Shown here: positions 1-64,000 of the stretch, piece after piece
Layout of the letters: each line of letters starts with the position of its first letter
Position numbering within the stretch: position 1 is the first letter of the stretch
Assembly (NCBI RefSeq): GCF_003721435.2
Contig: NZ_CP054585.1
Span: 806,001-870,000 of the forward strand
Origin: Halorubrum sp. CBA1229
GTDB lineage: Archaea; Halobacteriota; Halobacteria; Halobacteriales; Haloferacaceae
Reading direction: 5' to 3'
Length of the DNA stretch: 64,000 bases
Translations under genes and position numbers: made by a program
Notes under the pieces: generated by a model
Databases searched by the model: none
Seen by the model: only the letters and a program-made list of their open reading frames with translations
What the model was told of the DNA's origin: nothing

Positions 1-60
1 GATACTCGCCCGGACGACAAGCCGACCCCTGAAGGCGTGGACAGCAAGAGCGGATTCTAA
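1..60 (+). CDS. C-terminal end of a gene entering from the left (partial)
   Basis: Frame 1 is open from the first base and ends at a TAA at 58-60, giving a 19-residue hydrophilic tail rich in Asp, Pro and Lys (ending KSGF). The region after it is AT-rich and non-coding, which fits a gene end. The piece is too short to name and could be chance; no function is proposed. Confidence 0.35.
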   Translation, partial: DTRPDDKPTPEGVDSKSGF

Positions 61-546
61 GAGACCAATAGAATCTGAGAATCACACGTATTGGAGTCAA
101 GCACTAAGCTATTCGGCTGTTGTTTCCATATTGTTCAACAATAATTAGTATGATTAATTTCCTAGTTTCTCGTTCACAATCACGTTGATATCTCGAAGTC
201 CACAAGTCAGGCGTACGGTCAGTATTCTTATATCAAGTCGCTACAATACGTGATCGATGGTCTTGGTGAAATGGGTTACAAAAGACAGCCTTTCTCTCCC
301 ACTCCACACCACGATCCCTCAGCGGTAATACTCGATAGCATCTCGCGCGGTTCACTGGAGGCTCCGCTCGTGGTCGTATAGCTCACACCTAGACAAAGAC
401 AGGGAGCCTCCTAACCAACGTTTCGAGTCATTAACGCACGAGTATTTATTACGGCTGGTACGTGGTGCCGGACGCATACACGAAGATCGCTAGGAATCTG
501 GAATCGTTCGAGTAACGAGTATCAGGGCTCGTGAGAAAATCTCGGT
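61..546. other. AT-rich intergenic segment at the left edge
   Basis: About 490 bases without a convincing gene on either strand. Base composition is much closer to 50% GC than the rest of the window and stop codons are frequent in all frames. It holds a 9-bp inverted repeat (GGAGGCTCC at 357-365, GGAGCCTCC at 403-411, 37-nt loop) and a short palindrome ATTGTTCAACAAT near 135. No integrase, tRNA or insertion-sequence end was recognised. The composition suggests the margin of an accessory or transferred segment (inference). Confidence 0.5.
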
Positions 547-660
547 ATGGCGTCGTCGCTCCCGCTATCAGAGGAGGAAAAAGAACGAATGCGGCGCGGC
601 CGAGTCAGTTCCAGGGTCGCGACCGACGAAGCGGATATCGACGAGATACTCTACGGCTGA
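547..660 (+). CDS. possible 37-residue protein
   Basis: ATG at 547 opens a 37-codon frame ending in TGA at 658-660. The product is highly charged (starts MASSLPLSEEEKERMRRG, ends DEADIDEILYG) and reads like a natural haloarchaeal sequence, unlike the arginine-rich shadow frames. A weak TATA-like GAGTATC lies about 27 bases upstream. The frame is closed by a TGA a few codons before the ATG, so it cannot extend. It could be a small antitoxin-like protein or the relic of a longer gene. No family recognised. Confidence 0.35.
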   Translation: MASSLPLSEEEKERMRRGRVSSRVATDEADIDEILYG

Positions 661-674
661 GTTCTGGTGTCGAT

Positions 675-953
675 TCACTCCCCGTCCTCACCATTCCCAT
701 CGCTCTCACGTTCCGCTCGCAACGTCTCCTGCGCGAACTCCCGAATTCGCTTTTTATCATCGACGCTCACGTCGACCGCCTGTGCGCTCTCGATCTGGCC
801 GTTCACGACCGCGTTCTGCTGTGGCCCCCACACCTCGGGCGGCTGTTCCTTTATATACTCGGCCCACCGGATCACCTGCTCGTAGCGAGGCGGTCGCTCG
901 GGGTCGTCGTCGGCTTCGGCCGAGTCCTCTTCAGGCGTTCGTGAGTCGCTCAT
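675..953 (-). CDS. small acidic protein paired with a nucleotidyltransferase-fold gene
   Basis: 92 residues, acidic at both ends, with a central segment (about residues 20-65) containing Trp and Gln (WAEYIKEQPPEVWGPQQNAV) followed by a short charged helix. It has no signal peptide or membrane segment. The start codon lies 23 nt inside the 3' end of the upstream nucleotidyltransferase-like gene on the same strand, so the two are almost certainly co-transcribed and translationally coupled. That architecture is common for two-gene toxin-antitoxin or partner modules, but I do not recognise the family and assign no activity. Confidence 0.75.
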   Translation of the reverse strand: MSDSRTPEEDSAEADDDPERPPRYEQVIRWAEYIKEQPPEVWGPQQNAVVNGQIESAQAVDVSVDDKKRIREFAQETLRAERESDGNGEDGE

Positions 954-1533
954 AGCGCTCCTCGACGTCGAGTCGTTCGACCCACGTTTCGAGTCGGTCG
1001 CGGGAAAGCGTTTCTCCGAAGACGGTGTAGAGGTGCGCGGCGTCCTCGAGGTCGGTGCGACCGCCGAGCGAGAGCTTGTACGCGATCTGGAGTTCGAGCG
1101 GGCCGATGGGGACCGTGTGGCCGCCGACGTGCGCGTCCACCGCGTTCGCGAGGGACGCGTCGTCGAACTCGTCGCTCGGGAACTTCACTTCGAGGTGGGG
1201 CGTCATCTCGCCGTCCGGAGCGACCCAGATGTTCGTCTCGTTGGAGAGATTCCCGTACGTCTCGGAGAGCGGCATCGCGGGGCCCCAGTACCCCTCGCGT
1301 TCCAGCTCGGCGACGAGCCCGTCGATCCGCTCGGCCGAACAGCGCTCGATGAACACGTCGATGTCCTCGGTCGACCGCGACCGACCGGCGAGGATCGCGA
1401 CGTAGCCGGCGACGAAGACGTGGTCGATGTCGAACCGAGAGAGGATCTCGGAGAAGCCGACCGCGAGCTCGTCGAGTCGATTCGGCTCGCGGTCGACGAC
1501 GAGCCCCCGATCGGTGAGTTCGACGCCGGTCAT
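931..1533 (-). CDS. nucleotidyltransferase-fold protein (AbiEii/DUF6036-like)
   Basis: 200 residues. Around residues 40-62 it shows GYVAILAGRSRSTEDIDVFIE, a good match in its core to the G-x-A-(x)n-R-x-T-x-DID-hv signature of minimal nucleotidyltransferases; the usual second Gly is Tyr here. The C-terminal part has the Lys/Arg...D-x-x-DA helix arrangement seen in AbiEii/DUF6036-type proteins. Such proteins usually transfer nucleotides to RNA or protein, often as toxins; the target here is unknown. A TATA-like ATTTATCC (1554-1561) lies about 27 nt before the ATG, indicating a leaderless transcript. It overlaps the downstream 92-residue gene by 23 nt. Domain call fairly sure, role as a toxin only inferred. 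Confidence 0.8.
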   Translation of the reverse strand: MTGVELTDRGLVVDREPNRLDELAVGFSEILSRFDIDHVFVAGYVAILAGRSRSTEDIDVFIERCSAERIDGLVAELEREGYWGPAMPLSETYGNLSNETNIWVAPDGEMTPHLEVKFPSDEFDDASLANAVDAHVGGHTVPIGPLELQIAYKLSLGGRTDLEDAAHLYTVFGETLSRDRLETWVERLDVEERYERLTNA

Positions 1534-1628
1534 ACGGGCCGATTCGCGCGATGGCGGATAAATCTCCCCGACGAACCCTCCGGGAACTGCGCGATCGGGC
1601 GTCGTATCCGCCGCCCGGTTCAGATGCG

Positions 1629-1636
1629 CTTATATG
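1629..1636 (+). promoter_or_regulatory. TATA box of the 49-residue membrane protein
   Basis: CTTATATG sits 23-30 nt before the ATG at 1659, the usual spacing for a leaderless haloarchaeal transcript. This placement supports the small gene being real. Confidence 0.6.
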
Positions 1637-1658
1637 TCCGCCGTACTGACCCTCGCAC

Positions 1659-1808
1659 ATGGACGACCACTCACACGAGCCCGACCCGGACGAGCGCGTG
1701 ACCGCCCCCATGCAGGAGTTCGGCAGCCGCGAGGTCGGCATCGGCGCGGCGGTGACCCTCGTCGGCCTGCTGGTCGCGTACGTCCTCCCCTTCCTGTTCA
1801 GCTTCTGA
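1659..1808 (+). CDS. 49-residue single-span membrane protein
   Basis: ATG at 1659 to TGA at 1806-1808. The N-terminal ~25 residues are acidic (MDDHSHEPDPDERVTAPMQE), followed by one hydrophobic segment (about residues 27-47, GIGAAVTLVGLLVAYVLPFL) ending FSF. The layout predicts a cytoplasmic acidic tail and one membrane anchor. A TATA box 23-30 nt upstream marks the start. Haloarchaea carry many conserved small proteins of this type; the family function is unknown. It is convergent with the ABC ATPase gene. Confidence 0.75.
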   Translation: MDDHSHEPDPDERVTAPMQEFGSREVGIGAAVTLVGLLVAYVLPFLFSF

Positions 1809-1865
1809 GCGACACGCGTCGCTTCCCGATTTAAAAGACACGACGAACCGCCGCCAGCGACGCGC

Positions 1866-2996
1866 TTACCGCGGGTACCAGGCCAGCGGGTGGTCGGCGG
1901 TCAGCTCTAAGCTCACGGGCTCGTCGAGCCCGAACTCCTCGACGTGGTTGTGCAGGCAGTGGACCGTGTCGCCGGTCTCCAGCTCCACCCGGTAGACGAA
2001 CGAGGGGCCGACGTACTGCCGCGAGACGATGACCCCGTCGGCCAGCTCAGGGCTCGCGGGCGTCGCTCGGAGGTCGTCCGGGCGCACCAAGACGTCGACG
2101 GGCGCGCCGTCGTAGACGGTGTCGTACCCCTCCAGCGTGACGGCGTCAAACCGGCCGATCCCGGTCTCGACCTTCCCGTCGCGGAGCTCGCCCTCGAGGA
2201 ACGACGCGCGCCCGAGGAAGGAGGCGACGAACTTCGACTCGGGGCGCTCGAACACCTGCTCGGGGCGGCCGACCTGCTCGATCTTCCCCTCGTTCATGAC
2301 GGCGACGCGGTCGGAGATGGAGAGCGCCTCCTCCTGGTCGTGGGTGACGGAGACGGCGGTGACGCCGGCCTCCTTCAGGATCTGCCGCACCTCCTCGCGC
2401 ATCTCCACGCGGAGCCGGACGTCGAGGTTCGAGAACGGCTCATCGAGGAGGAGCACCTCGGGCTCGGGCGCGAGCGACCGGGCGAGCGCGACGCGCTGCT
2501 TCTGCCCGCCGGAGAGCTGGTCGGGCGTCTTCTCGCCGTGCTCGGGCATGTCGACGAGGTCGAGCAGCTCGTCGACGCGGGCCGCGGTCGCCGCCTCGTC
2601 GGCGTCGGAGAGCCCGAAGGCGATGTTCTCGCGAACGGTGAGGTGCGGGAACAGCGCGAAGTTCTGGAAGACGATCCCGACGTCGCGCTGCTCGGGCGCG
2701 ACGAACCCGCCGTCGCCGGCGACGGTCTCGCCGCCGAGGGTGATCTCCCCCTCCGTCGGCTCCTCTAAGCCGGCGATGGTCCGGAGGGTCGTCGTCTTCC
2801 CGCAGCCGGAGGGCCCGAGGAAGGTGAGGAGCTCGCCCGGCTCGACGTCGAGCGAAACCCCGTCGACCGCGGTCTCGGGGCCGAACTCCTTGGTCACGTC
2901 CGACAGCGACAACACCGGGTCGGGCGACGGGTCCGCGGGCGACCCGCTCTCCGTATCGCTCGACTGCCTCGTGCCGACTGGTTGCGTTTGAGCCAT
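1866..2996 (-). CDS. ABC transporter ATP-binding protein (iron/spermidine/putrescine type)
   Basis: 376 residues. Residues ~26-265 form a complete ABC ATPase: Walker A GPSGCGKTTT, Q-loop (VFQNFALFPHLTV), signature LSGGQKQRVALARSLA, Walker B VLLLDEPFSNLD and the switch His (VSVTHDQEEA). The C-terminal ~110 residues are a TOBE-like domain, as in PotA/FbpC/MalK importers. It should power uptake of ferric iron, a polyamine or a similar solute with permease and binding-protein partners that are not in this window, so it is a stand-alone ATPase gene here. The palindrome 3047-3064 upstream resembles a metal-repressor site and favours iron (inference). The start ATG is 5 codons before the first Ser/Thr-rich linker. 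Confidence 0.93.
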   Translation of the reverse strand: MAQTQPVGTRQSSDTESGSPADPSPDPVLSLSDVTKEFGPETAVDGVSLDVEPGELLTFLGPSGCGKTTTLRTIAGLEEPTEGEITLGGETVAGDGGFVAPEQRDVGIVFQNFALFPHLTVRENIAFGLSDADEAATAARVDELLDLVDMPEHGEKTPDQLSGGQKQRVALARSLAPEPEVLLLDEPFSNLDVRLRVEMREEVRQILKEAGVTAVSVTHDQEEALSISDRVAVMNEGKIEQVGRPEQVFERPESKFVASFLGRASFLEGELRDGKVETGIGRFDAVTLEGYDTVYDGAPVDVLVRPDDLRATPASPELADGVIVSRQYVGPSFVYRVELETGDTVHCLHNHVEEFGLDEPVSLELTADHPLAWYPR

Positions 2997-3046
2997 CGGT
3001 GAATCGGGCGCCGAGTCGACCGGCGTCCCGTGGTTGCCCCTAGGTA

Positions 3047-3064
3047 TTTTAGGAACACCTAAAA
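3047..3064 (-). promoter_or_regulatory. perfect palindrome TTTTAGG-4-CCTAAAA over the ABC ATPase promoter
   Basis: TTTTAGGAACACCTAAAA is a perfect 7-4-7 inverted repeat about 50-68 bp upstream of the ABC ATPase start. On the minus strand its right arm runs into CCTAAAATAC, the best TATA candidate, so a bound protein would block TBP. TTAGG/CCTAA half-sites are characteristic of DtxR/SirR/Idr-family metal-dependent repressors in general; assignment to this family is an inference. Confidence 0.6.
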
Positions 3065-3165
3065 GCGTATCGCTCGCTTTCGCGCGGCGGAAATCGGGAG
3101 CGGGAGCGCGTCTCGGGGCGAGACGGACGCGTCTCGGCGAGAGTCGAGCGCGTCTCGGCGCCTCG

Positions 3166-5415
3166 TCAGGCCAGTTCGCGCTCGATCACGCCGCGGAGCT
3201 CGCGGATCGCGTCGGCGTCGACTGCGGTCGACTCGCCGCCGACCGACAGCGAGAGCGTCCCGTCCGTCGTCACGTCGCCGAGCCGGTGCACGGGAAGCTC
3301 GCCCGCGGCCTCGGCGACCGCCTCGGGGTCGGTCGTCTGCACGACGAGGCGGCCGGGCGTCTCGTCGAACGCCGCGACGCGGTCGGGGAGACGAACGTCG
3401 GCGCCGGCCGCGTCGGTCACCAGCTCGGCGAGCGCGACCGCGAGCCCGCCGTCGCTCACGTCGTGGGCCGCGAGCGTCGACTCGTCCCGGGCGACCGCCG
3501 CGAGCGACGCGACGCGGTCGGCGAGGGCGACGCCGTCCGACTCGTCCGGCAGGTCCGGGAACCGGTCCGTCCCGCCCGCCTGCGCGAGGTACTCGGAGCC
3601 GCCGAGCGCGTCGCCGCCGGCGCCGACCAACAGGAGCTCGGAGTCGTCGGCGCGCTCGGCATCGAGCGCCGCCGACGGGGCGTCGTACCCGCGCTTCGTC
3701 CCGATCAGCGCGAGCGTCGGCGTCGGCGGGATCGGCCCCTCGACGCTGTCGTTGTACAGCGAGACGTTGCCGCCGACCACGGGGGTGTCGAGGGCGGCGC
3801 AGGCGTCGGCGAGGCCGTCGACAATCCCCTTGAATCCGCCGTACACGTCCGGCTTCTCCGGGTTGCCGCCGTTGAGGCAGTCGACCGCCGCGAGCGGGAC
3901 CGCGCCCTTCGCGGCGAGGTTGGTCGCGTTCTCTACGGCGACCGCGCGGGCCCCCTCGTACGGGGCGGCCGCGGTCCAGTTCGGGTTCGCGCCCGAGGAG
4001 AGCGCGAGGCCGACCCCCTGTTCGTCGGGATCGAGCGCGGCGGCCGCCTCGTCGTCCGCCGCGGTCTCCCGGATCGCCATGATTGCGGCGTCGTCACCGG
4101 GCTTCACGGCGGTGCGCGCGCCGACCTCGTGGTCGTACTGGCGGTACACCCAACGCTTGCTCGCGGTCGACGGGGCCGAGACGACCGACTCGACCGCGTC
4201 GCCGAGGGCCGGCTCTGGGTCGGGCAGGTCGCGGTCAGGCTGCGTCGGCGCCTCGCTCGGGAGGTCGTTCATCGGCGCGCCGTCGGCGAGGTACTCGGCG
4301 TCGACGTCGACGACGGTCTCGCTCTCGTCGCCGTCGCCCGCGAACTCGCAGACGTAGTTCCCGTCGGTCACCTCGCCGATGACGGAGCAGCCGAGGTCGA
4401 AGCGGTCGGCGAGCGCGGAGACGCGGTCGACGTCGTCGGGGGCGACCTCGTAACACATCCGCTCCTGGCTCTCGGCGAGCAGGATCTCGGTCGCGTTCAT
4501 GTTCGGCTCGCGCTGGTGGACGCGGTCGAGGTCGATGCGGGCGCCGAGCCCGCCCTTCGCGACGAGCTCGGAGGAGGCGCCGCCGAGCCCGGCCGCGCCG
4601 AGGTCGCGGGCCGACAGGATCAGGTCCTCGTCGACCAGCGCCTCGTTGCACTCGATCAGCCGCTTCTCGGCGTAGGGGTCGCCGACCTGCACCGCGGGGC
4701 GGTCCTCCGTCTCGGCGTCCTCCGCGAGGTCCTCGCTGGCGAAGGAGGCGCCGCCGAGCCCGTCGCGGCCGGTGCCGTTGCCGACGAGGACGAGCTTGTT
4801 TCCGGGCTCCTGAGCGGTCGCGGTCACCAGCCGGTCCTCGTTCGTGAGGCCGACGCAGGCGACGTTGACGAGGGGGTTCCCCTCGTAGCCGCCGTGGAAG
4901 GCGACGCTGCCGCCGACGGTGGGGACGCCGATGCAGTTGCCGTAGTGGGAGATCCCCTCGACGACGCCCTCGAAGAGGTACCGCGAGCGCTCGCGGTCGA
5001 AGCCGCCGAAGTATAACGAGTCGAGTAAGGCGATCGGGTACGCGCCCATGCTCATCGTGTCGCGGACGATGCCGCCGACCCCCGTCGCGGCCCCGTCGAA
5101 CGGGTCGACGAAGGAGGGGTGGTTGTGGCTCTCGACGCCGAAGGTGACGTACTGGTCGCCGTAGTCGTCGGCGTCGCGGTCGGCCGCGGGGGCGTTCGCG
5201 GCGTCCGGCTCGGGGAGCGCGAGGACGGCGGCGTCGTCGCCGGGACCGACGACGACCTGGTCGCCCTCGCTCTCGAACGCCGACAGCAGGGGCCGCGAGG
5301 AGCGGTACGCGCAGTGCTCGCTCCAGAGGTTCTCGAACAGCGCGGCCTCGGCCGTCGTCGGCTCCCGACCGAGCTCGGCGACCACGAGCTCGCGGTCCGG
5401 TTCGGACAGACTCAT
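3166..5415 (-). CDS. purL: phosphoribosylformylglycinamidine synthase subunit PurL
   Basis: 749 residues, the small-type PurL (about 700-750). It catalyses the ATP-dependent conversion of FGAR to FGAM in purine synthesis, together with PurQ (glutaminase) and PurS, neither of which is next to it. The N-terminus has the family motif [19 protein letters not shown] (residues ~27-45), then VGPGDDAAV, the [21 protein letters not shown] substrate loop, and in the second half-repeat [33 protein letters not shown] and [17 protein letters not shown]. The two AIRS-like halves are complete. It starts at an ATG and is transcribed away from repeat copy A. Confidence 0.97.
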
Positions 5416-5528
5416 TCACTTACGTGGTTACCGAGCCCGTTCTAATGCTTTTCTATGTGCACGTTCGTGTGGTTCGATCCCGACGGCCGACGTTTGGGGT
5501 ACGCCATGATCGTTCATCGAACCGACCG

Positions 5529-5941
5529 GCGCGCGCCTCCGAGCGGCCGTTTTTAAACGGCCGCGAGGAGCGCGTGCGAGGGAGTCGCTGGCACCCTCCG
5601 CTTCGCGTCGGGTGCCAGCGACGAGGCTGGGGAGGCGTGAGGCTGCGGTCGCTGTGCGGGGCGGGGCTCAAAGGGGCAGCCGCGAGGACGGCGCAGGCGA
5701 CGCAAGCACCGCAACGAGGGAGCGAACGAAGTGAGCGACCGAGTGAGGAGCGCAGCGAGCGTGCGCCGTCCTCGCGGCTGGGGCTTTGGCGGTGGTCGCC
5801 GACGATCCGTCAGCAACGACGTACAGCCGATCGGCTGGGGCTTTGGAGAGGTTCACCGACGACCCGGTCTCACACGTTTATAAACGAGCGCCCGAGACTT
5901 CGGTGAGGATCACCGTCGCTCCGACGGCATCCATTTATAAA
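5529..5941 (+). repeat. dispersed structured element, copy A
   Basis: First of four related non-coding elements. In order: hairpin H1 (arms 5543-5552 and 5555-5564, 10 bp perfect); the common GCGAGGGA; hairpin H2 (5584-5596 with 5610-5622, 13 bp perfect); a nearly invariant block from 5623 to 5676 (starts GAGGCTGGGGAGGCGTGAGG); hairpin H3 (5677-5695 with 5762-5780, 19 bp perfect); and three tail units of about 57 bp beginning near 5775, 5832 and 5890, the last two ending in TTTATAAA. The tail ends exactly on the stop codon of the convergent gene at 5935. No open frame is conserved between copies, so it is non-coding; RNA gene or mobile element are the alternatives. Confidence 0.85.
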
Positions 5942-6312
5942 CCGACGACTGCCACACCGTAGATCACGACAGCGCCGACGACGGCGGCGGCAAGCGACTT
6001 CGCGTTCAGCCGGATCGCGCGCTTCCGGTCGGCGGCCAGCGCCGCCTCGTCGAGGACCTGGTTCGTCCCGTCGCCGACGTCGAAGACGCCGATGCCCGCG
6101 AAGCCGACGCAGAACCGCTCGCGGTACTGGAGGTAGCCCATCGCGGCGCCGTACAGGGGGAACACCGAGAGCAGCAGCGTCCAGCGCGGCCAGCCGACCG
6201 CGACGGCGGCGGCGACGAGGAGAGCCGCGAGGAGGAGGGAGGCGGTCCCGAGGAGGAGTCGCCGTCGCTGTTGGGCCGGTCCGATGTTGCACACGCCCGG
6301 TTGGTACTCCAT
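5935..6312 (-). CDS. small membrane protein with CNIGPAQ motif
   Basis: 125 residues from the ATG at 6312 (MEYQPGVCNIGPAQQRRR). An earlier in-frame start at 6366 exists, but the extra 18 residues are arginine-rich and unlike a conserved N-terminus. Three hydrophobic spans follow (about residues 18-38, 40-62 and 102-123), separated by a soluble loop with YRERFCVGFAGIGVFDVG. The N-terminal Cys and the CNIGPA-type motif recur in haloarchaeal membrane proteins of unknown role. The stop codon TAA is part of a TTTATAA shared with the end of repeat copy A, so the repeat tail and the gene end are fused. Confidence 0.8.
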   Translation of the reverse strand: MEYQPGVCNIGPAQQRRRLLLGTASLLLAALLVAAAVAVGWPRWTLLLSVFPLYGAAMGYLQYRERFCVGFAGIGVFDVGDGTNQVLDEAALAADRKRAIRLNAKSLAAAVVGAVVIYGVAVVGL

Positions 6313-6513
6313 GCGATCGGATGGGCCCGCGGCGACGAAAACGCACCGGATCCGGGCGGGACCCACACCGAATCCGTGCGAGACTCACATCCGATCCGCG
6401 CGGGGCTCAAGCCGTATCGACACCGAGCGCGCCCGAAACGACTGCCGAGCGAGCCGACGACCGTGACGGCCCATTTATTACCGAACGGGTGAAACGATCG
6501 GGCGAGTAGAGCC

Positions 6514-7566
6514 ATGACGGAACGGTCACCCCGGGACAGGGAGATACGGCGGTACGAGACGATCCTCGAGTCGCTCGACGACGCCGTCTACGCCGTGCGT
6601 CCCGACGGGACCATCGCGTACGTCAACGAGCGCTACGCCGAGATGAAAGGCGTGAGCCGCGAGGAGCTGATCGGCACGGAAATCTACGACTGGGTGACCG
6701 AGGAGGCCGCGGAGAAGGCGAAGCAGGTACGCCGCGAGATCGAGGCCGGAGAGCGGGACGCCGGGACGGTGGAGTACGAGTTCCTCACCGCGGAGGGCGA
6801 GCGGTTCCCGGTGGAGATGCGGTTCAATCGGCTCGCGGGCGAGGGGGAGGACGGCGAGGGAGACAGCGGCGACGCGTCCGACCTCGACCGCGTCGGCGTC
6901 ATCCGCGACGTCAGCGATCGGAAGCGCCGCGAGGAGGCGCTGCAAACGAAGAACGAGCGGTTAGAGGAGTTCGCGAGCATCGTCTCGCACGACCTCCGGA
7001 ACCCCCTCAGCGTCGCCGAGGGGCGACTGGACCTCGCCCGGGAGGAGTGCGACTCCGAGCACCTCGACCACGTCGCCCGGGCCCACGAGCGCATGGACTC
7101 CCTCATCGACGACCTGCTGACGCTCGCGCGCGACGGCGAGGGCGTCGAGGAGCCGGAGAAGGTCTCACTCGACGAACTCGCCAAGGAGTGCTGGGAGGGA
7201 GTCGAGACCGCCGACGCGACGCTCCGGGTCGACACGGACCGCGCGATCCGCGCCGACCGGAGCCGCCTCAGGCAGATCTTCGAGAACCTCGTCCGAAACG
7301 CGATCGAGCACGCGGGCGAGGACGTCACGGTCACCGTCGGCGACGTCGGCGGCGGCTTCTACGTCGCCGACGACGGCCCGGGAATCCCCGAGGGCGAGCG
7401 CGAGGCGGTGTTCGAGGCGGGGTACAGCACGAACGACGACGGGACCGGCTTCGGGCTGGAGATCGTCGAGGCCGTCGCGGCGGCCCACGGCTGGGAGGTG
7501 CGCGTCACCGAGAGCGCCGACGGCGGCGCCCGCTTCGAGTTCTCCGGCGTCGACGTGCTCGACTGA
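6514..7566 (+). CDS. PAS-domain sensor histidine kinase
   Basis: 350 residues, soluble. Residues ~12-130 are a PAS domain (ILESLDDAVYAVRPDGTIAYVN), followed by HisKA with the phospho-acceptor His159 in IVSHDLRNPL and a HATPase_c domain with N box (FENLVRNAIEHA), G1 (VADDGPGIP) and G2 (GTGFGLEIVE). It autophosphorylates on sensing an unknown cytoplasmic signal; no membrane segment is seen. No response regulator is adjacent. A Gly/Glu/Asp-rich low-complexity insert (about residues 109-125) interrupts the end of the PAS domain. Confidence 0.95.
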   Translation: MTERSPRDREIRRYETILESLDDAVYAVRPDGTIAYVNERYAEMKGVSREELIGTEIYDWVTEEAAEKAKQVRREIEAGERDAGTVEYEFLTAEGERFPVEMRFNRLAGEGEDGEGDSGDASDLDRVGVIRDVSDRKRREEALQTKNERLEEFASIVSHDLRNPLSVAEGRLDLAREECDSEHLDHVARAHERMDSLIDDLLTLARDGEGVEEPEKVSLDELAKECWEGVETADATLRVDTDRAIRADRSRLRQIFENLVRNAIEHAGEDVTVTVGDVGGGFYVADDGPGIPEGEREAVFEAGYSTNDDGTGFGLEIVEAVAAAHGWEVRVTESADGGARFEFSGVDVLD

Positions 7567-7653
7567 GTCGGAGCGGACCGCTCGGGCCGACGCCGCCCGT
7601 CCGCGATTTTCCGCGGAGGTAACCCTCAAATGCGCGCCCGACGAGGAGACGGT

Positions 7654-8730
7654 GTGAACCGGATCCAGCTCGGCAACACCGTGTTCGAGGGCGAGAACGA
7701 CGTCTACCTGCTCGACGGCGAGACGACCGCGCTGGTCGACACCGGCGTCGCGCTCCCGGACGTCCGCGCCGACCTGGAGGCCGGCCTCGCCGACCACGGC
7801 GTCGACTTCGCCGACGTCGACGAGGTCGTCCTGACGCACTGGCACCCCGACCACGCGGGACTGGCCGGCGAGGTCCAGGCCGCGGGCGGCGCCGACGTGT
7901 TCGTCCACGAGGCCGACGCGCCCCTCGTCGACGGGACGGAGACGCCGCTCACGGCCGACCCCGACCTCCAGCGCGAGACGTTCGAGCGGTGGGGGCTCCC
8001 CGAGGTCGACCAGAAGCGGCTCCGCGACTTCTTCGACGCGGTGAGCGCCGACCTCAGCGGCCGCCCCGCCGACGTCACGACCGTCGCCGACGGCGACGCG
8101 ATCGAGGCGGGCGGCGTCGCGCTGGAGGCCGTCCACCTGCCGGGCCACACCGCCGGGCTCACCGGGTTCGCGTTCGACCCGCGCGAGGTCCCGGACCACG
8201 AGCCGGTGGGGCGGGCGGGGCGGGACACGCGGAAGGGATCTGCAGCCCCCGCGGAGCTGTTCGCCGGCGACGCGCTCCTCCCGAAGTACACCCCGAACGT
8301 CGGCGGCGCGGACGTCCGGGTCGACGCGCCCCTCGCGGCGTACGCCCGGAGCCTCGCGCGGATCGTCGAGCGCGACTTCGACGCGGCGCACCCGGGGCAC
8401 CGCGAGCGGATCGACGACCCGAGCCGGCGGGCCGCGACGATCCTCGACCACCACCGCCACCGGACGCGGCGCGTCCTCGACGTCCTCGCCGACGGCGGCC
8501 CCGCGACGGCGTGGGAGGTGTCGGCCGAGCTGTTCGGCGACTTAGTCGACATCCACGTGCTCCACGGGCCGGGCGAGGCGTTCGCGCACCTCGACCACCT
8601 CGCCGACGCGGGGGTCGTCGAGCGCGACGGGACCGACTACCGCCTCGTCGACCCGGATCCCGACGTCGACGCGCTGTTCCCGACGACGCCCCTCGACGAC
8701 GCCGTCGACGGGAGTGGGACGGCGGAGTGA
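7654..8730 (+). CDS. metallo-beta-lactamase-fold hydrolase
   Basis: 358 residues from the GTG at 7654 (VNRIQLGNTVFEGEND), which matches the usual N-terminus better than the ATG eight codons upstream at 7630; both have an SD-like purine run nearby. The metal site shows LTHWHPDHAG (HxHxDH), a later HLPGHTAG, and FAGDALL (bridging Asp) plus AHPGHRERI near the C-terminal part. About 100 C-terminal residues look like a winged-helix tail (RRVLDVLADGGPATAWEVSAEL), as in glyoxalase-II-like/YcbL and LACTB2-type proteins. Probably a hydroxyacylglutathione-hydrolase-like thioester hydrolase or related enzyme; substrate unknown. Confidence 0.9.
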   Translation: MNRIQLGNTVFEGENDVYLLDGETTALVDTGVALPDVRADLEAGLADHGVDFADVDEVVLTHWHPDHAGLAGEVQAAGGADVFVHEADAPLVDGTETPLTADPDLQRETFERWGLPEVDQKRLRDFFDAVSADLSGRPADVTTVADGDAIEAGGVALEAVHLPGHTAGLTGFAFDPREVPDHEPVGRAGRDTRKGSAAPAELFAGDALLPKYTPNVGGADVRVDAPLAAYARSLARIVERDFDAAHPGHRERIDDPSRRAATILDHHRHRTRRVLDVLADGGPATAWEVSAELFGDLVDIHVLHGPGEAFAHLDHLADAGVVERDGTDYRLVDPDPDVDALFPTTPLDDAVDGSGTAE

Positions 8731-8811
8731 TCCCTCTCGTCGTCGGGAGCGAAACAGCGGAGTGACCGCCGCCGTCGAAAGCTATTCGTTCGACACGGCG
8801 TATCCACGGAC

Positions 8812-9762
8812 GTGAATCGGGACACCCTCGCTGCGGTCCTCCTCGCCCTCCTCGCGGTCGTCGCGCTCGGCGTCGCCGCGGCGACCCTCGACTCCGCCGT
8901 GAGCCTCGGCGGCGGCGGGTTCGGCGTCGCCGGCGACGGCGGCGGCCCGACCGGGGAGAGCGGCGACGTCGGCGCGTCGCCAGCCCCGAGCGGCGGGGGT
9001 GCCCTCTCCCTCCCGCCCGCGTGCTACGAGTTCCTCCGCGAGCCCCCGGCGCTCGCGGCGTTCGCCGCCGTCCTCCTCGCGCTCGCGTGGTTCGTGTACC
9101 GGGACACCGGGTCGAGGCTGGCCGCGGGCGCCGTCGCCGCGTCGATGGGGTTCCCGGTCGCCGCGCTGGGGTGGCTGCTCTCGGCCTGCCGGCCGGTCGA
9201 CCAGGGATTCGAGTTCGAGCGCGGCGCGGCCGTCGCCGGCGAGGGCGGGCTCCTGCCGCAGGGCGGCGGCGGAGCCGGCGCGGGGGGCGGCGAGGGAGCC
9301 GCCTCGGCGCCGGAGCTGCTGTTCGCCGCGGTCGTCGTCGCCGCGCTCGTCGCGAGCGTCGCCGTCCTCCTCGCGGCCGGCGGCGACGACGAGGCGGACG
9401 CCGGCGAGGCCGGGGCCGGAGGCGAGGACGAGCCTGGGCCGGCCGATCCGGACCTCCGAGAGGTCGGGCGGGCCGCCGGCGAAGCGGCCGACCGGATCGA
9501 GCGGTCCGACGCCGACAACGAGGTGTACCGCGCGTGGCGCGACATGACCGAGGCCCTCGACGTGGACCGCCCCGCCTCCTCGACGCCCGCCGAGTTCGCG
9601 GCCGCCGCCGTCGACGCCGGCGTCGACGAGGACCCGGTCGCGGACCTCACCGCCGTCTTCGAGCGGGTGCGATACGGGGGCGAGGACGCGACCGCGGAGC
9701 GCGAGCGCCGGGCCGCGGACGCCCTCCGCCGGATCGAGGAGCGCCACGGGGGTGCGGAGTAG
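8812..9762 (+). CDS. DUF4129 domain membrane protein
   Basis: 316 residues, GTG start. An N-terminal hydrophobic segment (residues ~4-27), a Gly/Ser-rich extracellular loop, then further spans (about 79-97, 101-127 and 165-187), and a cytoplasmic C-terminal DUF4129 domain (VYRAWRDMTEALDVDRPASSTPAEFAAAAV... RVRYGGEDATAERERRA). DUF4129 proteins are typically encoded with DUF58 and MoxR ATPases and transglutaminase-like proteins in cell-envelope or complex-assembly loci. It heads the four-gene operon 8812-12273, with a one-base overlap to the next gene. Confidence 0.88.
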   Translation: MNRDTLAAVLLALLAVVALGVAAATLDSAVSLGGGGFGVAGDGGGPTGESGDVGASPAPSGGGALSLPPACYEFLREPPALAAFAAVLLALAWFVYRDTGSRLAAGAVAASMGFPVAALGWLLSACRPVDQGFEFERGAAVAGEGGLLPQGGGGAGAGGGEGAASAPELLFAAVVVAALVASVAVLLAAGGDDEADAGEAGAGGEDEPGPADPDLREVGRAAGEAADRIERSDADNEVYRAWRDMTEALDVDRPASSTPAEFAAAAVDAGVDEDPVADLTAVFERVRYGGEDATAERERRAADALRRIEERHGGAE

Positions 9763-10343
9763 TGGTCCGGCCACTCGTCGCCGTCGGCGTGGCGGCGGTC
9801 GCGGTCGGCTTCGTCGCCGCCGTCGACCGCGGGGTCGCGGCCGCGCTGGACCCCTCGACGACCGTCGTCACGCTGATCGGCGCGCTCGGCGCGGTCCAGG
9901 GCCTCAGGTACGCGAACGCCCGTCGCAACCGGACGCGCGAGGCGGCCGCCCCGGGTGACCCGGAGCGGCGGGCGCCGGCGTCGGTTCCCGGCGCCGACCT
10001 CGACGAGCGCATCGAGCGGGCGACCGGCCCCGCGCTCGGCGGCCACCGGGCCCGCCGGGAGGTCCGCGACCGAGTTCGCGAGCTCGCGGTCGCGGCCGTC
10101 GCCCGCGACCGGAACGCGCCGACCGACGCGGCCGAGGACCTCGTCGAGACGGGCGAGTGGACCGACGACGCGACCGCCGCGGCGTTCCTCGCGCCGCGGT
10201 CGTCGTACCCGGTCCGGGTCCGCGTCCGGGCGATGGTCTCGGGGCGCTCGCGCTACGAGTCCGGCCTCCGGGCCGCGGTCGACGCGCTCGACCGACTGGA
10301 AGACGGCGAGCCGGAGGACTGCGAGTCGGAGGCCGAGCGATGA
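9762..10343 (+). CDS. small membrane-anchored protein of the DUF58/DUF4129 operon
   Basis: 193 residues starting at a GTG whose first base is the last base of the preceding stop codon. Two hydrophobic segments (about residues 4-24 and 30-48) are followed by a soluble, arginine-rich helical domain (ERIERATGPALGGHRARREVRDRVRELAVAAVAR). Family members occur only in this haloarchaeal gene context (between DUF4129 and DUF58), so it is probably a structural or assembly partner of them. Its ATGA overlap with the next gene indicates translational coupling. No enzymatic motif seen. Confidence 0.85.
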   Translation: MVRPLVAVGVAAVAVGFVAAVDRGVAAALDPSTTVVTLIGALGAVQGLRYANARRNRTREAAAPGDPERRAPASVPGADLDERIERATGPALGGHRARREVRDRVRELAVAAVARDRNAPTDAAEDLVETGEWTDDATAAAFLAPRSSYPVRVRVRAMVSGRSRYESGLRAAVDALDRLEDGEPEDCESEAER

Positions 10344-11725
10344 GCGAGAGCGGCGGTTCGGCGACTGACGGCGAGCCAGCGGAGCGCGGAGGGGCCGCGG
10401 AGGGCGGGGGGGCCGCGGAGGGCGCGGAGGCCGCGGCGACCGAACGCAGCGTCCGCCGCGAGGCGGAGACGGGCCGCTGGGACGGGGTCCGCGGGGCGGC
10501 GCTCGCACTCGTCGGCGTCGGGGTCGTGGCCCGACGGCCGGGACTCGTGCTCCTCGGCGCGGTCGGGGTGGGCTACGCACTCTACGCCGGCGTCGGCGAG
10601 GCGCCGGCCGCGGCGCTCGACGTGACCCGAACCGTGAGCGACGCGACGCCCGAGCCGGGCGACGAGGTGACCGTCGCGGTCCGGGCGCGCAACGTCGGGG
10701 ACGCGTCCCTCGCCGACCTCCGACTCGTCGACGGGGTGCCGCCGGGGCTGGAGGTCGTCGACGGTCCCGCTCGGGTCGCGACCGCGCTCCGCCCGGGCGC
10801 GGCGGTCGCGTTCGAGTACGCGGTGCGCGCGAGCCGCGGCGAACACGAGTGGGAATCGGTCACGGCGATCACCCGGAACCCGTCCGGGTCGCGCGAGCGG
10901 ACGACCGCGATCGAGCCGGCCGACCCCGCGCGGGTCGTCTGCACCCCGGAGCTGGCCGCCGGCGGCGACCTCCCCCTCCGGGGGCTGACGACGCGCTCGC
11001 ACGGGCGGATGCCGACCGACGTGGGCGGGGCGGGCGTGGAGTTCCACGCCACCCGCGAGTACCGCCGCGGCGACCCCCTCAAGCGAGTCGACTGGAACCG
11101 CCGGGCGCGGACGGGGGAGCTGGCCACCGTGGAGCTCCGCGAGGAGCGCGCCGCGACCGTCGTCCTCCTAGTCGACGCGCGAGATACCGCGTACGCCGCG
11201 GCCGAGCCGGCGGCGGAGACCGGGGTCGAGGCGAGCGTCGGCGCCGCCGGGCAGGCGTTCCGCGCGCTCCTCGACGGCGGCGACCGCGTCGGGATCGCGG
11301 CGCTCGGCCCCGTCGACTGCTGGCTCGCCCCGGGCGCCGGCACGGCCCACGCCGCGCGGGGCCGCGAGACGCTGGCGACCGACCCCGCGCTGGCGCCGAC
11401 GCCCAGCGGGGACCGCTTCTACCGGTCGCTGTGGCTCCGCCGGTTCCGGCGGCGGCTCCCGGCCGACGCTCAGGTGCTCTTCTTCACGCCCCTCGTCGAC
11501 GACGCGGCCGCGTCGCTCGCGCGCCGGATCGACGCGCACGGCCACCTCGTCACCGTCCTCTCGCCCGACGTCACGGCGAGCGGGACCGCCGGCGAGCGGC
11601 TCGTCGGCTTCGAGCGCCGCGAGCGGCTCCGCGAGCTCCGGTCGGCCGGGATCCGCGCGGTCGAGTGGGGCGGGGAATCGTTCCCCGTCGCGGTCGCCCG
11701 GGCGACGAACAGGTGGTCGCCGTGA
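10340..11725 (+). CDS. DUF58 domain protein
   Basis: 461 residues from the ATG in an ATGA overlap. N-terminal low-complexity Glu/Gly/Ala stretch, two hydrophobic spans (about residues 54-90), a CARDB-like beta domain (RTVSDATPEPGDEVTVAVRARNVG), then the DUF58 core with EYRRGDPLKRVDWNRRART and a von-Willebrand-like segment (VVLLVDARDTAY... RVGIAALG). DUF58 proteins work with MoxR AAA+ ATPases as metal-ion-site-dependent adaptors or chaperones. The matching MoxR gene is at 17629-18591 on the other strand. Confidence 0.92.
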   Translation: MSESGGSATDGEPAERGGAAEGGGAAEGAEAAATERSVRREAETGRWDGVRGAALALVGVGVVARRPGLVLLGAVGVGYALYAGVGEAPAAALDVTRTVSDATPEPGDEVTVAVRARNVGDASLADLRLVDGVPPGLEVVDGPARVATALRPGAAVAFEYAVRASRGEHEWESVTAITRNPSGSRERTTAIEPADPARVVCTPELAAGGDLPLRGLTTRSHGRMPTDVGGAGVEFHATREYRRGDPLKRVDWNRRARTGELATVELREERAATVVLLVDARDTAYAAAEPAAETGVEASVGAAGQAFRALLDGGDRVGIAALGPVDCWLAPGAGTAHAARGRETLATDPALAPTPSGDRFYRSLWLRRFRRRLPADAQVLFFTPLVDDAAASLARRIDAHGHLVTVLSPDVTASGTAGERLVGFERRERLRELRSAGIRAVEWGGESFPVAVARATNRWSP

Positions 11726-12273
11726 GCGCCGGCGTCGCTCCCGACGACGGCGACGACGCGAACGTCCCGACCGACCCCCGGCCGGAGCGCGACCCCCGGC
11801 CGCCGACGCTCGCCGTCGTGGTGAGCCTGGCCGCGGCCGCGGTCGCGAGCCTCGCGGCCCTGATCGCCGCGCCGACCGGGGGCGCCCTCCTCGCGGCCGC
11901 GACGGTCGGCCTCCTCGCTGGAGCGCTCCGCCGGTCGCACCGGGTCCTCTCGTGGGCGGCCGGGATCGGGGTCGTCGGGCTCGCCGTCGCGGGGTATCGC
12001 GGCGGCGGCGTCGAGGCGCTGCTCGTCGGGGGGGTCGCGCTCGCGGTCGCGTGGGACGCGGCGGACCACGGGCTCTCCGTCGGCGAACAGGTCGGCCGCG
12101 AGGCCCGCACCGGTCGGAACGTCGCGGTCCACGCGGGGACGACGCTGCTCGCGGGGGCGCTCTCGGTCGGCGTCGTCTACGGGGTCTACCTCGCCGCCGC
12201 CGGGTCGCAGCCGGTCGCGGCCCTCGCGCTGCTGCTGTTCGGGGCGGTGGCGCTGGCGTCGGCGCTGCGGTGA
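11722..12273 (+). CDS. membrane protein ending the DUF58 operon
   Basis: 183 residues, GTG start in a GTGA overlap with the DUF58 gene. A ~28-residue acidic N-terminus is followed by about five hydrophobic segments (residues ~30-50, 53-70, 75-100, 133-155 and 160-180). A cytoplasmic loop HGLSVGEQVGREARTGRNVAVHAG lies between the middle spans. It is known only from this operon context in haloarchaea; function unknown, probably a membrane subunit of the MoxR/DUF58 system. Confidence 0.82.
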   Translation: MSAGVAPDDGDDANVPTDPRPERDPRPPTLAVVVSLAAAAVASLAALIAAPTGGALLAAATVGLLAGALRRSHRVLSWAAGIGVVGLAVAGYRGGGVEALLVGGVALAVAWDAADHGLSVGEQVGREARTGRNVAVHAGTTLLAGALSVGVVYGVYLAAAGSQPVAALALLLFGAVALASALR

Positions 12274-12303
12274 CGCGGTGCTGGCGTCGGCGATCGCTTG
12301 CCC

Positions 12304-12310
12304 TTTTATA
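12304..12310 (+). promoter_or_regulatory. TATA box for the mini-ORF/kdgK transcript
   Basis: TTTTATA lies 22-28 nt before the ATG of the 40-residue ORF at 12332 and 140 nt before the kdgK start. It predicts a transcript beginning at or just before that ATG. Confidence 0.6.
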
Positions 12311-12331
12311 CTCCGACGCCGACGCTCCGGT

Positions 12332-12454
12332 ATGCACACTGCAGCGACCGCGACGGCCGTGGCGATCGCGGCGACCGCGGCGACCGCGACGACGGCGGTG
12401 ACAGCGGCGGGCGCGCGGGCCGCGACGGCGGGGCCGGCGGGGTGGTCGGCGTGA
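12332..12454 (+). CDS. 40-residue Ala/Thr-rich leader ORF coupled to kdgK
   Basis: ATG at 12332, placed where a leaderless transcript from the TATA box at 12304-12310 would begin. The product is almost only Ala and Thr with a few small residues ([20 protein letters not shown]), moderately hydrophobic. Its stop codon TGA overlaps the GTG start of kdgK (GTGA at 12451-12454), the standard coupling junction of this genome. It may be a translated leader that controls kdgK initiation, or a small membrane peptide. Alternatively the frame is open by GC bias alone; homologue conservation would decide. Confidence 0.4.
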
Positions 12455-13407
12455 CGGACCTCGTGACGTTCGGCGAGACGATGCTCCGGCTCTCGCCGCC
12501 GCGCGGCGTCCGGCTGGAGACCGCCCGGAACCTCGGCGTCCAGGCGGGCGGGGCGGAGAGCAACGTGGCGGTCGGCGCGGCGCGGCTCGGCGCGGACGCC
12601 GTCTGGCTCTCCAAGCTCCCGGAGTCGCCGCTCGGCCGGCGGGTCGTGAGCGAGCTCCGAAGCCACGGCGTCCGGACCGGCGTCGCGTGGGACGACCCCG
12701 AGTCGAGCCGCGTCGGGACGTATTACCTCGAACACGGCGGCGAGCCGCGCGGGACCACGGTGATCTACGACCGCGCCGACGCCGCGATCACGACGGTCGA
12801 GCCCGGCGAGCTGCCGACCGCCGCCCTGGAGTCGGCGGACCGCTTCCACACGACCGGGATCACCCCGGCGCTCTCCGACCGGGCCGCGGAGACGACGACC
12901 GCGCTGCTCCGCGCCGCGGGCGAGGCCGGGGCGACCCGCTCGTTCGACCTGAACTACCGGGCGAAGCTCTGGGACCCCGAGACGGCGCGGGCGGCGTACG
13001 AGGAGCTGTTCGCGCACGTCGACACGCTGTTCGTCCCGCGGCGGGACGCCCGCGAGGTGCTGGGCCGCGAGGGCGACGCGGTAGAGATCGCCCACGGGCT
13101 CGCCGCCGAGTTCGACTTCACCACCGTCGTCGTCACGCGGGGCGCCGAGGGGGCGGTGGCCCTGCGGAACGGCGCGGTGTACGAGCAGGGCGTCTACGAC
13201 GCGGAGACGTTCGACGCGATCGGCACCGGCGACGCGTTCGTCGCGGGCTACCTCGCGAAGCGGCTCGACGGCGGGGACGTCGCCGACGGGCTGGAGTGGG
13301 CGGCCGCGGCCGCCGCCCTGAAGCGCACCGTCGACGGCGACCTCGCCGTGATCTCCCCCGAGGACGTCGCCGCCGTCGTCGACGGCGCCGGCGGGATCGA
13401 CCGGTAG
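12451..13407 (+). CDS. kdgK: 2-keto-3-deoxygluconate kinase (PfkB family)
   Basis: 318 residues from the GTG at 12451 ([17 protein letters not shown]). It is a PfkB/ribokinase-fold sugar kinase: substrate-binding N-terminal motif [26 protein letters not shown] in the middle, and the C-terminal catalytic/anion-hole motif [14 protein letters not shown] with catalytic Asp. Haloarchaeal KDG kinase phosphorylates 2-keto-3-deoxygluconate to KDPG in the semi-phosphorylative Entner-Doudoroff pathway. The KDG assignment rests on overall resemblance; another 2-keto-sugar kinase specificity is possible. An upstream 40-codon ORF overlaps its start. Confidence 0.88.
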
Positions 13408-13688
13408 CGGTCGGCTCCGTTCTCGCCGCCGACGACGCCGGTTCCGTCGTCCGCTTCCGCCGGAGCGGTCACCCGACGGCCTCGTTTCGGGACCGAAGTC
13501 GACGCGCGTTTATTTATAAGAGTAAAATGTCAAACCCGAGCGTTCGGGGGGAACCGTTATGTCTCCCGTTCCGGTACGTACGTGCATGATTGGAACGCTC
13601 GATCGGGACCGTCGACCCCCGGAGTCGACGACCCCTGCCCTTCGCGCCGAGGAGCGCGGCGCGGTCCGGGACCGCACGCGCCGAGGGG
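13408..13688 (+). promoter_or_regulatory. intergenic region with TATA box before the large sensor kinase
   Basis: About 280 bases between kdgK and the kinase start. TTTATTTATAAG at 13508-13519 is a strong TATA element, which places transcription start near 13545. A 20-codon frame from ATG 13527 to TGA 13587-13589 ends just before an in-frame TTG at 13590 that could be an alternative kinase start, but its ATG lies upstream of the expected transcript start. Nothing else recognised. Confidence 0.5.
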
Positions 13689-16600
13689 ATGGGGACTGAC
13701 AGACCCGCGCTCCACGTCGGCGACCGCGACGGCCTGCCGGACGCGGCGTGGACGAGCCTGCCGGCGGAGACGACGCGGATCGCGCCGAGCGAGCCAGCTG
13801 AACGCGACGACCGATTTAAAAAGGACGCCGTCGTGGTCGTCCGGCTCGACGCGGGAGAGGAGGGCCCCGCCGAACGGCTGCGCCGGATCCGAGAGCGGTT
13901 CCCCGACGCGCCGGTGCTCGCCTACTCGGCGGACGACGACCCGGACGCGGCCATCGACGCGGGCCGACTCGGGATCGAGTACGTCTCCGGCCGGCGACTG
14001 GCGGCCGACGGCGAGACGCTCGCGGACCGGGTCGCCGAGCTGACGGAACGCGACGGCGACGGTCGCCGTGACGACGTCGACCGCGCGTTCCTCGAACCGT
14101 TCGTGCGGATCGTCTCCGACAGGCGCGCGGACTTGGAAGAGCAGATCGACGCGCTGCTCGAACTCGGTCGCGGCTACCTCGGGCTGTCGATCGGGTACTC
14201 GTCCCGGATCACCGACGACCGGCTCGAGATCCGACAGTACAGCGATTCCACAGGTGTTCTCGACCCGATCGCGGGCGGCGACGCGGACGGGTCGGTCCCG
14301 CTGGAGCTGACCTACTGTCGGCGGACCGTGAGCAGCCGCTCCGCCGGGGGCGACCGGGGAACCGACGGGGGACGGGGCGAACGCGGCGGCGGGGAGGACG
14401 GGGAACGAAACGGTCGCCCCGGCGTGTTCGCGTTCACCGACCCCGAGGCCGCCGGGATGCGGGGCGACCCGGCGTACGAGCAGTTCGGCTTCGGCAGCTA
14501 CGTCGGCGGGCGCGTCGTCGTCGACGAGGAGGTGTTCGGCACGATCTGTTTCCTCGACCCCGAGTCCCGCGACCGCCCGTTCGACGCGTCGGAGGAGCTG
14601 TTCGTCGAGCTTCTCGCCGAGTGGCTCGGCCGAGAGATAGAGCGCCGGCTGGCCCTCGAGCGGCGCGAGGCGGCGGTCGAGCAGTACGAGGAGACGCTCG
14701 AACGGATCGACGACGCCTTCTTCGCGCTCGACGACGAGTGGCGGTTCACCTACGTCAACGAGAAGGCCGCGACGCTGCTCGACCGCGACCCGGACGAGCT
14801 GCTCGGCGCCGAGGTGTGGGAGGAGTTCCCGGCCGCGATCGGCCGGGAGTACGAGCGGAACTACCGGCGGGCCATGGAGGAACAGGAGACGGTCTCGTTC
14901 GAGGAGCACTACGAGCCGCTCGACCTCTGGACCGAGGTGACCGCCTATCCCTCGCCGGACGGGCTCTCCGTGTTCTTCTCCGACGTCACCGACCGGAAGC
15001 GCCGGGAGGCGACGCTCGAGCGGCTCCTCAGCACCGTTGAGCGGATCCAGCGGACCGACGACAAGGAGGCGATCGCCAACCGGCTGATCGAGGCCGCCGA
15101 CGAGGTCCTCGGGTACGAGATCGGCGGCGTGCGGCTGCACGACCCCGAGACCGACCGGCTCCGGCTGGTCGCCACGAGCGACGGGCTCGGCGAGCGGTTC
15201 GCCGGTCGCGACCCGCGGCCGCCCGGTGAGGGGGTCACGGGCACGGTGTACGAGCGCGGCGAGCCGTGGGTGTGCGACGACGTCGCCGCGCTGGGCGACG
15301 ACCGCGACTACCACGGGATGCGGTCGTTCGCGACCATGCCGCTCGGCGAGCACGGCGCGTTCGTGGTCGGCGCCAGCGAGCCGAACGCGTTCGACGAGGA
15401 CGACGTGTCGGTGCTCGAACTGCTGTCGACGAACGCGGTCGCGGCGATGGACGCCCACGACCGTCGCGGCCGCCTCCGGACCTACGAGAACGCCCTCAAG
15501 AACGTCGACGACATGGTCTGCGTGCTCGACGCCGACGGCGCAGTGACGTACGCCACGAAGCCGTTCGCCGAGTGGCTCGGCGTCGACGACCGCGCGCTCG
15601 TCGGGAGCCGCCTCGAGGAGGCGCTGCCGGACCCGTCGGCCGAGCGCGTCTCGACCGCCGTCCGGGGGCTCCTCGACCACGTCGCCTCCGGCGGACCCGC
15701 GGCGGACGGGCCGAACGCCGACCCGGTCCAGAGCGTCGTCGTGTCGGTCGAGCGCGACGACGACTCGCGCACCCAGCGCGGCGAGCTGCGGCTCTCCGCG
15801 CTGGCCGGCGGGTCGACCGGGGTGGTCGGGTCGCTGTCGGACACCACGGACCTCCACCGAACGCGGACGGAGCTCACCCGCGAGCAGGACCGCTTCGACC
15901 GGCTGTTCGAGCGCCTCCCGGATCCGGTGATCGAGGTCGCGCTCGAGCCGAACGAGACGGTGATCGCCGGGGTCAACTCGGCGTTCGCGGACCGGTTCGG
16001 CTACGACCCGGTCGCGCTCCGCGGGCGCACCATCGACGCGCTGGACATCCTCGACGACCGGATCGCCGGCCCGGGCGAGGAGCCCGGGACGGGGGGAGAA
16101 GGCGAGGGGACGGACGAGCGGTCCCTCGACGAGCGCGTCCGCGAGGAGGGGTCCGTCGCCGCCGAGGTCCGCCGGCGGACCGTCGACGGACCGCGAGAGT
16201 TCCTCTTCCGCGGGTTCACGTACGAGACGGCCGGCGGGCGCCGCGCGTTCGGCATCTACACCGACATCACCGACCGGCAGCGCCGCGAGCGGTACTTCCG
16301 GGTCGTCAACCGCATCCTCCGGCACAACCTCCGCAACGAGCTGAACGTCGTGTTCGGGTTCGCGAGCGAGATCGCGAGCAACGCCGAGGACGACCGGACC
16401 GCCGACTACGCCCGCCGGATCGAGACGACCGGGAGGCGGCTCGCCGACCTCGCGGAGGGAGCGGCCGGGATCAGGCGCGTCGTCGAGGAGGGGACCGTGA
16501 GCGACCCCGAACCCGTCTCGGTCGGGCAGGTCGCCGGGGCGGTCCGCGAGGAGTGCGCCGAGCGGTACCCCGAGGCCCGGATCGACGCCGCGGTCCCCGA

Positions 16601-16952
16601 CGACGCCGTCGTCCGCGGCGACGATCGACTGAGGGACGCGCTCGGGCACCTCGTCGAGAACGCCGTGGTCCACGCGCGGGCCGACGCGCCGCGGGTGGAG
16701 ATCGGCGCCGAGCGCCACCCGGAGGGCGAGACCGTGAGCGTGCGGGTCGCCGACGACGGCCCGGGGATCCCCGACGGGGTCCGCGAGGTGATCACGGGCG
16801 AGGCCGAGGTGACGCAGCTCAACCACAACACCGGCATCGGGCTGTGGATCGTCGCCTGGATCGTCGAGGCGTACGGCGGCGAGGTCGCGTTCGGGCCGGG
16901 GATCGACGGCGAGGGGACGACCGTCACGCTCCGGCTCCCGGCGGCGGAGTGA
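13689..16952 (+). CDS. multi-sensor PAS/GAF histidine kinase
   Basis: 1087 residues from the ATG at 13689 (1120 if the TTG at 13590 is used). Order: a degenerate receiver-like N-terminus (residues ~5-115, [18 protein letters not shown]), GAF (~145-335), PAS (~340-450), GAF (~455-610, [21 protein letters not shown]), PAS (~610-740), PAS (~745-870), then a HisKA-like helix with His879 in [13 protein letters not shown] and a HATPase_c with VADDGPGIP and NTGIGLWIV. It is fully soluble. Kinases of this layout are abundant in haloarchaea and integrate redox or small-molecule signals; the ligand is unknown. The N-terminal receiver lacks a clear phospho-Asp motif. Confidence 0.9.
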
Positions 16953-17015
16953 CGGGGCGAGACGCCGGTGGTGGGAGCGCCCGCCGGTCGAAGCGAGGAG
17001 CGCCGCGTTCCGACC

Positions 17016-17022
17016 CGTTTAT
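17016..17022 (+). promoter_or_regulatory. TATA box of pyrE
   Basis: TTTATAA ends 25 nt before the pyrE ATG at 17048, giving a leaderless transcript. Confidence 0.65.
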
Positions 17023-17047
17023 AATCGCCGGGGCGCCCCCTCTGGGT

Positions 17048-17596
17048 ATGACCGACGACGAGCGACGACGCGAGCTCATCGCCGCACTGCGGGCGGCCGA
17101 CGCCGTCCGATTCGGCGAGTTCGAGCTCTCGCACGGCGGCACCAGCGACTACTACGTAGACAAGTACCTGTTCGAGACCGACCCGGACGCGCTGACGCTC
17201 GTCAGCGAGGCGTTCGCGGCCCGGCTCGAGGACGCGGACGCGAAGCTCGCGGGGGTCGCGCTCGGCGCGGTCCCGCTCGTGGCCGTCACGGCCGCCGAGC
17301 TGGGGCGCCCGTACGTCATCGCGCGCAAGTCGGCGAAGGAGTACGGCACCGGCAACCGCATCGAGGGGCGGCTCGACGAGGGCGAGGAGGTCGTCGTGTT
17401 GGAGGACATCGCCACGACCGGGCAGTCGGCCGTCGACGCCGTCGAGGCGCTGCGCGAGGCGGGCGCGACGGTGAACCGCGTGCTCGTCGTCGTCGACCGG
17501 GAGGAGGGGGCCGAGGAGCTGCTCGCCGACCACGACGTGGAGCTGGAGTCGCTTTTGACGGCGACGGAGCTGCTGGCGGAGCGGGACGAGGAGTAG
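17048..17596 (+). CDS. pyrE: orotate phosphoribosyltransferase
   Basis: 182 residues. It transfers phosphoribose from PRPP to orotate to form OMP in pyrimidine synthesis. The PRPP-binding motif appears as [21 protein letters not shown] (about residues 117-137), with the catalytic-loop segment [19 protein letters not shown] before it. The N-terminus [22 protein letters not shown] is the usual substrate-side motif. It matches the haloarchaeal PyrE2 type commonly used as a 5-FOA-counterselectable gene. It starts 25 nt after a TATA box and ends at a T-tract terminator shared with the convergent moxR gene. Confidence 0.96.
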
Positions 17597-17613
17597 GCGG
17601 GCGGACCGGGCCG

Positions 17614-17619
17614 TTTTTT
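17614..17619 (+). terminator. T-tract terminator after pyrE
   Basis: GGGCCG followed by six T residues, 18 nt after the pyrE stop codon in the short convergent gap to moxR. Oligo-T runs terminate archaeal transcription without needing a hairpin. Confidence 0.5.
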
Positions 17620-17628
17620 AAGCACGCG

Positions 17629-18591
17629 TCAGGCCTCGGCCGTCTCGACGGTCGGCACCGCGACGCGGTCGAGGGCGTCGGCGATCACGTCGCGCTTGTC
17701 GACGTCGTTGACGGCGGCGTCCGGGGTCAGGACGAGCCGGTGCGCGAGCGCCGGCTCCGCGACGCGCTTCACGTCGTCCGGGGTGACGAACTCGCGGCCG
17801 GCGACGACCGCCGCGGCGCGGGCGGTCTCGAACAGCCGCTGGGTGCCCCGGGGCGAGACGCCCACGTCGACGCGGCGGTCCTCGCGGGTCGCGCGGACGA
17901 GCGCGGCCATGTACCCGAGCAGGTCGTCCTCGACGCGGACGGACTCGGGCACCTCGCGGAGCGCCGAGACGGCGTCGGCGTCGAGCACGCGGTCGACGGT
18001 CGGCGCCTGCTCGACGCGGCCCGCGCGCCGCCGGAGCAGCTCGACCTCGCCGTCGTCGTCGGGGTAGCCGATCGAGGTCTTGATCGTGAACCGGTCGAGC
18101 TGCGCCTCGGGCAGGGGGAACGCGCCCTCGCTCTCCACCGGGTTCTGGGTCGCGATGACGTAGAACGGCTCCGGGAGGGCGTGCGTGTCGCCGTCGACGG
18201 TCACCTGTCCCTCCTCCATCGCCTCCAGCAGCGCCGCCTGCGTCTTCGGCGGCGCCCGGTTGATCTCGTCGGCGAGCACGACGTTGGCGAAGATCGGGCC
18301 GGGCGAGAAGGCGAAGGAGCCGTCGCCTTCGTCGAACACGTTCGTCCCGGTGACGTCGCTCGGGAGGAGGTCCGGCGTGAACTGCACCCGGGAGAACTCT
18401 AAGCCGAGCGCGGTCGCGAACGAGCGCGCAGAGAGGGTCTTGCCGGTGCCGGGCACGTCCTCGAGGAGGACGTGGCCGCGGGCGAGGATACCGAGAGTGA
18501 CGCGGTCGAGGAACTCGCGGTCGGCGACGACCGCCCCGCCGACCTCGTCGACGACGCGCGAGCAGGCCGCCGCCGCTTCGGGGACGTCCAT
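17629..18591 (-). CDS. MoxR-family AAA+ ATPase
   Basis: 320 residues from the ATG at 18591 (MDVPEAAAACSRVVDEVGG); longer frames upstream run antisense through the tRNA and are unlikely. Walker A is EDVPGTGKTLSARS, Walker B VVLADEINRAPPKTQAALLEAM, sensor 1 FYVIATQNPVESEGAFPLPEAQLDRF, and the C-terminal lid has GVSPRGTQRLFETARAAAVVAGREFVTPDDVK. MoxR ATPases act as chaperones with DUF58 partners; the DUF58 operon lies 6 kb away (10340-11725), on the opposite strand, so a once-contiguous module has probably been separated. Confidence 0.95.
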   Translation of the reverse strand: MDVPEAAAACSRVVDEVGGAVVADREFLDRVTLGILARGHVLLEDVPGTGKTLSARSFATALGLEFSRVQFTPDLLPSDVTGTNVFDEGDGSFAFSPGPIFANVVLADEINRAPPKTQAALLEAMEEGQVTVDGDTHALPEPFYVIATQNPVESEGAFPLPEAQLDRFTIKTSIGYPDDDGEVELLRRRAGRVEQAPTVDRVLDADAVSALREVPESVRVEDDLLGYMAALVRATREDRRVDVGVSPRGTQRLFETARAAAVVAGREFVTPDDVKRVAEPALAHRLVLTPDAAVNDVDKRDVIADALDRVAVPTVETAEA

Positions 18592-18747
18592 ACCGGCCGC
18601 ACGGGGGCCGCGCCGAAAAGCGTTGCCGGCGGCCCGGCTCTCGTCGGCGTCTCGGCGACGCGTCGCGGGGAGCGTCGCCGTCGCCGTCGGGGGTTCGCCG
18701 CCGGCGATCGAAACGCATAACAGCGGAACCGGCCAACCCGCAAGTGA

Positions 18748-18832
18748 GCCGAGGTAGCCTAGCCTGGCCAAGGCGGTAGATTCGAAATCTACTGTCCATT
18801 CGGACACCGGAGTTCAAATCTCCGCCTCGGCG
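18748..18832 (+). tRNA. tRNA-Ser (anticodon CGA)
   Basis: 85 nt with a complete cloverleaf: acceptor stem GCCGAGG/CCTCGGC, D arm, anticodon arm GTAGA-TTCGAAA-TCTAC with CGA at the wobble-to-36 positions (reads UCG), a long class-II variable arm (TGTCCATTCGGACA region) and T arm CGGAG-TTCAAAT-CTCCG. The 3' CCA is not encoded, as usual in haloarchaea. No intron. A TATA-like GCATAAC is about 30 nt upstream and a T6 tract lies 55 nt downstream. Confidence 0.97.
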
Positions 18833-18886
18833 CTTCTCTCGACCCCTGCCCCGTTCAGCGACGCGGCTCGCGGTTCCTCGACGCAG

Positions 18887-18892
18887 TTTTTT
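18887..18892 (+). terminator. T6 tract downstream of tRNA-Ser
   Basis: Six T residues 55 nt after the tRNA 3' end, in an otherwise GC-rich gap before the haemoglobin gene; likely the tRNA transcript terminator. Confidence 0.4.
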
Positions 18893-18972
18893 GGTTTATA
18901 ACTGACGCCACGAGCGATCAGCGAGCGACGGAGCGGGGAAAAAGCCATACGTCGCGGCCGTGACCGGATCGT

Positions 18973-19335
18973 ATGGCAGACGCGACGCTGTACGACCGCC
19001 TGGGCGGCGAGCCGGCGGTCGGTGCGGTTGTAGGGGAGTTCTACGACCGGGTGCTGGCCGACGAGCGGGTGGCCCACCACTTCGACGACGTGGACATGTC
19101 GGCCCAGCGCTCCCACCAGACGAAGTTCCTGAGCGCGGTCACCGGCGGCCCGATGCAGTACGAGGGCGACGACATGGAGACGGCCCACGAGGGGCTCGCG
19201 ATCACGGACGCGGAGTTCGACGCGATCGCGGGGCACCTCGACGGGGCGCTCCGGGAGTTCGACGTCGCCGACGCGGACCGCGAGGCGGTGATGGAGACGG
19301 TCGAGGGGTACCGCGACGACATCGTCGAGGCGTGA
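18973..19335 (+). CDS. group I truncated haemoglobin
   Basis: 120 residues, the normal length of a 2-over-2 trHb. It starts MADATLYDRLGGEPAVGAVVGEFYDRVLAD, the typical A/B helix consensus, has the distal region FDDVDMSAQRSHQTKFLSAVTGGP (B/C/E helices) and the proximal haem-ligand His72 in TAHEGLAIT. It binds haem and O2, CO or NO; detoxification of NO or oxygen handling is the usual role in group I. Monocistronic, with a short spacer after the tRNA. No unusual residue noted. Confidence 0.94.
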   Translation: MADATLYDRLGGEPAVGAVVGEFYDRVLADERVAHHFDDVDMSAQRSHQTKFLSAVTGGPMQYEGDDMETAHEGLAITDAEFDAIAGHLDGALREFDVADADREAVMETVEGYRDDIVEA

Positions 19336-19390
19336 CCGGAAAACTGGCGGAAGGGGTCGAAACGCGGCCCGCAGTGACCGCGAGCGACGC

Positions 19391-19702
19391 CTACCGCTCT
19401 CCGCCCAGCGACTCCTGTTCGGGGCCGGCGTCGCCGCCTGCGGGGCGACGCCGCTTGTCGTAGGCCGCCTCCAGCTTGGCGTTCGTCGCCCGTGAGACGA
19501 GGTAGCAGTCGACCGCGTCGTCGTCTCGGGGATGGGCGCTCGCGACCCAGACGTGGCCGTCGCCCGCCGAGAGGTCGGACGCCCAGCGCTCCGCGGCCGC
19601 GCGGCTCTCGAAGGCGTGGCGTGGGCCGTCCTCGAAGACGAGCCGCCCCACCTTCGCGTTGCGCTTGCGCGCCGAGGGCTTCACCGCGACGACGACGCTC
19701 AC
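19391..19702 (-). CDS. small conserved basic protein
   Basis: 103 residues from the GTG at 19702 (VSVVVAVKPSARKRNAKVGRL). A TTTTTAC element about 30 nt upstream supports this start and a leaderless message. The chain reads like a small alpha/beta fold: a basic N-terminal strand, FEDGPRHAFESRAAAERWASDLS (helix), then HVWVASAHPRDDDAVDCYLVSR (strands) and a Gly/Pro-rich tail. No catalytic motif, signal peptide or membrane segment. Homologues are known to me only from haloarchaea, with unknown function. Confidence 0.75.
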   Translation of the reverse strand: MSVVVAVKPSARKRNAKVGRLVFEDGPRHAFESRAAAERWASDLSAGDGHVWVASAHPRDDDAVDCYLVSRATNAKLEAAYDKRRRPAGGDAGPEQESLGGER

Positions 19703-19830
19703 GGGCGACGTTGGGGCGTCGTCGTGTAAAAACCTCGTCAGACGCGGTCGGCCGCGAGTCGGGGAGGGCGGCCGCGAGTCGGGGAGAGCGAACCGCAAGA
19801 AACCAGACCCCCGCTTCCGTACCCGGACGC

Positions 19831-21501
19831 ATGAGCGATCCGGCCTGGTACGAGGACGCGACGATCTACTCGTTGGACGTCAAGACGTTCAACGACGGCG
19901 ACGGGGACGGCTGGGGGGATTTCCGGGGGGCGATCGAGCGGCTCGACTACCTCGACGAGCTCGGTGTCGACGCGCTCTGGATCCGGCCGTTCTACCCGAG
20001 CCCGCTCCGCGACAACGGGTACGACGTCGCCGACTACTACGGCGTCGACGACCGGCTGGGGAGCCTCGACGACTTCCGCGAGTTCGCCGACCGGGCGCAC
20101 GAGCGGGGGATCCGCGTGATCACCGACCTCGTCTTCAACCACACCTCGAACGAGCACGAGTGGTTCCAGCGGGCGCGCGAGGACCCCGACTCCGACTACC
20201 ACGACTACTACCTGTGGACGAGTCACCTGGCGGACGCCCACCAGCGCGGCAACATCTTCCCGGAGTACGAGGACGGCGTCTGGTCGTACGACGACGTCGC
20301 CGAGAAGCACTACTTCCACCAGTTCTACGGCCACCAGCCCGACCTCAACGTCGCGAACCCCGCGGTCCGCGAGGAGCTGTACGACGTGCTCCGGTTCTGG
20401 CTCGACCAGGGCGCGGACGGCTTCCGGATCGACGCCGCCCACCCGATGCTGATGCCGAAGGGACACAACGCGACCACCCTCGACGAGACCGACCTCGGCG
20501 ACTCAATCGAGCTGTTCAAGGAGATGCGACGGGTCGTCGAGGCGGAGCAGTCCGACGCGGTGCTGCTCGCCGAGGCCGACGACGAGCCGGAACACCTCGA
20601 CTACTACTTCGGCGACGGCGAGGCGTTCCACCTCCAGTTCAACTTCGTGATGAACGCGCACCTCACGTACGCGGTCGGCGTGAAAGACACCTGGCCGCTC
20701 CAGCGCGCCGAGGAGATCCTCCCCGACGTCTCCGACGTGGGCGCGTGGGTGAACTTCCTGCGGAACCACGACGAGTGGAACCTGCTGAAGCTCCCGGAGG
20801 AGGCGTTCGAGCACGCCCGCGAACACTTCGGCGACGACGCCGGCGACTCGTGGATCTTCGAGCGCGGCCACCGGCTCCGGCTCGCGGACCTGTACGACGG
20901 CGACCGCGACCGGATCGCCGTCGCCCACAGCCTCCTCTTCTCGCTCCCCGGGTCCGTCGCGCTCCAGTCCGGTGACGAGATCGGGATGGGCGCGGACCTC
21001 TCGCTCCCCGAGCGCGAGGCCGTCCGCACGCCGATGCAGTGGGACGACTCCCCGAACGGCGGCTTCTCGACCGCGGCCCCTGAGGACTGCTACAACCCCG
21101 TGGTCGACGAGGGCGCCTACGCCTACGACCGCGTGAACGTCGCCGCCCAGCGCGACGACCCCGACTCGCTGCTCTCGCGGGTCGAGGCGCTCGTGGCGGC
21201 CCGCGACGCGTGTCCCGAGATCGCCCGCGGCGACTACCGCGCGCTCGAGACCGACCACAAGGAGACGCGCGTTCACCGGTTCGACCATGAAAGGGGAGAC
21301 GGAGAGGACACGGACGGGACCGTCCTCCTCTGCGCGCACAACCTCGCCGACGACTACCGCGAGGAGATCGTCGGCTTCGACGTCGACCCGGACACCGTCG
21401 AGCACGTCGTCGGCGACGGCGAGCACTACGTCGCGGAGGGGGGCGTCACGTTCAAGCTCGACGCCTGCGACTACGCGTGGCTGCGCGGCGAGAAGCGGTA
21501 A
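19831..21501 (+). CDS. treS: GH13 alpha-amylase family enzyme, trehalose synthase-like
   Basis: 556 residues from the ATG at 19831 (MSDPAWYEDATIYSLDVKTF). All GH13 regions are visible: DLVFNHTSNEHEWF, GFRIDAAHPML with nucleophile Asp201, LLAEADDEPEHL with acid/base Glu248, and NFLRNHDEW with Asp314. The N-terminal WYEDATIYSLDVKTFNDGDGDGWGDFRG and DNGYDVADYYGVDDRLG segments are characteristic of trehalose synthases (maltose-trehalose isomerisation by intramolecular transglucosylation). The hydrolytic alternative (alpha-glucosidase or related) cannot be excluded. No signal peptide, so it acts inside the cell, consistent with osmolyte or storage-sugar metabolism. Confidence 0.88.
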   Translation: MSDPAWYEDATIYSLDVKTFNDGDGDGWGDFRGAIERLDYLDELGVDALWIRPFYPSPLRDNGYDVADYYGVDDRLGSLDDFREFADRAHERGIRVITDLVFNHTSNEHEWFQRAREDPDSDYHDYYLWTSHLADAHQRGNIFPEYEDGVWSYDDVAEKHYFHQFYGHQPDLNVANPAVREELYDVLRFWLDQGADGFRIDAAHPMLMPKGHNATTLDETDLGDSIELFKEMRRVVEAEQSDAVLLAEADDEPEHLDYYFGDGEAFHLQFNFVMNAHLTYAVGVKDTWPLQRAEEILPDVSDVGAWVNFLRNHDEWNLLKLPEEAFEHAREHFGDDAGDSWIFERGHRLRLADLYDGDRDRIAVAHSLLFSLPGSVALQSGDEIGMGADLSLPEREAVRTPMQWDDSPNGGFSTAAPEDCYNPVVDEGAYAYDRVNVAAQRDDPDSLLSRVEALVAARDACPEIARGDYRALETDHKETRVHRFDHERGDGEDTDGTVLLCAHNLADDYREEIVGFDVDPDTVEHVVGDGEHYVAEGGVTFKLDACDYAWLRGEKR

Positions 21502-21552
21502 CGCGGCCGAGCGGGGCGACGGCGCGCCGGACCGAGGCGGGTTCCGCCCCCG

Positions 21553-23238
21553 TCAGTCGTCCGCCAGCGAGGCCGCGTCCGGCACCGATCCGTCCTCGGC
21601 GGCGGCCGAGAGCAGGCGGTCGAGCCCGTCGACCATCGCGACGACGCTGGCGCGGGTGATGTCCGCGTCCGTCGAGGAGACGGAGACCGACCGGTCGCCC
21701 CGCGAGAGGTCGACCTCGACGGTGACGACCGCGTCGGTGCCGCCCGTGATCGCGTCGACGTGGTAGGAGTTCAGATCGAAGGAGACGCCTTCTCCGCTCG
21801 AATCGCCCGCCAGCGCGGCCCGCACGGCCTCGAGGCCGGCGTCGACCGGGCCGGCGCCCGTACCGGAGGCGACGCGCTCCTCGTCGCCGACGCGGAGTCG
21901 CACCGACGCGGTGGGGAGGTTCCCGCCGGAGGTGGCCGACAGGTCGACGAGCTCGACGCGGCGGTCGCGCTCGCGGCCCTGCACGTCCTCGGTGATCGCG
22001 AGCAGGTCGGCGTCGGTGACGCGCTTCCCGCGGTCGCCGAGCTCCTTCACGCGGCTCACGACCGCGCTCAGCTCGTCGTCGTCGACCGCGACGTCGTGCT
22101 CGGCGAGCGCGGCCTTGACGCCGGCGCGGCCGGCGTGTTTCCCGAGGACGAGGCGCCGCTCGCGGCCCACCGTCTCGGGCGGGTACGGCTCGTACATCGT
22201 CCCGTCCTTGAGCGTGCCGTCGGTGTGGATGCCGGACTCGTGGGCGAAGGCGTTGGCGCCGCAGACCGCCTTGTTCGGCGGGAGCGCGACGCCCGTGGCT
22301 TCCGAGACGGTCCGACAGAGCCGGTAGAGCCGCTCTAGCTCGACCGTGTCGACGTCGTACGACCGGGCGAGCGCGACGGCGACCTCCTCTAAGGCGACGT
22401 TGCCGGCGCGCTCGCCGACGCCCATCACGGTGCCGTGGACGGTGTCGGCGCCCGCCTTCAGCCCGGCGTGGACGTTCGCCACGCCGAGGCCGAGGTCGTC
22501 GTGGGTGTGGAGGCTCGTCGGGCCGCGGTCGGCGAGCCGGGAGACGACCTCGGCGGTGCGCTCCGGGTCGGCCGCGCCGACCGTGTCGCAGTAGCAGATC
22601 CGGTCGGCGCCGGCGTCGAGGCCGGCGCCGAGCAGGCGGTCGAGGTAGTCGAGGTCGGCGCGGGAGCCGTCCTCGCCGAGCACCTCGACCCACAGGCCGT
22701 GGTCTTTCGCGTACTCGACGAGCTCGACCGTCGTGTCGACCACCTCGTCGCGGGTCGAGCCGACCTTCGTCTCGACGTGCTTGTCCGAGGCCGGGACGAC
22801 GAGGTTGATCCCGTCGACGCCGCAGTCGAGCGCGTGGTCGACGTCGGCCTTCACGCCGCGGGCGAAGCTCGTCACGGTCGCCGAGAGCCCCTCGCCCGCG
22901 ACCCGCCGGATGGCCTCGCGCTCGCCCTCCGAGGTGCACGCCGAGCCCGCCTCGATCAGGTGCATCCCCGCCGCGTCGAGCTCGCGGGCGACGTCGACCT
23001 TCTCGGCCGGCGTCAGCGAGACGCTGGGCATCTGCTCGCCGTCGCGCAGGGTGGTGTCTAACAGCTGTACCTCGTCGAGGTCGGTGAGTGGTGTTCGGGT
23101 CAAAAGGGAGTCCGTCCGCTTGTCGGTGGGTTCGGAGCCGGTGCCGCCGCGGGGCGGTCGTGCCCCGGAATCGTTATCGCCGGAGAATTTCGCGGCCAGC
23201 CGCCGCGAGGCGACTTCCTCTATCCTCCGAACGACCAC
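21553..23238 (-). CDS. cimA: (R)-citramalate synthase / 2-isopropylmalate synthase family
   Basis: 561 residues with a GTG start at 23238; a TTG about 45 codons in, just before TRTPLTDLDEVQLLDTTLRDGEQ, is a plausible alternative. The DRE-TIM barrel shows LLDTTLRDGEQMPSVSLTPAEK, LHTHDDLGLGVANVHAGL and GVGERAGNVALEEV. The C-terminal LeuA allosteric domain follows (NLPTASVRLRVGDEERVASGTGAGPVDAGLEAV). It condenses acetyl-CoA with pyruvate (citramalate, isoleucine route) or with 2-ketoisovalerate (leucine route); specificity cannot be fixed by eye, so the symbol is tentative. A TATA element near 23280-23287 is shared in the divergent gap to the cupin gene. Confidence 0.88.
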   Translation of the reverse strand: MVVRRIEEVASRRLAAKFSGDNDSGARPPRGGTGSEPTDKRTDSLLTRTPLTDLDEVQLLDTTLRDGEQMPSVSLTPAEKVDVARELDAAGMHLIEAGSACTSEGEREAIRRVAGEGLSATVTSFARGVKADVDHALDCGVDGINLVVPASDKHVETKVGSTRDEVVDTTVELVEYAKDHGLWVEVLGEDGSRADLDYLDRLLGAGLDAGADRICYCDTVGAADPERTAEVVSRLADRGPTSLHTHDDLGLGVANVHAGLKAGADTVHGTVMGVGERAGNVALEEVAVALARSYDVDTVELERLYRLCRTVSEATGVALPPNKAVCGANAFAHESGIHTDGTLKDGTMYEPYPPETVGRERRLVLGKHAGRAGVKAALAEHDVAVDDDELSAVVSRVKELGDRGKRVTDADLLAITEDVQGRERDRRVELVDLSATSGGNLPTASVRLRVGDEERVASGTGAGPVDAGLEAVRAALAGDSSGEGVSFDLNSYHVDAITGGTDAVVTVEVDLSRGDRSVSVSSTDADITRASVVAMVDGLDRLLSAAAEDGSVPDAASLADD

Positions 23239-23435
23239 GATCGTCTCGTGTCATTCGTGTCCGTGCCGACGTGTCTCACACATATAAACGAACGGGTCGA
23301 GACAGGTATGGCCAACGGATCGTTAGCGACGGGCGTGGTTCGGTGATGATTCGTCGGCGGCGCACCGGAGCGCCGTCCCGGCGGGGCCGTTCCGTCGCCG
23401 ACAGGGTTACGAACGCGGGCCGAGAGCGGGCCCGC

Positions 23436-23924
23436 ATGAAGCGAGTCGCGGTCGACGACGTCGACGTCGTCACGAACCCGATGGAGGTCCACGACGTGCG
23501 CAGACCGGTCTCTCGCGTCCTCGGCACGGAGCACGTGGCGATGAACTACTTCGAGCTCGCGCCCGGCGACGCCTTCTCCGGCGGGCTTCACGCCCACGGC
23601 GACCAGGAGGAGGTGTTCTACGTGCTCTCCGGGACCGCCACCTTCGAGGTCGGGCGGGAGCGCGAGCGCGTCGACGTCGAGGCCGGCGAGCTGATCCGGT
23701 TCGCGCCCGGCGAGTTCCAGTCCGGGTTCGTCCGCGAGGACGCCGACGAGGAGGTCGTCGCGTGGGCGTTCGGCGCCCCCGGCGCGCGTCACGACTGGGA
23801 GCAGATCGAGTCGCTGATCGAGTGTCGGAGCTGCGGGGAGGAGCTCCCGCACGCGACGGAGCTGACCGACGAGGGGCGATTCCGGTTCACGTGCAGCGAG
23901 TGCGGCACGTCGTTCTCGCCGTAG
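23436..23924 (+). CDS. cupin domain protein with C-terminal zinc-ribbon
   Basis: 162 residues from the ATG at 23436 (MKRVAVDDVDVVTNP). The cupin core has GGLHAHGDQEEVFYVLSGTATFEV (motif 1, metal-binding His/Glu) and LIRFAPGEFQSGFVRED (motif 2). The C-terminus carries CRSCGEEL and FTCSECGTSF, a four-Cys zinc ribbon. It probably senses or binds a small metabolite through a metal-containing cupin; the zinc ribbon suggests contact with nucleic acid or another protein. Function unknown. Confidence 0.85.
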   Translation: MKRVAVDDVDVVTNPMEVHDVRRPVSRVLGTEHVAMNYFELAPGDAFSGGLHAHGDQEEVFYVLSGTATFEVGRERERVDVEAGELIRFAPGEFQSGFVREDADEEVVAWAFGAPGARHDWEQIESLIECRSCGEELPHATELTDEGRFRFTCSECGTSFSP

Positions 23925-23940
23925 GGAGTGGGCCGAGACC

Positions 23941-24624
23941 TCACCCCAGCAGCGACCGGAACGACCGGCGACCGACGCCGCACCGCTCGCGGTAGTCGCA
24001 GGCCGAACACCGGTCGTCGTCGACGCGCGACGGCGGCCCGTCGATCGCGCGGGCCGCCCGCAGCGCGCGGCGGTAGGCGGCCTTCCGCCGAGTCGTGAGC
24101 CGGACCTCGCGGACGGCGCCGACGCTCGGGTACTCGACCAGCGCGCGCGGCACCTCGCGCTCGCGCTCCCACGCGACCGCCTTCGCGACGGCGACGGCTC
24201 TGACCGACTGCGGCTCCCAGACGCCGTTTTCGGGGGGTTCGCCCGGCGAGACGACGGTGGGGAGGGGCGGGTCGGTGGGGGCGGTCGGATCGTCGGCAGG
24301 GGCGGTCGGAGAGAGCACCTTGTGCACCGTTCCGCGGCAGTCTCTCCCCGAGACGAACGCGCGCTCGCGCTCGGGGTCGGCGAGCCGGTCGTAGTCGTCG
24401 CGCTCGCGGAGCCGGTCGAGGTTCCGTCGGTAGGCGGCGGGCGAGCGCCGGATCGGGAGCCGGCGGAGCGTCGCGTCCGGTGCGTCGGCGAGCGCGGGGT
24501 AGCGGTAGGCGAGGTCGATCCGGGCGCGGGCGTCCGGCGGGACCGCCCGGTCGTCCTCGCGGCGGGCGTAGTAGAGCTGTCGGGGGCAGTAGGCCGCGCG
24601 GGCCACGTCGCTGAAGGGGGTCAC
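23941..24624 (-). CDS. Cas4/Dna2-like protein with four-Cys iron-sulfur site (solo)
   Basis: 227 residues from the GTG at 24624 (VTPFSDVARAAYCPRQLYYARRED). Longer frames run back into repeat copy B. The N-terminal Cys in YCPRQLYY and the C-terminal C-x2-C-x5-C of CSACDYRERCG match the split [4Fe-4S] ligand set of Cas4/AddB-type nucleases. The nuclease Asp...(D/E)-x-K motif is not obvious (EYPSVGAVREVRLTTRRK aligns poorly), so catalytic activity is doubtful. No cas1/cas2 or CRISPR array is near. The only TATA box at the right place (30 nt upstream, 24648-24654) belongs to the tail of repeat copy B. Confidence 0.85.
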   Translation of the reverse strand: MTPFSDVARAAYCPRQLYYARREDDRAVPPDARARIDLAYRYPALADAPDATLRRLPIRRSPAAYRRNLDRLRERDDYDRLADPERERAFVSGRDCRGTVHKVLSPTAPADDPTAPTDPPLPTVVSPGEPPENGVWEPQSVRAVAVAKAVAWEREREVPRALVEYPSVGAVREVRLTTRRKAAYRRALRAARAIDGPPSRVDDDRCSACDYRERCGVGRRSFRSLLG

Positions 24625-24647
24625 GGATCGGTTGGACGCGGTTTGGT

Positions 24648-24654
24648 TTATAAA
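24648..24654 (-). promoter_or_regulatory. TATA box of the Cas4-like gene, supplied by repeat B tail
   Basis: TTTATAA on the minus strand, followed 30 nt later (box start to start codon) by the GTG of the Cas4-like gene. It is also the terminal motif of a 57-bp repeat tail unit. Confidence 0.55.
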
Positions 24655-24990
24655 GAGTTGACTGCGGATAAACAGTGAACACCGCCAAAGCCCCAGCCGC
24701 TCGCTTATAGGCAGCTGCTTACGGATCGTCGATGAAGACCTCCAAAGCCCCAGCCGCGAGGACTCGCGTGGCTCGCTGCGCGCTTCAGTCGCTCGCGATG
24801 CTCGCTCCTTCCAGTGCTTGCGTCGCCAAGCGTCGTCCTCGCGGCTGGGGCTTTGAGTCCCGCCCCGCACAGCAACCGCGCCTCACGCCTCCCCAGCCTC
24901 GGCGGACGGACCGGCACGGCTCCGCCCGCGCCGGCCCGCCGCCTCCCTCGCGGGCGGGTCGCGCCCGCTGGGCGCGACCCGGCGCGCCCC
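24648..24990 (-). repeat. dispersed structured element, copy B
   Basis: Minus-strand copy of the element in copy A. Read on the element strand: H1 (24980-24970 with 24966-24956, 11 bp perfect), H2 (24943-24930 with 24915-24901, one bulge and one G-U pair), invariant block (24900-24856), H3 (24855-24835 with 24763-24743, 21 bp perfect, 71-nt loop) and two 57-bp tail units, the first ending in TATAAG near 24706 and the second in TTTATAA at 24654-24648. The mismatch in H2 becomes a G-U wobble only on the element strand, consistent with RNA made from that strand. Confidence 0.85.
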
Positions 24991-25079
24991 TTCATCGTTG
25001 GGGCTCGTGAGCGTGCGGTGGTGGTCAAGCGAGAGCGGGGAGACGGCAGGCCGTGAAGGCGGTTACAACGAGCGACTAT

Positions 25080-25760
25080 TTATAAGGAAACGTCCGTCTC
25101 GATGTCCTCGGTCGCCTCCTGCAACCCGTCCTCGCGGGCGGTTTCGGCGTGGTTTCCCTCGATCTCGGCGTCGGTGAGGAGGTCGCGGAGCTCGTCGCGG
25201 AAGCGGTCGTTCGCCCGGGTGGACGTGAGGTCGACGCGGGCGACGCGCGCGTGTTTCGCGACGGCGTCGGGCTCGGCACCGAGCTCCGCCGCGCACTCGA
25301 CGATGGACCGGCCCTCGGCGGTCAGCGACTTCAGGTCCGCGTACTCGAACGGAGCGTCGTCGACCTCGCGGTCGGCCTCTCGCACGAGGTGGAGGTCGAA
25401 GCGGGCGTCGCGGACGGTGTCGGGGTCGACATCGACGGGCTCGGGGGTGTCGTCCGAGGGGTCGCTCGCGTCGCCCGCGCGGACCACGTCGTCGCCCTCG
25501 GCGAGCGCAGCCGCGATCGCCGCGTCGTCGTCGAACTCGAAGCGCCCGCGGGCGATCCGGGCGTAGGCCGCGTCGTCGAGGTCCGTCGAGAAGTCGTACC
25601 GCTCTCGCATCGCGGCGACCAGCTCGCGGACCCGCTCGCCGACGGCGGCCTCGTCGCGGTCGGTGAGGGTCCCGGGGGACTCCGCCTGCCGCTCGGTGAC
25701 CGTGTCGGACCCGGTGGTCTCGACGAAGATGTCGCGGAGCTCGGCCGTCTTCTCGTCCAT
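25080..25760 (-). CDS. haloarchaeal helix-turn-helix-like protein (conditioned-medium-induced protein 4-like)
   Basis: 226 residues, acidic, soluble. It starts MDEKTAELRDIFVETTGSDTVTERQ, followed by a helical region and, around residues 145-200, SLTAEGRSIVECAAELGAEPDAVAKHARVARVDL, which resembles a homeodomain-like helix-turn-helix. I recall similar N-termini annotated as conditioned-medium-induced protein 4 in haloarchaea; that label is from memory and the molecular role is unknown. Its TTA-TAA end is part of a TTTATAA motif about 90 bp from the head of repeat copy B. Confidence 0.78.
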   Translation of the reverse strand: MDEKTAELRDIFVETTGSDTVTERQAESPGTLTDRDEAAVGERVRELVAAMRERYDFSTDLDDAAYARIARGRFEFDDDAAIAAALAEGDDVVRAGDASDPSDDTPEPVDVDPDTVRDARFDLHLVREADREVDDAPFEYADLKSLTAEGRSIVECAAELGAEPDAVAKHARVARVDLTSTRANDRFRDELRDLLTDAEIEGNHAETAREDGLQEATEDIETDVSL

Positions 25761-25886
25761 GGGCCCGAACGTACGCGCTCCCGATAGAAAAGCCTCGCGT
25801 CCGGTTTCGGAGGGTTCGAGCGTTGTCGGGACGATGCCCGCGGAATCGGGACGATGATGACGACCGCCGCCGACGGGCGGCGAGAG

Positions 25887-25918
25887 TCGTCAACCAGTAT
25901 ATTCAAGTCGGTTTACGA
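25887..25918 (+). promoter_or_regulatory. BirA-type biotin operator over the bioY promoter
   Basis: TCGTCAACC-N14-GGTTTACGA, two 9-nt arms with one mismatch. It fits the conserved bacterial/archaeal BirA consensus TTGTAAACC-N14/15-GGTTTACAA at nearly every core position. The spacer (25896-25909) contains the TATA-like AGTATATTC, about 30 nt before the bioY ATG at 25932, so a bound repressor would exclude TBP. BirA itself is not in the window. Confidence 0.8.
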
Positions 25919-25931
25919 GCGTGTCGAGGGC

Positions 25932-26513
25932 ATGGCAACCAGCACGGAGTCGGTGGATCTCGTCGGCGACGAGGCCGCGACGAACCTCGCTCGCGCGGCG
26001 CTGTTCGCCGCGCTCGTCGGCGCGTTCGCGTACGTGACGTTCCCGAATCCCGTCTCGCCCGTCTCGGTGACCCTCCAGGTGCTCGGCGTGTTCCTCGCCG
26101 GGATCTACCTCGGGCCAGTGTGGGGGGCCGCGTCGCTCGTCCTCTACCTCGCCGCGGGCGCGCTCGGCGCCCCAGTGTTCCAAGGCGGCTCGGCCGGTGT
26201 CGGCGCGCTCGTCGGCCAGTCCGCCGGCTACCTCTGGTCGTACCCGCTCGCCGCCGCCGCGGTCGGCGCGGTCGTCCACCGGGGCGCGACCCTCCGCGAC
26301 CTCGATTCCGTCGGCGTCCCGACGCTCGTCGGCGCGATGATACTCGGCACCGCGATCATCTACGCGCTCGGCGTCGCCGGCCTCGCCCTCGTGCTCTCGC
26401 TCGGCCCGGTCGAGGCGGTGACCGTCGGCGCCGCGGCGTTCCTCCCCGCGGAGGCGCTGAAGGTCGCCGCCGCGGTCGGCATCGTGCGCTCGGACGCGAT
26501 CGCGGCGGCGTGA
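25932..26513 (+). CDS. bioY: biotin transporter S component BioY
   Basis: 193 residues from the ATG at 25932 (MATSTESVDLVGDEAATNLARAALFAALVGAF). Six hydrophobic spans and the BioY signatures FPNPVSPVSVTLQVLGVFLAGIYLGP and GAPVFQGGSAGVGALVGQSAGYLWSYPLAA are present. BioY binds biotin and is energised by the ECF ATPase and T component encoded by the next two genes. A BirA-type operator covers its promoter. The alternative start at 25854 precedes the operator and is not used. Confidence 0.96.
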   Translation: MATSTESVDLVGDEAATNLARAALFAALVGAFAYVTFPNPVSPVSVTLQVLGVFLAGIYLGPVWGAASLVLYLAAGALGAPVFQGGSAGVGALVGQSAGYLWSYPLAAAAVGAVVHRGATLRDLDSVGVPTLVGAMILGTAIIYALGVAGLALVLSLGPVEAVTVGAAAFLPAEALKVAAAVGIVRSDAIAAA

Positions 26514-26528
26514 GGTACGCGCGTGACT

Positions 26529-26574
26529 GACGCGGAGGTGGCGCCGTGATCGACGCGGAGGTGGCGCCGTGATC
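26529..26574 (+). repeat. 23-bp tandem duplication of the bioM start region
   Basis: Two consecutive copies of a 23-bp unit (26529-26551 and 26552-26574), each containing GGAGGTGGCGCC and a GTGATC start. The first copy opens an 8-codon frame whose stop overlaps the true bioM GTG (GTGA). The result is a duplicated ribosome-binding site and a possible mini-ORF between bioY and bioM. Confidence 0.7.
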
Positions 26575-27336
26575 GACGTCGACGGCCTCACCTGTCGGTA
26601 CGGCGGTGGTTCCGGGGACGAAGCCAGCGTCACGGCCGTCGACGACGCGACCCTCTCGGTCCCGGACGGCGAGTTCCTCGTCGTCGCGGGCGCGAACGGC
26701 TCCGGAAAGACGACGCTGGTCCGGACGTTCAACGGGCTCGTGACGCCGGACTCTGGGACGGTCTCGGTCAACGGGACGCCCGTCGAGAGCGACCTCGTCG
26801 CCGCCCGGACCGCGGTCGGCATGGTGTTCCAAGACCCCCGCGACCAGCTCGTCGCGGCCACCGTCGGCGCCGACGTCGCGTTCGGCCCGGAGAACCTCGG
26901 CCTCGCGCACGACGAGATCGACCGCCGGGTCGCGGCGGCGCTCGACGCCGTAAACATGGCCGGGCGCGGGGACGACCGGATCGCGTCGCTGTCGGGCGGC
27001 GAGCGCGAGCGCGTCGCGATCGCCGGCGCGCTGGCGATGGAGCCGGATCACCTCGTCTTAGACGAGCCGTTCACCGGGCTCGACGAGCCGGCTCGGCGCT
27101 CGGTCGTGGACCGCCTCCGGGACCGCCACCGCGCGGGGACGAGCGTGGTCGTCGTCACCCACGACCTCCGCGACGTGCTCGGGCTCGCCGACCGCGTGGT
27201 CGGGCTGGCGGACGGGCGGGTCGCGGTCGACGCCGCCCCGGAGGCGGCGGTCGCGGACCTGCCGGGACTGGACGTGCGGGTCCCCGCGGGAGCGACCGGA
27301 GACCGCCCCGACGAAACCCCCGCCTCGGACCCGTGA
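26569..27336 (+). CDS. bioM: biotin ECF transporter ATPase (BioM / CbiO type)
   Basis: 255 residues, GTG start at 26569. Complete ABC ATPase: Walker A GANGSGKTTL, Q-loop VFQDPRDQLVAATVGADVAFGPENLG (the DQLV/AFGPENLG wording is typical of ECF ATPases), signature LSGGERERVAIAGALA, Walker B HLVLDEPFTGLD, switch His VVTHDLRDV. It hydrolyses ATP to drive biotin uptake with BioY and BioN. Its end overlaps bioN by 4 nt (GTGA). A single ATPase gene implies a homodimeric A component. Confidence 0.93.
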   Translation: MIDVDGLTCRYGGGSGDEASVTAVDDATLSVPDGEFLVVAGANGSGKTTLVRTFNGLVTPDSGTVSVNGTPVESDLVAARTAVGMVFQDPRDQLVAATVGADVAFGPENLGLAHDEIDRRVAAALDAVNMAGRGDDRIASLSGGERERVAIAGALAMEPDHLVLDEPFTGLDEPARRSVVDRLRDRHRAGTSVVVVTHDLRDVLGLADRVVGLADGRVAVDAAPEAAVADLPGLDVRVPAGATGDRPDETPASDP

Positions 27337-28046
27337 CGCTCTCGTACGCGCCCGGCGACTCGCTCGCCCACCGGCTCGACCCGCGGTCGAAGCTGCTCGC
27401 GCAGGCCGGGTTCGCGGCCGCGGCGTACGCGTACACGACCCCCGGCGGGCTCGCGGCGCTCACCCTCCTCGCGGTCGGGTTCCTGCGGCTCGCTGGGGGC
27501 GACCTCCGCGACGTGTGGACCTACCGGTTCGCGCTTCCGGTACTCGCCCTCGCGCCCCTCGTGGCGGGCGCGACGCTCGGCGCGCCGTGGTTCCGCCCCG
27601 ACCGCGCCGCGACCACGGGGCTCGCGAGCTACCGGGTCCTGCTGATCCTGATCGTCGCGGCGGGGTACGTCCGGTCGACGCCGGTCCGCGACTCCCGGGC
27701 GGCGCTCCAGCGGACGGTTCCCGGGAGGGCGGGGCAGTTCCTCGGCGTGGGCGTCGCGCTCGTGTTCCGGTTCCTCCCCCTGCTGAAGCGGGACTTGCTG
27801 ACCGCGCGTGAAGCGATCCGCGCGCGCGGCGGCGACGCGCTCCCGGTTCGGGACCGGGTGCGGCTCGTCGCCGTCGCCGGGATCAACCGGGCGTTCGGCC
27901 GGGCGGACCGGCTCGGGACCGCGCTGAACGCGCGCTGTTTCGCGTGGAACCCGACCCTCCCGCGGCTGGCGCTCGGGCGAACGGACGCGGTCGCGCTGGG
28001 GGTCGGGGTCGGCCTGTTCGCGGCCGCCCTCGTGGCCGTTCCCTGA
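27333..28046 (+). CDS. bioN: biotin ECF transporter T component BioN (CbiQ family)
   Basis: 237 residues, GTG start in a GTGA overlap. Begins with the family motif SYAPGDSLAHRLDPRSKLLAQ, has about five hydrophobic segments, and near residues 155-170 and 195-205 the cytoplasmic coupling motifs appear as REAIRARGGD and GTALNARCF, the Ala-Arg-Gly-type helices that contact the ATPases. Completes the BioMNY module, so the operon is functionally self-contained. Confidence 0.93.
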   Translation: MTLSYAPGDSLAHRLDPRSKLLAQAGFAAAAYAYTTPGGLAALTLLAVGFLRLAGGDLRDVWTYRFALPVLALAPLVAGATLGAPWFRPDRAATTGLASYRVLLILIVAAGYVRSTPVRDSRAALQRTVPGRAGQFLGVGVALVFRFLPLLKRDLLTAREAIRARGGDALPVRDRVRLVAVAGINRAFGRADRLGTALNARCFAWNPTLPRLALGRTDAVALGVGVGLFAAALVAVP

Positions 28047-28125
28047 CCGGCCCAGAGACGCTCTTCCCCTCGGCGAGAATATCCCGAACGTTCATTATGA
28101 TTCTGGGAGATGACGGACGCGTCAC

Positions 28126-28962
28126 ATGAAATTCGACCGATCGGAGACGCTCGACCGACTCGAATCAGTCGTCGCGGACGGCGACCCCGTGATCGGCGCC
28201 GGCGCGGGGACGGGGCTCTCGGCGAAATTCGCCGAGCGGGGCGGCGTCGACCTGCTCATCATCTACAACTCCGGACGCTACCGGATGAACGGGCGGGGGT
28301 CGCTGGCCGGGCTGCTCCCGTACGGCGACGCCAACGAGATCGTCGTCGAAATGGGTCACGAGGTGATCCCGGTCGTGGAGGACACGCCGGTGCTCGCGGG
28401 AGTCAACGGGACCGATCCGTTCCGTGAGATGAGCGTGTTCATCGAAGAACTCAAGCGGCAGGGGTTCTCGGGCGTCCAGAACTTCCCGACCGTGGGCCTC
28501 ATCGACGAAGACAGCGACTTCCGACGGAATCTGGAAGAGACCGGGATGGGGTACGATCGGGAGGTCGAGATGATCCGCGAGGCCAGCGAGCGCGGAATGG
28601 TAACGTGTCCGTACGTCTTCACCGAGGACCAAGCCCGCGAGATGGTACGCGCCGGCGCGGACGTCGTCGTCTCGCACATGGGGCTGACCACCTCCGGCGA
28701 CATCGGCGCCGAGACGGCGCTGGACCTGGAGACGGCCGCCGAGCGCGTCCAGGCCCACTGCGACGCCGCCAAATCGGTCGACGAGGACGTGATGGTTATC
28801 TGTCACGGCGGACCGATCGCCTGGCCCGACGACGCCCGGTACGTGCTCGAACACACCGACGACGTCGTCGGCTTCTTCGGCGCCTCCAGCATCGAGCGGC
28901 TCCCCACCGAGGAGGCGATAGAGGAGCAGGCCCGCGAGTTCAAGGAGATCGATCCGCGATGA
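28126..28962 (+). CDS. phosphoenolpyruvate hydrolase-like TIM-barrel protein
   Basis: 278 residues. The fold is a TIM barrel of the PEP-hydrolase/IGPS-like family: IGAGAGTGLSAKFAERGGVDLLIIYNSGRYRMNGRGSLAG near the N-terminus, GVNGTDPF, GFSGVQNFPTVGLID and the C-terminal GFFGASSIERLPTE. It is encoded immediately before a Tm-1-like (UPF0261) gene with a 4-nt overlap; in fungi and many bacteria these two domains are fused or paired, so they act together in a process that is still poorly defined. Substrate assignment by name is uncertain. Confidence 0.9.
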   Translation: MKFDRSETLDRLESVVADGDPVIGAGAGTGLSAKFAERGGVDLLIIYNSGRYRMNGRGSLAGLLPYGDANEIVVEMGHEVIPVVEDTPVLAGVNGTDPFREMSVFIEELKRQGFSGVQNFPTVGLIDEDSDFRRNLEETGMGYDREVEMIREASERGMVTCPYVFTEDQAREMVRAGADVVVSHMGLTTSGDIGAETALDLETAAERVQAHCDAAKSVDEDVMVICHGGPIAWPDDARYVLEHTDDVVGFFGASSIERLPTEEAIEEQAREFKEIDPR

Positions 28963-30182
28963 GCGTCGTCATCGTCGGCACCCTCGACACCAAAGGCGAG
29001 GAGATCGGGTTCGCCCGGGACGTCCTCCGCGCCCAGGGCGTCGACGTCCACGTGGTCGACGTCGGAGTGATGGGCGAGCCTGAGTTCGAGCCGGACACGG
29101 GGGCCGACGCTGTCGCCGCGGCCGCTGACGCGTCCCTCGACCGGCTCCGCGAGGCGGCCGACCGCGGCGAGGCCATCGACGCGATGGGCGAGGGCGCGGC
29201 CGCCGTGGTCTCGCGCATGCACGAGGCCGGCGAACTCGACGGCGTGTTGGGGCTCGGCGGGTCCGGAAACACCTCGGTCGCGACGGCGGCGATGCGCGCG
29301 CTCCCGGTCGGGGTTCCGAAGCTGATGGTCTCGACGATGGCCTCCGGCGACACCGAGCCCTACGTCGGCGCCACGGACATCGCGATGCTGTACTCCGTCG
29401 CCGACGTCGAGGGGCTCAATCAGCTCTCCCGACGGGTCATCGCCAACGCGGCGCTCGCGATGGTCGGGATGGTCGCGAACGACCCCGACGTCGAGGTCGA
29501 GGAGCGCCCAACGATCGGGATCACGATGTTCGGCGTGACCACCCCGTGCGTCCAGACCGCCCGCGAGCACCTCGAAGAGTGGGGCTACGAGACGATCGTC
29601 TTCCACGCGACCGGGACGGGCGGTCGCGCCATGGAGAACCTCGTGGCGGAGGGCGTCATCGACGGCGTGCTCGACGTTACCACGACGGAGTGGGCCGACG
29701 AACTCGTCGGGGGTGTGCTCTCGGCCGGGCCGGACCGCCTCGACGCGGCCGGGGAGGCGGGGATCCCGCAGGTCGTCTCGACCGGCGCGCTCGATATGGT
29801 GAACTTCGGTCCGCGCGACTCCGTTCCCGAGCGGTTCGAAGGGCGTCAGTTCCACGTTCACAACCCGCAGGTGACGCTGATGCGAACGACCCCCGAGGAG
29901 TGCGCCGAGCTCGGCGAGATCATCGCCGAGAAGCTGAACGCCGCGACCGGCCCGACCGCGCTCGCGCTTCCACTCGGCGGCGTCTCGATGCTCGACGTGG
30001 CCGGCGAGGCGTTCCACGACCCCGAGACGGACGCGGCGCTGTTCGACGCGCTCCGGCGCGGCGTCGACGACGACGTCGAGGTGATCGAGGTGGACGCCGA
30101 CGTCAACGACGACGCGTTCGCCCGGGCCGTCGCCGAAAAGCTCGACGAGTACATGCGAGAGGCCGGAGTGGCGCCGGAGTGA
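28959..30182 (+). CDS. Tm-1-like ATP-binding (UPF0261) protein
   Basis: 407 residues from the ATG in an ATGA overlap (MSVVIVGTLDTKGEEIGFARDVL). The family motifs GLGGSGNTSVATAAMRALPVGVPKLMVSTMASGDTEPYVG and ATGTGGRAMENLVAEGVIDGVLDVTTTEWADEL are complete. In tomato the homologous N-terminal domain of Tm-1 binds a viral replicase in an ATP-dependent way; the prokaryotic role is unknown. The partner PEP-hydrolase-like gene immediately upstream supports a two-component enzyme. Confidence 0.92.
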   Translation: MSVVIVGTLDTKGEEIGFARDVLRAQGVDVHVVDVGVMGEPEFEPDTGADAVAAAADASLDRLREAADRGEAIDAMGEGAAAVVSRMHEAGELDGVLGLGGSGNTSVATAAMRALPVGVPKLMVSTMASGDTEPYVGATDIAMLYSVADVEGLNQLSRRVIANAALAMVGMVANDPDVEVEERPTIGITMFGVTTPCVQTAREHLEEWGYETIVFHATGTGGRAMENLVAEGVIDGVLDVTTTEWADELVGGVLSAGPDRLDAAGEAGIPQVVSTGALDMVNFGPRDSVPERFEGRQFHVHNPQVTLMRTTPEECAELGEIIAEKLNAATGPTALALPLGGVSMLDVAGEAFHDPETDAALFDALRRGVDDDVEVIEVDADVNDDAFARAVAEKLDEYMREAGVAPE

Positions 30183-30268
30183 CGGGGCTGGACAGGGGGG
30201 ATGGACAGGGAGATCGTGCCGTCCCGCGAGCCGATCGAACCGGGAGACGCGCTCCGCGTTGTGGCAAG

Positions 30269-30275
30269 TTTTAAC
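30269..30275 (+). promoter_or_regulatory. TATA box of the Hdr-like gene
   Basis: TTTTAAC, 25-31 nt before the ATG at 30300; leaderless arrangement. Confidence 0.55.
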
Positions 30276-30299
30276 CGGGCCGTATCCGCCTGATCGATC

Positions 30300-32519
30300 A
30301 TGACTCCGCTGCAGGCGGCCACCCGGGAGACGTTCTGGACGATCGGTCCGGTGGGGAAGGCCGCGTTCTACTGGCTCGCCGCGGTCGCGATCCTCGTGTT
30401 CTGCTACGGCGTGTACGCCCGGTTCGCCGCGTACGCCCGCGGGAGCGCGGACCCCCGCAACCGGCTGTCGGACCTCCCGTCGCGGACCGTTGAGGCGACG
30501 CGGACCGTGCTCTCGAACGAGAACCAGTTCGACGGGGACGCGTACACCGGCGTGATGCACACGTTCGTGCTGTGGGGCTTCCTCACCCTGCTCGTCGCGA
30601 CGACGATCCTCGGGTTCGACATCGACGTCTACCGCCCGATCGCGGGCGAGTCGTTCTGGGTGGGCGACTTCTACCTGGCCTACCAGTTCGTCGTCGACGC
30701 GTTCGGCCTGCTGTTCGTCGTCGGCGTCGGCATGGCCATGGTCCGCCGCTACCGCGAGCGCGACGGGCGGCTGTGGGGGAAACACACCTCGCTGGAGGAC
30801 GACGCGTTCGTCTGGACCCTCTTCCTGCTCGGCGTCGGCGGCTTCGTCGTGCAGGCGCTCGGCATCGTCGGCCAGCCGGCGCGCGCCGACGAGACGGTGA
30901 GCTTCGTCGGGATGGCGATGGCGGCCGGGTTCCGGTGGGCCGGGCTGACGCCCGGCGGCGCCGAGTCGATCTACGCCGTTGTCTGGTGGAGCCACTCGCT
31001 GCTCGCGTTCGCGTTCATCGCGTGGATCCCGTACGCGAAGCCGTTCCACATGATCTCCTCGTTCGCGAACGTCGTCGCCCGCGACGAGAAGGCCGGCGCC
31101 CGGCTGCCGAACGTCCCGGCCGACCTCGACCACACGAACGCCGAGTCCATCGAGGACTTCACCTGGAAGGAGCTGATGGACGGCGACGCCTGCACGAAGT
31201 GCGGGCGGTGTACCGACGCCTGTCCGGCCGACACGGTCGGTCGAAACCTCGACCCGCGGGACGTCATCCTCGATTTAAAAGCGTACCGCGAGTCCGTCAC
31301 CGACGACCCGGTGGCGGGGAGCGGCGGCGGGGAAGCGGTGGCGACCGATGGTGGCCGCGCAGCCGACGACGCGGCCACCGATGGCGGCGTCGCGAGCGCA
31401 GACGGCGGCACCGTCCCAATCGTCGCCGACGAGGGCGGCGTCATCGCCAGCGAGTCGATGGAGTCCTGTATGTCCTGTATGGCCTGTATGGACGCCTGCC
31501 CGGTCGACATCGAGCACCTCACCTCGTTCACGAAGCTGAACCGCCAGCTCGTCGACGAGGGCGCGGTCGACTCGAACCTCCAGGACGTGTTCCAGGACGT
31601 GATGCAGAAGGGGAACACCTTCGGCGAGTCGCAGTCGGCCCGCGGCGACTGGGCGGACGAACTGGACGACGCCGTCGAGGTCCCGGACGCCCGCGAGACG
31701 GAGGTGGAGTACCTCTGGTACGTCGGCGACTACCCGAGTTTCGACGATCGGAATAAAAAGGTCGCCCGCGCGCTCGCCCGCCTGTTCGAGGAGGCCGACG
31801 TGTCGTTCGGCATCCTCTTCGACGACGAGAAGACGGACGGCAACGACATCCGCCGGATCGGCGAGGAGTTCCTCTACCTCGAACTGGCGGGCCACCACGT
31901 CGAGACGTTCGCGGACTGCGAGTTCGACTCGATCGTCTGTACCGACCCGCACTCGTACAACACCATCAAAAACGAGTACCCCGAGGTCGACTTCGCGGAG
32001 TTCGCGGACGACCCGATGATGCCGTTCGACCGCGAGGAGCCGTGGAACGCCGACGGCGAGGTCGACGTGCGCCACTGGACGCAGGTGGTCGAGGAGTTAG
32101 TCGACGAGGGGCGACTCGGCCTGTCGGGCGGCGAGCTCGACTACACCGTCACCTACCACGACCCCTGTCACCTCGGCCGGTACAACGACGAGTACGAGGC
32201 GCCCCGCGAGCTGATCCGGGCGACCGGCGCCGACCTCTACGAGATGCCGCGCTCGCACGACGATTCCTTCTGCTGCGGCGGCGGCGGGGGCGGGCTCTGG
32301 ACCGAACACGAGGAGGACGTGAAGCCGAGCGAGGAGCGCCTCCGCGAGGCGGTCGAGGACACCGACGCTGGCGGGGCAATCGAGAAGTTCGTCGTCGCCT
32401 GCCCGATGTGCACGACGATGTTCGAGGACGGTCGGAAGACCGGCGACTTCGAGGACGACGTGGAGATCGTCGACGTCGCGGAGCTGCTGATCGAGGCGGT
32501 GGAGGCTGGATCGAATTAA
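30300..32519 (+). CDS. membrane-bound Hdr-like iron-sulfur oxidoreductase (NarI/HdrE-HdrD fusion)
   Basis: 739 residues. N-terminal half (about 1-260) has five to six membrane spans with His residues (MHTFVLWGF, WWSHSLLAF) resembling a b-type cytochrome NarI/HdrE subunit. Two 4Fe-4S clusters follow: CTKCGRCTDACP (about residue 298) and CMSCMACMDACP (about 391), separated by a ~70-residue Gly/Ala/Asp-rich linker. The C-terminal third has a CCG cysteine-rich domain with HDPCHLGRYN and SFCCGGGGGGLW and a final ACPMCTTM; the first CCG copy is degenerate (VCTDPHSYNTIKNEYP). It probably passes electrons between quinone and a cytoplasmic carrier. Confidence 0.9.
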   Translation: MTPLQAATRETFWTIGPVGKAAFYWLAAVAILVFCYGVYARFAAYARGSADPRNRLSDLPSRTVEATRTVLSNENQFDGDAYTGVMHTFVLWGFLTLLVATTILGFDIDVYRPIAGESFWVGDFYLAYQFVVDAFGLLFVVGVGMAMVRRYRERDGRLWGKHTSLEDDAFVWTLFLLGVGGFVVQALGIVGQPARADETVSFVGMAMAAGFRWAGLTPGGAESIYAVVWWSHSLLAFAFIAWIPYAKPFHMISSFANVVARDEKAGARLPNVPADLDHTNAESIEDFTWKELMDGDACTKCGRCTDACPADTVGRNLDPRDVILDLKAYRESVTDDPVAGSGGGEAVATDGGRAADDAATDGGVASADGGTVPIVADEGGVIASESMESCMSCMACMDACPVDIEHLTSFTKLNRQLVDEGAVDSNLQDVFQDVMQKGNTFGESQSARGDWADELDDAVEVPDARETEVEYLWYVGDYPSFDDRNKKVARALARLFEEADVSFGILFDDEKTDGNDIRRIGEEFLYLELAGHHVETFADCEFDSIVCTDPHSYNTIKNEYPEVDFAEFADDPMMPFDREEPWNADGEVDVRHWTQVVEELVDEGRLGLSGGELDYTVTYHDPCHLGRYNDEYEAPRELIRATGADLYEMPRSHDDSFCCGGGGGGLWTEHEEDVKPSEERLREAVEDTDAGGAIEKFVVACPMCTTMFEDGRKTGDFEDDVEIVDVAELLIEAVEAGSN

Positions 32520-32531
32520 AAGCGAAATCTG

Positions 32532-32861
32532 TCAGGCGCCGCGCCCCGCGTCCCGCGGGCCCGATCGCGGCCGGGGCTCGACCGCGTCGTCGACCCGCCG
32601 CAACAGCGCACGCCCCGGCGCCCGGTCGCGAACGGGCGCGTCGCCGAGGTAGTCGATCAGCGCGTCGCGGAGGAGCTCGGCGCCCTCGGCGTCGAGCGCG
32701 CGGTCCCGTTCGATGCGCCGGATCGGTCGGCACTGCGCGGGGGCGTCGTCGCCGGCGTCCACCGCGGCCGCGCCCGCGTCGAGCAGGGCGGCGTGCGCGA
32801 CCCACGCCTCCTCGCGGGAGAGCGAGAGCCGGATCCGGTTCCCGTTCGTCGGAGGGGTCAT
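32532..32861 (-). CDS. small conserved haloarchaeal protein
   Basis: 109 residues, starting MTPPTNGNRIRLSLSREEAWVAHAALL. Mostly alpha-helical with a charged Asp/Arg-rich C-terminus (LRDALIDYLGDAPVRDRAPGRALLRRVDD). No membrane segment or Cys cluster. A TTTTTAAG element about 30 nt upstream gives a leaderless start. It is convergent with the Hdr-like gene, 12 nt away. Related sequences are known to me only from haloarchaea; role unknown. Confidence 0.75.
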   Translation of the reverse strand: MTPPTNGNRIRLSLSREEAWVAHAALLDAGAAAVDAGDDAPAQCRPIRRIERDRALDAEGAELLRDALIDYLGDAPVRDRAPGRALLRRVDDAVEPRPRSGPRDAGRGA

Positions 32862-33064
32862 CGTCCCGGTCTTCGCACGGAGGGTCTTAAAAATACGCCC
32901 AAGTAGCGGGTCCGGACTTCGACGAGGGCGGGGCGTTCTACGCCGGCGCAGGCGGACCGCCGCCGATGAGAACTATATAGAGTATATATCGCACCCGAGT
33001 GGTACGTCCCGAGGTGTACTCCTCATAGCATACTATTTAACTCAAAAACGTCCACGGACAGGTG
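32862..33064 (+). promoter_or_regulatory. pst operon promoter region
   Basis: AT-richer gap between divergent genes. CATACTATTTAAC (33029-33041) is the likely pstS TATA box, about 25-30 nt before the start at 33062/33065. Upstream lie CTATATAGAGTATATAT (about 32973-32990) and a near-repeat of GGTACGTC and GGTGTACT (about 33001-33022); these may be the phosphate-responsive operator, which I cannot assign to a known protein. Confidence 0.5.
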
Positions 33065-34063
33065 ATGGCATCAAGCCACGACGCGGAGACTGAGGGGATC
33101 ACGCGGCGGAAATCGCTTGCGGCGCTCGCCGGTGTCGGGGCCCTCGGTCTCGCCGGCTGTACGCAGAGCTCCGGAGACGGTTCCGACGGCGGAGACGACG
33201 GCCTCTCGGGCTCGATCAACATCGCCGGCTCCTCGACCGTTTTCCCGCTGATGAGCGCGATCGCGGAGGACTTCGCCGCCGAGCACGACCAGCTCTCGAT
33301 CGACATCAGCTCGACGGGTTCGGGCGGCGGGTTCTCGAACTACTTCTGTGTCGGCGACACCGACTTCAACAACGCGAGCCGAGAGATCCAGCCCGCAGAG
33401 GAGGAGCTCTGCGAGGAGAACGGCGTCGAGTACATCGAGCTCATCGCGGCGACGGACGCGCTCACGGTCGTCGTCAACCCCGAGGCCGATTGGATCGACT
33501 CGCTCACCATCGAGGAGTTGGCGACGATCTGGGAGGAGGACGCCGTCGAGACCTGGGACGAGGTCCGCGACGAGTTCCCGAACGAGGAGATCGAGCGGTT
33601 CGGCGCCGCCGACACCTCCGGGACGTACGACTACTTCATCGAGGCCATCTTAGAGGACCGCGGTCACACCAGCGACTACCAAGCGACCGAGCAGGACAAC
33701 TCGATCGCGCAGGGGGTCTCGGGCAGCGAGTACGCGATCGGCTACTTCGGCTTCGCGTACTACTTCCAGAACCCCGACCAGCTCAAGGCGCTCGGGATCG
33801 ACGACGGCGACGGTCCGGTCGAGCCCAGCCTCGAGACGGCGTCCAGCGGCGAGTACACTCCCCTCTCCCGGCCGCTGTTCACCTACCCGTCGATCGAGTC
33901 GCTCGGGAAGGAGCACGTCGCCGAGTTCGCCCGGTACTTCGTCGAGCAGACGACGAACGAGGACCTCGTCGCCGGCGACGTCGGGTACGTGCCCGCGACC
34001 GAGGAGACCCAGGAGGAGCAGATGGAGCTCCTCGAAGACGCCATCGAGCGGGCGCAGGAGTAA
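33065..34063 (+). CDS. pstS: phosphate ABC transporter substrate-binding lipoprotein PstS
   Basis: 332 residues from the ATG at 33065 (a GTG one codon earlier is possible). The N-terminus has a twin-arginine signal (TRRKSLAALAGVGALGLAGC) ending in a lipobox Cys, so the folded protein is exported by Tat and lipid-anchored. The PstS core shows INIAGSSTVFPLMSAIAEDF, STGSGGGFSNYFCVGDTDFNNASREI and GAADTSGTYDYFIE. It captures phosphate for PstCAB. First gene of the pst operon; expected to be induced by phosphate limitation. Confidence 0.96.
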   Translation: MASSHDAETEGITRRKSLAALAGVGALGLAGCTQSSGDGSDGGDDGLSGSINIAGSSTVFPLMSAIAEDFAAEHDQLSIDISSTGSGGGFSNYFCVGDTDFNNASREIQPAEEELCEENGVEYIELIAATDALTVVVNPEADWIDSLTIEELATIWEEDAVETWDEVRDEFPNEEIERFGAADTSGTYDYFIEAILEDRGHTSDYQATEQDNSIAQGVSGSEYAIGYFGFAYYFQNPDQLKALGIDDGDGPVEPSLETASSGEYTPLSRPLFTYPSIESLGKEHVAEFARYFVEQTTNEDLVAGDVGYVPATEETQEEQMELLEDAIERAQE

Positions 34064-34118
34064 CGTCCGCGATGAACCGGTGTATTGATTTACGACAGCG
34101 TTCGATACCCGACCGGTT

Positions 34119-35093
34119 GTGACAGATAGTACCGAGAGCCCCGATCTCCAGCGGCGGAGCGGGCTCAGACGACTGAAGGAGGGAACCTACGGCGGGCTCT
34201 TCGCCGCGTGCGCGGCGATCACCCTGCTCACGACGGTGGCGATCTTCGTGACGCTGCTGTCGGACGCGGTGGTGTTCTTCCAAGAGATCCCGATAACCGA
34301 GTTCCTGACCGGCACCAACTGGAGCCCGAACCCGGCCGGCGGCGGGCAGTCGTTCGGCATTATCCCCCTGCTGATCGGGACGCTCGTCGTGACGATCACG
34401 GCGGCGTTCATCGCGCTCCCCGTGGGGACGTTGACGGCGATCTACCTCAGCGAGTACGCGACGCCGAACGCGCGGTCGATACTGAAGCCGCTCTTAGAGA
34501 TCCTCGCCGGTATTCCGACGGTCGTGTACGGCTACTTCGCGCTGGTGTACGTCACGCCGGCGCTGAAGGCGACGCTGTTCCCGGAGATGAGCACCTTCAA
34601 CGCGCTCTCGGCGTCGATCATGGTCGGTATCATGACGATCCCGATGGTGTCGTCCATCTCCGAGGACGCGATGAGCGCGGTCCCGGACGACCTCCGGCAG
34701 GCCGGCTACGGACTCGGGGCGACGAAGTTCGAGGTGTCGACCGGGATCGTGGTCCCGGCCTCCATCTCGGGGATCGCCTCTTCGTACATCCTCGCGGTGT
34801 CCCGCGCCATCGGCGAGACGATGATCGTCGTCGTCGCGATGGGCGCGCAGGCGCGGATGCCGACGGTCAGAGAGGCCGCCTTCGGGATCCCGATCGTCAA
34901 CCCCGCCGACGTCCTCTTGGACTCCGGGATGACGATCACCGTCGCCATGGTGCAGATCGCCGGCGGGGACCTCACGGGCGGGTCGATCCCGTACGACTCG
35001 ATGTTCGCGCTCGGACTCACGCTGTTCGTGGTGACGCTCGTCATGAACGTGATCAGTGATATTATCGCACAGCGGTACCGGGAGGAGTACTGA
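34119..35093 (+). CDS. pstC: phosphate ABC transporter permease PstC
   Basis: 324 residues, GTG start at 34119. Six membrane spans; the cytoplasmic EAA loop is SEDAMSAVPDDLRQAGYGLGATKFEVSTGIVVPASISGI. The N-terminal loop has SFGIIPLLIGTLVVTI as in PstC. It overlaps pstA by one base (TGATG). Confidence 0.95.
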   Translation: MTDSTESPDLQRRSGLRRLKEGTYGGLFAACAAITLLTTVAIFVTLLSDAVVFFQEIPITEFLTGTNWSPNPAGGGQSFGIIPLLIGTLVVTITAAFIALPVGTLTAIYLSEYATPNARSILKPLLEILAGIPTVVYGYFALVYVTPALKATLFPEMSTFNALSASIMVGIMTIPMVSSISEDAMSAVPDDLRQAGYGLGATKFEVSTGIVVPASISGIASSYILAVSRAIGETMIVVVAMGAQARMPTVREAAFGIPIVNPADVLLDSGMTITVAMVQIAGGDLTGGSIPYDSMFALGLTLFVVTLVMNVISDIIAQRYREEY

Positions 35094-36865
35094 TGGCGAC
35101 GGACACCGAAAACGCGAACGTTGGCGGGTTCGGCGAGGTGAGCCGGGTCCGCGGAGCCGTCTTCGAGTACCTCTCGCTGGGCGCGAGCGTGGTCGGCCTC
35201 GTCGCGCTCGGCGTGCTGCTCGTCTACGTCACGATCGACGCCTTCGACCTGGCGAGCGCCAGTCCGGAGTGGCTGCTGACGTACTTCGTCACCCTCGTCG
35301 TTCCCTTCCTCGCGTTCTGCCTGTACAGCGTGAGCGACCCGGCGGTGACCCGGCGGTCCCTCGTCGCACTCGGCGGGGGGCTCGTCGCCGTCGCGTCGAT
35401 TTTTACCGCGATCGAGGCGTTCGTCGCGTCGATCCCGCGGCTCACCTGGCAGCTCGCGTACCTCTTCGTCGTCGCCATGCCGGTCGCGGCGTACCTCGCG
35501 TACGTCGGCAGCCGCGGCCGGGTCGGCGCCGTCGGCTTCGGGCTGGTGGGCCGGCTCGTCGGCGGGATCGCGATCGGCCTCGCCGTGGGGACGCTGTTCT
35601 TAGTGTTCGACCCGCTGGTGTGGTTCCTCGCGTACACGCTCGGGGTGTTCCCGGCCGCGGCGCTGTACGCGTACGGCCGTTGGCGGCCGGCGCCGCGGGC
35701 GGCGACCGCCGCGATCCCCGTCGGCGTCGTCGGTCTGGTCGTCGCCGTGGTCCTCCGCGGCGTTGTCACCACGTACCCCTCCGACCTCATCATCTACCTC
35801 TGGACGCTCGCGGTCCCGATCGCGGTCGCCGGGGGAATCGTCGTCGCCGGCCGGGGGAGCCGGACCGCTGCGGTCGCCGCCGGCGGCGTCCCGCTCGCCG
35901 TCGCGACCGCGGGCGGCTTCCTCGCCGGGAGCGTCGGGATCCCCGGACCCACCGCGCTGATCGTGCTCGTCGTGACGGGCGTGCCGACCCTCGTCTACGT
36001 CCACCGCGCGATCGACGTCGGCGAGGGACTCGTCGGGCTGGCGCTGCCGGTCCTCCTCGTCGGTGGCGCGCTCGTCGGCGCGTTCCTCGTCGAGGCGTTC
36101 GGCTTCCCGGCGCCGAACCCGTGGCTCGACGCCGGGTTCGTCACCGAGGCGCCGTCGCGGACCGCGGCCGAAGCCGGGCTGTATCCGGCGATCGTCGGCT
36201 CGGTGATCATCATCGCGCTGGTCGCGGTGCTGTCGTTCGTGCTCGGCGTGGGGACCTCCGTCTTCTTAGAGGAGTACACGGCGGGGAGCGGCCTCGTCGG
36301 GTCGCTGACGCGGCTGCTTCAGGTGAACATCGCGAACCTCGCCGCCATCCCGTCGGTCGTGTACGGGCTGCTCGGACTGGGGCTGTTCGCGAACCTGCTC
36401 GGGTTCGGGCTCGGGACCGCGTTGACGGCCTCGCTGACACTGTCGCTCCTGATATTGCCGATCACGATCATCTCGGCGCAGGAGGCGATCCGGTCGGTCC
36501 CGGACGACCTGCGCCAGGGGTCGGACGCGATGGGCGCGACGCGCTGGCAGACGACGAAGAACGTCGTCCTCCCGGAGGCGTTACCCGGGATTCTGACCGG
36601 GACGATCCTCGCGCTCGGTCGGGCGATCGGCGAGACCGCGCCGCTCATTATGATCGGGGCGGCGACGACGGTGTTCAGCGCGCCGGACAGCCTCTTCAGT
36701 CGGCTGAGTGCGATGCCGATGCAGATCTACGCGTGGGCGAACTTCCCGCAGGCGGAGTTCCGGTACGGCGTCGTCGCGGCCGGCGTTATCACGCTGCTGA
36801 TCATCCTCATCGGCATGAACGGAACGGCGATACTGCTGCGGAACCGCGCGGAACGGGGGAACTAA
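35093..36865 (+). CDS. pstA: phosphate ABC transporter permease PstA with long N-terminal membrane extension
   Basis: 590 residues, about twice the usual PstA length. The C-terminal ~290 residues are a standard PstA domain with EAA loop ([24 protein letters not shown]) and [13 protein letters not shown]. The first ~290 residues are an extra membrane region of about eight spans in short-loop pairs ([25 protein letters not shown] and others), with no recognised domain. The extra part may sense or stabilise the transporter; such extended PstA proteins occur in some haloarchaea. Reading frame is uninterrupted, so this is not an assembly fusion. Confidence 0.92.
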
Positions 36866-36866
36866 C

Positions 36867-37703
<837 letters not shown>

Positions 37704-38402
37704 ATGCCCCGCGAGAACTACCAGGAGCGGCTCGAGCAGCTCCGGAGCGACGTGGTCGCGATGGGCGACCTGGTCCTCGACCGGTACGAGACCGCCCTCC
37801 GCGCGGCCGAGACGGGCGACGACGACCTCGCCGCCGAGGTGATCGACGGCGACCACGAGATCAACGCCCGGTACCTCGAACTGGAGGAGGAGTGCACGGA
37901 GCTGCTCGCACTCCAGCAGCCCGTGGCCGGGGACCTCCGGCTGGTGACGGCGTCGTTCAAGATCATCACCGATCTCGAACGCGTCGGCGACCTGGCGACG
38001 AACATCGCCGAGTACGGCGGCGACGACGGCGGGATCCACCCGGCCGTCGACTTCCGTGAGCTCGGCGACGCGGCCGGCGAGATGGTCGCGGACGCGGTCG
38101 CGGCCTACGAGGCGTCCGACGCCGAGGCCTGTCGGGAGATCGACGCCCGGGACGACGACCTCGACGAGCGCTGCCGCCGGGCCAGCGAGGCGGTCGTGCG
38201 GAGCCTGCTCGAGGCCGACCGCGCCCGCACCGAGGCGGACGGGACCGAGGAGCCGGACCCGGACCGACTCGCGGACACGCTCGACGAGATATCCCACGCC
38301 CTGCTGGCGATCCGCGACCTCGAACGCGTCGGGGACCACGGGGTCAACATCGCCGCCCGGACGCTGTACATGATCGAGAGCGACGACGAGCTGATCTACT
38401 GA
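37704..38402 (+). CDS. phoU: phosphate signalling regulator PhoU
   Basis: 232 residues with the two three-helix repeats: RSDVVAMGDLVLDRYETALRA...ASFKIITDLERVGDLATNIAEYG and ALLAIRDLERVGDHGVNIAARTLYMIE. The paired (K/R)...DLERVGD motifs bind metal and contact PstB and phosphate-sensing partners. It starts on the base after the pstB stop and is the last intact gene of the operon. Confidence 0.95.
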   Translation: MPRENYQERLEQLRSDVVAMGDLVLDRYETALRAAETGDDDLAAEVIDGDHEINARYLELEEECTELLALQQPVAGDLRLVTASFKIITDLERVGDLATNIAEYGGDDGGIHPAVDFRELGDAAGEMVADAVAAYEASDAEACREIDARDDDLDERCRRASEAVVRSLLEADRARTEADGTEEPDPDRLADTLDEISHALLAIRDLERVGDHGVNIAARTLYMIESDDELIY

Positions 38403-38797
38403 ACGACGTCGTCGTCGAGGCGATCGCGGGGGTCGGCCTCGGCGTGAACGGACGAGAGCCGGGACACGTCTCCGAGGAGGCGCTCGCCGCCTCGGACTTC
38501 GTCGCCACGATGGGCTGTGCGACGCTGGAGCTGGACGGGGTCGACACCGACGACTGGCACCTCGACGACCCGGGCGAACGCCCGATCGAGGAGGTCCGCG
38601 CGATCCGCGACGAGGTCGAGCGCCGCGTGGTCGCCGTCTTCGACGAGCGGTTCGGCGAGGACGGCGGCGAGCGGTACGCGACCGGTCGCTTCTGGAAGGC
38701 CTCGCCGATCGAAAAATCGCCGGTCGCCGGTCTGACTCCGGCGATCCGACCGAGCCTCGAGACGGCTCGCGCGTCCGGGGACGCTACGCGTCCGTGA
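38402..38797 (+). pseudogene. N-terminally truncated ArsC/low-molecular-weight phosphatase fragment after phoU
   Basis: The frame continues from the phoU stop codon and reads NDVVVEAIAGVGLGVNGREPGHVSEE, FVATMGCATLELDG, WHLDDPGERPIEEVRAIRDEVERRVVAVFDE. This matches the C-terminal half of haloarchaeal ArsC-like low-molecular-weight phosphatases (HPEVVEAM...VVTMGC...DLDDP...EEVR.IRDEIE pattern). The N-terminal half with the catalytic Cys-x5-Arg loop is missing and no start codon exists before a GTG at 38444. The final ~50 residues after FDE are unlike the family. Most likely a deletion remnant whose 5' half was lost up to the phoU stop. Confidence 0.65.
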
Positions 38798-41072
38798 TGC
38801 TTATCTGTCGGTTGAGGTGGGAGTCGACGTAGTCGCCGTCGTACTCCCAGTTCGTGGACGGGCCCCTGCCGCCGCCGGCGGGATTGAAGGCGCGACTGAC
38901 GGCCCGCAGTCGGATCCGGTAGGCGCCCTGCTGGTAGCCGGCGGGCACCTCGAACACGACGGTCTGTTTGCGGCTCCGATCGCCGACCGACTGGTGCCAG
39001 TACGAGTACCGGTTTGACGGACCGCCGCTCGACGACGGCTGAGTCACCGGCGGATTCCGGCCGCAGCCGTGCGCCGACGCTCGAACGCTCCGGAAGTGTT
39101 CGCCCCACGCTCTGAAGGACACGCGGATACCGATGTCTTCCCCGGCCGGTCGCTCGATCCGCGGACACGACTCGGTGATGTCGTTGTCCCACTCCTCGGG
39201 CCGTTCCGACATCGGTCCCCAAGCGAGGTCGGTGAGCTCGAGGTCCGGCGCCCGGTTGTCGACCGTGATCGTCGAGGCGGGCGAAGTCGACAGAGGTTCC
39301 ATGTCCGAGTCGGCGAGCTGGAGCCGCACCTCGTAGGTTCCGTTCCGGTAGCCGCGGGTGTTCCAGTTCAGCACCCAGAACGGGAACAACAGCGGGTTGT
39401 CGTTGAGCGTCTCGCCGTAGCACGACTCCAGATACGGCACATCGAGGATCGGGTACCAGCCGTCGGTCCCGGTCGGCTGCACGTGAACCGGGTCGCGGCC
39501 GATCGCCGGCACGTGCCACTCGTGGCCGGTGAACGGTCGCTCGGAGCCCCCCTCGTAGGAGTACAGCACCCGGTAGTAGGCCGCCTCCTCGAAGCGGTGA
39601 CAGCCGTGTAGCTGTAGCGTTCCGGCGAACGGGGCGGTGCCGTCGGGCCGGCCGGTGGACGAGCCGGGCGGTTTCGGGCGGTTGATCCGCCGGGCGTAGC
39701 CGGTGGCGTCGTCGTAGATCGGGCTCCGGGTCGGCATCAGACCGATGGACTCGATGGACGGCGTCTCGCACTCGACGTTCTCGGGCGTGAGCCCGTCGCA
39801 GGTCGGGATCGAGTTCGCGTTGTCGTCGGCGACGAGGTCGACGTCCAGGGAGCCGCCCTCGTCCCAGCGGACGTCGAAGTACCCCTCCGAGTAGATCGTC
39901 TCCGGCGTCCCGTCGCCGTCGACGTCCTGCGTGACGCGGAAGGTGATGTCGGGCACGTCGACGATGGTCCGCCACTCCGGCACGGACACGTCCCGACACC
40001 GGAGGAATGGACCGGCAAGCCGGTCGGGGTCGATCGCGGCGAGGATCTCGGAATCGACAGGGATCTCGTCCCCGAGCAGTTCGACTCGTTCGTCGGGATC
40101 CGGGCGGGCGAACCCCTTCGGCAGCGGCGGCTCGGGGGGGTCGGGAAACGCCGGCCGATCGAGTAGCGCCGCGGTCTCGGGCTCGAGATCGCCGAACGCA
40201 CCGCGCTCGGAGCCCGCGCCGAGCCGCAGCGCGATGTCCTCGCCGACGAGCTCGGCCGTGCGCTCGAACGCGCCCGGATCGAACAGCCGCCCGGGCCGGG
40301 GGGACGGGTCGGGTCGCGGCCGCGGAGACGGATCGGGTCGCGGTCGGGGGTCCGGCGGGATCACCGGGTCCGGGAACACCTCGGGCCGTTCGAGCACGTC
40401 CCGGAGCCGGGGACGGGCTATCTCGGGGAGACAGACGCGTTCGCGGCGGAAGCTGAGGACGCGGTCGATGTCCCAGCGCGGGACGTGGACGCAGAACTCC
40501 CCGCACTCGTTGGTCGTCGTCGTCGCGACCGTCTCCCGCGTGCAGTCGAACGGGAAGAACCAGCCGTAGCCGAGGTCCGACGGGAAATAAGAGAGGAACG
40601 AGCAGTCGGTGTCCTCGACGTGGACGGTCGCGTTCGGGACGGGATGGTACTCGTCGGTTTCCGCATCGTAGGTGACGACGCGTCCGCAGACCCGCCGGAA
40701 GCCCAGCAGGTCGGGATCGATCGCGAACTCCAGCTGGTCGCGAACGTCGAGGGCCGTCGATCCCTCCAGATCCAGCGGCACGTCGTCGGACAGCGTTCGG
40801 ATGTGGTGCAGTTGTCGATCGGTCACTCGCCAGTCGTCCGGCGTGACGGCGTTGGGCTGTTTCACCGCGACGCGGTCGTCGGCGGCCGGACTGACTGTCG
40901 CTTTGATGTCGCGAGCGAGGATGTCGTCGAACATCGCGACGTCCCGGAGGTCTTCCTCCGTGGCCGCCTCCAGGTCGTCGAGCGTCTCGTAGCCGGCGAC
41001 GCGGAGCGCCTTCGCTCGCTTGGGGCCGATACCAGGGATCTTCTCCAGTTCGGGTGGGTCGTTTGTGGACAT
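38784..41072 (-). CDS. large helix-hairpin-helix protein with carboxypeptidase-like beta domains
   Basis: 762 residues from the ATG at 41072 (MSTNDPPELEKIPGIGPKRAKALR). Residues ~5-55 are a helix-hairpin-helix DNA/RNA-binding or Rad51-like domain. The bulk has no signal peptide: around residues 130-240 a beta-rich segment (NATVHVEDTDCSFLSYFPSD, CGEFCVHVPRWDIDRVLSFRRERVC) that I recall from large bacterial proteins of unknown role, then a Pro/Arg/Asp repeat linker, and two further beta domains to the C-terminus. The upstream 41073-41235 is strikingly AT-rich. Candidate acquired gene; function unknown. Its end overlaps the phosphatase fragment tail-to-tail. Confidence 0.8.
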   Translation of the reverse strand: MSTNDPPELEKIPGIGPKRAKALRVAGYETLDDLEAATEEDLRDVAMFDDILARDIKATVSPAADDRVAVKQPNAVTPDDWRVTDRQLHHIRTLSDDVPLDLEGSTALDVRDQLEFAIDPDLLGFRRVCGRVVTYDAETDEYHPVPNATVHVEDTDCSFLSYFPSDLGYGWFFPFDCTRETVATTTTNECGEFCVHVPRWDIDRVLSFRRERVCLPEIARPRLRDVLERPEVFPDPVIPPDPRPRPDPSPRPRPDPSPRPGRLFDPGAFERTAELVGEDIALRLGAGSERGAFGDLEPETAALLDRPAFPDPPEPPLPKGFARPDPDERVELLGDEIPVDSEILAAIDPDRLAGPFLRCRDVSVPEWRTIVDVPDITFRVTQDVDGDGTPETIYSEGYFDVRWDEGGSLDVDLVADDNANSIPTCDGLTPENVECETPSIESIGLMPTRSPIYDDATGYARRINRPKPPGSSTGRPDGTAPFAGTLQLHGCHRFEEAAYYRVLYSYEGGSERPFTGHEWHVPAIGRDPVHVQPTGTDGWYPILDVPYLESCYGETLNDNPLLFPFWVLNWNTRGYRNGTYEVRLQLADSDMEPLSTSPASTITVDNRAPDLELTDLAWGPMSERPEEWDNDITESCPRIERPAGEDIGIRVSFRAWGEHFRSVRASAHGCGRNPPVTQPSSSGGPSNRYSYWHQSVGDRSRKQTVVFEVPAGYQQGAYRIRLRAVSRAFNPAGGGRGPSTNWEYDGDYVDSHLNRQISITDA

Positions 41073-41235
41073 TACGGACACCCTTGGTCCTGTATCCGAC
41101 AGGACGATAAGTAAATATATTTTAATGACATATATTTTTAACCCAAAATGAGACATACAACATACCGAGCGTTCGAAATTGAGACCGTCGCGACGCCGAC
41201 GGCCGGCGGACGCGTGCCCCGAGGTCGACGAACGC
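41073..41235 (-). promoter_or_regulatory. AT-rich promoter region of the helix-hairpin-helix gene
   Basis: The stretch 41100-41150 is nearly all A/T (for example AAATATATTTTAATGAC), unlike the flanks. It lies upstream of the minus-strand start at 41072 and holds several TATA-like elements. No second gene seen. Confidence 0.5.
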
Positions 41236-42135
41236 TTACTCCGGTTCGGCCCGAATCCGCACTTCGATGCCGTCGCCGTCGATAACCGCGATCCCGCCCT
41301 CCCGCTCCTCGACGGCGAACTCGACGGCGCCGTCGGACGCGACCGCGTCGAGTCGGGTCCGCACCGCGTCGAGCGCGGCGTCGTCCGGCACGACTACCTC
41401 GAACCACGCGAGCCCGTGCCCGGACGCCGGCCTCGTCCGGCCCCGCCACGTGTTCGCGCCGAGGTGGTGGTGGTAGCCGCCGGCGGCGACGAACCGGACG
41501 TCGGGTCCGGTCATGCCGACCTCGAAGCCGAGCCCGTCGACGTACACAGCCTCGAACGCCGACAGCGACGTGACCTCGAGGTGGACGTGGCCGACGTCGG
41601 TGCCGGGCGGGACGCGGTCGACGGACGAGTCCGACGCCTCCCCCGACTCCCCGCCCGCCGCCGCGGCGACCTCCTCGACGTCGAGCGGCTCGGTCGCCAT
41701 CCGGACCGTGTCGTCGTCGGCGAGCGGCCACTCCTCGCGGGAGCGGTCGCGGTAGATCTCCACGCCGTTCCCCTCCGGGTCGTCGAGGTAGAGCGCCTCG
41801 CTGACGAGGTGGTCGGAGGCGCCGTCGAGCCGCCAGCGGTCGCGCACCCGGCCCAGCGCCTCGCCGAGCGCGGCTCGGGAGGGGACCCGGAACGCCGTGT
41901 GAAAGAGTCCGGCGTCGGTGGGGCCGCGCTCGGGGGCGTCCGGGTCGCGTCGCAGGACGAGCAGCTCCTCGTCGCCGACGCCGAGGACGGCCTCGTCGCC
42001 GTCGCGGTCGAGGACCGCGAGGCCGACGACGTCGCGGTAGAAGGCGGTCGTCTCGCCGAGGTCGGCGACGCGGAGCGCGGCGCGGCCGATCCGCGTCCCG
42101 GCCGGGAGGCGGTCGGCGTGAGGATCACCGGTCAT
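41236..42135 (-). CDS. two-domain VOC (glyoxalase/extradiol dioxygenase) protein
   Basis: 299 residues from the ATG at 42135 (MTGDPHADRLPAGTRIGRAALRVADL). Two paired vicinal-oxygen-chelate modules: RIGRAALRVADLGETTAFYRDVVGL...FHTAFRVPSR...YLDDPEGNGVEIYRD and VGHVHLEVTSLSAFEAVYVDGLGFE...HHLGANTW...FEVVVPDDA. Metal ligands resemble His/His/Glu of catechol-2,3-dioxygenase-like enzymes. It may act on an aromatic or a glyoxal-like substrate; the substrate is not predictable. The alternative start 55 codons upstream is a shadow-like Arg/Ser run. Confidence 0.88.
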   Translation of the reverse strand: MTGDPHADRLPAGTRIGRAALRVADLGETTAFYRDVVGLAVLDRDGDEAVLGVGDEELLVLRRDPDAPERGPTDAGLFHTAFRVPSRAALGEALGRVRDRWRLDGASDHLVSEALYLDDPEGNGVEIYRDRSREEWPLADDDTVRMATEPLDVEEVAAAAGGESGEASDSSVDRVPPGTDVGHVHLEVTSLSAFEAVYVDGLGFEVGMTGPDVRFVAAGGYHHHLGANTWRGRTRPASGHGLAWFEVVVPDDAALDAVRTRLDAVASDGAVEFAVEEREGGIAVIDGDGIEVRIRAEPE

Positions 42136-42271
42136 ACCTCTACTGAGGGGCGCCGCGCGTTCAACGCGTCGGTCGCGGAAGCCGGGGTCCGGGGATCCGC
42201 CCGCGATCGGGTCGGCGAATCCCACCCGATCGTCCGTTAGAGTCAAGCGGTGGGGCGACGCAGTACCCGAC

Positions 42272-42691
42272 ATGAGCGTCGAACAGGAGGAGCGGGCCAT
42301 CCGGTGTCTGGTCGCGAAGGTCGGGCTCGACGGCCACGATCGGGGCGCACACGTGATCGCGCGGGCGTTCCGCGACGCCGGCTTCGAGGTCGTCTACTCC
42401 GGGCTCCACCGCGCGCCCGAGGACATCGTGCAGGCGGCGGTCCAAGAGGACGTCGACGTGCTCGGGATCTCGATCCTCTCGGGCGCGCACAACACCCTCG
42501 TGCCGAAGGTGATAGAGGGGTTAAAAGAGTACGACGCCTTCGAGGACACCCTCATCCTAGTCGGCGGGATCATCCCCGACGACGACGAGGACGAGCTCAA
42601 GGAGCTCGGCGTCGCCGAGGTGTTCGGGCCGGGCACGCCGATGGAGGAGACGATCGAGTTCATCCGGAACAACGTGCCGGAGCGAGCGTAG
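42272..42691 (+). CDS. methylmalonyl-CoA mutase cobalamin-binding subunit
   Basis: 139 residues. The B12-binding signature DGHDRGAHVIARAFRDAGFEVVYSG and SILSGAHNTL (D-x-H-x2-G...SxL...GG) is present, and the domain is close to its normal length of ~135. It is the small, separately encoded B12 subunit of the archaeal mutase that interconverts methylmalonyl- and succinyl-CoA; the large catalytic subunit is not in the window. Followed directly by meaB. Confidence 0.93.
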   Translation: MSVEQEERAIRCLVAKVGLDGHDRGAHVIARAFRDAGFEVVYSGLHRAPEDIVQAAVQEDVDVLGISILSGAHNTLVPKVIEGLKEYDAFEDTLILVGGIIPDDDEDELKELGVAEVFGPGTPMEETIEFIRNNVPERA

Positions 42692-43822
42692 ATGGACGGG
42701 CCGCAACGCGACGGGTCGGCGGCGGGAGCCCCGGAGCTGGACGACCGCGACGCCGAGCTCGTCGAGGAGCTGCTCGCCGGGAGCCACCGGGCGCTCGCCC
42801 GCGTCATCACCCGGATCGAGGACCGCGCCGCTGGCCACCGGGCGATCGTCTCCGCGCTCCACGAGCACACCGGCGGCGCGGACGTGATCGGGATCACGGG
42901 CTCGCCCGGCGCCGGGAAGTCGACGCTCGTCGACAAGCTGGCGGCCGCCTACCGCGAGCGCGGCGACACCGTCGGCGTCGTCGCGGTCGACCCCTCCTCG
43001 CCGTACACCGGCGGCGCCGTGCTCGGGGACCGGATCCGGATGGGATCGAACGTCGGCGACATGGACGTCTTCTTCCGGTCGATGAGCGCGCGCGGCCAGC
43101 TCGGCGGGCTCTCGATGGCGACCGCGGACGCCGTGAAGGCGCTCGACGCCTTCGGGAAGGACGTCGTCGTCATCGAGACGGTCGGCGCCGGCCAGAACGA
43201 GGTCGACGTGGTGCGGACCGCCGACACGGTCGCGGTACTCGTCCAGCCCGGCTCCGGCGACGACGTGCAGACGCTGAAGGCCGGCATCTTAGAGATCGGC
43301 GACGTGTTCGTCGTCAACAAGGCCGACATGGACGGCGCGGAGCGCACCCTCGCCGAGCTAGAGGAGATGGTCCACCGGCGCGAGGGACCGACGAAGGGGC
43401 TGGAGACGGGCCATCACGGGTTCGACGCGCCGGAGCACCCGGACGACCCGGATCGCTTCGACGACTCGGGCGACTCCGAGGGCGACGGCGACTCGGACGC
43501 CGACGAGTGGACCCCCGAGGTGCTCCGGACGGTCGCGAACACGGGCGAGGGCGTCGACGAGCTGATCGCGGCGTTCGACGCCCACGCCGCGCACCTCCGG
43601 GAGTCGGGCGAGATCGAGGCGACGAAGCGCCGGCGCTACGCCGAGGAGATCCGGACGCTCGTGCGCTCGGACGTCGGCGCGCTGGCGGCCGACGAGATCG
43701 AACGGCGCGGCGGGGTCGACCGGCTCGCCGAGGCGGTCCGCCGGCGCGAGACCGACCCGTACAGCGTCGCCGCCGAGGTCGTCGCCCCCATCGTCGACTG
43801 CGTAGAAACGGACCGGGAGTAA
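42692..43822 (+). CDS. meaB: methylmalonyl-CoA mutase-associated GTPase MeaB
   Basis: 376 residues beginning on the base after the mutase subunit stop. Walker A GITGSPGAGKSTLVDKLA, switch regions VAVDPSSPYTGGAVLGDRIRM and VIETVGAGQNEVDVV, and NKAD guanine motif FVVNKADMDGAE are complete. An acidic insert (about residues 235-275, rich in Asp/Glu/Ser) is unusual but in frame. MeaB gates cobalamin loading and protects the mutase from inactivation. Confidence 0.95.
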   Translation: MDGPQRDGSAAGAPELDDRDAELVEELLAGSHRALARVITRIEDRAAGHRAIVSALHEHTGGADVIGITGSPGAGKSTLVDKLAAAYRERGDTVGVVAVDPSSPYTGGAVLGDRIRMGSNVGDMDVFFRSMSARGQLGGLSMATADAVKALDAFGKDVVVIETVGAGQNEVDVVRTADTVAVLVQPGSGDDVQTLKAGILEIGDVFVVNKADMDGAERTLAELEEMVHRREGPTKGLETGHHGFDAPEHPDDPDRFDDSGDSEGDGDSDADEWTPEVLRTVANTGEGVDELIAAFDAHAAHLRESGEIEATKRRRYAEEIRTLVRSDVGALAADEIERRGGVDRLAEAVRRRETDPYSVAAEVVAPIVDCVETDRE

Positions 43823-43931
43823 CCGACCGAGCGGCGACGGCCGGGCAGCAACGGGCGGGCGGCGACGGACGGCGGCGCGACCGCCCGGTCGGGCCACGAG
43901 GTATAAGTCGCCAGCGGACCAACAGGTTTCC

Positions 43932-44888
43932 ATGAAGCTCAGGAACCTCGCCGGGACCGCCCTCCTCGGCGTCGGCGCGCTCGCCGCCCTCAACACCGGG
44001 CTCCGGTACGAGGGAGAGCTAGAGGCCCCGCTCGACGGCGACGACGGCGTCTTCCGCTGGCGCGGGATGGACGTGGCGTTCACCGAGGCGGGAGACCCGG
44101 ACGACCCGGACCTCGCGCTGCTCCACGGGATCAACGCCGCCGGCTCCTCCGGCGAGTGGCGCGCGGTGTTCGACGACCTGGCGGCCGACTACCACGTGAT
44201 CGCGCCGGACTTCCCGGGGTACGGCCGCTCCGACCGGCCGCCGCTGCGGTACTCCGCCGCGCTGTACGAGGACTTCGTCCGGGACTTCCTCGCCGACCTC
44301 CACGAGCCGGCCGTCGTCGCCTCGTCGCTGTCGGCCGCGTACGCCGCCTCGGCGGCGACCGGGGAGGGCTCGGGGGACGACGGCGTCGGCCTGCGCGGCT
44401 TCGTCGGCGTCTGTCCGACGAGCACCGCGGGGCCGAGCCCGCCGAAGTCGTGGCTCCGCGAGCTGCTCCGGTCCCCGCTGGTCGGGGACGCGCTGTTCAA
44501 CGTCATCGCGTCGAAGCCGTCGATCCGGTACTTCAACGCCGACCACGGCTACGACGATCCGACGAACCCGAGCGAGGAGTGGACCGACTACGAGTGGCGG
44601 ACGACCCACGTCGAGAACGCCCGGTTCGCGCCGGCCTCCTTCGTCTCCGGCTACCTCAACAGCGACCTCGACCTGGCGGCCGCGCTCGCCGACCTCGACG
44701 TGCCGCCGACGATCGTCTGGGGGCGCGAGGCCGAGGTGAGCCCCCTCGCGGACGGCCGCGACCTCGCCGACGAGTCCGGCGCGCGGCTCGTCGTCTTCGA
44801 CCGCGCGCGGCTGCTCCCGCACGTCGAACACCCGGACCGGTTCGTCGAGACCGTCCGAGAGAGCCTCGTCGCGGGCGCGACCGCCTGA
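43932..44888 (+). CDS. alpha/beta hydrolase
   Basis: 318 residues, starts MKLRNLAGTALLGVGALAALN with one N-terminal hydrophobic segment (possible membrane anchor or signal). The core is a standard alpha/beta hydrolase: oxyanion motif LLHGINAAGSSGEW, nucleophile elbow VVASSLSAAY (Ser in a non-Gly elbow S-S-L-S), and a late His in RLLPHVEHPDRF. The substrate is unknown; the family includes esterases, haloalkane dehalogenases and carboxymethylesterases. A TATAAG about 30 nt upstream marks its own promoter. Confidence 0.88.
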   Translation: MKLRNLAGTALLGVGALAALNTGLRYEGELEAPLDGDDGVFRWRGMDVAFTEAGDPDDPDLALLHGINAAGSSGEWRAVFDDLAADYHVIAPDFPGYGRSDRPPLRYSAALYEDFVRDFLADLHEPAVVASSLSAAYAASAATGEGSGDDGVGLRGFVGVCPTSTAGPSPPKSWLRELLRSPLVGDALFNVIASKPSIRYFNADHGYDDPTNPSEEWTDYEWRTTHVENARFAPASFVSGYLNSDLDLAAALADLDVPPTIVWGREAEVSPLADGRDLADESGARLVVFDRARLLPHVEHPDRFVETVRESLVAGATA

Positions 44889-45008
44889 GACGAGGCTCTC
44901 GCGCACCGGACGCCGGGACCGCCCTCGCGTCGAATAGGTCGGGATCCCAGTATCAGACCTGAGCATCGGGGAGGAATCGGTTTAGGCGGGGGTCGCCGAC
45001 GCGGAGAT

Positions 45009-45794
45009 ATGACCGACCCATCCCTTCGAGTGCTCTGCGTCGACGACGAGCCGGGGCTCGCCGCGCTCGTCGCGGCGTACCTCGAACGCGACGACGGGAT
45101 CGACTGCGAGGCCGTCGCCGAGACGGACCCCGAGACCGCGTTGGACCGCATCGAACGCGAGGCGTTCGACTGCGTCGTGAGCGACTACGACATGCCCGGT
45201 CGCACCGGGGTCGAGCTCCTCTCGGCCGCGCGGGAGACCGAGCCCGACCTCCCCTTCCTCCTCTTTTCCGCGACCGATCCGAACGCCATCGCGGCCGAGA
45301 TGGTCCGCGCCGGCGTCAGCGACTACGTCAACAAGCGCGGGGGCGCCGACGGATACACCGCGCTCCTGCGTCGGGTCGAGCACGCCGTCGACGGCGAGGG
45401 CGGAAGCTTCGGGACGGGCCAAGTGCAGGCTGGAACCGACGGCGTCGATCCCGCGACCGACGTTGCGCTCGACGGGGTCTGTACGGTCGCCCCCGACGGC
45501 ACCTTCGAGTTCGTCGGCGAGGAGTACGGGGAGCTGTACGGCTACGACCCGGACGAGCTCGTCGGCGAGCCCTGGCAGCGCCTCCACCCGGACGCGGAGA
45601 TCGAACACATCCGGAGCCACGTCATCCCCGCGGTGATGGAGGGCGAACGGTGGACGGGGACGAGCGAGGGGCTCCGCGCGGACGGGACGACGTTCGCGGA
45701 GTCGAAGCTGGTGAGCACCACCGCGGACGACCGGCTCGTCATCGCGGTGTCGCCGTTCGACGAGGTCGCCGGCGAAACCCCCGCGAGCGACTGA
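45009..45794 (+). CDS. response regulator with C-terminal PAS domain
   Basis: 261 residues. The receiver has DDE at the N-terminus (VLCVDDEPGLAALVAAYL), the phospho-acceptor Asp59 in VVSDYDMPGRTG, and the KRGG signal residues (VNKRGGADGY). The C-terminal ~120 residues are a PAS domain (CTVAPDGTFEFVGEEYGELYGYDPDELVG). There is no DNA-binding or histidine-kinase module, so it probably works by protein-protein contact. It is typical of haloarchaeal receiver-PAS fragments. Confidence 0.92.
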   Translation: MTDPSLRVLCVDDEPGLAALVAAYLERDDGIDCEAVAETDPETALDRIEREAFDCVVSDYDMPGRTGVELLSAARETEPDLPFLLFSATDPNAIAAEMVRAGVSDYVNKRGGADGYTALLRRVEHAVDGEGGSFGTGQVQAGTDGVDPATDVALDGVCTVAPDGTFEFVGEEYGELYGYDPDELVGEPWQRLHPDAEIEHIRSHVIPAVMEGERWTGTSEGLRADGTTFAESKLVSTTADDRLVIAVSPFDEVAGETPASD

Positions 45795-45804
45795 CGACCG
45801 CGCC

Positions 45805-46323
45805 TCACGCGTCCCGCCGCACGTACAGCGTCTTCTCGCAGGCCGCGTGGACGGTCCCCGCCTCGTCGACGAGCGAGACGAGGTACCGCCGATCGGTCGA
45901 CTCGCCGGGACCGAGCGCGTCGCGGATCGCGTCGGTCTCCGCGGGCGGCAGCTCGAACTCGGCGTACAACGTGTCGCGCCCGGGCTCGATGAACTCGAGC
46001 GCGGCCGACTTGTCCCAGACGGTGAAGCCGTCGCCGAGGACCCGCCGGAGCATCGTCATGTACACCGGGTCGATCGCGGCGTAGAGGCTCCCGCCGAAGA
46101 TCGTGCCGACCGCGTTGCGGGTGCGCCAGGTGAACGGCACCCTGATCCGCACGAACCGCCAGTCGGCGCCGATGTGGTCGACGCGGGCGCCGGTCCCGCG
46201 ATAGGAGGGCAGGAGGTTGAAGCCGTGGCGCCACAGCCGGGTCCGGAGGCTCTCCGCCGGCGGGTCTTCGCGGAGGGGGCGGGGATCGGGGTCGCGGTCG
46301 ACGCCGGTCGGCGAGTCGGTCAC
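45805..46323 (-). CDS. DUF4442 hotdog-fold (thioesterase-like) protein
   Basis: 172 residues from the GTG at 46323 (VTDSPTGVDRDPDPRPLR); an ATG nine codons upstream is possible. Core: RTRLWRHGFNLLPSYRGTGARVDHIGADWRFVRIRVPFTWRTRNAVGTIFGGSLYAAIDPVY then LEFIEPGRDTLYAEFELP, the hotdog-fold arrangement of DUF4442. It probably hydrolyses an acyl-CoA, but neither the catalytic residue nor the substrate is clear. Ends 11 nt after the response-regulator stop (convergent). Confidence 0.85.
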   Translation of the reverse strand: MTDSPTGVDRDPDPRPLREDPPAESLRTRLWRHGFNLLPSYRGTGARVDHIGADWRFVRIRVPFTWRTRNAVGTIFGGSLYAAIDPVYMTMLRRVLGDGFTVWDKSAALEFIEPGRDTLYAEFELPPAETDAIRDALGPGESTDRRYLVSLVDEAGTVHAACEKTLYVRRDA

Positions 46324-46406
46324 GACTCGGAGGCACCGCGCCGACGACAAACCCGTGTCGGAACCGGCGACAACGCGCCCGGGGTTGTCGACATCGACGT
46401 CGGACG

Positions 46407-46416
46407 TTTATTTAAA
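46407..46416 (+). promoter_or_regulatory. TATA box in front of repeat copy C
   Basis: TTTATTTAAA, with its centre about 25 nt before the 5' end of the copy C H1 hairpin (about 46431-46437). Confidence 0.5.
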
Positions 46417-46427
46417 CCGACCGCGGT

Positions 46428-46876
46428 GGTGCGCACCTGCGAGCGCCCACCGGGCGCGAGCAGCCTGCGCGAGGGAGTCGGTCGTCCGGAGCAGCGCGGA
46501 GGACGACCGACGAGGCTGGGGAGGTATGAGGTGCGGTCCCGCGAGCAACGCGAGCGGGAGCACGGAAGTCGCAGCCCGCGCAGCGAACGCAGTGAGCGAG
46601 CAGGAACGTCTTCCGGCGGTGGCTGTCCGGGGCGGGACTCGAAGGGGCAGTCGCGAGGACTGCGCAGGCGACGCAAGCACTGGAGGGAGCGAGCGGCGCG
46701 AGCGACCGAAGCGCGCAGCGAGCGTGCGCAGTCCTCGCGACTGGGGCTTCGGAGGCGTTCGCCGTCGATCCAGTATCACTCATTTATAAGCAAGCGACTG
46801 GGGCTTCGGAGGCGTTCGCCGTCGATCCAGTATCACTCATTTATAAGTAAGCGACTGGGGCTTCTGAAGCGCTTCC
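46428..46876 (+). repeat. dispersed structured element, copy C
   Basis: H1 (46443-46448 with 46452-46457, plus outer pairs GCGCA/TGCGC), H2 (46477-46487 with 46501-46511, 11 bp perfect, different sequence from copy A), invariant block interrupted by an ~85-nt insertion with its own hairpin (CCCGC/GCGGG near 46540 and CGGAAG/CTTCCG), then H3 (46648-46666 with 46725-46743, 19 bp perfect). H3 differs from copy A at two base pairs and both partners change together. Two tail units of exactly 57 bp (46738-46794, 46795-46851) differ by one base, each ending TTTATAAG; a third is cut short. Confidence 0.85.
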
Positions 46877-46963
46877 GTCGGTCTCGCTTCCATCCGATCC
46901 CGCCCCCGCTCTCACGTAGGCGGCCCGAAACGGGTATCAGCGCGCGTCCGCAACCCGACACCG

Positions 46964-47944
46964 ATGGAGTGCGACAAGTGCGGGGCCGACGCCGTCCACC
47001 ACGCCGCCTACTCCGGGGCGCATCTCTGCGGCCACCACCTCCGCCGGTCGGTCGAGAAGCGCGTGAAGCGCCGGATCCGCGAGGACTCCCTCCTCGATCC
47101 GGAGGCGACGCCCGAGGATCCCGACCGCTGGGTGATCGGCCTCTCGGGCGGGAAGGACAGCGTCGCGCTGACCCGGATCTTAGACGACGTGTTCGGCGAG
47201 GACCCCCGCGTCGAGATGCTCGCCTTGACGATCCACGAGGGGATCGAGGGGTACCGCGACGAGAGCATCGACGCCACGATCGAGCTGGCCGAGGAGCTCT
47301 CGCTGCGCCACGAGGTCGTCTCCTACAAGGAGGAGTTCGACGTGCGGATGGACGACGTCGTCGAGGACGACCCCGAGAACATGGCCGCCTGCGCGTACTG
47401 CGGCGTGTTCCGCCGCGACCTGCTCGAGGAGTACGCCGCCGAGTTCGACGCCGACAAGCTGCTCACCGGCCACAACCTCGACGACGAGGCCCAGACGGCG
47501 ATGATGAACTTCCTCGAGGGCGACGTCCGCCAGGTGGCGAAGCATTTCGACGCCTCGCTCGGTCCCTTCGACGAGCGCGAGGAGACCGACGCGTTCGTCC
47601 CGCGCGCCAAGCCCCTCCGCGACGTGCCCGAGAAGGAGATCGCCCTCTACTGTCACGTCCGCGACCTCCCGACACATATGGCCGAGTGTCCCCACTCCTC
47701 GGAGGCGTACCGCGGCGAGATCCAGTCGACGATCCACGAGCTAGAGGAGAACCACCCCGGCGCCCGCCACTCGATCATGGCCGGCTACGAGGAGCTCTCC
47801 GCGCTCGCCGCCGAGGCGTACCGCGAGGGGGGCGACGCCGCCGACGACTCGCCCGACCTCGGCGAGTGCGAGCGCTGCGGCTCGAAGACGAGCCGCGACG
47901 TCTGCCGGAAGTGCCGGCTGCTCGACTCGATCGAGGCGGCCTGA
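46964..47944 (+). CDS. NcsA/TtuA-type tRNA 2-thiolation enzyme
   Basis: 326 residues, TIGR00269-like. N- and C-terminal zinc ribbons MECDKCGADAVHHAAYSGAHLC and CERCGSKTSRDVCRKC flank an N-type ATP pyrophosphatase with the PP-loop VIGLSGGKDSVALTRIL and the cluster-binding CAYCGVFRRDLLE. It thiolates U34 (or U54) of tRNA using ubiquitin-like sulfur carriers (SAMP). Monocistronic, just downstream of repeat copy C. The extra Cys count suits a [3Fe-4S] or [4Fe-4S] cofactor. Confidence 0.93.
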   Translation: MECDKCGADAVHHAAYSGAHLCGHHLRRSVEKRVKRRIREDSLLDPEATPEDPDRWVIGLSGGKDSVALTRILDDVFGEDPRVEMLALTIHEGIEGYRDESIDATIELAEELSLRHEVVSYKEEFDVRMDDVVEDDPENMAACAYCGVFRRDLLEEYAAEFDADKLLTGHNLDDEAQTAMMNFLEGDVRQVAKHFDASLGPFDEREETDAFVPRAKPLRDVPEKEIALYCHVRDLPTHMAECPHSSEAYRGEIQSTIHELEENHPGARHSIMAGYEELSALAAEAYREGGDAADDSPDLGECERCGSKTSRDVCRKCRLLDSIEAA

Positions 47945-49081
47945 TCAGGCCGAAGAGGCGCGCTCCCGCTCCGGATCGACCCGGCCGAGCAGGTCGAGCT
48001 GGTGGGTGAGGTAGACGAGCTCGCCGGCGTCGACCTGTCGCCGCCGGCTATCGAGCCAGTCGTCGAGCGCCGCGGTCGGGTCGACGTCCGAGTTCTCCGG
48101 ATTTCCACCGTCGTCCTCCGAATTCATCCCGCCGTCCTCCGGCGACTCCCCGACGCTCCCGTCGATCACCTCGCCGACCGCCGCCTCCACGGTGCCGAGG
48201 ATGTGCCGGAGGAAGAACGCCTCGTCGTCGGGATAGCGGGAGTCGGGAGCGGACCGCCGGTCCCGCCCCTCGACCGGCCGGACCACCCAGTCCGAGCCGG
48301 CGACGCCGAGGAGCGACGCCCTCTCGATCTCGCGGAGCCGCTCGACGGCGTCGCCGCCGGCGCGGCTGCTCCCCCCGGGCTTGGCGTCCATGTGCGCGTG
48401 GTAGCGGCGCTCGATCGCCCGGTCGGCCGGGTGCGACGGGCGGAAGCGCGTCCCGCCGTCGAACGTGATCGGGAAGTAGTACGTTCCGCCGGGCGCGAGC
48501 GCGTCGAGGAGGCTCCCGAGCCCGTCGAGGTCGAGCACGTCGAGCAGCGCCATCCCGATCAGGGCGTCCCACTCGCTCGCGCGCTCCGCCGCGTACGCGA
48601 CCGCGTCGGCGGCGACCGGCTCGACCCGAACCGTGCGCGCGTCGGTCTCGACGACGAGCGCGTCGCCGTCGGCGCTCCCGTCAGCGTCGGAGACGACGAT
48701 CGACCCCTCGCGGTCGGCCGCCCACGCTCGCAGAAACGGCTCGAGCCCGGCGAGCGTCCCGGCGTCGCGGTCGACGGCGACGTACCGCGTCTCGCCCGGC
48801 GGAAGCACGTCCCAGTCGATCAACCGGGCGATCATCGTCCCGATCCCGGCCCCGACCTCGAGGACGCGGAGCGGTTCCTCGCTCGCCGCGGCGCCGTCGG
48901 CGAGTCGCTCGCGGAAGATCCCGAGGAGCCGCCGGTCGAGCGCCCGGTCGTCGACGGCCCGCTTCGCCCGGAGGTAGCGCCGGAAAGCGAGGGTATCGTC
49001 GGCGAGAGCGTCGTCGCCGAGGGCGCCGTCGCCGGGAGCACCGTCGCCATCGACCCGGGACCGGTCCCCGTCCCCCGTCAC
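47945..49081 (-). CDS. class I SAM-dependent methyltransferase
   Basis: 378 residues from the GTG at 49081, overlapping the glycosyltransferase gene by 4 nt. SAM site: RVLEVGAGIGTMIARLIDW (motif I) and RYVAVDRD (motif II), then DALIGMALLDVLDLD (motif III). A ~100-residue insert (RFRPSHPADRAIERRYHAHMD) and an acidic C-terminal region follow. Third gene of a minus-strand PTPS-GT4-MT operon; likely decorates the product of the adjacent glycosyltransferase. Confidence 0.87.
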   Translation of the reverse strand: MTGDGDRSRVDGDGAPGDGALGDDALADDTLAFRRYLRAKRAVDDRALDRRLLGIFRERLADGAAASEEPLRVLEVGAGIGTMIARLIDWDVLPPGETRYVAVDRDAGTLAGLEPFLRAWAADREGSIVVSDADGSADGDALVVETDARTVRVEPVAADAVAYAAERASEWDALIGMALLDVLDLDGLGSLLDALAPGGTYYFPITFDGGTRFRPSHPADRAIERRYHAHMDAKPGGSSRAGGDAVERLREIERASLLGVAGSDWVVRPVEGRDRRSAPDSRYPDDEAFFLRHILGTVEAAVGEVIDGSVGESPEDGGMNSEDDGGNPENSDVDPTAALDDWLDSRRRQVDAGELVYLTHQLDLLGRVDPERERASSA

Positions 49082-50160
49082 GTCGCCACCTCCGGCTCGA
49101 CCGCGTCGGACGCGCCCGCCACGTCGGCGAGAAGCCGGCGGACGCGGGCCGTGGATTCGTCCCAGCTCGGGTGGCGCTCGTACCGTCGTCTGGCGGCGCG
49201 ACCCATCTCGGCGAGCCGGTCGGGATCGGCCGCGAACCCCTCGAGCGCGCGGGCGACGGCGTCGGGGTCGTCCGGGTCGACGAGGACGCCCGTCTCGCCG
49301 TCCGCGACCGTCTCCGCCGCGCCGCCAGCCCGGGAGGCGACGGCCGGCAGGCCGAAGCTCATCCCCTCCAAGTAGACGATTCCGAACCCCTCGTACCGCG
49401 AGGGGACCGCGAGGACGTGGCTCTCGCGGAGCGTGTCGCCCAGGTCGGCGTCCGACAGCCGACCGGCGAAGCGCACGCGGTCGCCGAGCCCCCGCTCTCG
49501 GACCAGTCGCCGAACATCCGCGACGTGGCCCTCGTCGACCGCTCGGCCGACCACGGTGAGCTCGACGGCGGCCTCGGCGCGGGCCACCCCCTCGACGAGC
49601 GTGTCCAGCCCCTTTCGCGGGGCGATGTTCCCGACGAACGCGACCCGGAGGGGGCGCTCGTCCGCCCGTTCCCCGATTGCGGCGTCGTCGATGGCAGGGT
49701 CGAACCGGTCGCCGGCGGGCGGGGCGACGACGGTGGCGTCGGGGTCGACGCCGAGGGCGGTGACGGCGTCGCGGGTCGCCGCGCTGTTGCAGACGACGCC
49801 GTCGACGGTGGCGAGGTACCGGCGCTCGACGGCGCGGTACAGCGGCGAGAGGCGGCGCGGCTCGCTCGCGCGCAGGTGGTGGACGACGCTCACGATCGGG
49901 TACGGCAGGTCGCGGTTGGCGAGGACCAGCGAGGGGTGCGCGAGCTCGTCTTGGAGCATCACGTCGACGTCGACGCGGAGGCGGTCCCTGATGGTCGGGC
50001 TGGCGTTGTCGAGGAGCCCGTGCGGGTACGCCCGCCACGGGAGCTCGACGACCTCGACGCTGTCGCCGGCCCGACGGAGCCCCTCGACGAGCTTCCGGTC
50101 GTAGCGGAACCCCCCCGACCGCTCGTCGAGGCTCCCGTACAGCGCGAGGCCGACCCTCAT
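49078..50160 (-). CDS. GT4-family glycosyltransferase
   Basis: 360 residues from the ATG at 50160 (MRVGLALYGSLDERSGGFRYDRK). GT-B fold: VCNSAATRDAVTALGV, RVAFVGNIAPRKGLDTLVEG (nucleotide-sugar domain start), RFAGRLSDADLGDTLRESHVLAVPSRYEGFGIVYLEGMSFGLPAVASRAGG with E-x7-E type motif. It transfers a sugar from an NDP-donor onto an unknown acceptor. Start overlaps the PTPS gene by 4 nt (ATGA) and its end overlaps the methyltransferase. Confidence 0.93.
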   Translation of the reverse strand: MRVGLALYGSLDERSGGFRYDRKLVEGLRRAGDSVEVVELPWRAYPHGLLDNASPTIRDRLRVDVDVMLQDELAHPSLVLANRDLPYPIVSVVHHLRASEPRRLSPLYRAVERRYLATVDGVVCNSAATRDAVTALGVDPDATVVAPPAGDRFDPAIDDAAIGERADERPLRVAFVGNIAPRKGLDTLVEGVARAEAAVELTVVGRAVDEGHVADVRRLVRERGLGDRVRFAGRLSDADLGDTLRESHVLAVPSRYEGFGIVYLEGMSFGLPAVASRAGGAAETVADGETGVLVDPDDPDAVARALEGFAADPDRLAEMGRAARRRYERHPSWDESTARVRRLLADVAGASDAVEPEVAT

Positions 50161-50534
50161 ACCGGCGCGTCGTACGTCGCGGCGGCCGCGTCGTCCTCCC
50201 AGACCGTCACGGCCAGCTCGGTCACGGTGTCGTCGGTCACCGCGTCGGTCACGCGCTCGAAGACCACCCGGGCGAAGCGCTCGACGCTCGGGTTGCGCCC
50301 CTCGAACTCGGGGAGGTCGTTGAGCAGCTCGTCGCGGTAGCGGTCGGCGAGGTCGGCGAGCGCCCCCTCGGCGTCGTCGATGTCGACGAGGTAGTCGTAC
50401 TGGTTCAGCTCCGGGCCGCGGAAGGTCAGCTCCACCTCGAAGTGGTGGGAGTGCGGCACGCCCTCCGGCCCGGGGTCGGGGACCGTGAGGTAGTGCTGGG
50501 CCACGAAGTCCGTCAGCACCGTCGTCGCGTACAT
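50157..50534 (-). CDS. 6-pyruvoyl-tetrahydropterin synthase family protein
   Basis: 125 residues. Zinc-binding His residues appear as DFVAQHYLTV and HSHHFEVELTF, and the downstream NPSVERFARVVFERV and LAVTVWEDDAAAATY match the PTPS/QueD fold. Substrate could be a pterin or the deazapurine precursor; the queD operon context (queC/queE) is absent, so an unrelated pterin or sugar-like chemistry is more likely. First gene of the three-gene minus-strand operon. A GATTTAGG at 50559-50566 lies 25-30 nt before its ATG. Confidence 0.88.
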   Translation of the reverse strand: MYATTVLTDFVAQHYLTVPDPGPEGVPHSHHFEVELTFRGPELNQYDYLVDIDDAEGALADLADRYRDELLNDLPEFEGRNPSVERFARVVFERVTDAVTDDTVTELAVTVWEDDAAAATYDAPV

Positions 50535-50594
50535 GTAACCGATCCACGGGCGCGACCCACCTAAATCCGGAGGGCGGCGGAAGGGCGCTCGGCA

Positions 50595-50645
50595 CGCCGA
50601 GGTTTTATAAGTAGAGGCGAGCGGAGGCGACGACCGTTTATAAAT
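50595..50645. repeat. possible degenerate repeat tail (two TTTATAA motifs)
   Basis: TTTTATAAG and TTTATAAAT, about 34 bp apart, flank a GCGAGCGGAGGCGACGACCG stretch that resembles parts of the 57-bp tail units of the dispersed element. The spacing is not 57, so the match is weak. It lies upstream of the PTPS start and at the stop of the sulfatase-like gene. Confidence 0.25.
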
Positions 50646-51513
50646 ATCCGAGCGCGCGCAGCCGGTCCCGGTCCGTCTCGCCCTCGCCGCCGTGGACCCG
50701 CGACACGGGTAGCGGTTCGGGGGGTTCGAGCGTCGGGTCGCGCGTCCCGCGGTCGACGCCCGTCGCCTCCGCCCACGGGACCGCGAGCAGCGCGGGAACG
50801 GGCGTGTGCATCGGGTGCCCGTACAGCCCCCACTCGCCGAAGCAGTTGCCGTGGTCGGCCGTGATCGCGACCCGGCCGTCGACGTTGTCGACGAGCGTCG
50901 CGACCTCGCCGAGGACGTGCCGGAGGTTCGCCTCGTAGGCGTCCCAGACGCGCTCGGCCGAGACCTCGCCGCGCCGGAGCATGACCCACGGGTTCCCCTC
51001 GTTGCTGTGGCTCCCGGTCCGGGCCAGCCCGTCGTCGCCGTCGAGGGGGTCCGGGACGAACGGGTGGTGCGGCTGCATGTAGTGGACGACGAGCCGGTCG
51101 GGGTCGCGCTCGCGGGCGAGGGCCACGGCCCGGTCGGTGACCGCCGCCGCCGGCACGGTGCCGGTGTCGTCGTCCCACGCGTACTTCCACACCTCGTCGA
51201 GCGCGGCGAACGCGTCGGCGTCGAGGTAGCGGTCGGTCCACGTGTTGCCCGTGACCATCGCCGTCCGCGCCGTCTCCGGGCGATCCCCGAAAGTGTTCTC
51301 CAGCCACTCCGAGGACGAGCTGCCGACCGACCGGACCGTCTCGACCTCGCCGAGGAAGCCGAAGTCGGGCGCGACCGAGCGGAACAGGTCGGCCCGACAG
51401 GCGTCGAGGACGACGAGCACGTCCCACTCGCGGTCGAAGGCGTTCGTCCCGTAGTCGAGCCGCCGGCCGACCGCCTGCAGCCCGCGCAGGTAGGCGGTCC
51501 CGAGGCGGCTCAT
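50638..51513 (-). CDS. alkaline-phosphatase-superfamily (sulfatase/phosphoesterase-like) protein
   Basis: 291 residues from the ATG at 51513 (GTG at 51528 gives five more). Metal and nucleophile-type motifs: VLVVLDACRADLFRSVAPDF (N-terminal metal Asp), SVGSSSSEWLENTFGD, and late VAITADHGNCFGEWGLYGHPMHTPVP (His and Asp ligands). The catalytic residue in DACRAD is Cys, as in true sulfatases. It likely cleaves a sulfate or phosphate ester. It ends in a TTA-TAA that is part of TTTATAAA. Confidence 0.85.
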   Translation of the reverse strand: MSRLGTAYLRGLQAVGRRLDYGTNAFDREWDVLVVLDACRADLFRSVAPDFGFLGEVETVRSVGSSSSEWLENTFGDRPETARTAMVTGNTWTDRYLDADAFAALDEVWKYAWDDDTGTVPAAAVTDRAVALARERDPDRLVVHYMQPHHPFVPDPLDGDDGLARTGSHSNEGNPWVMLRRGEVSAERVWDAYEANLRHVLGEVATLVDNVDGRVAITADHGNCFGEWGLYGHPMHTPVPALLAVPWAEATGVDRGTRDPTLEPPEPLPVSRVHGGEGETDRDRLRALGYL

Positions 51514-51635
51514 GCCCGGCTCTCTCACGACCGTGCGTTGGCGCGAGGCGACAAAACCGCTCCGGCGGGAGAGAACGCGAACCCCTCGACGGCCACCGCC
51601 GGGACACCTATACGTCTCGCCCCCACGGTACGACC

Positions 51636-53609
51636 GTGAACTGTCTGTTCGTCGGGGCGGGGTCGATCGCGCCGGAGTACGCCGCCGGGCTGTCCGGGAG
51701 TTCGCTGTCGCTCGCCGGCGTCGTCGACCTCGACGAGGAGCGCGCCGCGTCGCTCGCCGCGGACCACAGCTGCCCGTCGTTCACCGACCTGGAGACGGCG
51801 CTGGAGCGCGTCGACGCGCCGCTCGTCGTGAACCTGACGAGCCACGCCGCCCACGCGCCGGTGACACGGACCGCGCTCGAGGCCGACCGCCACGTCTACT
51901 CGCAGAAGCCGCTCGCGCTCGACGCCGCCGAGGCCGGAGACCTCGTCGCGCTCGCCCGCGACCGCGGCCTCGCGCTCGGCTGTGCGCCCGGGACGCCGCG
52001 GGCGCCCTCCCAGCGCCGCGCGGGCCGGCTCCTCGCCGACGGCCGGCTCGGCCCGGTGGGGCTGGGGTACGCGCACGCCCACGTCGGCCGCGTGACCGAC
52101 TGGCACGACCGCCCGGACTCGTTCCTCGAGATCGGCCCGCTGTACGACGGGGCGGTGTACCCGCTCGCGCTGCTGGTGTCGTGGTTCGGGCCCGTCGACC
52201 GCGTCCGGGTCGCCGACGCCCTCGACGTTTGGCCCGAGCGGGAGGAGCGCCGGCCGTCGACGCCGAGCCACGTCGAGGCGACGCTGGCGTTCGCGGCGGG
52301 CCCGACCGTCAGGCTGACCGCCAGCTTCTACGCGCCCCACCGGAGCCGGGAGTTCTACGGACTGGAGCTCCACGGCGACGACGGCTCGCTGTACCTGAAG
52401 GGGACCGGCGCGATGGACGACGACCGCGACGCCGTCCGGTTCGGGCGCGTCGGCCGGGAGTACGTGAGCGCGCCCCCGGCCTCGCCCGAGGGCCCCTACG
52501 AGTACGTCGACGCGGTCGAGCGCCTCGCCGCGTCGGTCGAGGCGGGCTCGCCGTCCCGGGCCGGCGGCCGGCGAGGCGCCCACGTCGTCGCCGTCTGCAA
52601 CGCGATCGAGGCGGCCGCCGAGGGGGGCGGCCCCGTCGCCGTCGACGACCACGGAGCGACCGCCGACCCGCCGGCGGCGCCGGTCGTCAGGCCGGAGGCG
52701 ACCACACCCGACGGATCGGGCGCCGCCGCGATCCGCCTCCCCGCGGTCGGCTTCGGCTGCTCGCGCTACCGCGACGGGGAGTACGTCGAGCGCGCCGACT
52801 CGATCGCGACCGCGCTCGACGCCGGCTACCGCCTCCTCGACTCCGCCGAGCTGTACGGCAACGAGCACCGGATCGGGGAGCTGCTCGCCGCGCCGGGCGC
52901 GCCGGACCGCGAGCGCGTGTTCCTCCTCGGGAAGGCGTGGCGCACCAACCACCGCCGCGAGAACCTGCTCGCCGCCTGCGCGGGCAGCCGCGAGGAGCTG
53001 GGGATCGACGCGTTCGACTGCTACGCGCTCCACTGGCCCTCGGCGCTCGAACACCGCGGGGAGCTGACCCGGCTCGCCGAGAAGCCGGTCGAGCGGCAGG
53101 AGGCGCTCACCTTCCCCGAGGGCGCGGACGGCGAGCCCGCGACCGCCGACGTGTCGCTCGCGACGGCGTGGGAGAACCTGGAGGCGGTCCACGACAGGGG
53201 GTGGGCCCGGACGCTCGGGATCTGTAACGTCTCGCGGGCGCAACTGGAGGCGGTGCTGGAGGCTGGCGAGGTCGACCCGGCCCTGGTGCAGGTGGAGCGA
53301 CACCCGTACCACCCCCGGAACGGGCTCGTCGAGTTCTGTCACGAGCGCGGGATCCGAGTCGTCGCGCACTCGCCGCTGTCGGCGCCCGGGCTCCTCGACG
53401 AGCCCGTCCTCGGCGAGATCGCCGCCGACCGCGGGCTCTCGCCGGCCGAGGTCGTCGTCGCGTGGAACGCCTCCCGGGGGGTCGTCCCCATCCCGTCCAG
53501 CACGAGCGAGCCGCACGTCGTCGCGAACCTGGCCGCCGGGAGCGTGCGACTGACCGCCGACGAGATCGCCCGGATCGACGCCCTGCGCGACCCCGACTTC
53601 GAGCGGTAA
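51636..53609 (+). CDS. fusion of Gfo/Idh/MocA oxidoreductase and aldo/keto reductase
   Basis: 657 residues, GTG start. Residues ~1-340 are a Gfo/Idh/MocA dehydrogenase (LFVGAGSIAPEYAAGL dinucleotide loop; HVYSQKPLALDAAEAGDL with the EKP-like Lys). Residues ~365-657 are a complete aldo/keto reductase: GYRLLDSAELYGNEHRIG (Asp, Tyr), VFLLGKAWRTNH (Lys), YALHWPS (His), HPYHPRNGLVEFCHERGIRVVAHSPLS and IPSSTSEPHV. The frame is continuous through a ~25-residue Ala/Pro/Thr linker. Two successive redox steps on one sugar-like substrate are implied (inference). Confidence 0.92.
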   Translation: MNCLFVGAGSIAPEYAAGLSGSSLSLAGVVDLDEERAASLAADHSCPSFTDLETALERVDAPLVVNLTSHAAHAPVTRTALEADRHVYSQKPLALDAAEAGDLVALARDRGLALGCAPGTPRAPSQRRAGRLLADGRLGPVGLGYAHAHVGRVTDWHDRPDSFLEIGPLYDGAVYPLALLVSWFGPVDRVRVADALDVWPEREERRPSTPSHVEATLAFAAGPTVRLTASFYAPHRSREFYGLELHGDDGSLYLKGTGAMDDDRDAVRFGRVGREYVSAPPASPEGPYEYVDAVERLAASVEAGSPSRAGGRRGAHVVAVCNAIEAAAEGGGPVAVDDHGATADPPAAPVVRPEATTPDGSGAAAIRLPAVGFGCSRYRDGEYVERADSIATALDAGYRLLDSAELYGNEHRIGELLAAPGAPDRERVFLLGKAWRTNHRRENLLAACAGSREELGIDAFDCYALHWPSALEHRGELTRLAEKPVERQEALTFPEGADGEPATADVSLATAWENLEAVHDRGWARTLGICNVSRAQLEAVLEAGEVDPALVQVERHPYHPRNGLVEFCHERGIRVVAHSPLSAPGLLDEPVLGEIAADRGLSPAEVVVAWNASRGVVPIPSSTSEPHVVANLAAGSVRLTADEIARIDALRDPDFER

Positions 53610-53690
53610 GGCGACCTAACCGGACCCTAACTGACCCGACCCCGCCGGTTCGGGCGGTATTCCTATGTGACAGAAGTCCGTGTGTGTGAT

Positions 53691-54077
53691 ATGGCAACGA
53701 CCGAATCACAGGGGTCCGCGATAGACATCGGCTCGCTGAACGGCCTCCACTGGGTAGGCATCGTCGCCGCGTTGATCACCGCCGCCGTCCACCTCCGTCT
53801 CGGCCTCGGCGGACTCCCGTTGCCGCTGCGGGTCAGCTTCCTCCTCGCCGGACTCGGCTTCCTCGGCGCGGTCGCGCTCGTGTTGCTCGACTACCGTCGG
53901 CGCACGGTGTACGCCGTCGGGATCCCCTTCACGCTCGTCCAAATCGTCCTGTGGTACGTCCTCAACTTCGCGGGAGGCGGGAAGTCGTTCCCGGCCGACG
54001 TCGGGACGCTCGGCGCCGTCGACAAAGTCGCGCAGGTCGTGCTGATAGCCGTCTTGGTCGCCCTGTTGCGCCGATAG
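53691..54077 (+). CDS. small four-span membrane protein
   Basis: 128 residues from the ATG at 53691 (MATTESQGSAIDIGSLNGLHWVG). Four hydrophobic segments (about residues 20-40, 45-67, 72-92 and 108-127) with short loops and an Arg-Arg end. Haloarchaeal family of unknown role; lies in the biosynthetic cluster between the dehydrogenase fusion and the phosphatidyltransferase genes. Confidence 0.82.
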   Translation: MATTESQGSAIDIGSLNGLHWVGIVAALITAAVHLRLGLGGLPLPLRVSFLLAGLGFLGAVALVLLDYRRRTVYAVGIPFTLVQIVLWYVLNFAGGGKSFPADVGTLGAVDKVAQVVLIAVLVALLRR

Positions 54078-54079
54078 CC

Positions 54080-54304
54080 GTGCCGGTCCGGAAGCGCCGA
54101 CCGCGACGCGATCACCGGGGCGCAGTCATCGACGTGACTGCCGGCATCGCGGTCGCCGGGGCGGCCGCCGGCACCGCAGTCATCAAGGCGACCGCCGAGG
54201 CCGCGGTCACCGAAGCGCCCGTAAACGCGGCCGTTCGAGGCGTAAACGCGGCCAGCGGGGACGTAAACGCCGCCGGGGCGAACGCGGCGGCGGGTGAGGC
54301 GTAG
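54080..54304 (+). CDS. possible 74-residue Ala-rich ORF with VNAA repeats
   Basis: GTG at 54080 opens a frame ending TAG at 54302-54304, one base before the phosphatidyltransferase ATG. The product is Arg-rich at the N-terminus then Ala/Gly/Val with three VNAA repeats (APVNAAVRGVNAASGDVNAAG), which also form short direct DNA repeats GTAAACGCGGCC. Position between two cluster genes supports it, but composition is unlike a typical protein. Could be a spacer peptide or not translated. Confidence 0.35.
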   Translation: MPVRKRRPRRDHRGAVIDVTAGIAVAGAAAGTAVIKATAEAAVTEAPVNAAVRGVNAASGDVNAAGANAAAGEA

Positions 54305-55075
54305 ATGGCCGAGACCCGCCGGCGGCGCTCCGTCCGCGTCGGGGTCGGTCTCGGGCTCCCGCTCCTCGCCGCGATCGCGCTCGCCGCCCTCCTGTCGCGG
54401 CTGTTTCCGGCGGACGTGACGGGCCGGTGGGGGGTCTCGCCCGCCGTCGTCGCCGGCGTCTGCTGGGCCGGACAGCTCTGGTACGTCGGCTACGGGCTCG
54501 ATCCTAAGGGGCTGACCGACGGGTTCTGGCGGCGGCTGTTCGGGCTCGCGAACGCGGTCACGCTCGTACGGGGGGCGCTGTACGCGGTCGTCGCCGGGTT
54601 CGTCGTCGTGCCCCCGGAGACACCGCTCGCGTGGGTGCCCGCGCTGTGTTACGGGACGGGCGTCGCCCTCGACAACCTCGACGGGACCGTCGCCAGGACT
54701 GTCGGCCGGGAGACGGAGGTCGGCCGGCGGCTCGACATGGCGTTCGACACGTTCGGGTTCGTCGCCGCGCCGCTGGTGGCGGTGCTGTGGGGGCTGCTCC
54801 CGGTCTGGTACCTCTCGATCTCCGCCGCGCGGTACGTCTTCCGCGGGGCCGTGTGGCTGCGGCGCGCCCGCGGGCTCCCCGTCGGCGACCTCCCCGACAG
54901 CGACCTCGGGAAGTACCTCGCGGGCGTGCAGATGGGCTTCGTGACGGTCGCGCTCGTCCCGCCCGCGCCGACGGAGCTCGTGTGGACTATCGCGCCCGTC
55001 GTCCTCGCGCCGTCGCTGGCGGTGTTTACGCGGGACTACCTCGCCGTCAGCGGACGGCTCCCGGGTCACCGCTGA
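54305..55075 (+). CDS. CDP-alcohol phosphatidyltransferase
   Basis: 256 residues. The family motif is complete: LDNLDGTVARTVGRETEVGRRLDMAFDTFG, that is D-x2-DG-x2-AR-x8-G-x3-D-x3-D with the four metal-binding Asp residues. About six membrane spans surround it. It makes a phosphodiester between a CDP-activated lipid (CDP-archaeol or similar) and a hydroxyl compound; the acceptor is unknown. Its placement beside sugar and PTPS-family genes suggests a phospholipid with an unusual headgroup (inference). Confidence 0.92.
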   Translation: MAETRRRRSVRVGVGLGLPLLAAIALAALLSRLFPADVTGRWGVSPAVVAGVCWAGQLWYVGYGLDPKGLTDGFWRRLFGLANAVTLVRGALYAVVAGFVVVPPETPLAWVPALCYGTGVALDNLDGTVARTVGRETEVGRRLDMAFDTFGFVAAPLVAVLWGLLPVWYLSISAARYVFRGAVWLRRARGLPVGDLPDSDLGKYLAGVQMGFVTVALVPPAPTELVWTIAPVVLAPSLAVFTRDYLAVSGRLPGHR

Positions 55076-55100
55076 CCGGTCAGACGTCACCGGCCCGCCG

Positions 55101-56141
55101 TCACGAGTACTCCAAAATGACTTGCACCGCCTCGTCGGATCCCGAATCGAGCAGCTCGTACGCCTCCGGCGCGCGCTCGAACGGGATCCGGTGGGTGATC
55201 AGCTCGTCGGCGGGGATCCCGTCGAGCCGGTCGAGCGCCGCGTCCATGCGCCGATCGCGGTCCCAGCGCCCGCGGAGCTCCGGGCTGATCGTCGACACCT
55301 GACTGGAGACGATGTCGATGCGGTCGCGGTGGAACCGCCCGCCGAGGTCGATCGGCGCGCGCTTGGTCCCGTACCACGAGCCGACGACGATCCGCGCGTC
55401 GTAGCCGACGGCCCCGATCGCGTCGTCGAGCGCGCTCGGCTGGCCGGACAGCTCGATCGCGAGGTCGGCGCCGTCGGCGGGGAGGGTCGCGTCTGCGAGG
55501 CCCGAACCGGCGGAGTCGGCGGAGTCGGCGGCGCCGACTTCGGCCGGCGTCGTCGTCCGGTCGGCGCCGAGCGCAGCGGCGAGGTCCCGACGGCGTTCGA
55601 TCGGGTCGACGACGACCAGCGACTCCAGCGGGAAATCGGCCAGCAGGCGAGTGACGCAGAGCCCGATCACCCCGGCGCCGAACACCACGACCCGCTCTCC
55701 GAGCCGCGGCGCGGCGTCGAGGACGACGTTCGTCGCGGTCTCGACCGAGGGGAGCAGCGACCCGGCGGCCGGGGTCGTCCCCGACGGGAGCGCGACCACC
55801 GAGTCGGGCGTCGCACGGAAGCTCGTCTGGTGGGGGACGAACGAGAACACCGACCGGCCGACCCAGTCCGGGTCGACGTCGGCGCCGGCCGCGCGGACGA
55901 CGCCGCTCGCGGCGTAGCCGTACCGGAGGGGGTACGAGAGGTCGCCGTCGAGCGCGTCGAGCGCCTCGTCGGCCGGGAGGTCGTCCGGGGTCTGATCGCG
56001 GTACACGAGCAGCTCCGTCCCGGCGCTTATCGCCGAGGCGCGGGTGTCGACGAGCAGCTCGTCGGCGTCGGGCTCGCCGACGGTCGCCGCTCGGACCTCG
56101 ACGGTCTCGGGGCCCGTGAAGTAGAGCGCGGCGTCGGTCAT
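55101..56141 (-). CDS. MDR-family alcohol dehydrogenase-like protein
   Basis: 346 residues. Rossmann motif VVVFGAGVIGLCVTRLLADFPLESLVVVDPIERR is clear. The N-terminal half has SAISAGTELLVYRD and FVPHQTSFRATPDSVVALPSG, but no GHE zinc motif and no structural four-Cys lobe, so it may be a zinc-independent reductase or use other ligands. It resembles BchC-like and sugar-alcohol dehydrogenases. Convergent with the phosphatidyltransferase gene and likely part of the same cluster function. Confidence 0.87.
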   Translation of the reverse strand: MTDAALYFTGPETVEVRAATVGEPDADELLVDTRASAISAGTELLVYRDQTPDDLPADEALDALDGDLSYPLRYGYAASGVVRAAGADVDPDWVGRSVFSFVPHQTSFRATPDSVVALPSGTTPAAGSLLPSVETATNVVLDAAPRLGERVVVFGAGVIGLCVTRLLADFPLESLVVVDPIERRRDLAAALGADRTTTPAEVGAADSADSAGSGLADATLPADGADLAIELSGQPSALDDAIGAVGYDARIVVGSWYGTKRAPIDLGGRFHRDRIDIVSSQVSTISPELRGRWDRDRRMDAALDRLDGIPADELITHRIPFERAPEAYELLDSGSDEAVQVILEYS

Positions 56142-56287
56142 CGCGCGTCGCGTCCGGCTCGGCCGCGGGCGACGACCGCGCGGCGCCGCGGACCTCGGAT
56201 CGGCTGGTGGCGTGACACGTACCGTCCCACGGACCCTGCGATGTTAAGTCCTCGCGCGGTCGGGCAAAGCGACGTCGGGTCGGCAGA

Positions 56288-56293
56288 AAAAAC
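56288..56293 (-). terminator. T-tract terminator after ftsZ2
   Basis: Six T residues on the minus strand, 35-40 nt after the ftsZ stop codon, preceded by a GGCCGTTCGGTTCCG stretch. Fits an archaeal intrinsic terminator. Confidence 0.45.
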
Positions 56294-56327
56294 GGAACCG
56301 AACGGCCGCGTCGGCTTCGAGCTCGTC

Positions 56328-57545
56328 TTAGCGGATGACGTCGAGGCCGTTGTTCTTCTCGACGGGCTCGGTGCCGCCGTCAGACTCCCAGGCGCCCTGA
56401 TCGGCGCCGCCGGAGGCCGTCGCGCCGGCGGTGCCGTTCGTCTCGGCGGCGCGCGAGCGGGAGTCGCCGAGGTCGTCGGCGTCGACCGCGGCGCGAGACT
56501 TGTCGGCCTGCTTCTGCGTCGAGGGGCCGAGCACCTGCGCGCTCTGGACGCCCGTCATGATCGCCATGACGCGGACCTTCCCCTTGTACTCGTCCTGGAT
56601 GCGGGCGCCCCAGATGACGTTGGCGCTCGCCTCCAGCCGCTCGGTGATGTTGTTCGCGATCCCCTCGGCCTCCTTCAGCGTGAGGTCCGGACCGCCCGTG
56701 ATGTGGACGAGCCCGCCGGAGGCCCCGCGGTAGTCGACGTCCAGGAGCGGGTGGTTCATCGCGTCGTTGACCACCTCTTGGGTCTTGTTCTTGTCCTGGG
56801 TCTCGCCGACGAGCATGACGGCCACGCCGCCCTGGTTCATGATGGTGGACATGTCGGCGTAGTCCAGGTTGATGAGGCTCGGCTGGGTGATCGTCTCGGA
56901 GATCCCCTTCACCGTCTCCGCGATGATCTGGTCCATCACGGAGAACGCCTTCCCGATCGGCAGGTTCGGCACGTAGTCGAGCAGCCGGTTGTTGTCGAGG
57001 ACGATGATCGAGTCGGCCTCGTTGCGGAGGGTCTCCAGGCCCTCCTCGGCCTTCACGGTGCGGGCGCGCTCGACGTTGAACGGCGTCGAGACCATCCCGA
57101 CGACGATGGCGCCCTGCTCCTTGGCGATCTTCGAGACGACCGGCGCCGCGCCGGTCCCGGTGCCGCCGCCCATCCCGGCGGTGACGAAGACGAGGTCGGC
57201 GTCGCCGAGCACCTCCTTGATCGTGCCCTGGGCCATCTCGGTGGCGCGCTCGCCCATCTTGGGGTCGCCGCCGGCGCCGAGCCCCTGCGTGAGCGACTTG
57301 CCCACGAGGATCTTGGTGTCGGCTTCGACCATCTTGAGGTGCTGTTTGTCCGTGTTGATCGCGACGGTGTCGGCGCCGTCGACGCCGATGTTGTACAGCC
57401 GGTTGATCGTGTTGTTCCCGGCGCCGCCGGCGCCGACGATGACGATTCGGGGGTCCCCGAACTCGTCGTCGTCCATGTCGACGGAGTCCATGTCGCGCTT
57501 CTCCGCTTCCGCGTTGTCGAGGGCGTCCTGAACGAGATCTTGCAT
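56328..57545 (-). CDS. ftsZ2: cell division protein FtsZ2
   Basis: 405 residues. Tubulin-type GTPase: [17 protein letters not shown], the GTP loop [19 protein letters not shown], synergy loop region [14 protein letters not shown] and the T7-type [13 protein letters not shown] (written [14 protein letters not shown] here). The acidic N-terminal extension [29 protein letters not shown] and the C-terminal tail GLDVIR fit the haloarchaeal FtsZ2 group. It is second in the cdrS-ftsZ2 operon (4-nt gap), matching the operon known from Halobacterium salinarum. Confidence 0.96.
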
Positions 57546-57549
57546 CAGT

Positions 57550-57729
57550 TTACACCTTCGCCCAGTTGCGGTTGCGGCCGCGCTCGTCGCGCTCGCCGTC
57601 CTGTTCGTTCAACATGTCGCGGACGGCCGACCGGATCGCCTCGCTCCGGTTCGGGAACTCGCCCGTCTCGACCATCTGTTCGACCTCGTCTATCTGCTGT
57701 TTCGGGATTCGTAGTGTCACACGCTCCAT
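57550..57729 (-). CDS. cdrS: ribbon-helix-helix regulator CdrS
   Basis: 59 residues; the ATG is at 57729 and the TAA stop is 4 nt before the ftsZ2 start. Sequence is a classic single RHH domain ([20 protein letters not shown] then [16 protein letters not shown]) with a short charged tail. CdrS in Halobacterium salinarum is the short RHH factor that regulates cell division and ftsZ2 and is co-transcribed with it. Arrangement and length match exactly. Confidence 0.92.
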
Positions 57730-57769
57730 TGGTATTCCCCCGGTAAGACGGCGAACACGCGACGCGTGT

Positions 57770-57832
57770 GTCTTACAGCGACGGGTCGCCCGTCGGCGGG
57801 GTCATCCCCGCCGCGGACGGCCGCTGTAAGAC
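57770..57832 (-). other. cdrS leader: potential three-way-junction structure
   Basis: An 11-bp perfect inverted repeat, GTCTTACAGCG (57770-57780) with CGCTGTAAGAC (57822-57832), encloses two more perfect hairpins: GACGGG-TCG-CCCGTC (57780-57794) and GGCGGGG-TCAT-CCCCGCC (57795-57812). The region is inside the predicted ~115-nt 5' leader of cdrS-ftsZ2 (transcript start near 57845). As RNA it would form a three-way junction; as DNA it gives symmetrical protein sites. Confidence 0.6.
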
Positions 57833-57867
57833 GACCGTCTTACGCAATTCAAATCACCGAGGCTATC

Positions 57868-57877
57868 ATTATAAAAC
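57868..57877 (-). promoter_or_regulatory. TATA box of cdrS-ftsZ2
   Basis: TTTTATAATG on the minus strand, placing transcription start near 57845 and leaving a leader of about 115 nt before the cdrS ATG (57729), unusually long for a haloarchaeal message. Confidence 0.6.
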
Positions 57878-57943
57878 TACCGGCGGTTGTAAGACAGCCA
57901 CCGAACCGGGCGAATACACCGTCCAGAACGCCGCTATCTATTG

Positions 57944-58543
57944 TTAACGATCGTTTAGCACGTCCGCAGCCGGAGTTCGGCGGCCGCAGCCGGGGCAGAA
58001 CGCCCAGTCGGTCCGCAGCTCGTCGCCGCACTCGCAGAACGCCCTGTGGGACTGCTTTTCTCCGCAATTCGGGCAGTACACGTGGTCAGCGGGGACGTTT
58101 TCTCCGCATCCTCCGCAGGCGTTTTCGCCCTTAGTGACGTTCGGCGGCGTCTTACGCGCCTCCGTCTCGGCGTCCGTCGTCGTCTCACGTGTCACACGCG
58201 CGTCGTCGGCGTCGGCGTCAGAAGCGTCGAGCGAGACGTTCACGTTGATCTCGGCCGGGTTTCCGCGCGCATACGCCGCGTCGGACGGCCCCGACCGTCC
58301 GCCGAGGCGATCGTCTAACGCGGCGTCGAGTCGGTCGGCGATGAGGTCGTCGACGCGGTCGGCCAGCGCGGCGTCGACCGTCTCGGCGGCGGCCGAGTCC
58401 GCGTCGGCGGCGGCGGCCGACTCGGCCTCCGCGTCGTCGAGGTAGGTCCGGAGCGCCTCCCGCATCACCTCGCTCTTGGAGGCGTCACACGCTTCCAGCC
58501 GCTCGACGAGATCGTCGTCGGCCCGGAAGGTGATCTTGCTCAT
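57944..58543 (-). CDS. cdrL: ribbon-helix-helix/zinc-ribbon regulator CdrL
   Basis: 199 residues. N-terminal RHH domain (MSKITFRADDDLVERLEACDASKSEVMREALRTYL), an Ala/Asp-rich middle, then two zinc ribbons (CGGCGENVPADHVYCPNCG and FCECGDELRTDWAFCPGCG). CdrL is the long RHH partner encoded beside cdrS in Halobacterium salinarum and regulates the cdrS-ftsZ2 operon. Gene order cdrL-cdrS-ftsZ2 on one strand matches. A separate promoter and the GTAAGAC cluster lie between cdrL and cdrS. Confidence 0.9.
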   Translation of the reverse strand: MSKITFRADDDLVERLEACDASKSEVMREALRTYLDDAEAESAAAADADSAAAETVDAALADRVDDLIADRLDAALDDRLGGRSGPSDAAYARGNPAEINVNVSLDASDADADDARVTRETTTDAETEARKTPPNVTKGENACGGCGENVPADHVYCPNCGEKQSHRAFCECGDELRTDWAFCPGCGRRTPAADVLNDR

Positions 58544-58689
58544 ACGGACGCCATATCGGCCGCACTACAAGTATCTTCCCCACGATATCGGACGATAGCG
58601 GCACGACGTTTCAGCCCTCGGAAACGTGTGCGCCGAGCCGCCGCCCTCGGCGAATATCATGCGACATGGTCACACATGTGTCTGACGCA

Positions 58690-58698
58690 GATTTATAC
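58690..58698 (+). promoter_or_regulatory. TATA box of the coiled-coil/smc operon
   Basis: GATTTATAC, about 26-34 nt before the ATG at 58724. Likely drives the coiled-coil gene, smc and scpA together. Confidence 0.55.
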
Positions 58699-58723
58699 GG
58701 CCCGCGTGGGCATACGTGTGTAT

Positions 58724-59146
58724 ATGAGTAACCGCGTCGAGGACCTCGAACGACAGGTCGCGGAGCTGCAGGCGGCGGTCAACGGGCTCACGGAGGAGCT
58801 GGTCGAAATGAAGGAACGCGTCCGACAGGTCGAGGACGCCCAGGAGGTGTCCGTACGGGCGGACGCCGCGGGCGACGAGGCGCGGGACACCGCCGAGCCG
58901 GACGAGGAGCCGGCCGAGGCGACCGAGTCGGCCGGGGGCGAGACGCGGACCCACTCCGACGACCACGTCGAGGTCGTCGAGCGGACGGGCGACGGGAACG
59001 CGGGCGCCGACGACGGGAGCGCCGAGACCGAGGGCGACGACATGGTCGTTCCCGAGCAGGAGGCGACGACGCCGGACGCCGAGGCCGGCGAGTCGGAGGC
59101 AGAGAGCGACGACGAGGAGTCGGACAGCGACATCATCGTCGCGTAA
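58724..59146 (+). CDS. acidic coiled-coil (bZIP-like) protein upstream of smc
   Basis: 140 residues from the ATG at 58724 (MSNRVEDLERQVAELQAAVNGL). Residues 1-48 form one coiled coil with leucine-type heptads (LERQVAELQAAVNGLTEELVEMKERV); the rest is disordered and very acidic (Glu/Asp/Ser/Thr). No DNA-binding basic region precedes the zipper. It is immediately upstream of smc (24 nt) in an apparent operon, so it may be an SMC-associated factor. Haloarchaeal homologues are often called bZIP transcription factors, which the sequence alone does not establish. Confidence 0.85.
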   Translation: MSNRVEDLERQVAELQAAVNGLTEELVEMKERVRQVEDAQEVSVRADAAGDEARDTAEPDEEPAEATESAGGETRTHSDDHVEVVERTGDGNAGADDGSAETEGDDMVVPEQEATTPDAEAGESEAESDDEESDSDIIVA

Positions 59147-59170
59147 TCCGCCTCCACATCCCCGCGTCAC

Positions 59171-62100
59171 ATGCATATCACTGAAGTCGTTTTGGACGGG
59201 TTCAAGAGCTTCGGACGAACGACGAGGATCCCCTTTTACGACGACTTCACGGTCGTCACGGGGCCGAACGGCTCCGGGAAGTCGAACATCATCGACGGGG
59301 TCCTCTTCGCGCTCGGCCTGGCGCGCACCCGCGGGATCAGGGCGAAGAAGCTCACCGACCTGATCTACAACCCCGGCCACGACGGCGGGGAGAGCTCCGG
59401 CGGTCCGAACGAGGCCTCGGTGACGGTCGTCCTCTCGAACGAGGACGGCACCCTCGACCGGTCGCAGGTCGTCTCCGCGGCGGGCACGGAGAACGTCGGC
59501 GACGTCTCCGAGATCACGATCAAGCGCCGCGTGAAGGAGACCGAGGACAACTACTACTCCTACTACTACCTCAACGGGCGCTCGGTGAACCTCTCGGACG
59601 TGCAGGACCTGCTCGCGGCCGCCGGCGTGACGCCGGAGGGGTACAACGTCGTGATGCAGGGCGACGTCACCGAGATCATCAACATGACCCCCTACCAGCG
59701 GCGGGGGATCATCGACGAGATCGCGGGCGTCGCCGAGTTCGACGAGAAGAAGGAGGCCGCCTTCGAGGAGCTGGACACGGTCGAAGACCGGATCGGCGAG
59801 GCGGACCTCCGGATCGGCGAGAAGCAGGACCGGCTCGACCAGCTGGCAGACGAGCGCGAGACCGCGCTCCAGTATCAGGAGTACCGCGACGAACTCGAGG
59901 AGTACCGCGGCTTCCTCAAGGCCTCCGAGCTGGAGGAGAAGCGCGAGGCGCTCGCCGGCGTCGAGGGCGACATCGACGACGCGGAGGCCGAGCTGGAGGA
60001 GCTCCGCGAGGAGCTCGACGCGAGACAGGGGAAGCTCACCCGCCTAGAGGAGGACCTAGCCGACCTCAACCACGAGATCGAGACGAAAGGCGAGGACGAG
60101 CAGATACAGATCCGCTCGGAGATCGAGGAGGTGAAAGGCGAGATCTCGCGGCTGGAGGACAAGATCGAGGCGGCCGAGGAGCGCGCCGCGGAGGCGGAGA
60201 CGGAGCGGCGCGACGCGTTCGTCCAGATCGACCGGAAGGAGGAGACGATCGAGGAGCTCGACGAGGAGATCCGCGAGGCGAAAGTCGAGAAGGCCTCCGT
60301 CAAGTCCGAGATCGCGACGAAGCGGTCCGAGCTGGCGGACGTCGAGGCCGAGATCGAGGGCGCCGACACCGAGTTCGACGAGCTGAAAGACGAGCTCGCC
60401 GAGAAGAAGGAGGCGATCGAGTCGCTGCGCGAGGAGAAGAACGAGAAGCAGCGCGAGAAGGACCGCCTGCTCGACGAGGCGCGCCGGCGCTCGAACGCCG
60501 TGAGCGAGGCGCGGACCGAGCTGGAGGAGGCCCGCGAGTCGCTGCCGGAGCACAAGGCGCGGATCTCCGAGCTCCGCAGCGAACTCGACAAGGCCGAGAA
60601 GAACGAAGAGAAGATCGAGGACGTCGTCGCGGACCTCTTCTCGGAGAAGGCCGAGCGGAGCGAGGAGCTCGAGGCGGTCGAGGAGGAGCTCCGCGAGAGG
60701 CAGAACGAGTACGCGAAGCTGGAGGCCGCCGCCGACCAGCGCGGCGACACCTCGTGGCCGCGGGCGGTGACCGAGGTGAAGAACGGTGGCATCGACGGCG
60801 TCCACGGCGCCGTCGGCGAGCTCGGCTCGGTCGCGGCCGAGTACGCGGAGGCGTGCGAGACGGCCGCCGGCGGCCGGCTCGCGAACGTCGTCGTCGACGA
60901 CGACGGCGTCGGTTCGACGTGTATCGACTACCTGAAGCGCCGGAACGCGGGCCGGGCGACGTTCCTCCCCATCACGGAGATGGACGACCGGAGCCTCCCG
61001 CGGAAGCCCTCGCTGCCCGGCGTCGTCGACTTCGCGCGCAACCTCGTCGACTACGACGCCGAGTACGCCTCGGTGTTCTCGTACGTGCTCGGCTCGACGC
61101 TCGTCGTCGAGGACATGGACACCGCCCGCGAGCTGATGGGCGATTACCGGATGGTCACCCTCGACGGCGACCTCGTCGAGAAGTCCGGCGCGATGACGGG
61201 CGGGTCCGGCGGCGGCTCGCGGTACGCGTTCACCAAGTCCGGCGGCGGGAAGCTGGAGCGGCTCGCGACCGAGATCTCGGAGCTGGAGGACGAGCGGCAG
61301 TCGCTGGAGTCGGAGGTCGACGAGCTGGAGGCGGACATCGACGACGCGCGCGACCGCAAGGCCGACGCCGCGGAGCGCGTCCGGTCGCTGGAGGCCGACG
61401 TCGAGCGCGCCGAGGAGGACCTCGCGGACGCCGAGGACCGGATCGACGAGTTAGAGACCGAGCTCGAGGAGCTGGAGGCGGAACGCGAGTCGGTCGACGA
61501 GGAGATGAGCGAGCTGGACGCGGAGCTCGACGATCTCGATGCGGAGATCGCGGAGCTGGAGGGCGAGATCGAGGAGATCGAGGCGGAGCTCGCCGACTCG
61601 AAGATCCCGGAGCTCTCCGAGCGCGCCGACGAGATCCGCGGCGAGATATCGGACTTAGAGGACCGGATGGACTCGCTCGACGGGCGGCAGAGCGAGCTGG
61701 AGCTGGAGAAGGGGTACGCCGAGGACGCGGTCGACGACCTCCACGACACCGTTGAGACGGCGCAGAACCGGAAGGCGGAGGCCGAGGAGGCGGTCGCCGA
61801 GCACGAGGCCGCGATCGAGGAGAAGGAGGCCGAGCTCGAGGAGAAGAAGGCGGCGATCGCCGACTTAGAGGAGGAGCTCACGGAGCTGAAGGCCGACCGC
61901 GAGGACCTCCGGGAGGAGATCAAGGCGGCGACCCGCGAGCGCGACGAGCAGCGCTCGCTCGTCGCCGAGGCCGAGTCCGACCTGGAGGACCTGACGGACC
62001 GCCGCGACCGGCTGGAGTGGGAAATCGACGAGCTGGAGTCGCAGGTGGGCGAGTACGACGCCGAGGAGATCCCGGACCTCGACGAGGTCGAGTCCCGGAT

Positions 62101-62761
62101 CGAGGAGCTGGAGGCCGAGATGGAGGCGTTAGAGCCAGTCAATATGCTCGCGATCGACGAGTACGACGAGGTGCAGGAGGCGCTCGACCAGCTCCAAGAG
62201 CGCCGGGACGTACTCGTCGAGGAGCGGGACGCGATCGAGGAGCGCATCGAGGGGTACGAGGCGGCGAAGAAGGAGACGTTCATGGCGACGTTCGAGTCGA
62301 TCAACGACCACTTCGAGGACATCTTCGCGCGCCTCTCGGCCGGCAGCGGCGAGCTCCTCTTGGAGAACCCGGAGGACCCCTTCGAGGAGGGGCTGACGAT
62401 GAAGGCGCAGCCCGCGGACAAGCCGGTCCAGCGGCTCGAGGCGATGAGCGGCGGTGAGAAGTCGCTGACCGCTCTCTCCTTCATCTTCGCTATCCAGCGG
62501 CACAACCCCGCGCCGTTCTACGCGCTCGACGAGATCGACGCGTTCCTCGACGCGGTCAACGCCGAGCGCGTCGGCGAGATGATCGAGGAGCTGGCCGCGG
62601 ACGCGCAGTTCGTGGTGGTCGGCCACCGCTCCGCGCTGCTGGAGCGCTCCGACCGCGCCATCGGCGTCACGATGCAGGGCGACAACCTCTCGGCGGTCAC
62701 CGGGATGCAGTTCGGCGACGAGGGTGGCGACGGCGACGGAGAGGTGAGCGCGGATGACTGA
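59171..62761 (+). CDS. smc: chromosome segregation protein SMC
   Basis: 1196 residues. N-terminal Walker A VTGPNGSGKSNIIDGVLFALGL; a long first coiled coil; the hinge (about residues 505-665: GIDGVHGAVGELGSVAAEY...RATFLPITEMDDRS...MTGGSGGGSRYAF); a second long coiled coil; C-terminal signature LEAMSGGEKSLTALSFIFAIQ, Walker B PFYALDEIDAFLD and D-loop/H-loop (VVVGHRSALLERSDR). Two SMC chains with ScpA form the loop-extruding ring that organises chromosomes. Its last codons overlap scpA by 8 nt. Confidence 0.97.
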   Translation: MHITEVVLDGFKSFGRTTRIPFYDDFTVVTGPNGSGKSNIIDGVLFALGLARTRGIRAKKLTDLIYNPGHDGGESSGGPNEASVTVVLSNEDGTLDRSQVVSAAGTENVGDVSEITIKRRVKETEDNYYSYYYLNGRSVNLSDVQDLLAAAGVTPEGYNVVMQGDVTEIINMTPYQRRGIIDEIAGVAEFDEKKEAAFEELDTVEDRIGEADLRIGEKQDRLDQLADERETALQYQEYRDELEEYRGFLKASELEEKREALAGVEGDIDDAEAELEELREELDARQGKLTRLEEDLADLNHEIETKGEDEQIQIRSEIEEVKGEISRLEDKIEAAEERAAEAETERRDAFVQIDRKEETIEELDEEIREAKVEKASVKSEIATKRSELADVEAEIEGADTEFDELKDELAEKKEAIESLREEKNEKQREKDRLLDEARRRSNAVSEARTELEEARESLPEHKARISELRSELDKAEKNEEKIEDVVADLFSEKAERSEELEAVEEELRERQNEYAKLEAAADQRGDTSWPRAVTEVKNGGIDGVHGAVGELGSVAAEYAEACETAAGGRLANVVVDDDGVGSTCIDYLKRRNAGRATFLPITEMDDRSLPRKPSLPGVVDFARNLVDYDAEYASVFSYVLGSTLVVEDMDTARELMGDYRMVTLDGDLVEKSGAMTGGSGGGSRYAFTKSGGGKLERLATEISELEDERQSLESEVDELEADIDDARDRKADAAERVRSLEADVERAEEDLADAEDRIDELETELEELEAERESVDEEMSELDAELDDLDAEIAELEGEIEEIEAELADSKIPELSERADEIRGEISDLEDRMDSLDGRQSELELEKGYAEDAVDDLHDTVETAQNRKAEAEEAVAEHEAAIEEKEAELEEKKAAIADLEEELTELKADREDLREEIKAATRERDEQRSLVAEAESDLEDLTDRRDRLEWEIDELESQVGEYDAEEIPDLDEVESRIEELEAEMEALEPVNMLAIDEYDEVQEALDQLQERRDVLVEERDAIEERIEGYEAAKKETFMATFESINDHFEDIFARLSAGSGELLLENPEDPFEEGLTMKAQPADKPVQRLEAMSGGEKSLTALSFIFAIQRHNPAPFYALDEIDAFLDAVNAERVGEMIEELAADAQFVVVGHRSALLERSDRAIGVTMQGDNLSAVTGMQFGDEGGDGDGEVSADD

Positions 62762-63737
62762 GCCGCCGGAGTCGGTGGGCGCGCACGGGAGCGGACCGGG
62801 CGACGAGTCGGCGGCCGCGGGCGACGCCGACGGCGTCCCGAGCCTCGACCTGACGAGCGAGCGCGACGGGGGACCGTCGGGGGAGCCGGAGGCGGAGGCC
62901 CCGGGCGACGTCGACGGCGCCGGGGGAGACGGGGCCGAGGAGGACGGCGAGGTCGAGCCCGTCGAGCTCCTCGTCCAGCTCGCCGAGGAGGGCGAGATCG
63001 AGCCGTGGGACATCGACATCGTGCAGGTGACGGACGCCTTCTTGGAGCGGCTCGACGAGACGGACCTCCGGACGACTGGGCGGGCGCTGTTCTACGCCAG
63101 CGTCCTGTTGCGGATGAAAAGCGACGGGATGTTGGCCGACGACGATGACGACGAGGAGCCCGAGCCCGAGCCGTGGGAGGTCGCGATGGAGGGCGGCGCG
63201 CCGGACCCCGCCGACGGTGACTTCGACCCGGTCGACGAGCTGGAGGCGGAGATGGACCGTCGGCTCGACCGGAAGAGCACCCGGGGCTCGCCGGAGACGC
63301 TCGACGAGCTGGTCCGCGAGCTCCGGGAGGCCGAGCGCGGCTCGTGGTGGAAAGAGTCCCGCGAGTACGACACCTCGGAGTCGCCGCACGGGTACGACCG
63401 CGGCACGCAGACGCTCGACTACCACACCGGCGACGAGTTCCGGCGGGACGGCGAGCCGACCGCCGGCGAGGCGACCGACCGCACCCACGACGAGGACATC
63501 GAGGAGGTGATAGTGGAGATCGACAACGCCCTCCGGACCCACTTCGACCGCGGGCGTACGGAGGTGCTCTTCGCGGAGATCGAGGGCGCGGGCGGGCGCC
63601 CGTTCATGACGTACCTCGCGCTGCTGTTCATGGCCCACCGCGGCTCGGTGCGCCTCCAGCAGGACGACCTGTTCGGCGATCTGTGGGTGAAAGACCCCAC
63701 GGCGATGACCGGTGAGTCGGAAGCGATAGCGGATTAG
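62754..63737 (+). CDS. scpA: segregation and condensation protein ScpA
   Basis: 327 residues, overlapping smc by 8 nt. The N-terminal ~60 residues are low-complexity acidic/Gly. The kleisin core begins PVELLVQLAEEGEIEPWDIDIVQVTDAFLERLDETDLRTTGRALFYASVLLRMKSDGMLADD, then DKK-like charged linkers and a C-terminal winged-helix (TEVLFAEIEGAGGRPFMTYLALLFMAHRGSVRLQQDDLFGDLWVK). It bridges the SMC heads. ScpB is not adjacent, as in other archaea. Ends at 63737, just upstream of repeat copy D. Confidence 0.95.
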   Translation: MTEPPESVGAHGSGPGDESAAAGDADGVPSLDLTSERDGGPSGEPEAEAPGDVDGAGGDGAEEDGEVEPVELLVQLAEEGEIEPWDIDIVQVTDAFLERLDETDLRTTGRALFYASVLLRMKSDGMLADDDDDEEPEPEPWEVAMEGGAPDPADGDFDPVDELEAEMDRRLDRKSTRGSPETLDELVRELREAERGSWWKESREYDTSESPHGYDRGTQTLDYHTGDEFRRDGEPTAGEATDRTHDEDIEEVIVEIDNALRTHFDRGRTEVLFAEIEGAGGRPFMTYLALLFMAHRGSVRLQQDDLFGDLWVKDPTAMTGESEAIAD

Positions 63738-63779
63738 TACGTTTTCGAGAGCGTAGCCGGTTCCAGCGCCGTCCGATCG

Positions 63780-63838
63780 CTTATAAACAAACGGCTGCGA
63801 ATCGGCGGTGAATACCGTCAAAGCCTCGGGCGATCATT
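63780..63838 (-). repeat. inverted repeat-tail unit downstream of scpA
   Basis: On the minus strand the stretch reads GAGGCTTTGACGGTATTCACCGCC, similar to the GGGCTTTGGAGGTNTTCACCG core of the 57-bp tail units. On the plus strand CTTATAAAC at 63780 is its TATA-like end. It sits in the gap between scpA and copy D in the opposite orientation, as if remnants of another element. Confidence 0.45.
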
Positions 63839-63844
63839 TATACG
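63837..63844 (+). promoter_or_regulatory. TATA box in front of repeat copy D
   Basis: TTTATACG, about 25 nt before the 5' end of copy D (H1 side at about 63860). Same placement as the TATA in front of copy C. Confidence 0.5.
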
Positions 63845-63857
63845 AAACTGAAGCGGT

Positions 63858-64000
63858 GGCGCGTGCCTCCGAGCGGTCGCCCTCGGCGACCGCGAGGAGC
63901 GCGCGCGAGGGACGCGGCGAACGCGAGCGGCGAAGCCGCGAGCCGTGAGCCGCGAGGCTGGGGAGGCGTGAGGTGCGGTCGCTGTGCGGTTGGGTGGGAC
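63858..64000 (+). repeat. dispersed structured element, copy D (continues beyond the window)
   Basis: Starts with H1 (GCGGTCGCC at 63873-63881 with GGCGACCGC at 63885-63893, 9 bp perfect), the common GCGAGGGA, H2 as a nested pair (CGCGGC 63913-63918 with GCCGCG 63949-63954 and GCGGC 63927-63931 with GCCGC 63935-63939), then the invariant block (GAGGCTGGGGAGGCGTGAGG from 63955) to the window end. H3 and the tail lie outside. Arm sequences differ from the other copies. Confidence 0.8.

Follow-up and report, generated by a model that had tools for sequence, protein, structure and literature searches.

Bacterial REP and BIME sequences, which are associated with RAYT, are intergenic, occur in excess at the 3' ends of genes and carry a constant motif beside hairpins with variable stems; in some genomes, copies form inverted pairs. 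Elements of the PATE type occur in haloarchaea (PMC3119063, PMC10544981), and for Halorubrum lacusprofundi one has been reported both from a plasmid and from a virus (PMC10544981). A third point of comparison is provided by the structured non-coding RNAs (ncRNAs) collected in Rfam.

The genome of Halorubrum sp. CBA1229 harbors a dispersed element that shares features with all three. As judged from its sequence, it appears to match no known RNA family: Rfam gave no plausible match for copy C at E values up to 10 or for five other loci at E values up to 3, and no covariance model matched, that of archaeal SRP RNA included. The look-alike stretches GCGGTGGCGCGTGCC and GAGGCTG, together with the high copy number, resemble features of eukaryotic SRP-derived SINEs (Alu/7SL); with no match to an Rfam SRP model, this kinship was rejected and the likeness is put down to chance in GC-rich DNA. 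Searches of the open-access literature turned up no account of the element; an earlier one in a subscription journal is possible.

The window, the whole stretch of 64,000 nucleotides that was analyzed, contains four copies, A to D, which on re-reading sit where a sequence-only reading had placed them. All four are recovered by R1, a covariance model of hairpins H1 and H2 and the adjoining block that was built on 30 copies (A, 5524-5642, plus strand; B, 24881-24994, minus; C, 46424-46531, plus; D, 63854-63973, plus). In copy A, H1 (5528-5577, plus) consists of an outer stem, GGCGCGCGCC-TCC / GGA-GCGCGTGC, a tandem G.A step and an apical stem, CGGCCGTTT/AAACGGCCG. On the same strand follow the linker GAGGGA (5578-5583), H2 (5584-5622), the near-invariant block GAGGCTGGGGAGGCGTGAGG (5623-5642) and the GGGGCGGGGCTCAAAGGGG linker with H3 (5658-5788), whose arms (5669-5698 and 5759-5788) contain a GGG/GGG internal loop and tandem G.A steps. 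Three tail units spaced by 57 bp complete the copy (5775-5941, plus), and units 2 and 3 end in TTTATAA.

Copy B as a whole lies at 24648-24994 on the minus strand and has an atypical H1, a low R1 score of 39 bits, CCCC in the 5' arm of H3 and two tail units; its last TTTATAAA begins 30 nt upstream of the GTG of the downstream gene. Copy C, on the plus strand, is preceded by a TATA-like TTTATTTAAA (46407-46416) and comprises H1, GAGGGA, H2 and the block (46424-46531), an optional module of ~90 nt (46532-46620), the GGGGCGGGACTCGAAGGGG linker and H3 (46628-46751; arms 46640-46669 and 46722-46751), and three tail units (46737-46876; starts 46737, 46794 and 46851). Within the optional module, 49 nt show 94% identity to a Natrinema thermotolerans plasmid sequence, and the module may be a separate element. 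Copy D, also on the plus strand, has a TATA-like TTTATAC upstream (63837-63843) and retains H1, GAGGGA, H2 and the block (63854-64000) before the end of the window cuts it. The sequence-only reading had given A, B and C tail units of 57 bp; the spacing is exactly 57 bp in A and C, and B has two units. Elsewhere in the window, the leuA-Halobacteria RNA (RF03001) is found at 23182-23234 on the minus strand (E 1e-12).

The family is larger than the four copies first reported. R1 finds 105 copies in the genome, and when copy A was used as the query, the best 40 of 237 candidates were all related. From the 5' end, the element starts with a TATA-like box followed by H1, of the form GCGGTGGCGCGYGCC-NNN-GAG[apical stem]CGA-NNN-GCRCGYGC with a conserved tandem G.A step, and then by GAGGGA, H2 and GAGGCTGGGGAGGYGTGAGG. 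A short GCGGTGCTGT-like run comes next and, in some copies, the extra module of ~90 nt, before GGGYGGGACTCAAAGGGG leads into H3, a stem of 15-20 bp continued by 2-bp steps that are split by tandem G.A pairs; the H3 of some copies holds extra hairpins. H3 is followed by CGRCTGGGGCTTTGG and, in nearly all copies, by one to five tail units, which measure 57 bp in regular arrays and in many cases end in TTTATAA. The hairpins are thus separated by near-invariant, purine-rich linkers, GAGGGA, GAGGCTGGGGAGGNNTGAGG and GGGYGGGACTCAAAGGGG, while flanks and tails vary freely among copies.

The near invariance of the block, already noticed in the window, holds throughout the genome. The 20-nt pattern GAGGYTGGGGAGGYRNGAGG has 102 genome matches at one mismatch or fewer, and the reversed pattern, used as a control, has none. 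Counted over 16 of the 20 positions in 103 copies, 1648 cells contain 7 substitutions; the remaining positions, 5 and 14-16, are the variable ones. Allowing three mismatches instead of one adds almost no further copies, and the block therefore has no decay tail. At one locus (C1:958091-958199, minus), the block runs directly into the tail, which looks like the result of a deletion between shared GGCTGGGG sequences. A divergent element with other H1 and H2 sequences and an GGGGAGGCGCGAGG block is found in genome G021 (L188).

The hairpins had been proposed to covary, and a covariance-model analysis agrees. Among the 104 own R1 hits (103 distinct rows), 93.6% of the pairing cells in H1 and H2 are paired, and two-sided change is seen in 23 of the 26 pairs, with 408 two-sided cells. 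The covariation score of 0.427 beats both shuffled controls (0.138; none of 500 reached 0.427) and slid ones (at most 0.081). Alignments A2 and A3, which were fitted to the model, lean towards it; an independent MAFFT alignment of 30 copies, made with no model fit, gives the same picture, and simple counts in other Halorubrum species show the same pattern of pairs.

The wobble pairs indicate which strand folds. At paired positions G.U outnumbers A.C by 93:27 in H1 and H2 of the own copies, by 45:13 in other species and, over the initial 15 positions of the H3 stem, by 36:7, or by 57:19, 32:9 and 20:6 when the dominating columns (two in H1, one in H3) are left out; binomial tests were made on the latter, reduced counts (with H3 miscounted as 20:5) and ignored shared ancestry. 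Since a G.U pair on one strand corresponds to A.C on the other, the excess points to the plus strand folding alone. An excess of this kind is not expected of a symmetric DNA cruciform. It appears, then, that the plus strand is selected to fold singly, as RNA or as single-stranded DNA, and selection on a single-stranded fold is well supported by the covariation, the G.U excess and the conserved tandem G.A steps together. Folding energy is lower for the plus strand in all 56 cores compared, an advantage that is mostly one of composition, because dinucleotide shuffles differ between the strands too; the excess over shuffles is small (-22.0 vs -19.9 kcal/mol).

Within the 60 nt upstream of the element, a TATA-like box is present in 82 of the 105 own copies, compared with 0-1 in control windows, and in 53 of 81 copies from other species, compared with one. 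It starts mostly 16-22 nt before GGCGCG. Most copies seen from other genera are without it. No TATA was read at the empty sites corresponding to 852424 (copy C; L219 and L229), 1449339 and 1883721, in orthologs that are only ~80-93% identical, so the box may have arrived together with the element or arisen at the site afterwards; it was not evidently a pre-existing target for a mobile element. If the box is a promoter, it fits the rest of the element imperfectly. With the 30-nt spacing seen at the gene downstream of copy B, a putative start would fall within the 5' arm of H1, ~9 nt from its beginning, and this spacing conflicts with an outer H1 stem that itself covaries: the outer pair is paired in 64 of 97 own copies vs 52 after shuffling (maximum 61), and in 69 of 85 from other species vs 52 (maximum 59). 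Copy 531932, which has no TATA, lies just downstream of a tnpB-type gene (L363, C1 near 530.6-532.3 kb); possibly, an IS1341-type insertion has come between TATA and element, as its end resembles other IS ends.

The explanation we prefer, with modest confidence, is that the element is a dispersed haloarchaeal family of putative structured ncRNA genes, expanded to ~100 copies per genome in Halorubrum, a tentative reading whose chances we put a little short of even. Each copy would be transcribed from the TATA-like box directly upstream, and the RNA would fold into three hairpins and offer its linkers to one partner, a protein or an RNA, that all copies would share. Amplification and loss would shift the copy number between species. 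A putative RNA family accounts for the strand-specific fold, the invariant linkers, the positioned TATA and the chromosomal location.

The main rival is a mobile element of the REP/BIME or PATE kind: non-autonomous and strand-specific, mobilized in trans by a transposase that recognizes single-stranded DNA hairpins and linkers, its copies later fixed and reshuffled by gene conversion. We regard this as a distinct possibility, if not a probable one. Its grounds include the distribution. The element was present in all 22 congeners of a first survey, and exact counts in 20 Halorubrum genomes range from 14 to 195 blocks (14 in G019 and 16 in G017, vs 195 in G166), a spread that looks like mobility and counts against RNA genes. 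Of 27 other genera sampled from the family to which Halorubrum belongs, 13 have weaker relatives, and so do several other haloarchaeal families, some in many copies (71 in G057, 61 in G051); R1 counts in multi-genome searches, which scored no more than 98, 25 or 13 candidates per genome, are lower bounds, to be read as "at least". Some of these relatives form inverted pairs, which favors a mobile element, with modules head-to-head in genera g27 and g30 and tail-to-tail in genome G029. In the latter, two modules (L172 and L083) stand tail-to-tail around a related center, CGCTAGCGAC..CTAGGGATGGC. A MITE with terminal inverted repeats was rejected, since Halorubrum copies have unlike 5' and 3' ends and inverted module pairs are seen only in some other genomes.

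The genomic setting also suits a mobile element. No copy lies inside a gene called by a simple codon-model gene finder, and convergent neighbors outnumber divergent ones by 37 to 14, with 51 tandem, classes that rest on heuristic gene calls and not on curated annotation; the downstream gene opposes the direction of the element in 67 of 102 cases. Copies are, moreover, polymorphically present or absent at orthologous sites. When 10 sites of this genome were checked in six congeners, 9 had a block in the same orientation in one congener or more, and no site was occupied in all six. Some "empty" sites hold remnants, namely a piece of H1 in L212 and tail pieces in L239. At L225, L224 and L228, the stretches that match sites of this genome contain blocks on the reverse strand, which may have arisen by inversion or by separate insertion. 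The distance from TATA to hairpin may also resemble the left-end geometry of IS608. Against this, no clean insertion junction and no target duplication could be made out at base resolution, the orthologs (~80-93% identical) being too diverged.

The mover is harder to place. In a comparison of 17 loci with IS605-type transposases from this genome, the flanks lack the ends of the element, and an origin from them was rejected on this ground: the strong matches there are a neighboring element (L363) and a single tail unit (L366), and the remaining matches are short fragments (24-44 nt), a number of which are the transposon end adjoining copy 531932. No dedicated RAYT-type (TnpA_REP) gene was found in the genome, and the single Y1_Tnp gene adjoins a tnpB-type gene, lying ~0.9 kb from a Cas12f1-like_TNB match as in an ordinary IS605 pair. 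The mover may belong to another family than Y1. Viral or plasmid carriage was likewise rejected: the phages and viral contigs searched gave no match and plasmids gave two weak ones, unlike what is reported for a PATE (PMC10544981). If the element is mobile, it is a single-strand-folded one whose mover is not evidently the IS605 set of the genome.

The hairpins themselves have a history that complicates the reading of their covariation. In the window, the stems had seemed completely different between copies and yet able to pair. They do pair; however, they are not all unrelated, as the H2 variants of 97 own copies group into 22 clusters, of which the largest comprises 30 copies. The variants of H1, H2 and H3 each cluster, and single clusters are common to several copies. 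Cluster combinations are random, with 10 shared H1-H2 pairs vs 6.9 expected, 7 vs 6.8 for H1-H3 and 77 vs 82.6 for H2-H3. Where sister species have a copy at the orthologous site, the flanks can be aligned but the hairpins are wholly different, and at site 681653, H3 is nearly letter-identical to that of G004 while H1 and H2 differ. Each hairpin is thus exchanged between copies independently and as a complete cassette, and a large part of the variation once read as compensatory evolution therefore arrived as whole hairpins. Selection on the fold is still supported, because the exchanged cassettes are themselves paired and the wobble asymmetry persists. Module exchange also means that copies are not independent, which weakens counts that treat them so.

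A further rival holds that structure is not selected at all: template switching would perfect the palindrome arms, gene conversion would spread the linkers, and the covariation would be a mutational by-product. Such a mechanism does operate in the family. In 2 of 89 copies, GGGG in the 5' arm of H3 has become CCCC, which matches the 3' arm, so that arm-to-arm templating acts there in addition to cassette exchange, and at L312 in Halorubrum sp. Atlit-26R (element at reverse-strand position 5032), the interior of H3 is inverted between its own arms. As a full explanation it is nevertheless improbable. Arm correction would erase the unpaired GGG/GGG loop of H3, which is kept in 86 of 89 copies; nor does the mechanism predict the G.U excess, and the conserved tandem G.A steps and the block with no decay tail speak against it as well. 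Least likely of all, to the point of being remote, is a chromosomal DNA landmark (a nucleoid, gyrase or G-quadruplex site) in which the conserved G-tracts matter: all 105 copies map to the 3.22-Mb main chromosome, C1, with none on the 0.36-Mb contig C2 against an expectation of 11.9, and GGGG and GGGYGGG tracts are conserved in several genera, but a double-stranded site predicts neither covarying hairpins nor wobble asymmetry, and the copies are not arranged in domains of like strand orientation (runs test p 0.70), which removes a replication-orientation landmark.

Under the preferred reading as putative ncRNA genes, hairpins would need only the right shape, so that recombination could swap them freely. 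It is possible, short of likely, that these are haloarchaea-wide RNA genes with their hairpin cassettes in linkage equilibrium, in which linkers and fold are kept and the stems are re-dealt into ~100 versions per genome. If it is an RNA, this would be an abundant archaeal structured RNA family that is missing from Rfam, and a natural experiment with ~100 versions of one fold per genome and freely exchanged parts. Either way, covariation over dispersed copies may stem from cassette exchange, beyond point-by-point compensation.

In comparison with known systems, the element is like the PATEs (PMC3119063) in being non-coding, a few hundred bp long, heterogeneous in sequence and present in many copies, with palindromes near its ends and no terminal inverted repeats. 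Unlike them, it shows no relation to the IS605-type ends of this genome, is confined here to the main chromosome and has invariant linkers, three covarying hairpins and module shuffling. With the REP/RAYT systems it shares an intergenic, multi-copy nature, an excess at the 3' ends of genes, a short constant motif beside variable hairpins and, in some genomes, inverted pairs of copies, but it is archaeal and ~10 times longer than REP/BIME sequences, with three hairpins and no separate RAYT-type gene. From the structured ncRNAs of Rfam it is set apart by the lack of a model match and by a copy number that is extreme for a prokaryotic ncRNA. What it has in common with them are covarying helices that exceed controls, conserved single-stranded linkers and a strand-specific wobble, the last of which is also expected of a single DNA strand.

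Follow-up and report, generated by a model that had tools for sequence, protein, structure and literature searches.

Integron attC sites are recognised through the shape of a folded single strand, their sequence being variable. Among the haloarchaea, Haloquadratum walsbyi carries PATEs and SMRs, dispersed palindrome-rich repeats in which smaller repeats are inserted into the palindromes (available part of PMC3119063). At the level of single hairpins, template switching has a published footprint, homogenisation of the two arms combined with inversion of the spacer (PMC8604942; PMC8794818, both as available in part), and the accessible text of PMC8794818 reports loop inversions and proposes template switching as a source of compensatory changes.

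Here we analysed a window of 64,000 nt from Halorubrum sp. CBA1229, in which an intergenic element of about 350 nt occurs as copies A to D. What is new is that the sites and the core of this element are conserved between species and the sequence of one of its hairpins, H2, is not.

Architecture and distribution of the element

In copy A the element consists, in order, of hairpin H1, a GAGGGA joint, H2, a core, a variable linker, the long hairpin H3 and a series of tail units (Table 1). The 57-nt tail unit (GCGACTGGGGCTT to TTTATAAGCAA) is present as one to several tandem repeats 3' of H3 in copy C and in others, with an AT-rich, TATA-like end similar to the sequence that flanks H1 upstream; the motif TTTATAA recurs close to both ends of the element. 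The tail as promoter of the downstream gene was rejected as a general rule.

Table 1. Features of the element in copies A to D (positions refer to the window)
Feature	Position	Strand	Description
Copy A H1	5528..5577	+	Outer and inner stems separated by a tandem GA internal loop; model R1 match G000:C1:811528-811648; covariation
Copy A H2	5584..5622	+	Stem of 13 bp; apical loop inverted with respect to its class
Copy A core	5623..5642	+	GAGGCTGGGGAGGCGTGAGG; 92 own copies gathered on GAGGYTGGGGAGG; alignment columns invariant or near-invariant
Copy A H3	5677..5780	+	Ladder of tandem GA loops; flanked by CAAAGGGG and GGGGCTTTG
Copy A tail units	5774..5890	+	Start with GCGGCTGGGGCTTTGG; 57-nt period in other copies
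Copy B, entire element	24646..25010	-	Ends approximate
Copy B H2	24901..24943	-	Two isolated G-U pairs
Copy C H2	46477..46511	+	Model R1 match G000:C1:852428-852537
Copy C tail	46737..46871	+	2.4 tandem copies of the 57-nt unit, 3' end TTTATAAGCAA
Copy D nested H2	63913..63953	+	GA tandem loops; model R1 match G000:C1:869858-869979; element extends beyond the window end

Some copies (L030, L045, L071, L097, L111 and others) contain extra two-hairpin inserts of about 50 nt, located between H1 and H2 or inside H2 or H3, which may be small mobile units in their own right, comparable to the SMRs of Haloquadratum. At locus L407, on a plasmid of Halorussus caseinilyticus (1434-1532 and downstream), a second, inverted copy seemingly lies in the same intergenic gap.

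A covariance model built on H1, H2 and the core identified at least 103 matches on chromosome C1, a lower bound given that 150 of 12,935 first-look candidates were scored, and none on contig C2 (0.36 Mb), where the chance of finding none is 1.6e-5. All 85 exact matches of the core pattern in the genome likewise fall on C1. Gathering on the core yielded 92 distinct own-genome copies, every one of them between genes predicted by a caller trained on third-position GC. The flanking genes are convergent in 31 cases, both on the minus strand in 26, both on the plus strand in 19 and divergent in 15; the excess of convergent over divergent gaps (31 vs 15, p = 0.026) is one of small numbers. Copies are irregularly spaced along the chromosome (CV 1.14 vs 0.99 for random), and a regular arrangement was rejected.

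Beyond this genome, a broader model (E <= 0.001, 20 candidates scored per genome) detected the element in 83 of 194 haloarchaeal genomes and 28 of 65 genera. All 22 sampled Halorubrum genomes gave matches; those in the 61 genomes outside the genus were weaker, many being a single weak match, and one genome of another genus held 72 matches at E 0.01. Three weak matches were found among 72,556 plasmid records and none among 50,697 phage records.

No Rfam 15 family reached its gathering score on the element; in the window only leuA-Halobacteria and tRNA did so, both elsewhere, and the interval 5450-5950 gave one sub-threshold match (E 0.72). The leuA-Halobacteria RNA (RF03001), a known cis-regulatory motif, lies at 23182-23234 on the minus strand (E 1e-12). 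Directly upstream of copy D, at 59171-63737 on the plus strand, lie a long gene with coiled-coil-like repeats and, after it, one for a ScpA-family protein (PF02616), a neighbour by which the repeat-containing gene may be judged SMC-like. Among titles and the opening of abstracts in the open-access literature, the scope of our search, no description of the element was found, and the available parts of PMC10927574 and PMC2841640 contain nothing on it.

Base pairing is maintained across copies

Alignment of H1 and H2 from the 23 copies with a 35-nt H2 revealed standard pairs in 98.5% of 688 cells, compared with 86.5% in shuffled controls and 25-52% when the partner was slid, and both sides had changed in 19 of the 31 pairs. 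A 49-copy alignment, with 31 copies from other genera (30 from three genera, one from the Halorussus plasmid), showed 93.1% of 1200 cells paired, with changes on both sides in 29 of the 31 pairs; these figures are biased toward pairing, as the model was used to fit this alignment. Covariation thus exceeds the controls, as expected of a structured non-coding RNA.

These results bear out the claim of an earlier note on this DNA that H2 pairing is kept across copies despite sequence change, and the H2 arms that it quoted are exact in all four copies (A, C and D on the plus strand, B on the minus strand). For copy B it had described one G-U pair; the arms themselves are right, and extension of the stem brings the number of isolated G-U pairs to two. 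Its description of H2 as unrelated sequence in each copy is accurate for A to D and overstated genome-wide: the H2s of the 88 parsed own-genome copies comprise 69 distinct sequences, some recurring up to five times, that group into about a dozen classes.

The element strand is the one that folds

On the element strand, isolated G-U pairs outnumber A-C mismatches by 80 to 22 (H1 22:4, H2 12:2, H3 46:16), counted over unique arm sets, with mismatches flanked by Watson-Crick pairs and under symmetric scoring that favours neither kind. The H3 count covers only the outer 17 pairs, a limit chosen after a first run over the whole hairpin had given 47 G-U and 54 A-C because the alignment ran into internal loops; in one count a single H3 position accounts for 24 of 41 G-U, and the H3 excess without it is only 17:10. 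Binomial p values for these wobbles are to be read in light of the relatedness of the copies, by which the events are not independent. The unique 2x2 internal loops from 292 distinct copies include 148 of the GA/GA type and 4 of the TC/TC type. Isolated wobbles are scarce in H2 (12 G-U among 1271 counted pairs), tetraloop counts by strand are too few (GNRA 8:2, UNCG 1:1), and minimum-energy z-scores of -5.4 and -5.1 do not separate the strands.

The element strand of each copy is selected to fold single-stranded into H1, H2, core and H3. Folded single-stranded DNA also tolerates G-T wobbles and GA tandems, so the asymmetry tells which strand folds and not whether the folded molecule is RNA. 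The earlier note had reasoned from G-U pairs on the element strand only to RNA rather than DNA selection; the direction it assigned, which one G-U in one copy would have been too little to carry, stands (80:22; GA/GA 148:4), and the step to RNA does not, since single-stranded DNA fits too. The likeliest form of the folded molecule is an RNA, which would be made from the element strand.

Of 54 own copies, 39 have a TATA-like box at -32 to -10 relative to the head, compared with 4 of 54 and 1 of 54 in two control windows. Boxes of this type also lie upstream of H1 in 16 of 28 cases in the relative genome G004 and at 24 of 54 other Halorubrum loci; among 14 located heads from other genera there were none, and copy A has no box at the usual place. 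As candidate promoters of an element-strand transcript, these boxes are suggestive but incomplete evidence.

Sites are kept while hairpin sequences are not

At locus A, whose gene neighbour is purL-like (AIR synthase domains), 20 of the 30 species loci have the core in the same place and orientation, with an H1 and an H2 peculiar to each; at locus C, 23 of 30 likewise keep the core in place and orientation (own locus counted in both). Locus B, with a core in 17 of 30 species loci, was left out as shared-site evidence because the place and strand of the element relative to the gene differ in some distant species. Empty sites or remnants were found at L285, L305, L317 and L319, with only head repeats at L270 and only tail units at L302. 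Insertion exactly at stop codons, hinted at by locus A, proved not to be general.

From G004, 60 of 74 matches were taken and 56 copies recognised, 44 of which share flanks with an own-genome copy. Over 37 of these 44 orthologous pairs (seven were dropped, one copy lacking the CGAGGGA anchor or having another layout), H1 had a median identity of 72%, H2 of 58% and the 25-nt core of 92%. For H2, random pairs of non-orthologous copies also give 58%, indicating that no trace of H2 ancestry is left at these conserved sites. Individual pairs vary: four of the 37 H2s are at least 85% identical, including one fully, and 28 are below 70%.

In the flanks shared with G004, identity is 93.1% over coding DNA and 82.0% at four-fold sites. 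The mean identity profile of 40 such pairs runs at 91-95% upstream, drops from about -200 to 56% in H2, reaches 89% at the core and recovers past the tail, so that the dip is confined to the intergenic element region; interior identity outside the core at orthologous sites is 55-71%. Low interior identity is partly common to ordinary intergenic DNA, and near-perfect pairing throughout is what stands out.

Loop inversion and the footprint of template switching

In the orthologous pair L008/L432, the TATA box, H1, both H2 arms and the core are identical and the H2 loop is an exact inversion. Comparison of 246 distinct H2s revealed seven exact and seven near flip pairs. Most exact flips have loops of 3-4 nt, where chance matches are possible; the long-loop flips (copy A, L128, L229) are hard to obtain by chance. 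Copy A is a flipped member of the L004/L048 class: its apical loop is the reverse complement of the loop common to the class, and the 5' arm of copy A is exactly complementary to the class 3' arm, where the class itself has a G-U or mismatch. Copies with that loop are in forward orientation in 126 cases and flipped in 3, a ratio consistent with selection against flips, which swap GA/GA for TC/TC.

Spacer inversion with the arms kept, the mark of template switching, is thus observed in L008/L432 and in copy A, L128 and L229. Loop inversions and arm homogenisation, copy A included, are positive evidence that a DNA-level process also acts. Within the genome, the class of a copy's H1 shows no link to that of its H2 (MI p = 0.83), indicating that the hairpins change independently; from this and the recurring types we infer that modules may be exchanged between copies.

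Possible origins and role of the element

We lean, if only slightly, towards selection on an RNA-like shape in a dispersed non-coding haloarchaeal family whose stems are renewed by template switching and module exchange. An RNA would be made from the element strand, often starting at the TATA box about 20 nt upstream of H1, and selection would maintain its fold, its tandem-GA geometry and its single-stranded core. Polymerase template switching within a hairpin, whose footprint is seen here, would renew the stems by inverting the loop and making one arm the exact complement of the other, and hairpin modules would be passed among the many copies. With these two layers, selection on the fold and DNA-level renewal of stems, pairing survives though sequence does not. 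In the cell the RNA would probably be a scaffold bound by protein through its shape and core, our preferred guess for its role, with a mobile ssDNA-hairpin element as the main rival.

That rival holds that the copies are semi-fossil members of a non-autonomous mobile DNA element, their ssDNA hairpins being the substrate of a transposase acting in trans, as for the IS605-related PATEs, and the strand asymmetry a product of ssDNA folding. High copy number, strictly intergenic placement, the convergent excess, empty or remnant sites in some species and extra nested hairpins in some copies agree with it, as does the presence of PATEs and SMRs in another haloarchaeon, Haloquadratum (PMC3119063, available part). 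Its sites, however, are persistent (A 20/30 and C 23/30 species loci; 44/56 copies common with G004), its interiors lack the homogeneity of an element that spread recently, and the lack of any of the 103 matches on C2 and the scarcity in plasmids count against mobility, leaving this a possible but rather unlikely reading. Even less probable is a double-stranded or cruciform DNA landmark for chromosome folding or protein docking, with pairing kept only by template switching that perfects palindromes. The few isolated H2 wobbles and the clear template-switch footprints would suit such a landmark, but under its symmetric role G-U should be as frequent as A-C, and GA/GA as TC/TC; both ratios are strongly skewed, and the irregular spacing also argues against it; we consider it very unlikely.

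Some copies lie just downstream and others just upstream of a gene, as a cis-acting leader, riboswitch or terminator of the adjacent gene might; the occurrence of all four flanking orientations (31/26/19/15) and the unrelated genes adjoining copies A, B and C render this role highly improbable. Neutral drift, with GC-rich intergenic DNA folding by chance, would explain the divergence, as GC-rich sequence folds easily and intergenic DNA diverges fast, but it is contradicted by 98.5% pairing against 25-52% for slid partners, by a core 92% identical and by the 49-copy covariation, and we give it next to no weight.

Returning to selection on an RNA-like shape, an extended form of it appears unlikely, though less so than the landmark: about a hundred loci would encode RNAs defined by shape only, their sequence actively diversified, with fold and core held at fixed sites while template switching and module exchange scramble the stems so fast that ancestry between close species is undetectable. 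Such scrambling would perhaps be favoured because identical copies would recombine or cross-pair.

The family offers a natural test case for the evolution of paired RNA stems, in which shape is kept and hairpin sequences are almost wholly exchanged between related species. It bears on the open question whether compensatory changes in stems arise stepwise via G-U or all at once, copied from another template. Each genome provides about 100 loci, and 52 genomes of the genus are searchable; with conserved anchors flanking the hairpins and neutral benchmarks in the flanks, the rates of arm templating, loop inversion and module exchange are directly measurable. The family also adds a structured element that has no Rfam family and fills many intergenic gaps in haloarchaea, and it cautions that covariation alone is no proof of slow, stepwise compensation.

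Comparison with known systems

In attC sites and in the element alike, a folded single strand keeps its shape and varies in sequence; unlike attC sites, the element forms no cassette array, occurring as single copies between chromosomal genes in both orientations. Template-switched hairpins share with it arm homogenisation and loop inversion by which stems stay perfect (PMC8794818, PMC8604942), but the cases in the available parts of these articles come from rRNA, microRNA and coding DNA, whereas the element occurs at about 100 loci in each genome, across dozens of species. MITEs are defined by terminal inverted repeats and target-site duplication. Empty sites of the element exist, at a boundary resolution too coarse for a duplication to be seen.

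With PATEs and SMRs the element shares its dispersed, transposase-free, palindrome-rich and haloarchaeal character (PMC3119063, available part). PATEs, compared by description from the same source, carry palindromes close to their termini that are related to the ends of IS605-type transposons, and they are linked to a target oligonucleotide, whereas this family is defined by fold and core, its sites persist across the genus, and its hairpin sequences turn over at fixed sites. Its interior identity departs from the full-length homogeneity of homogeneous PATEs; heterogeneous PATEs may still fit. The BOX elements of Streptococcus pneumoniae are similarly modular and RNA-foldable, with many intergenic copies, a repeated internal module and a convergent excess, but their modules are described, in the available part of PMC3049150, as sequence families, in contrast to hypervariable covarying stems at orthologous sites. 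We class the element as a dispersed structured repeat, unusual for its hypervariable stems at conserved sites, whose nearest described counterparts are PATEs/SMRs and BOX.
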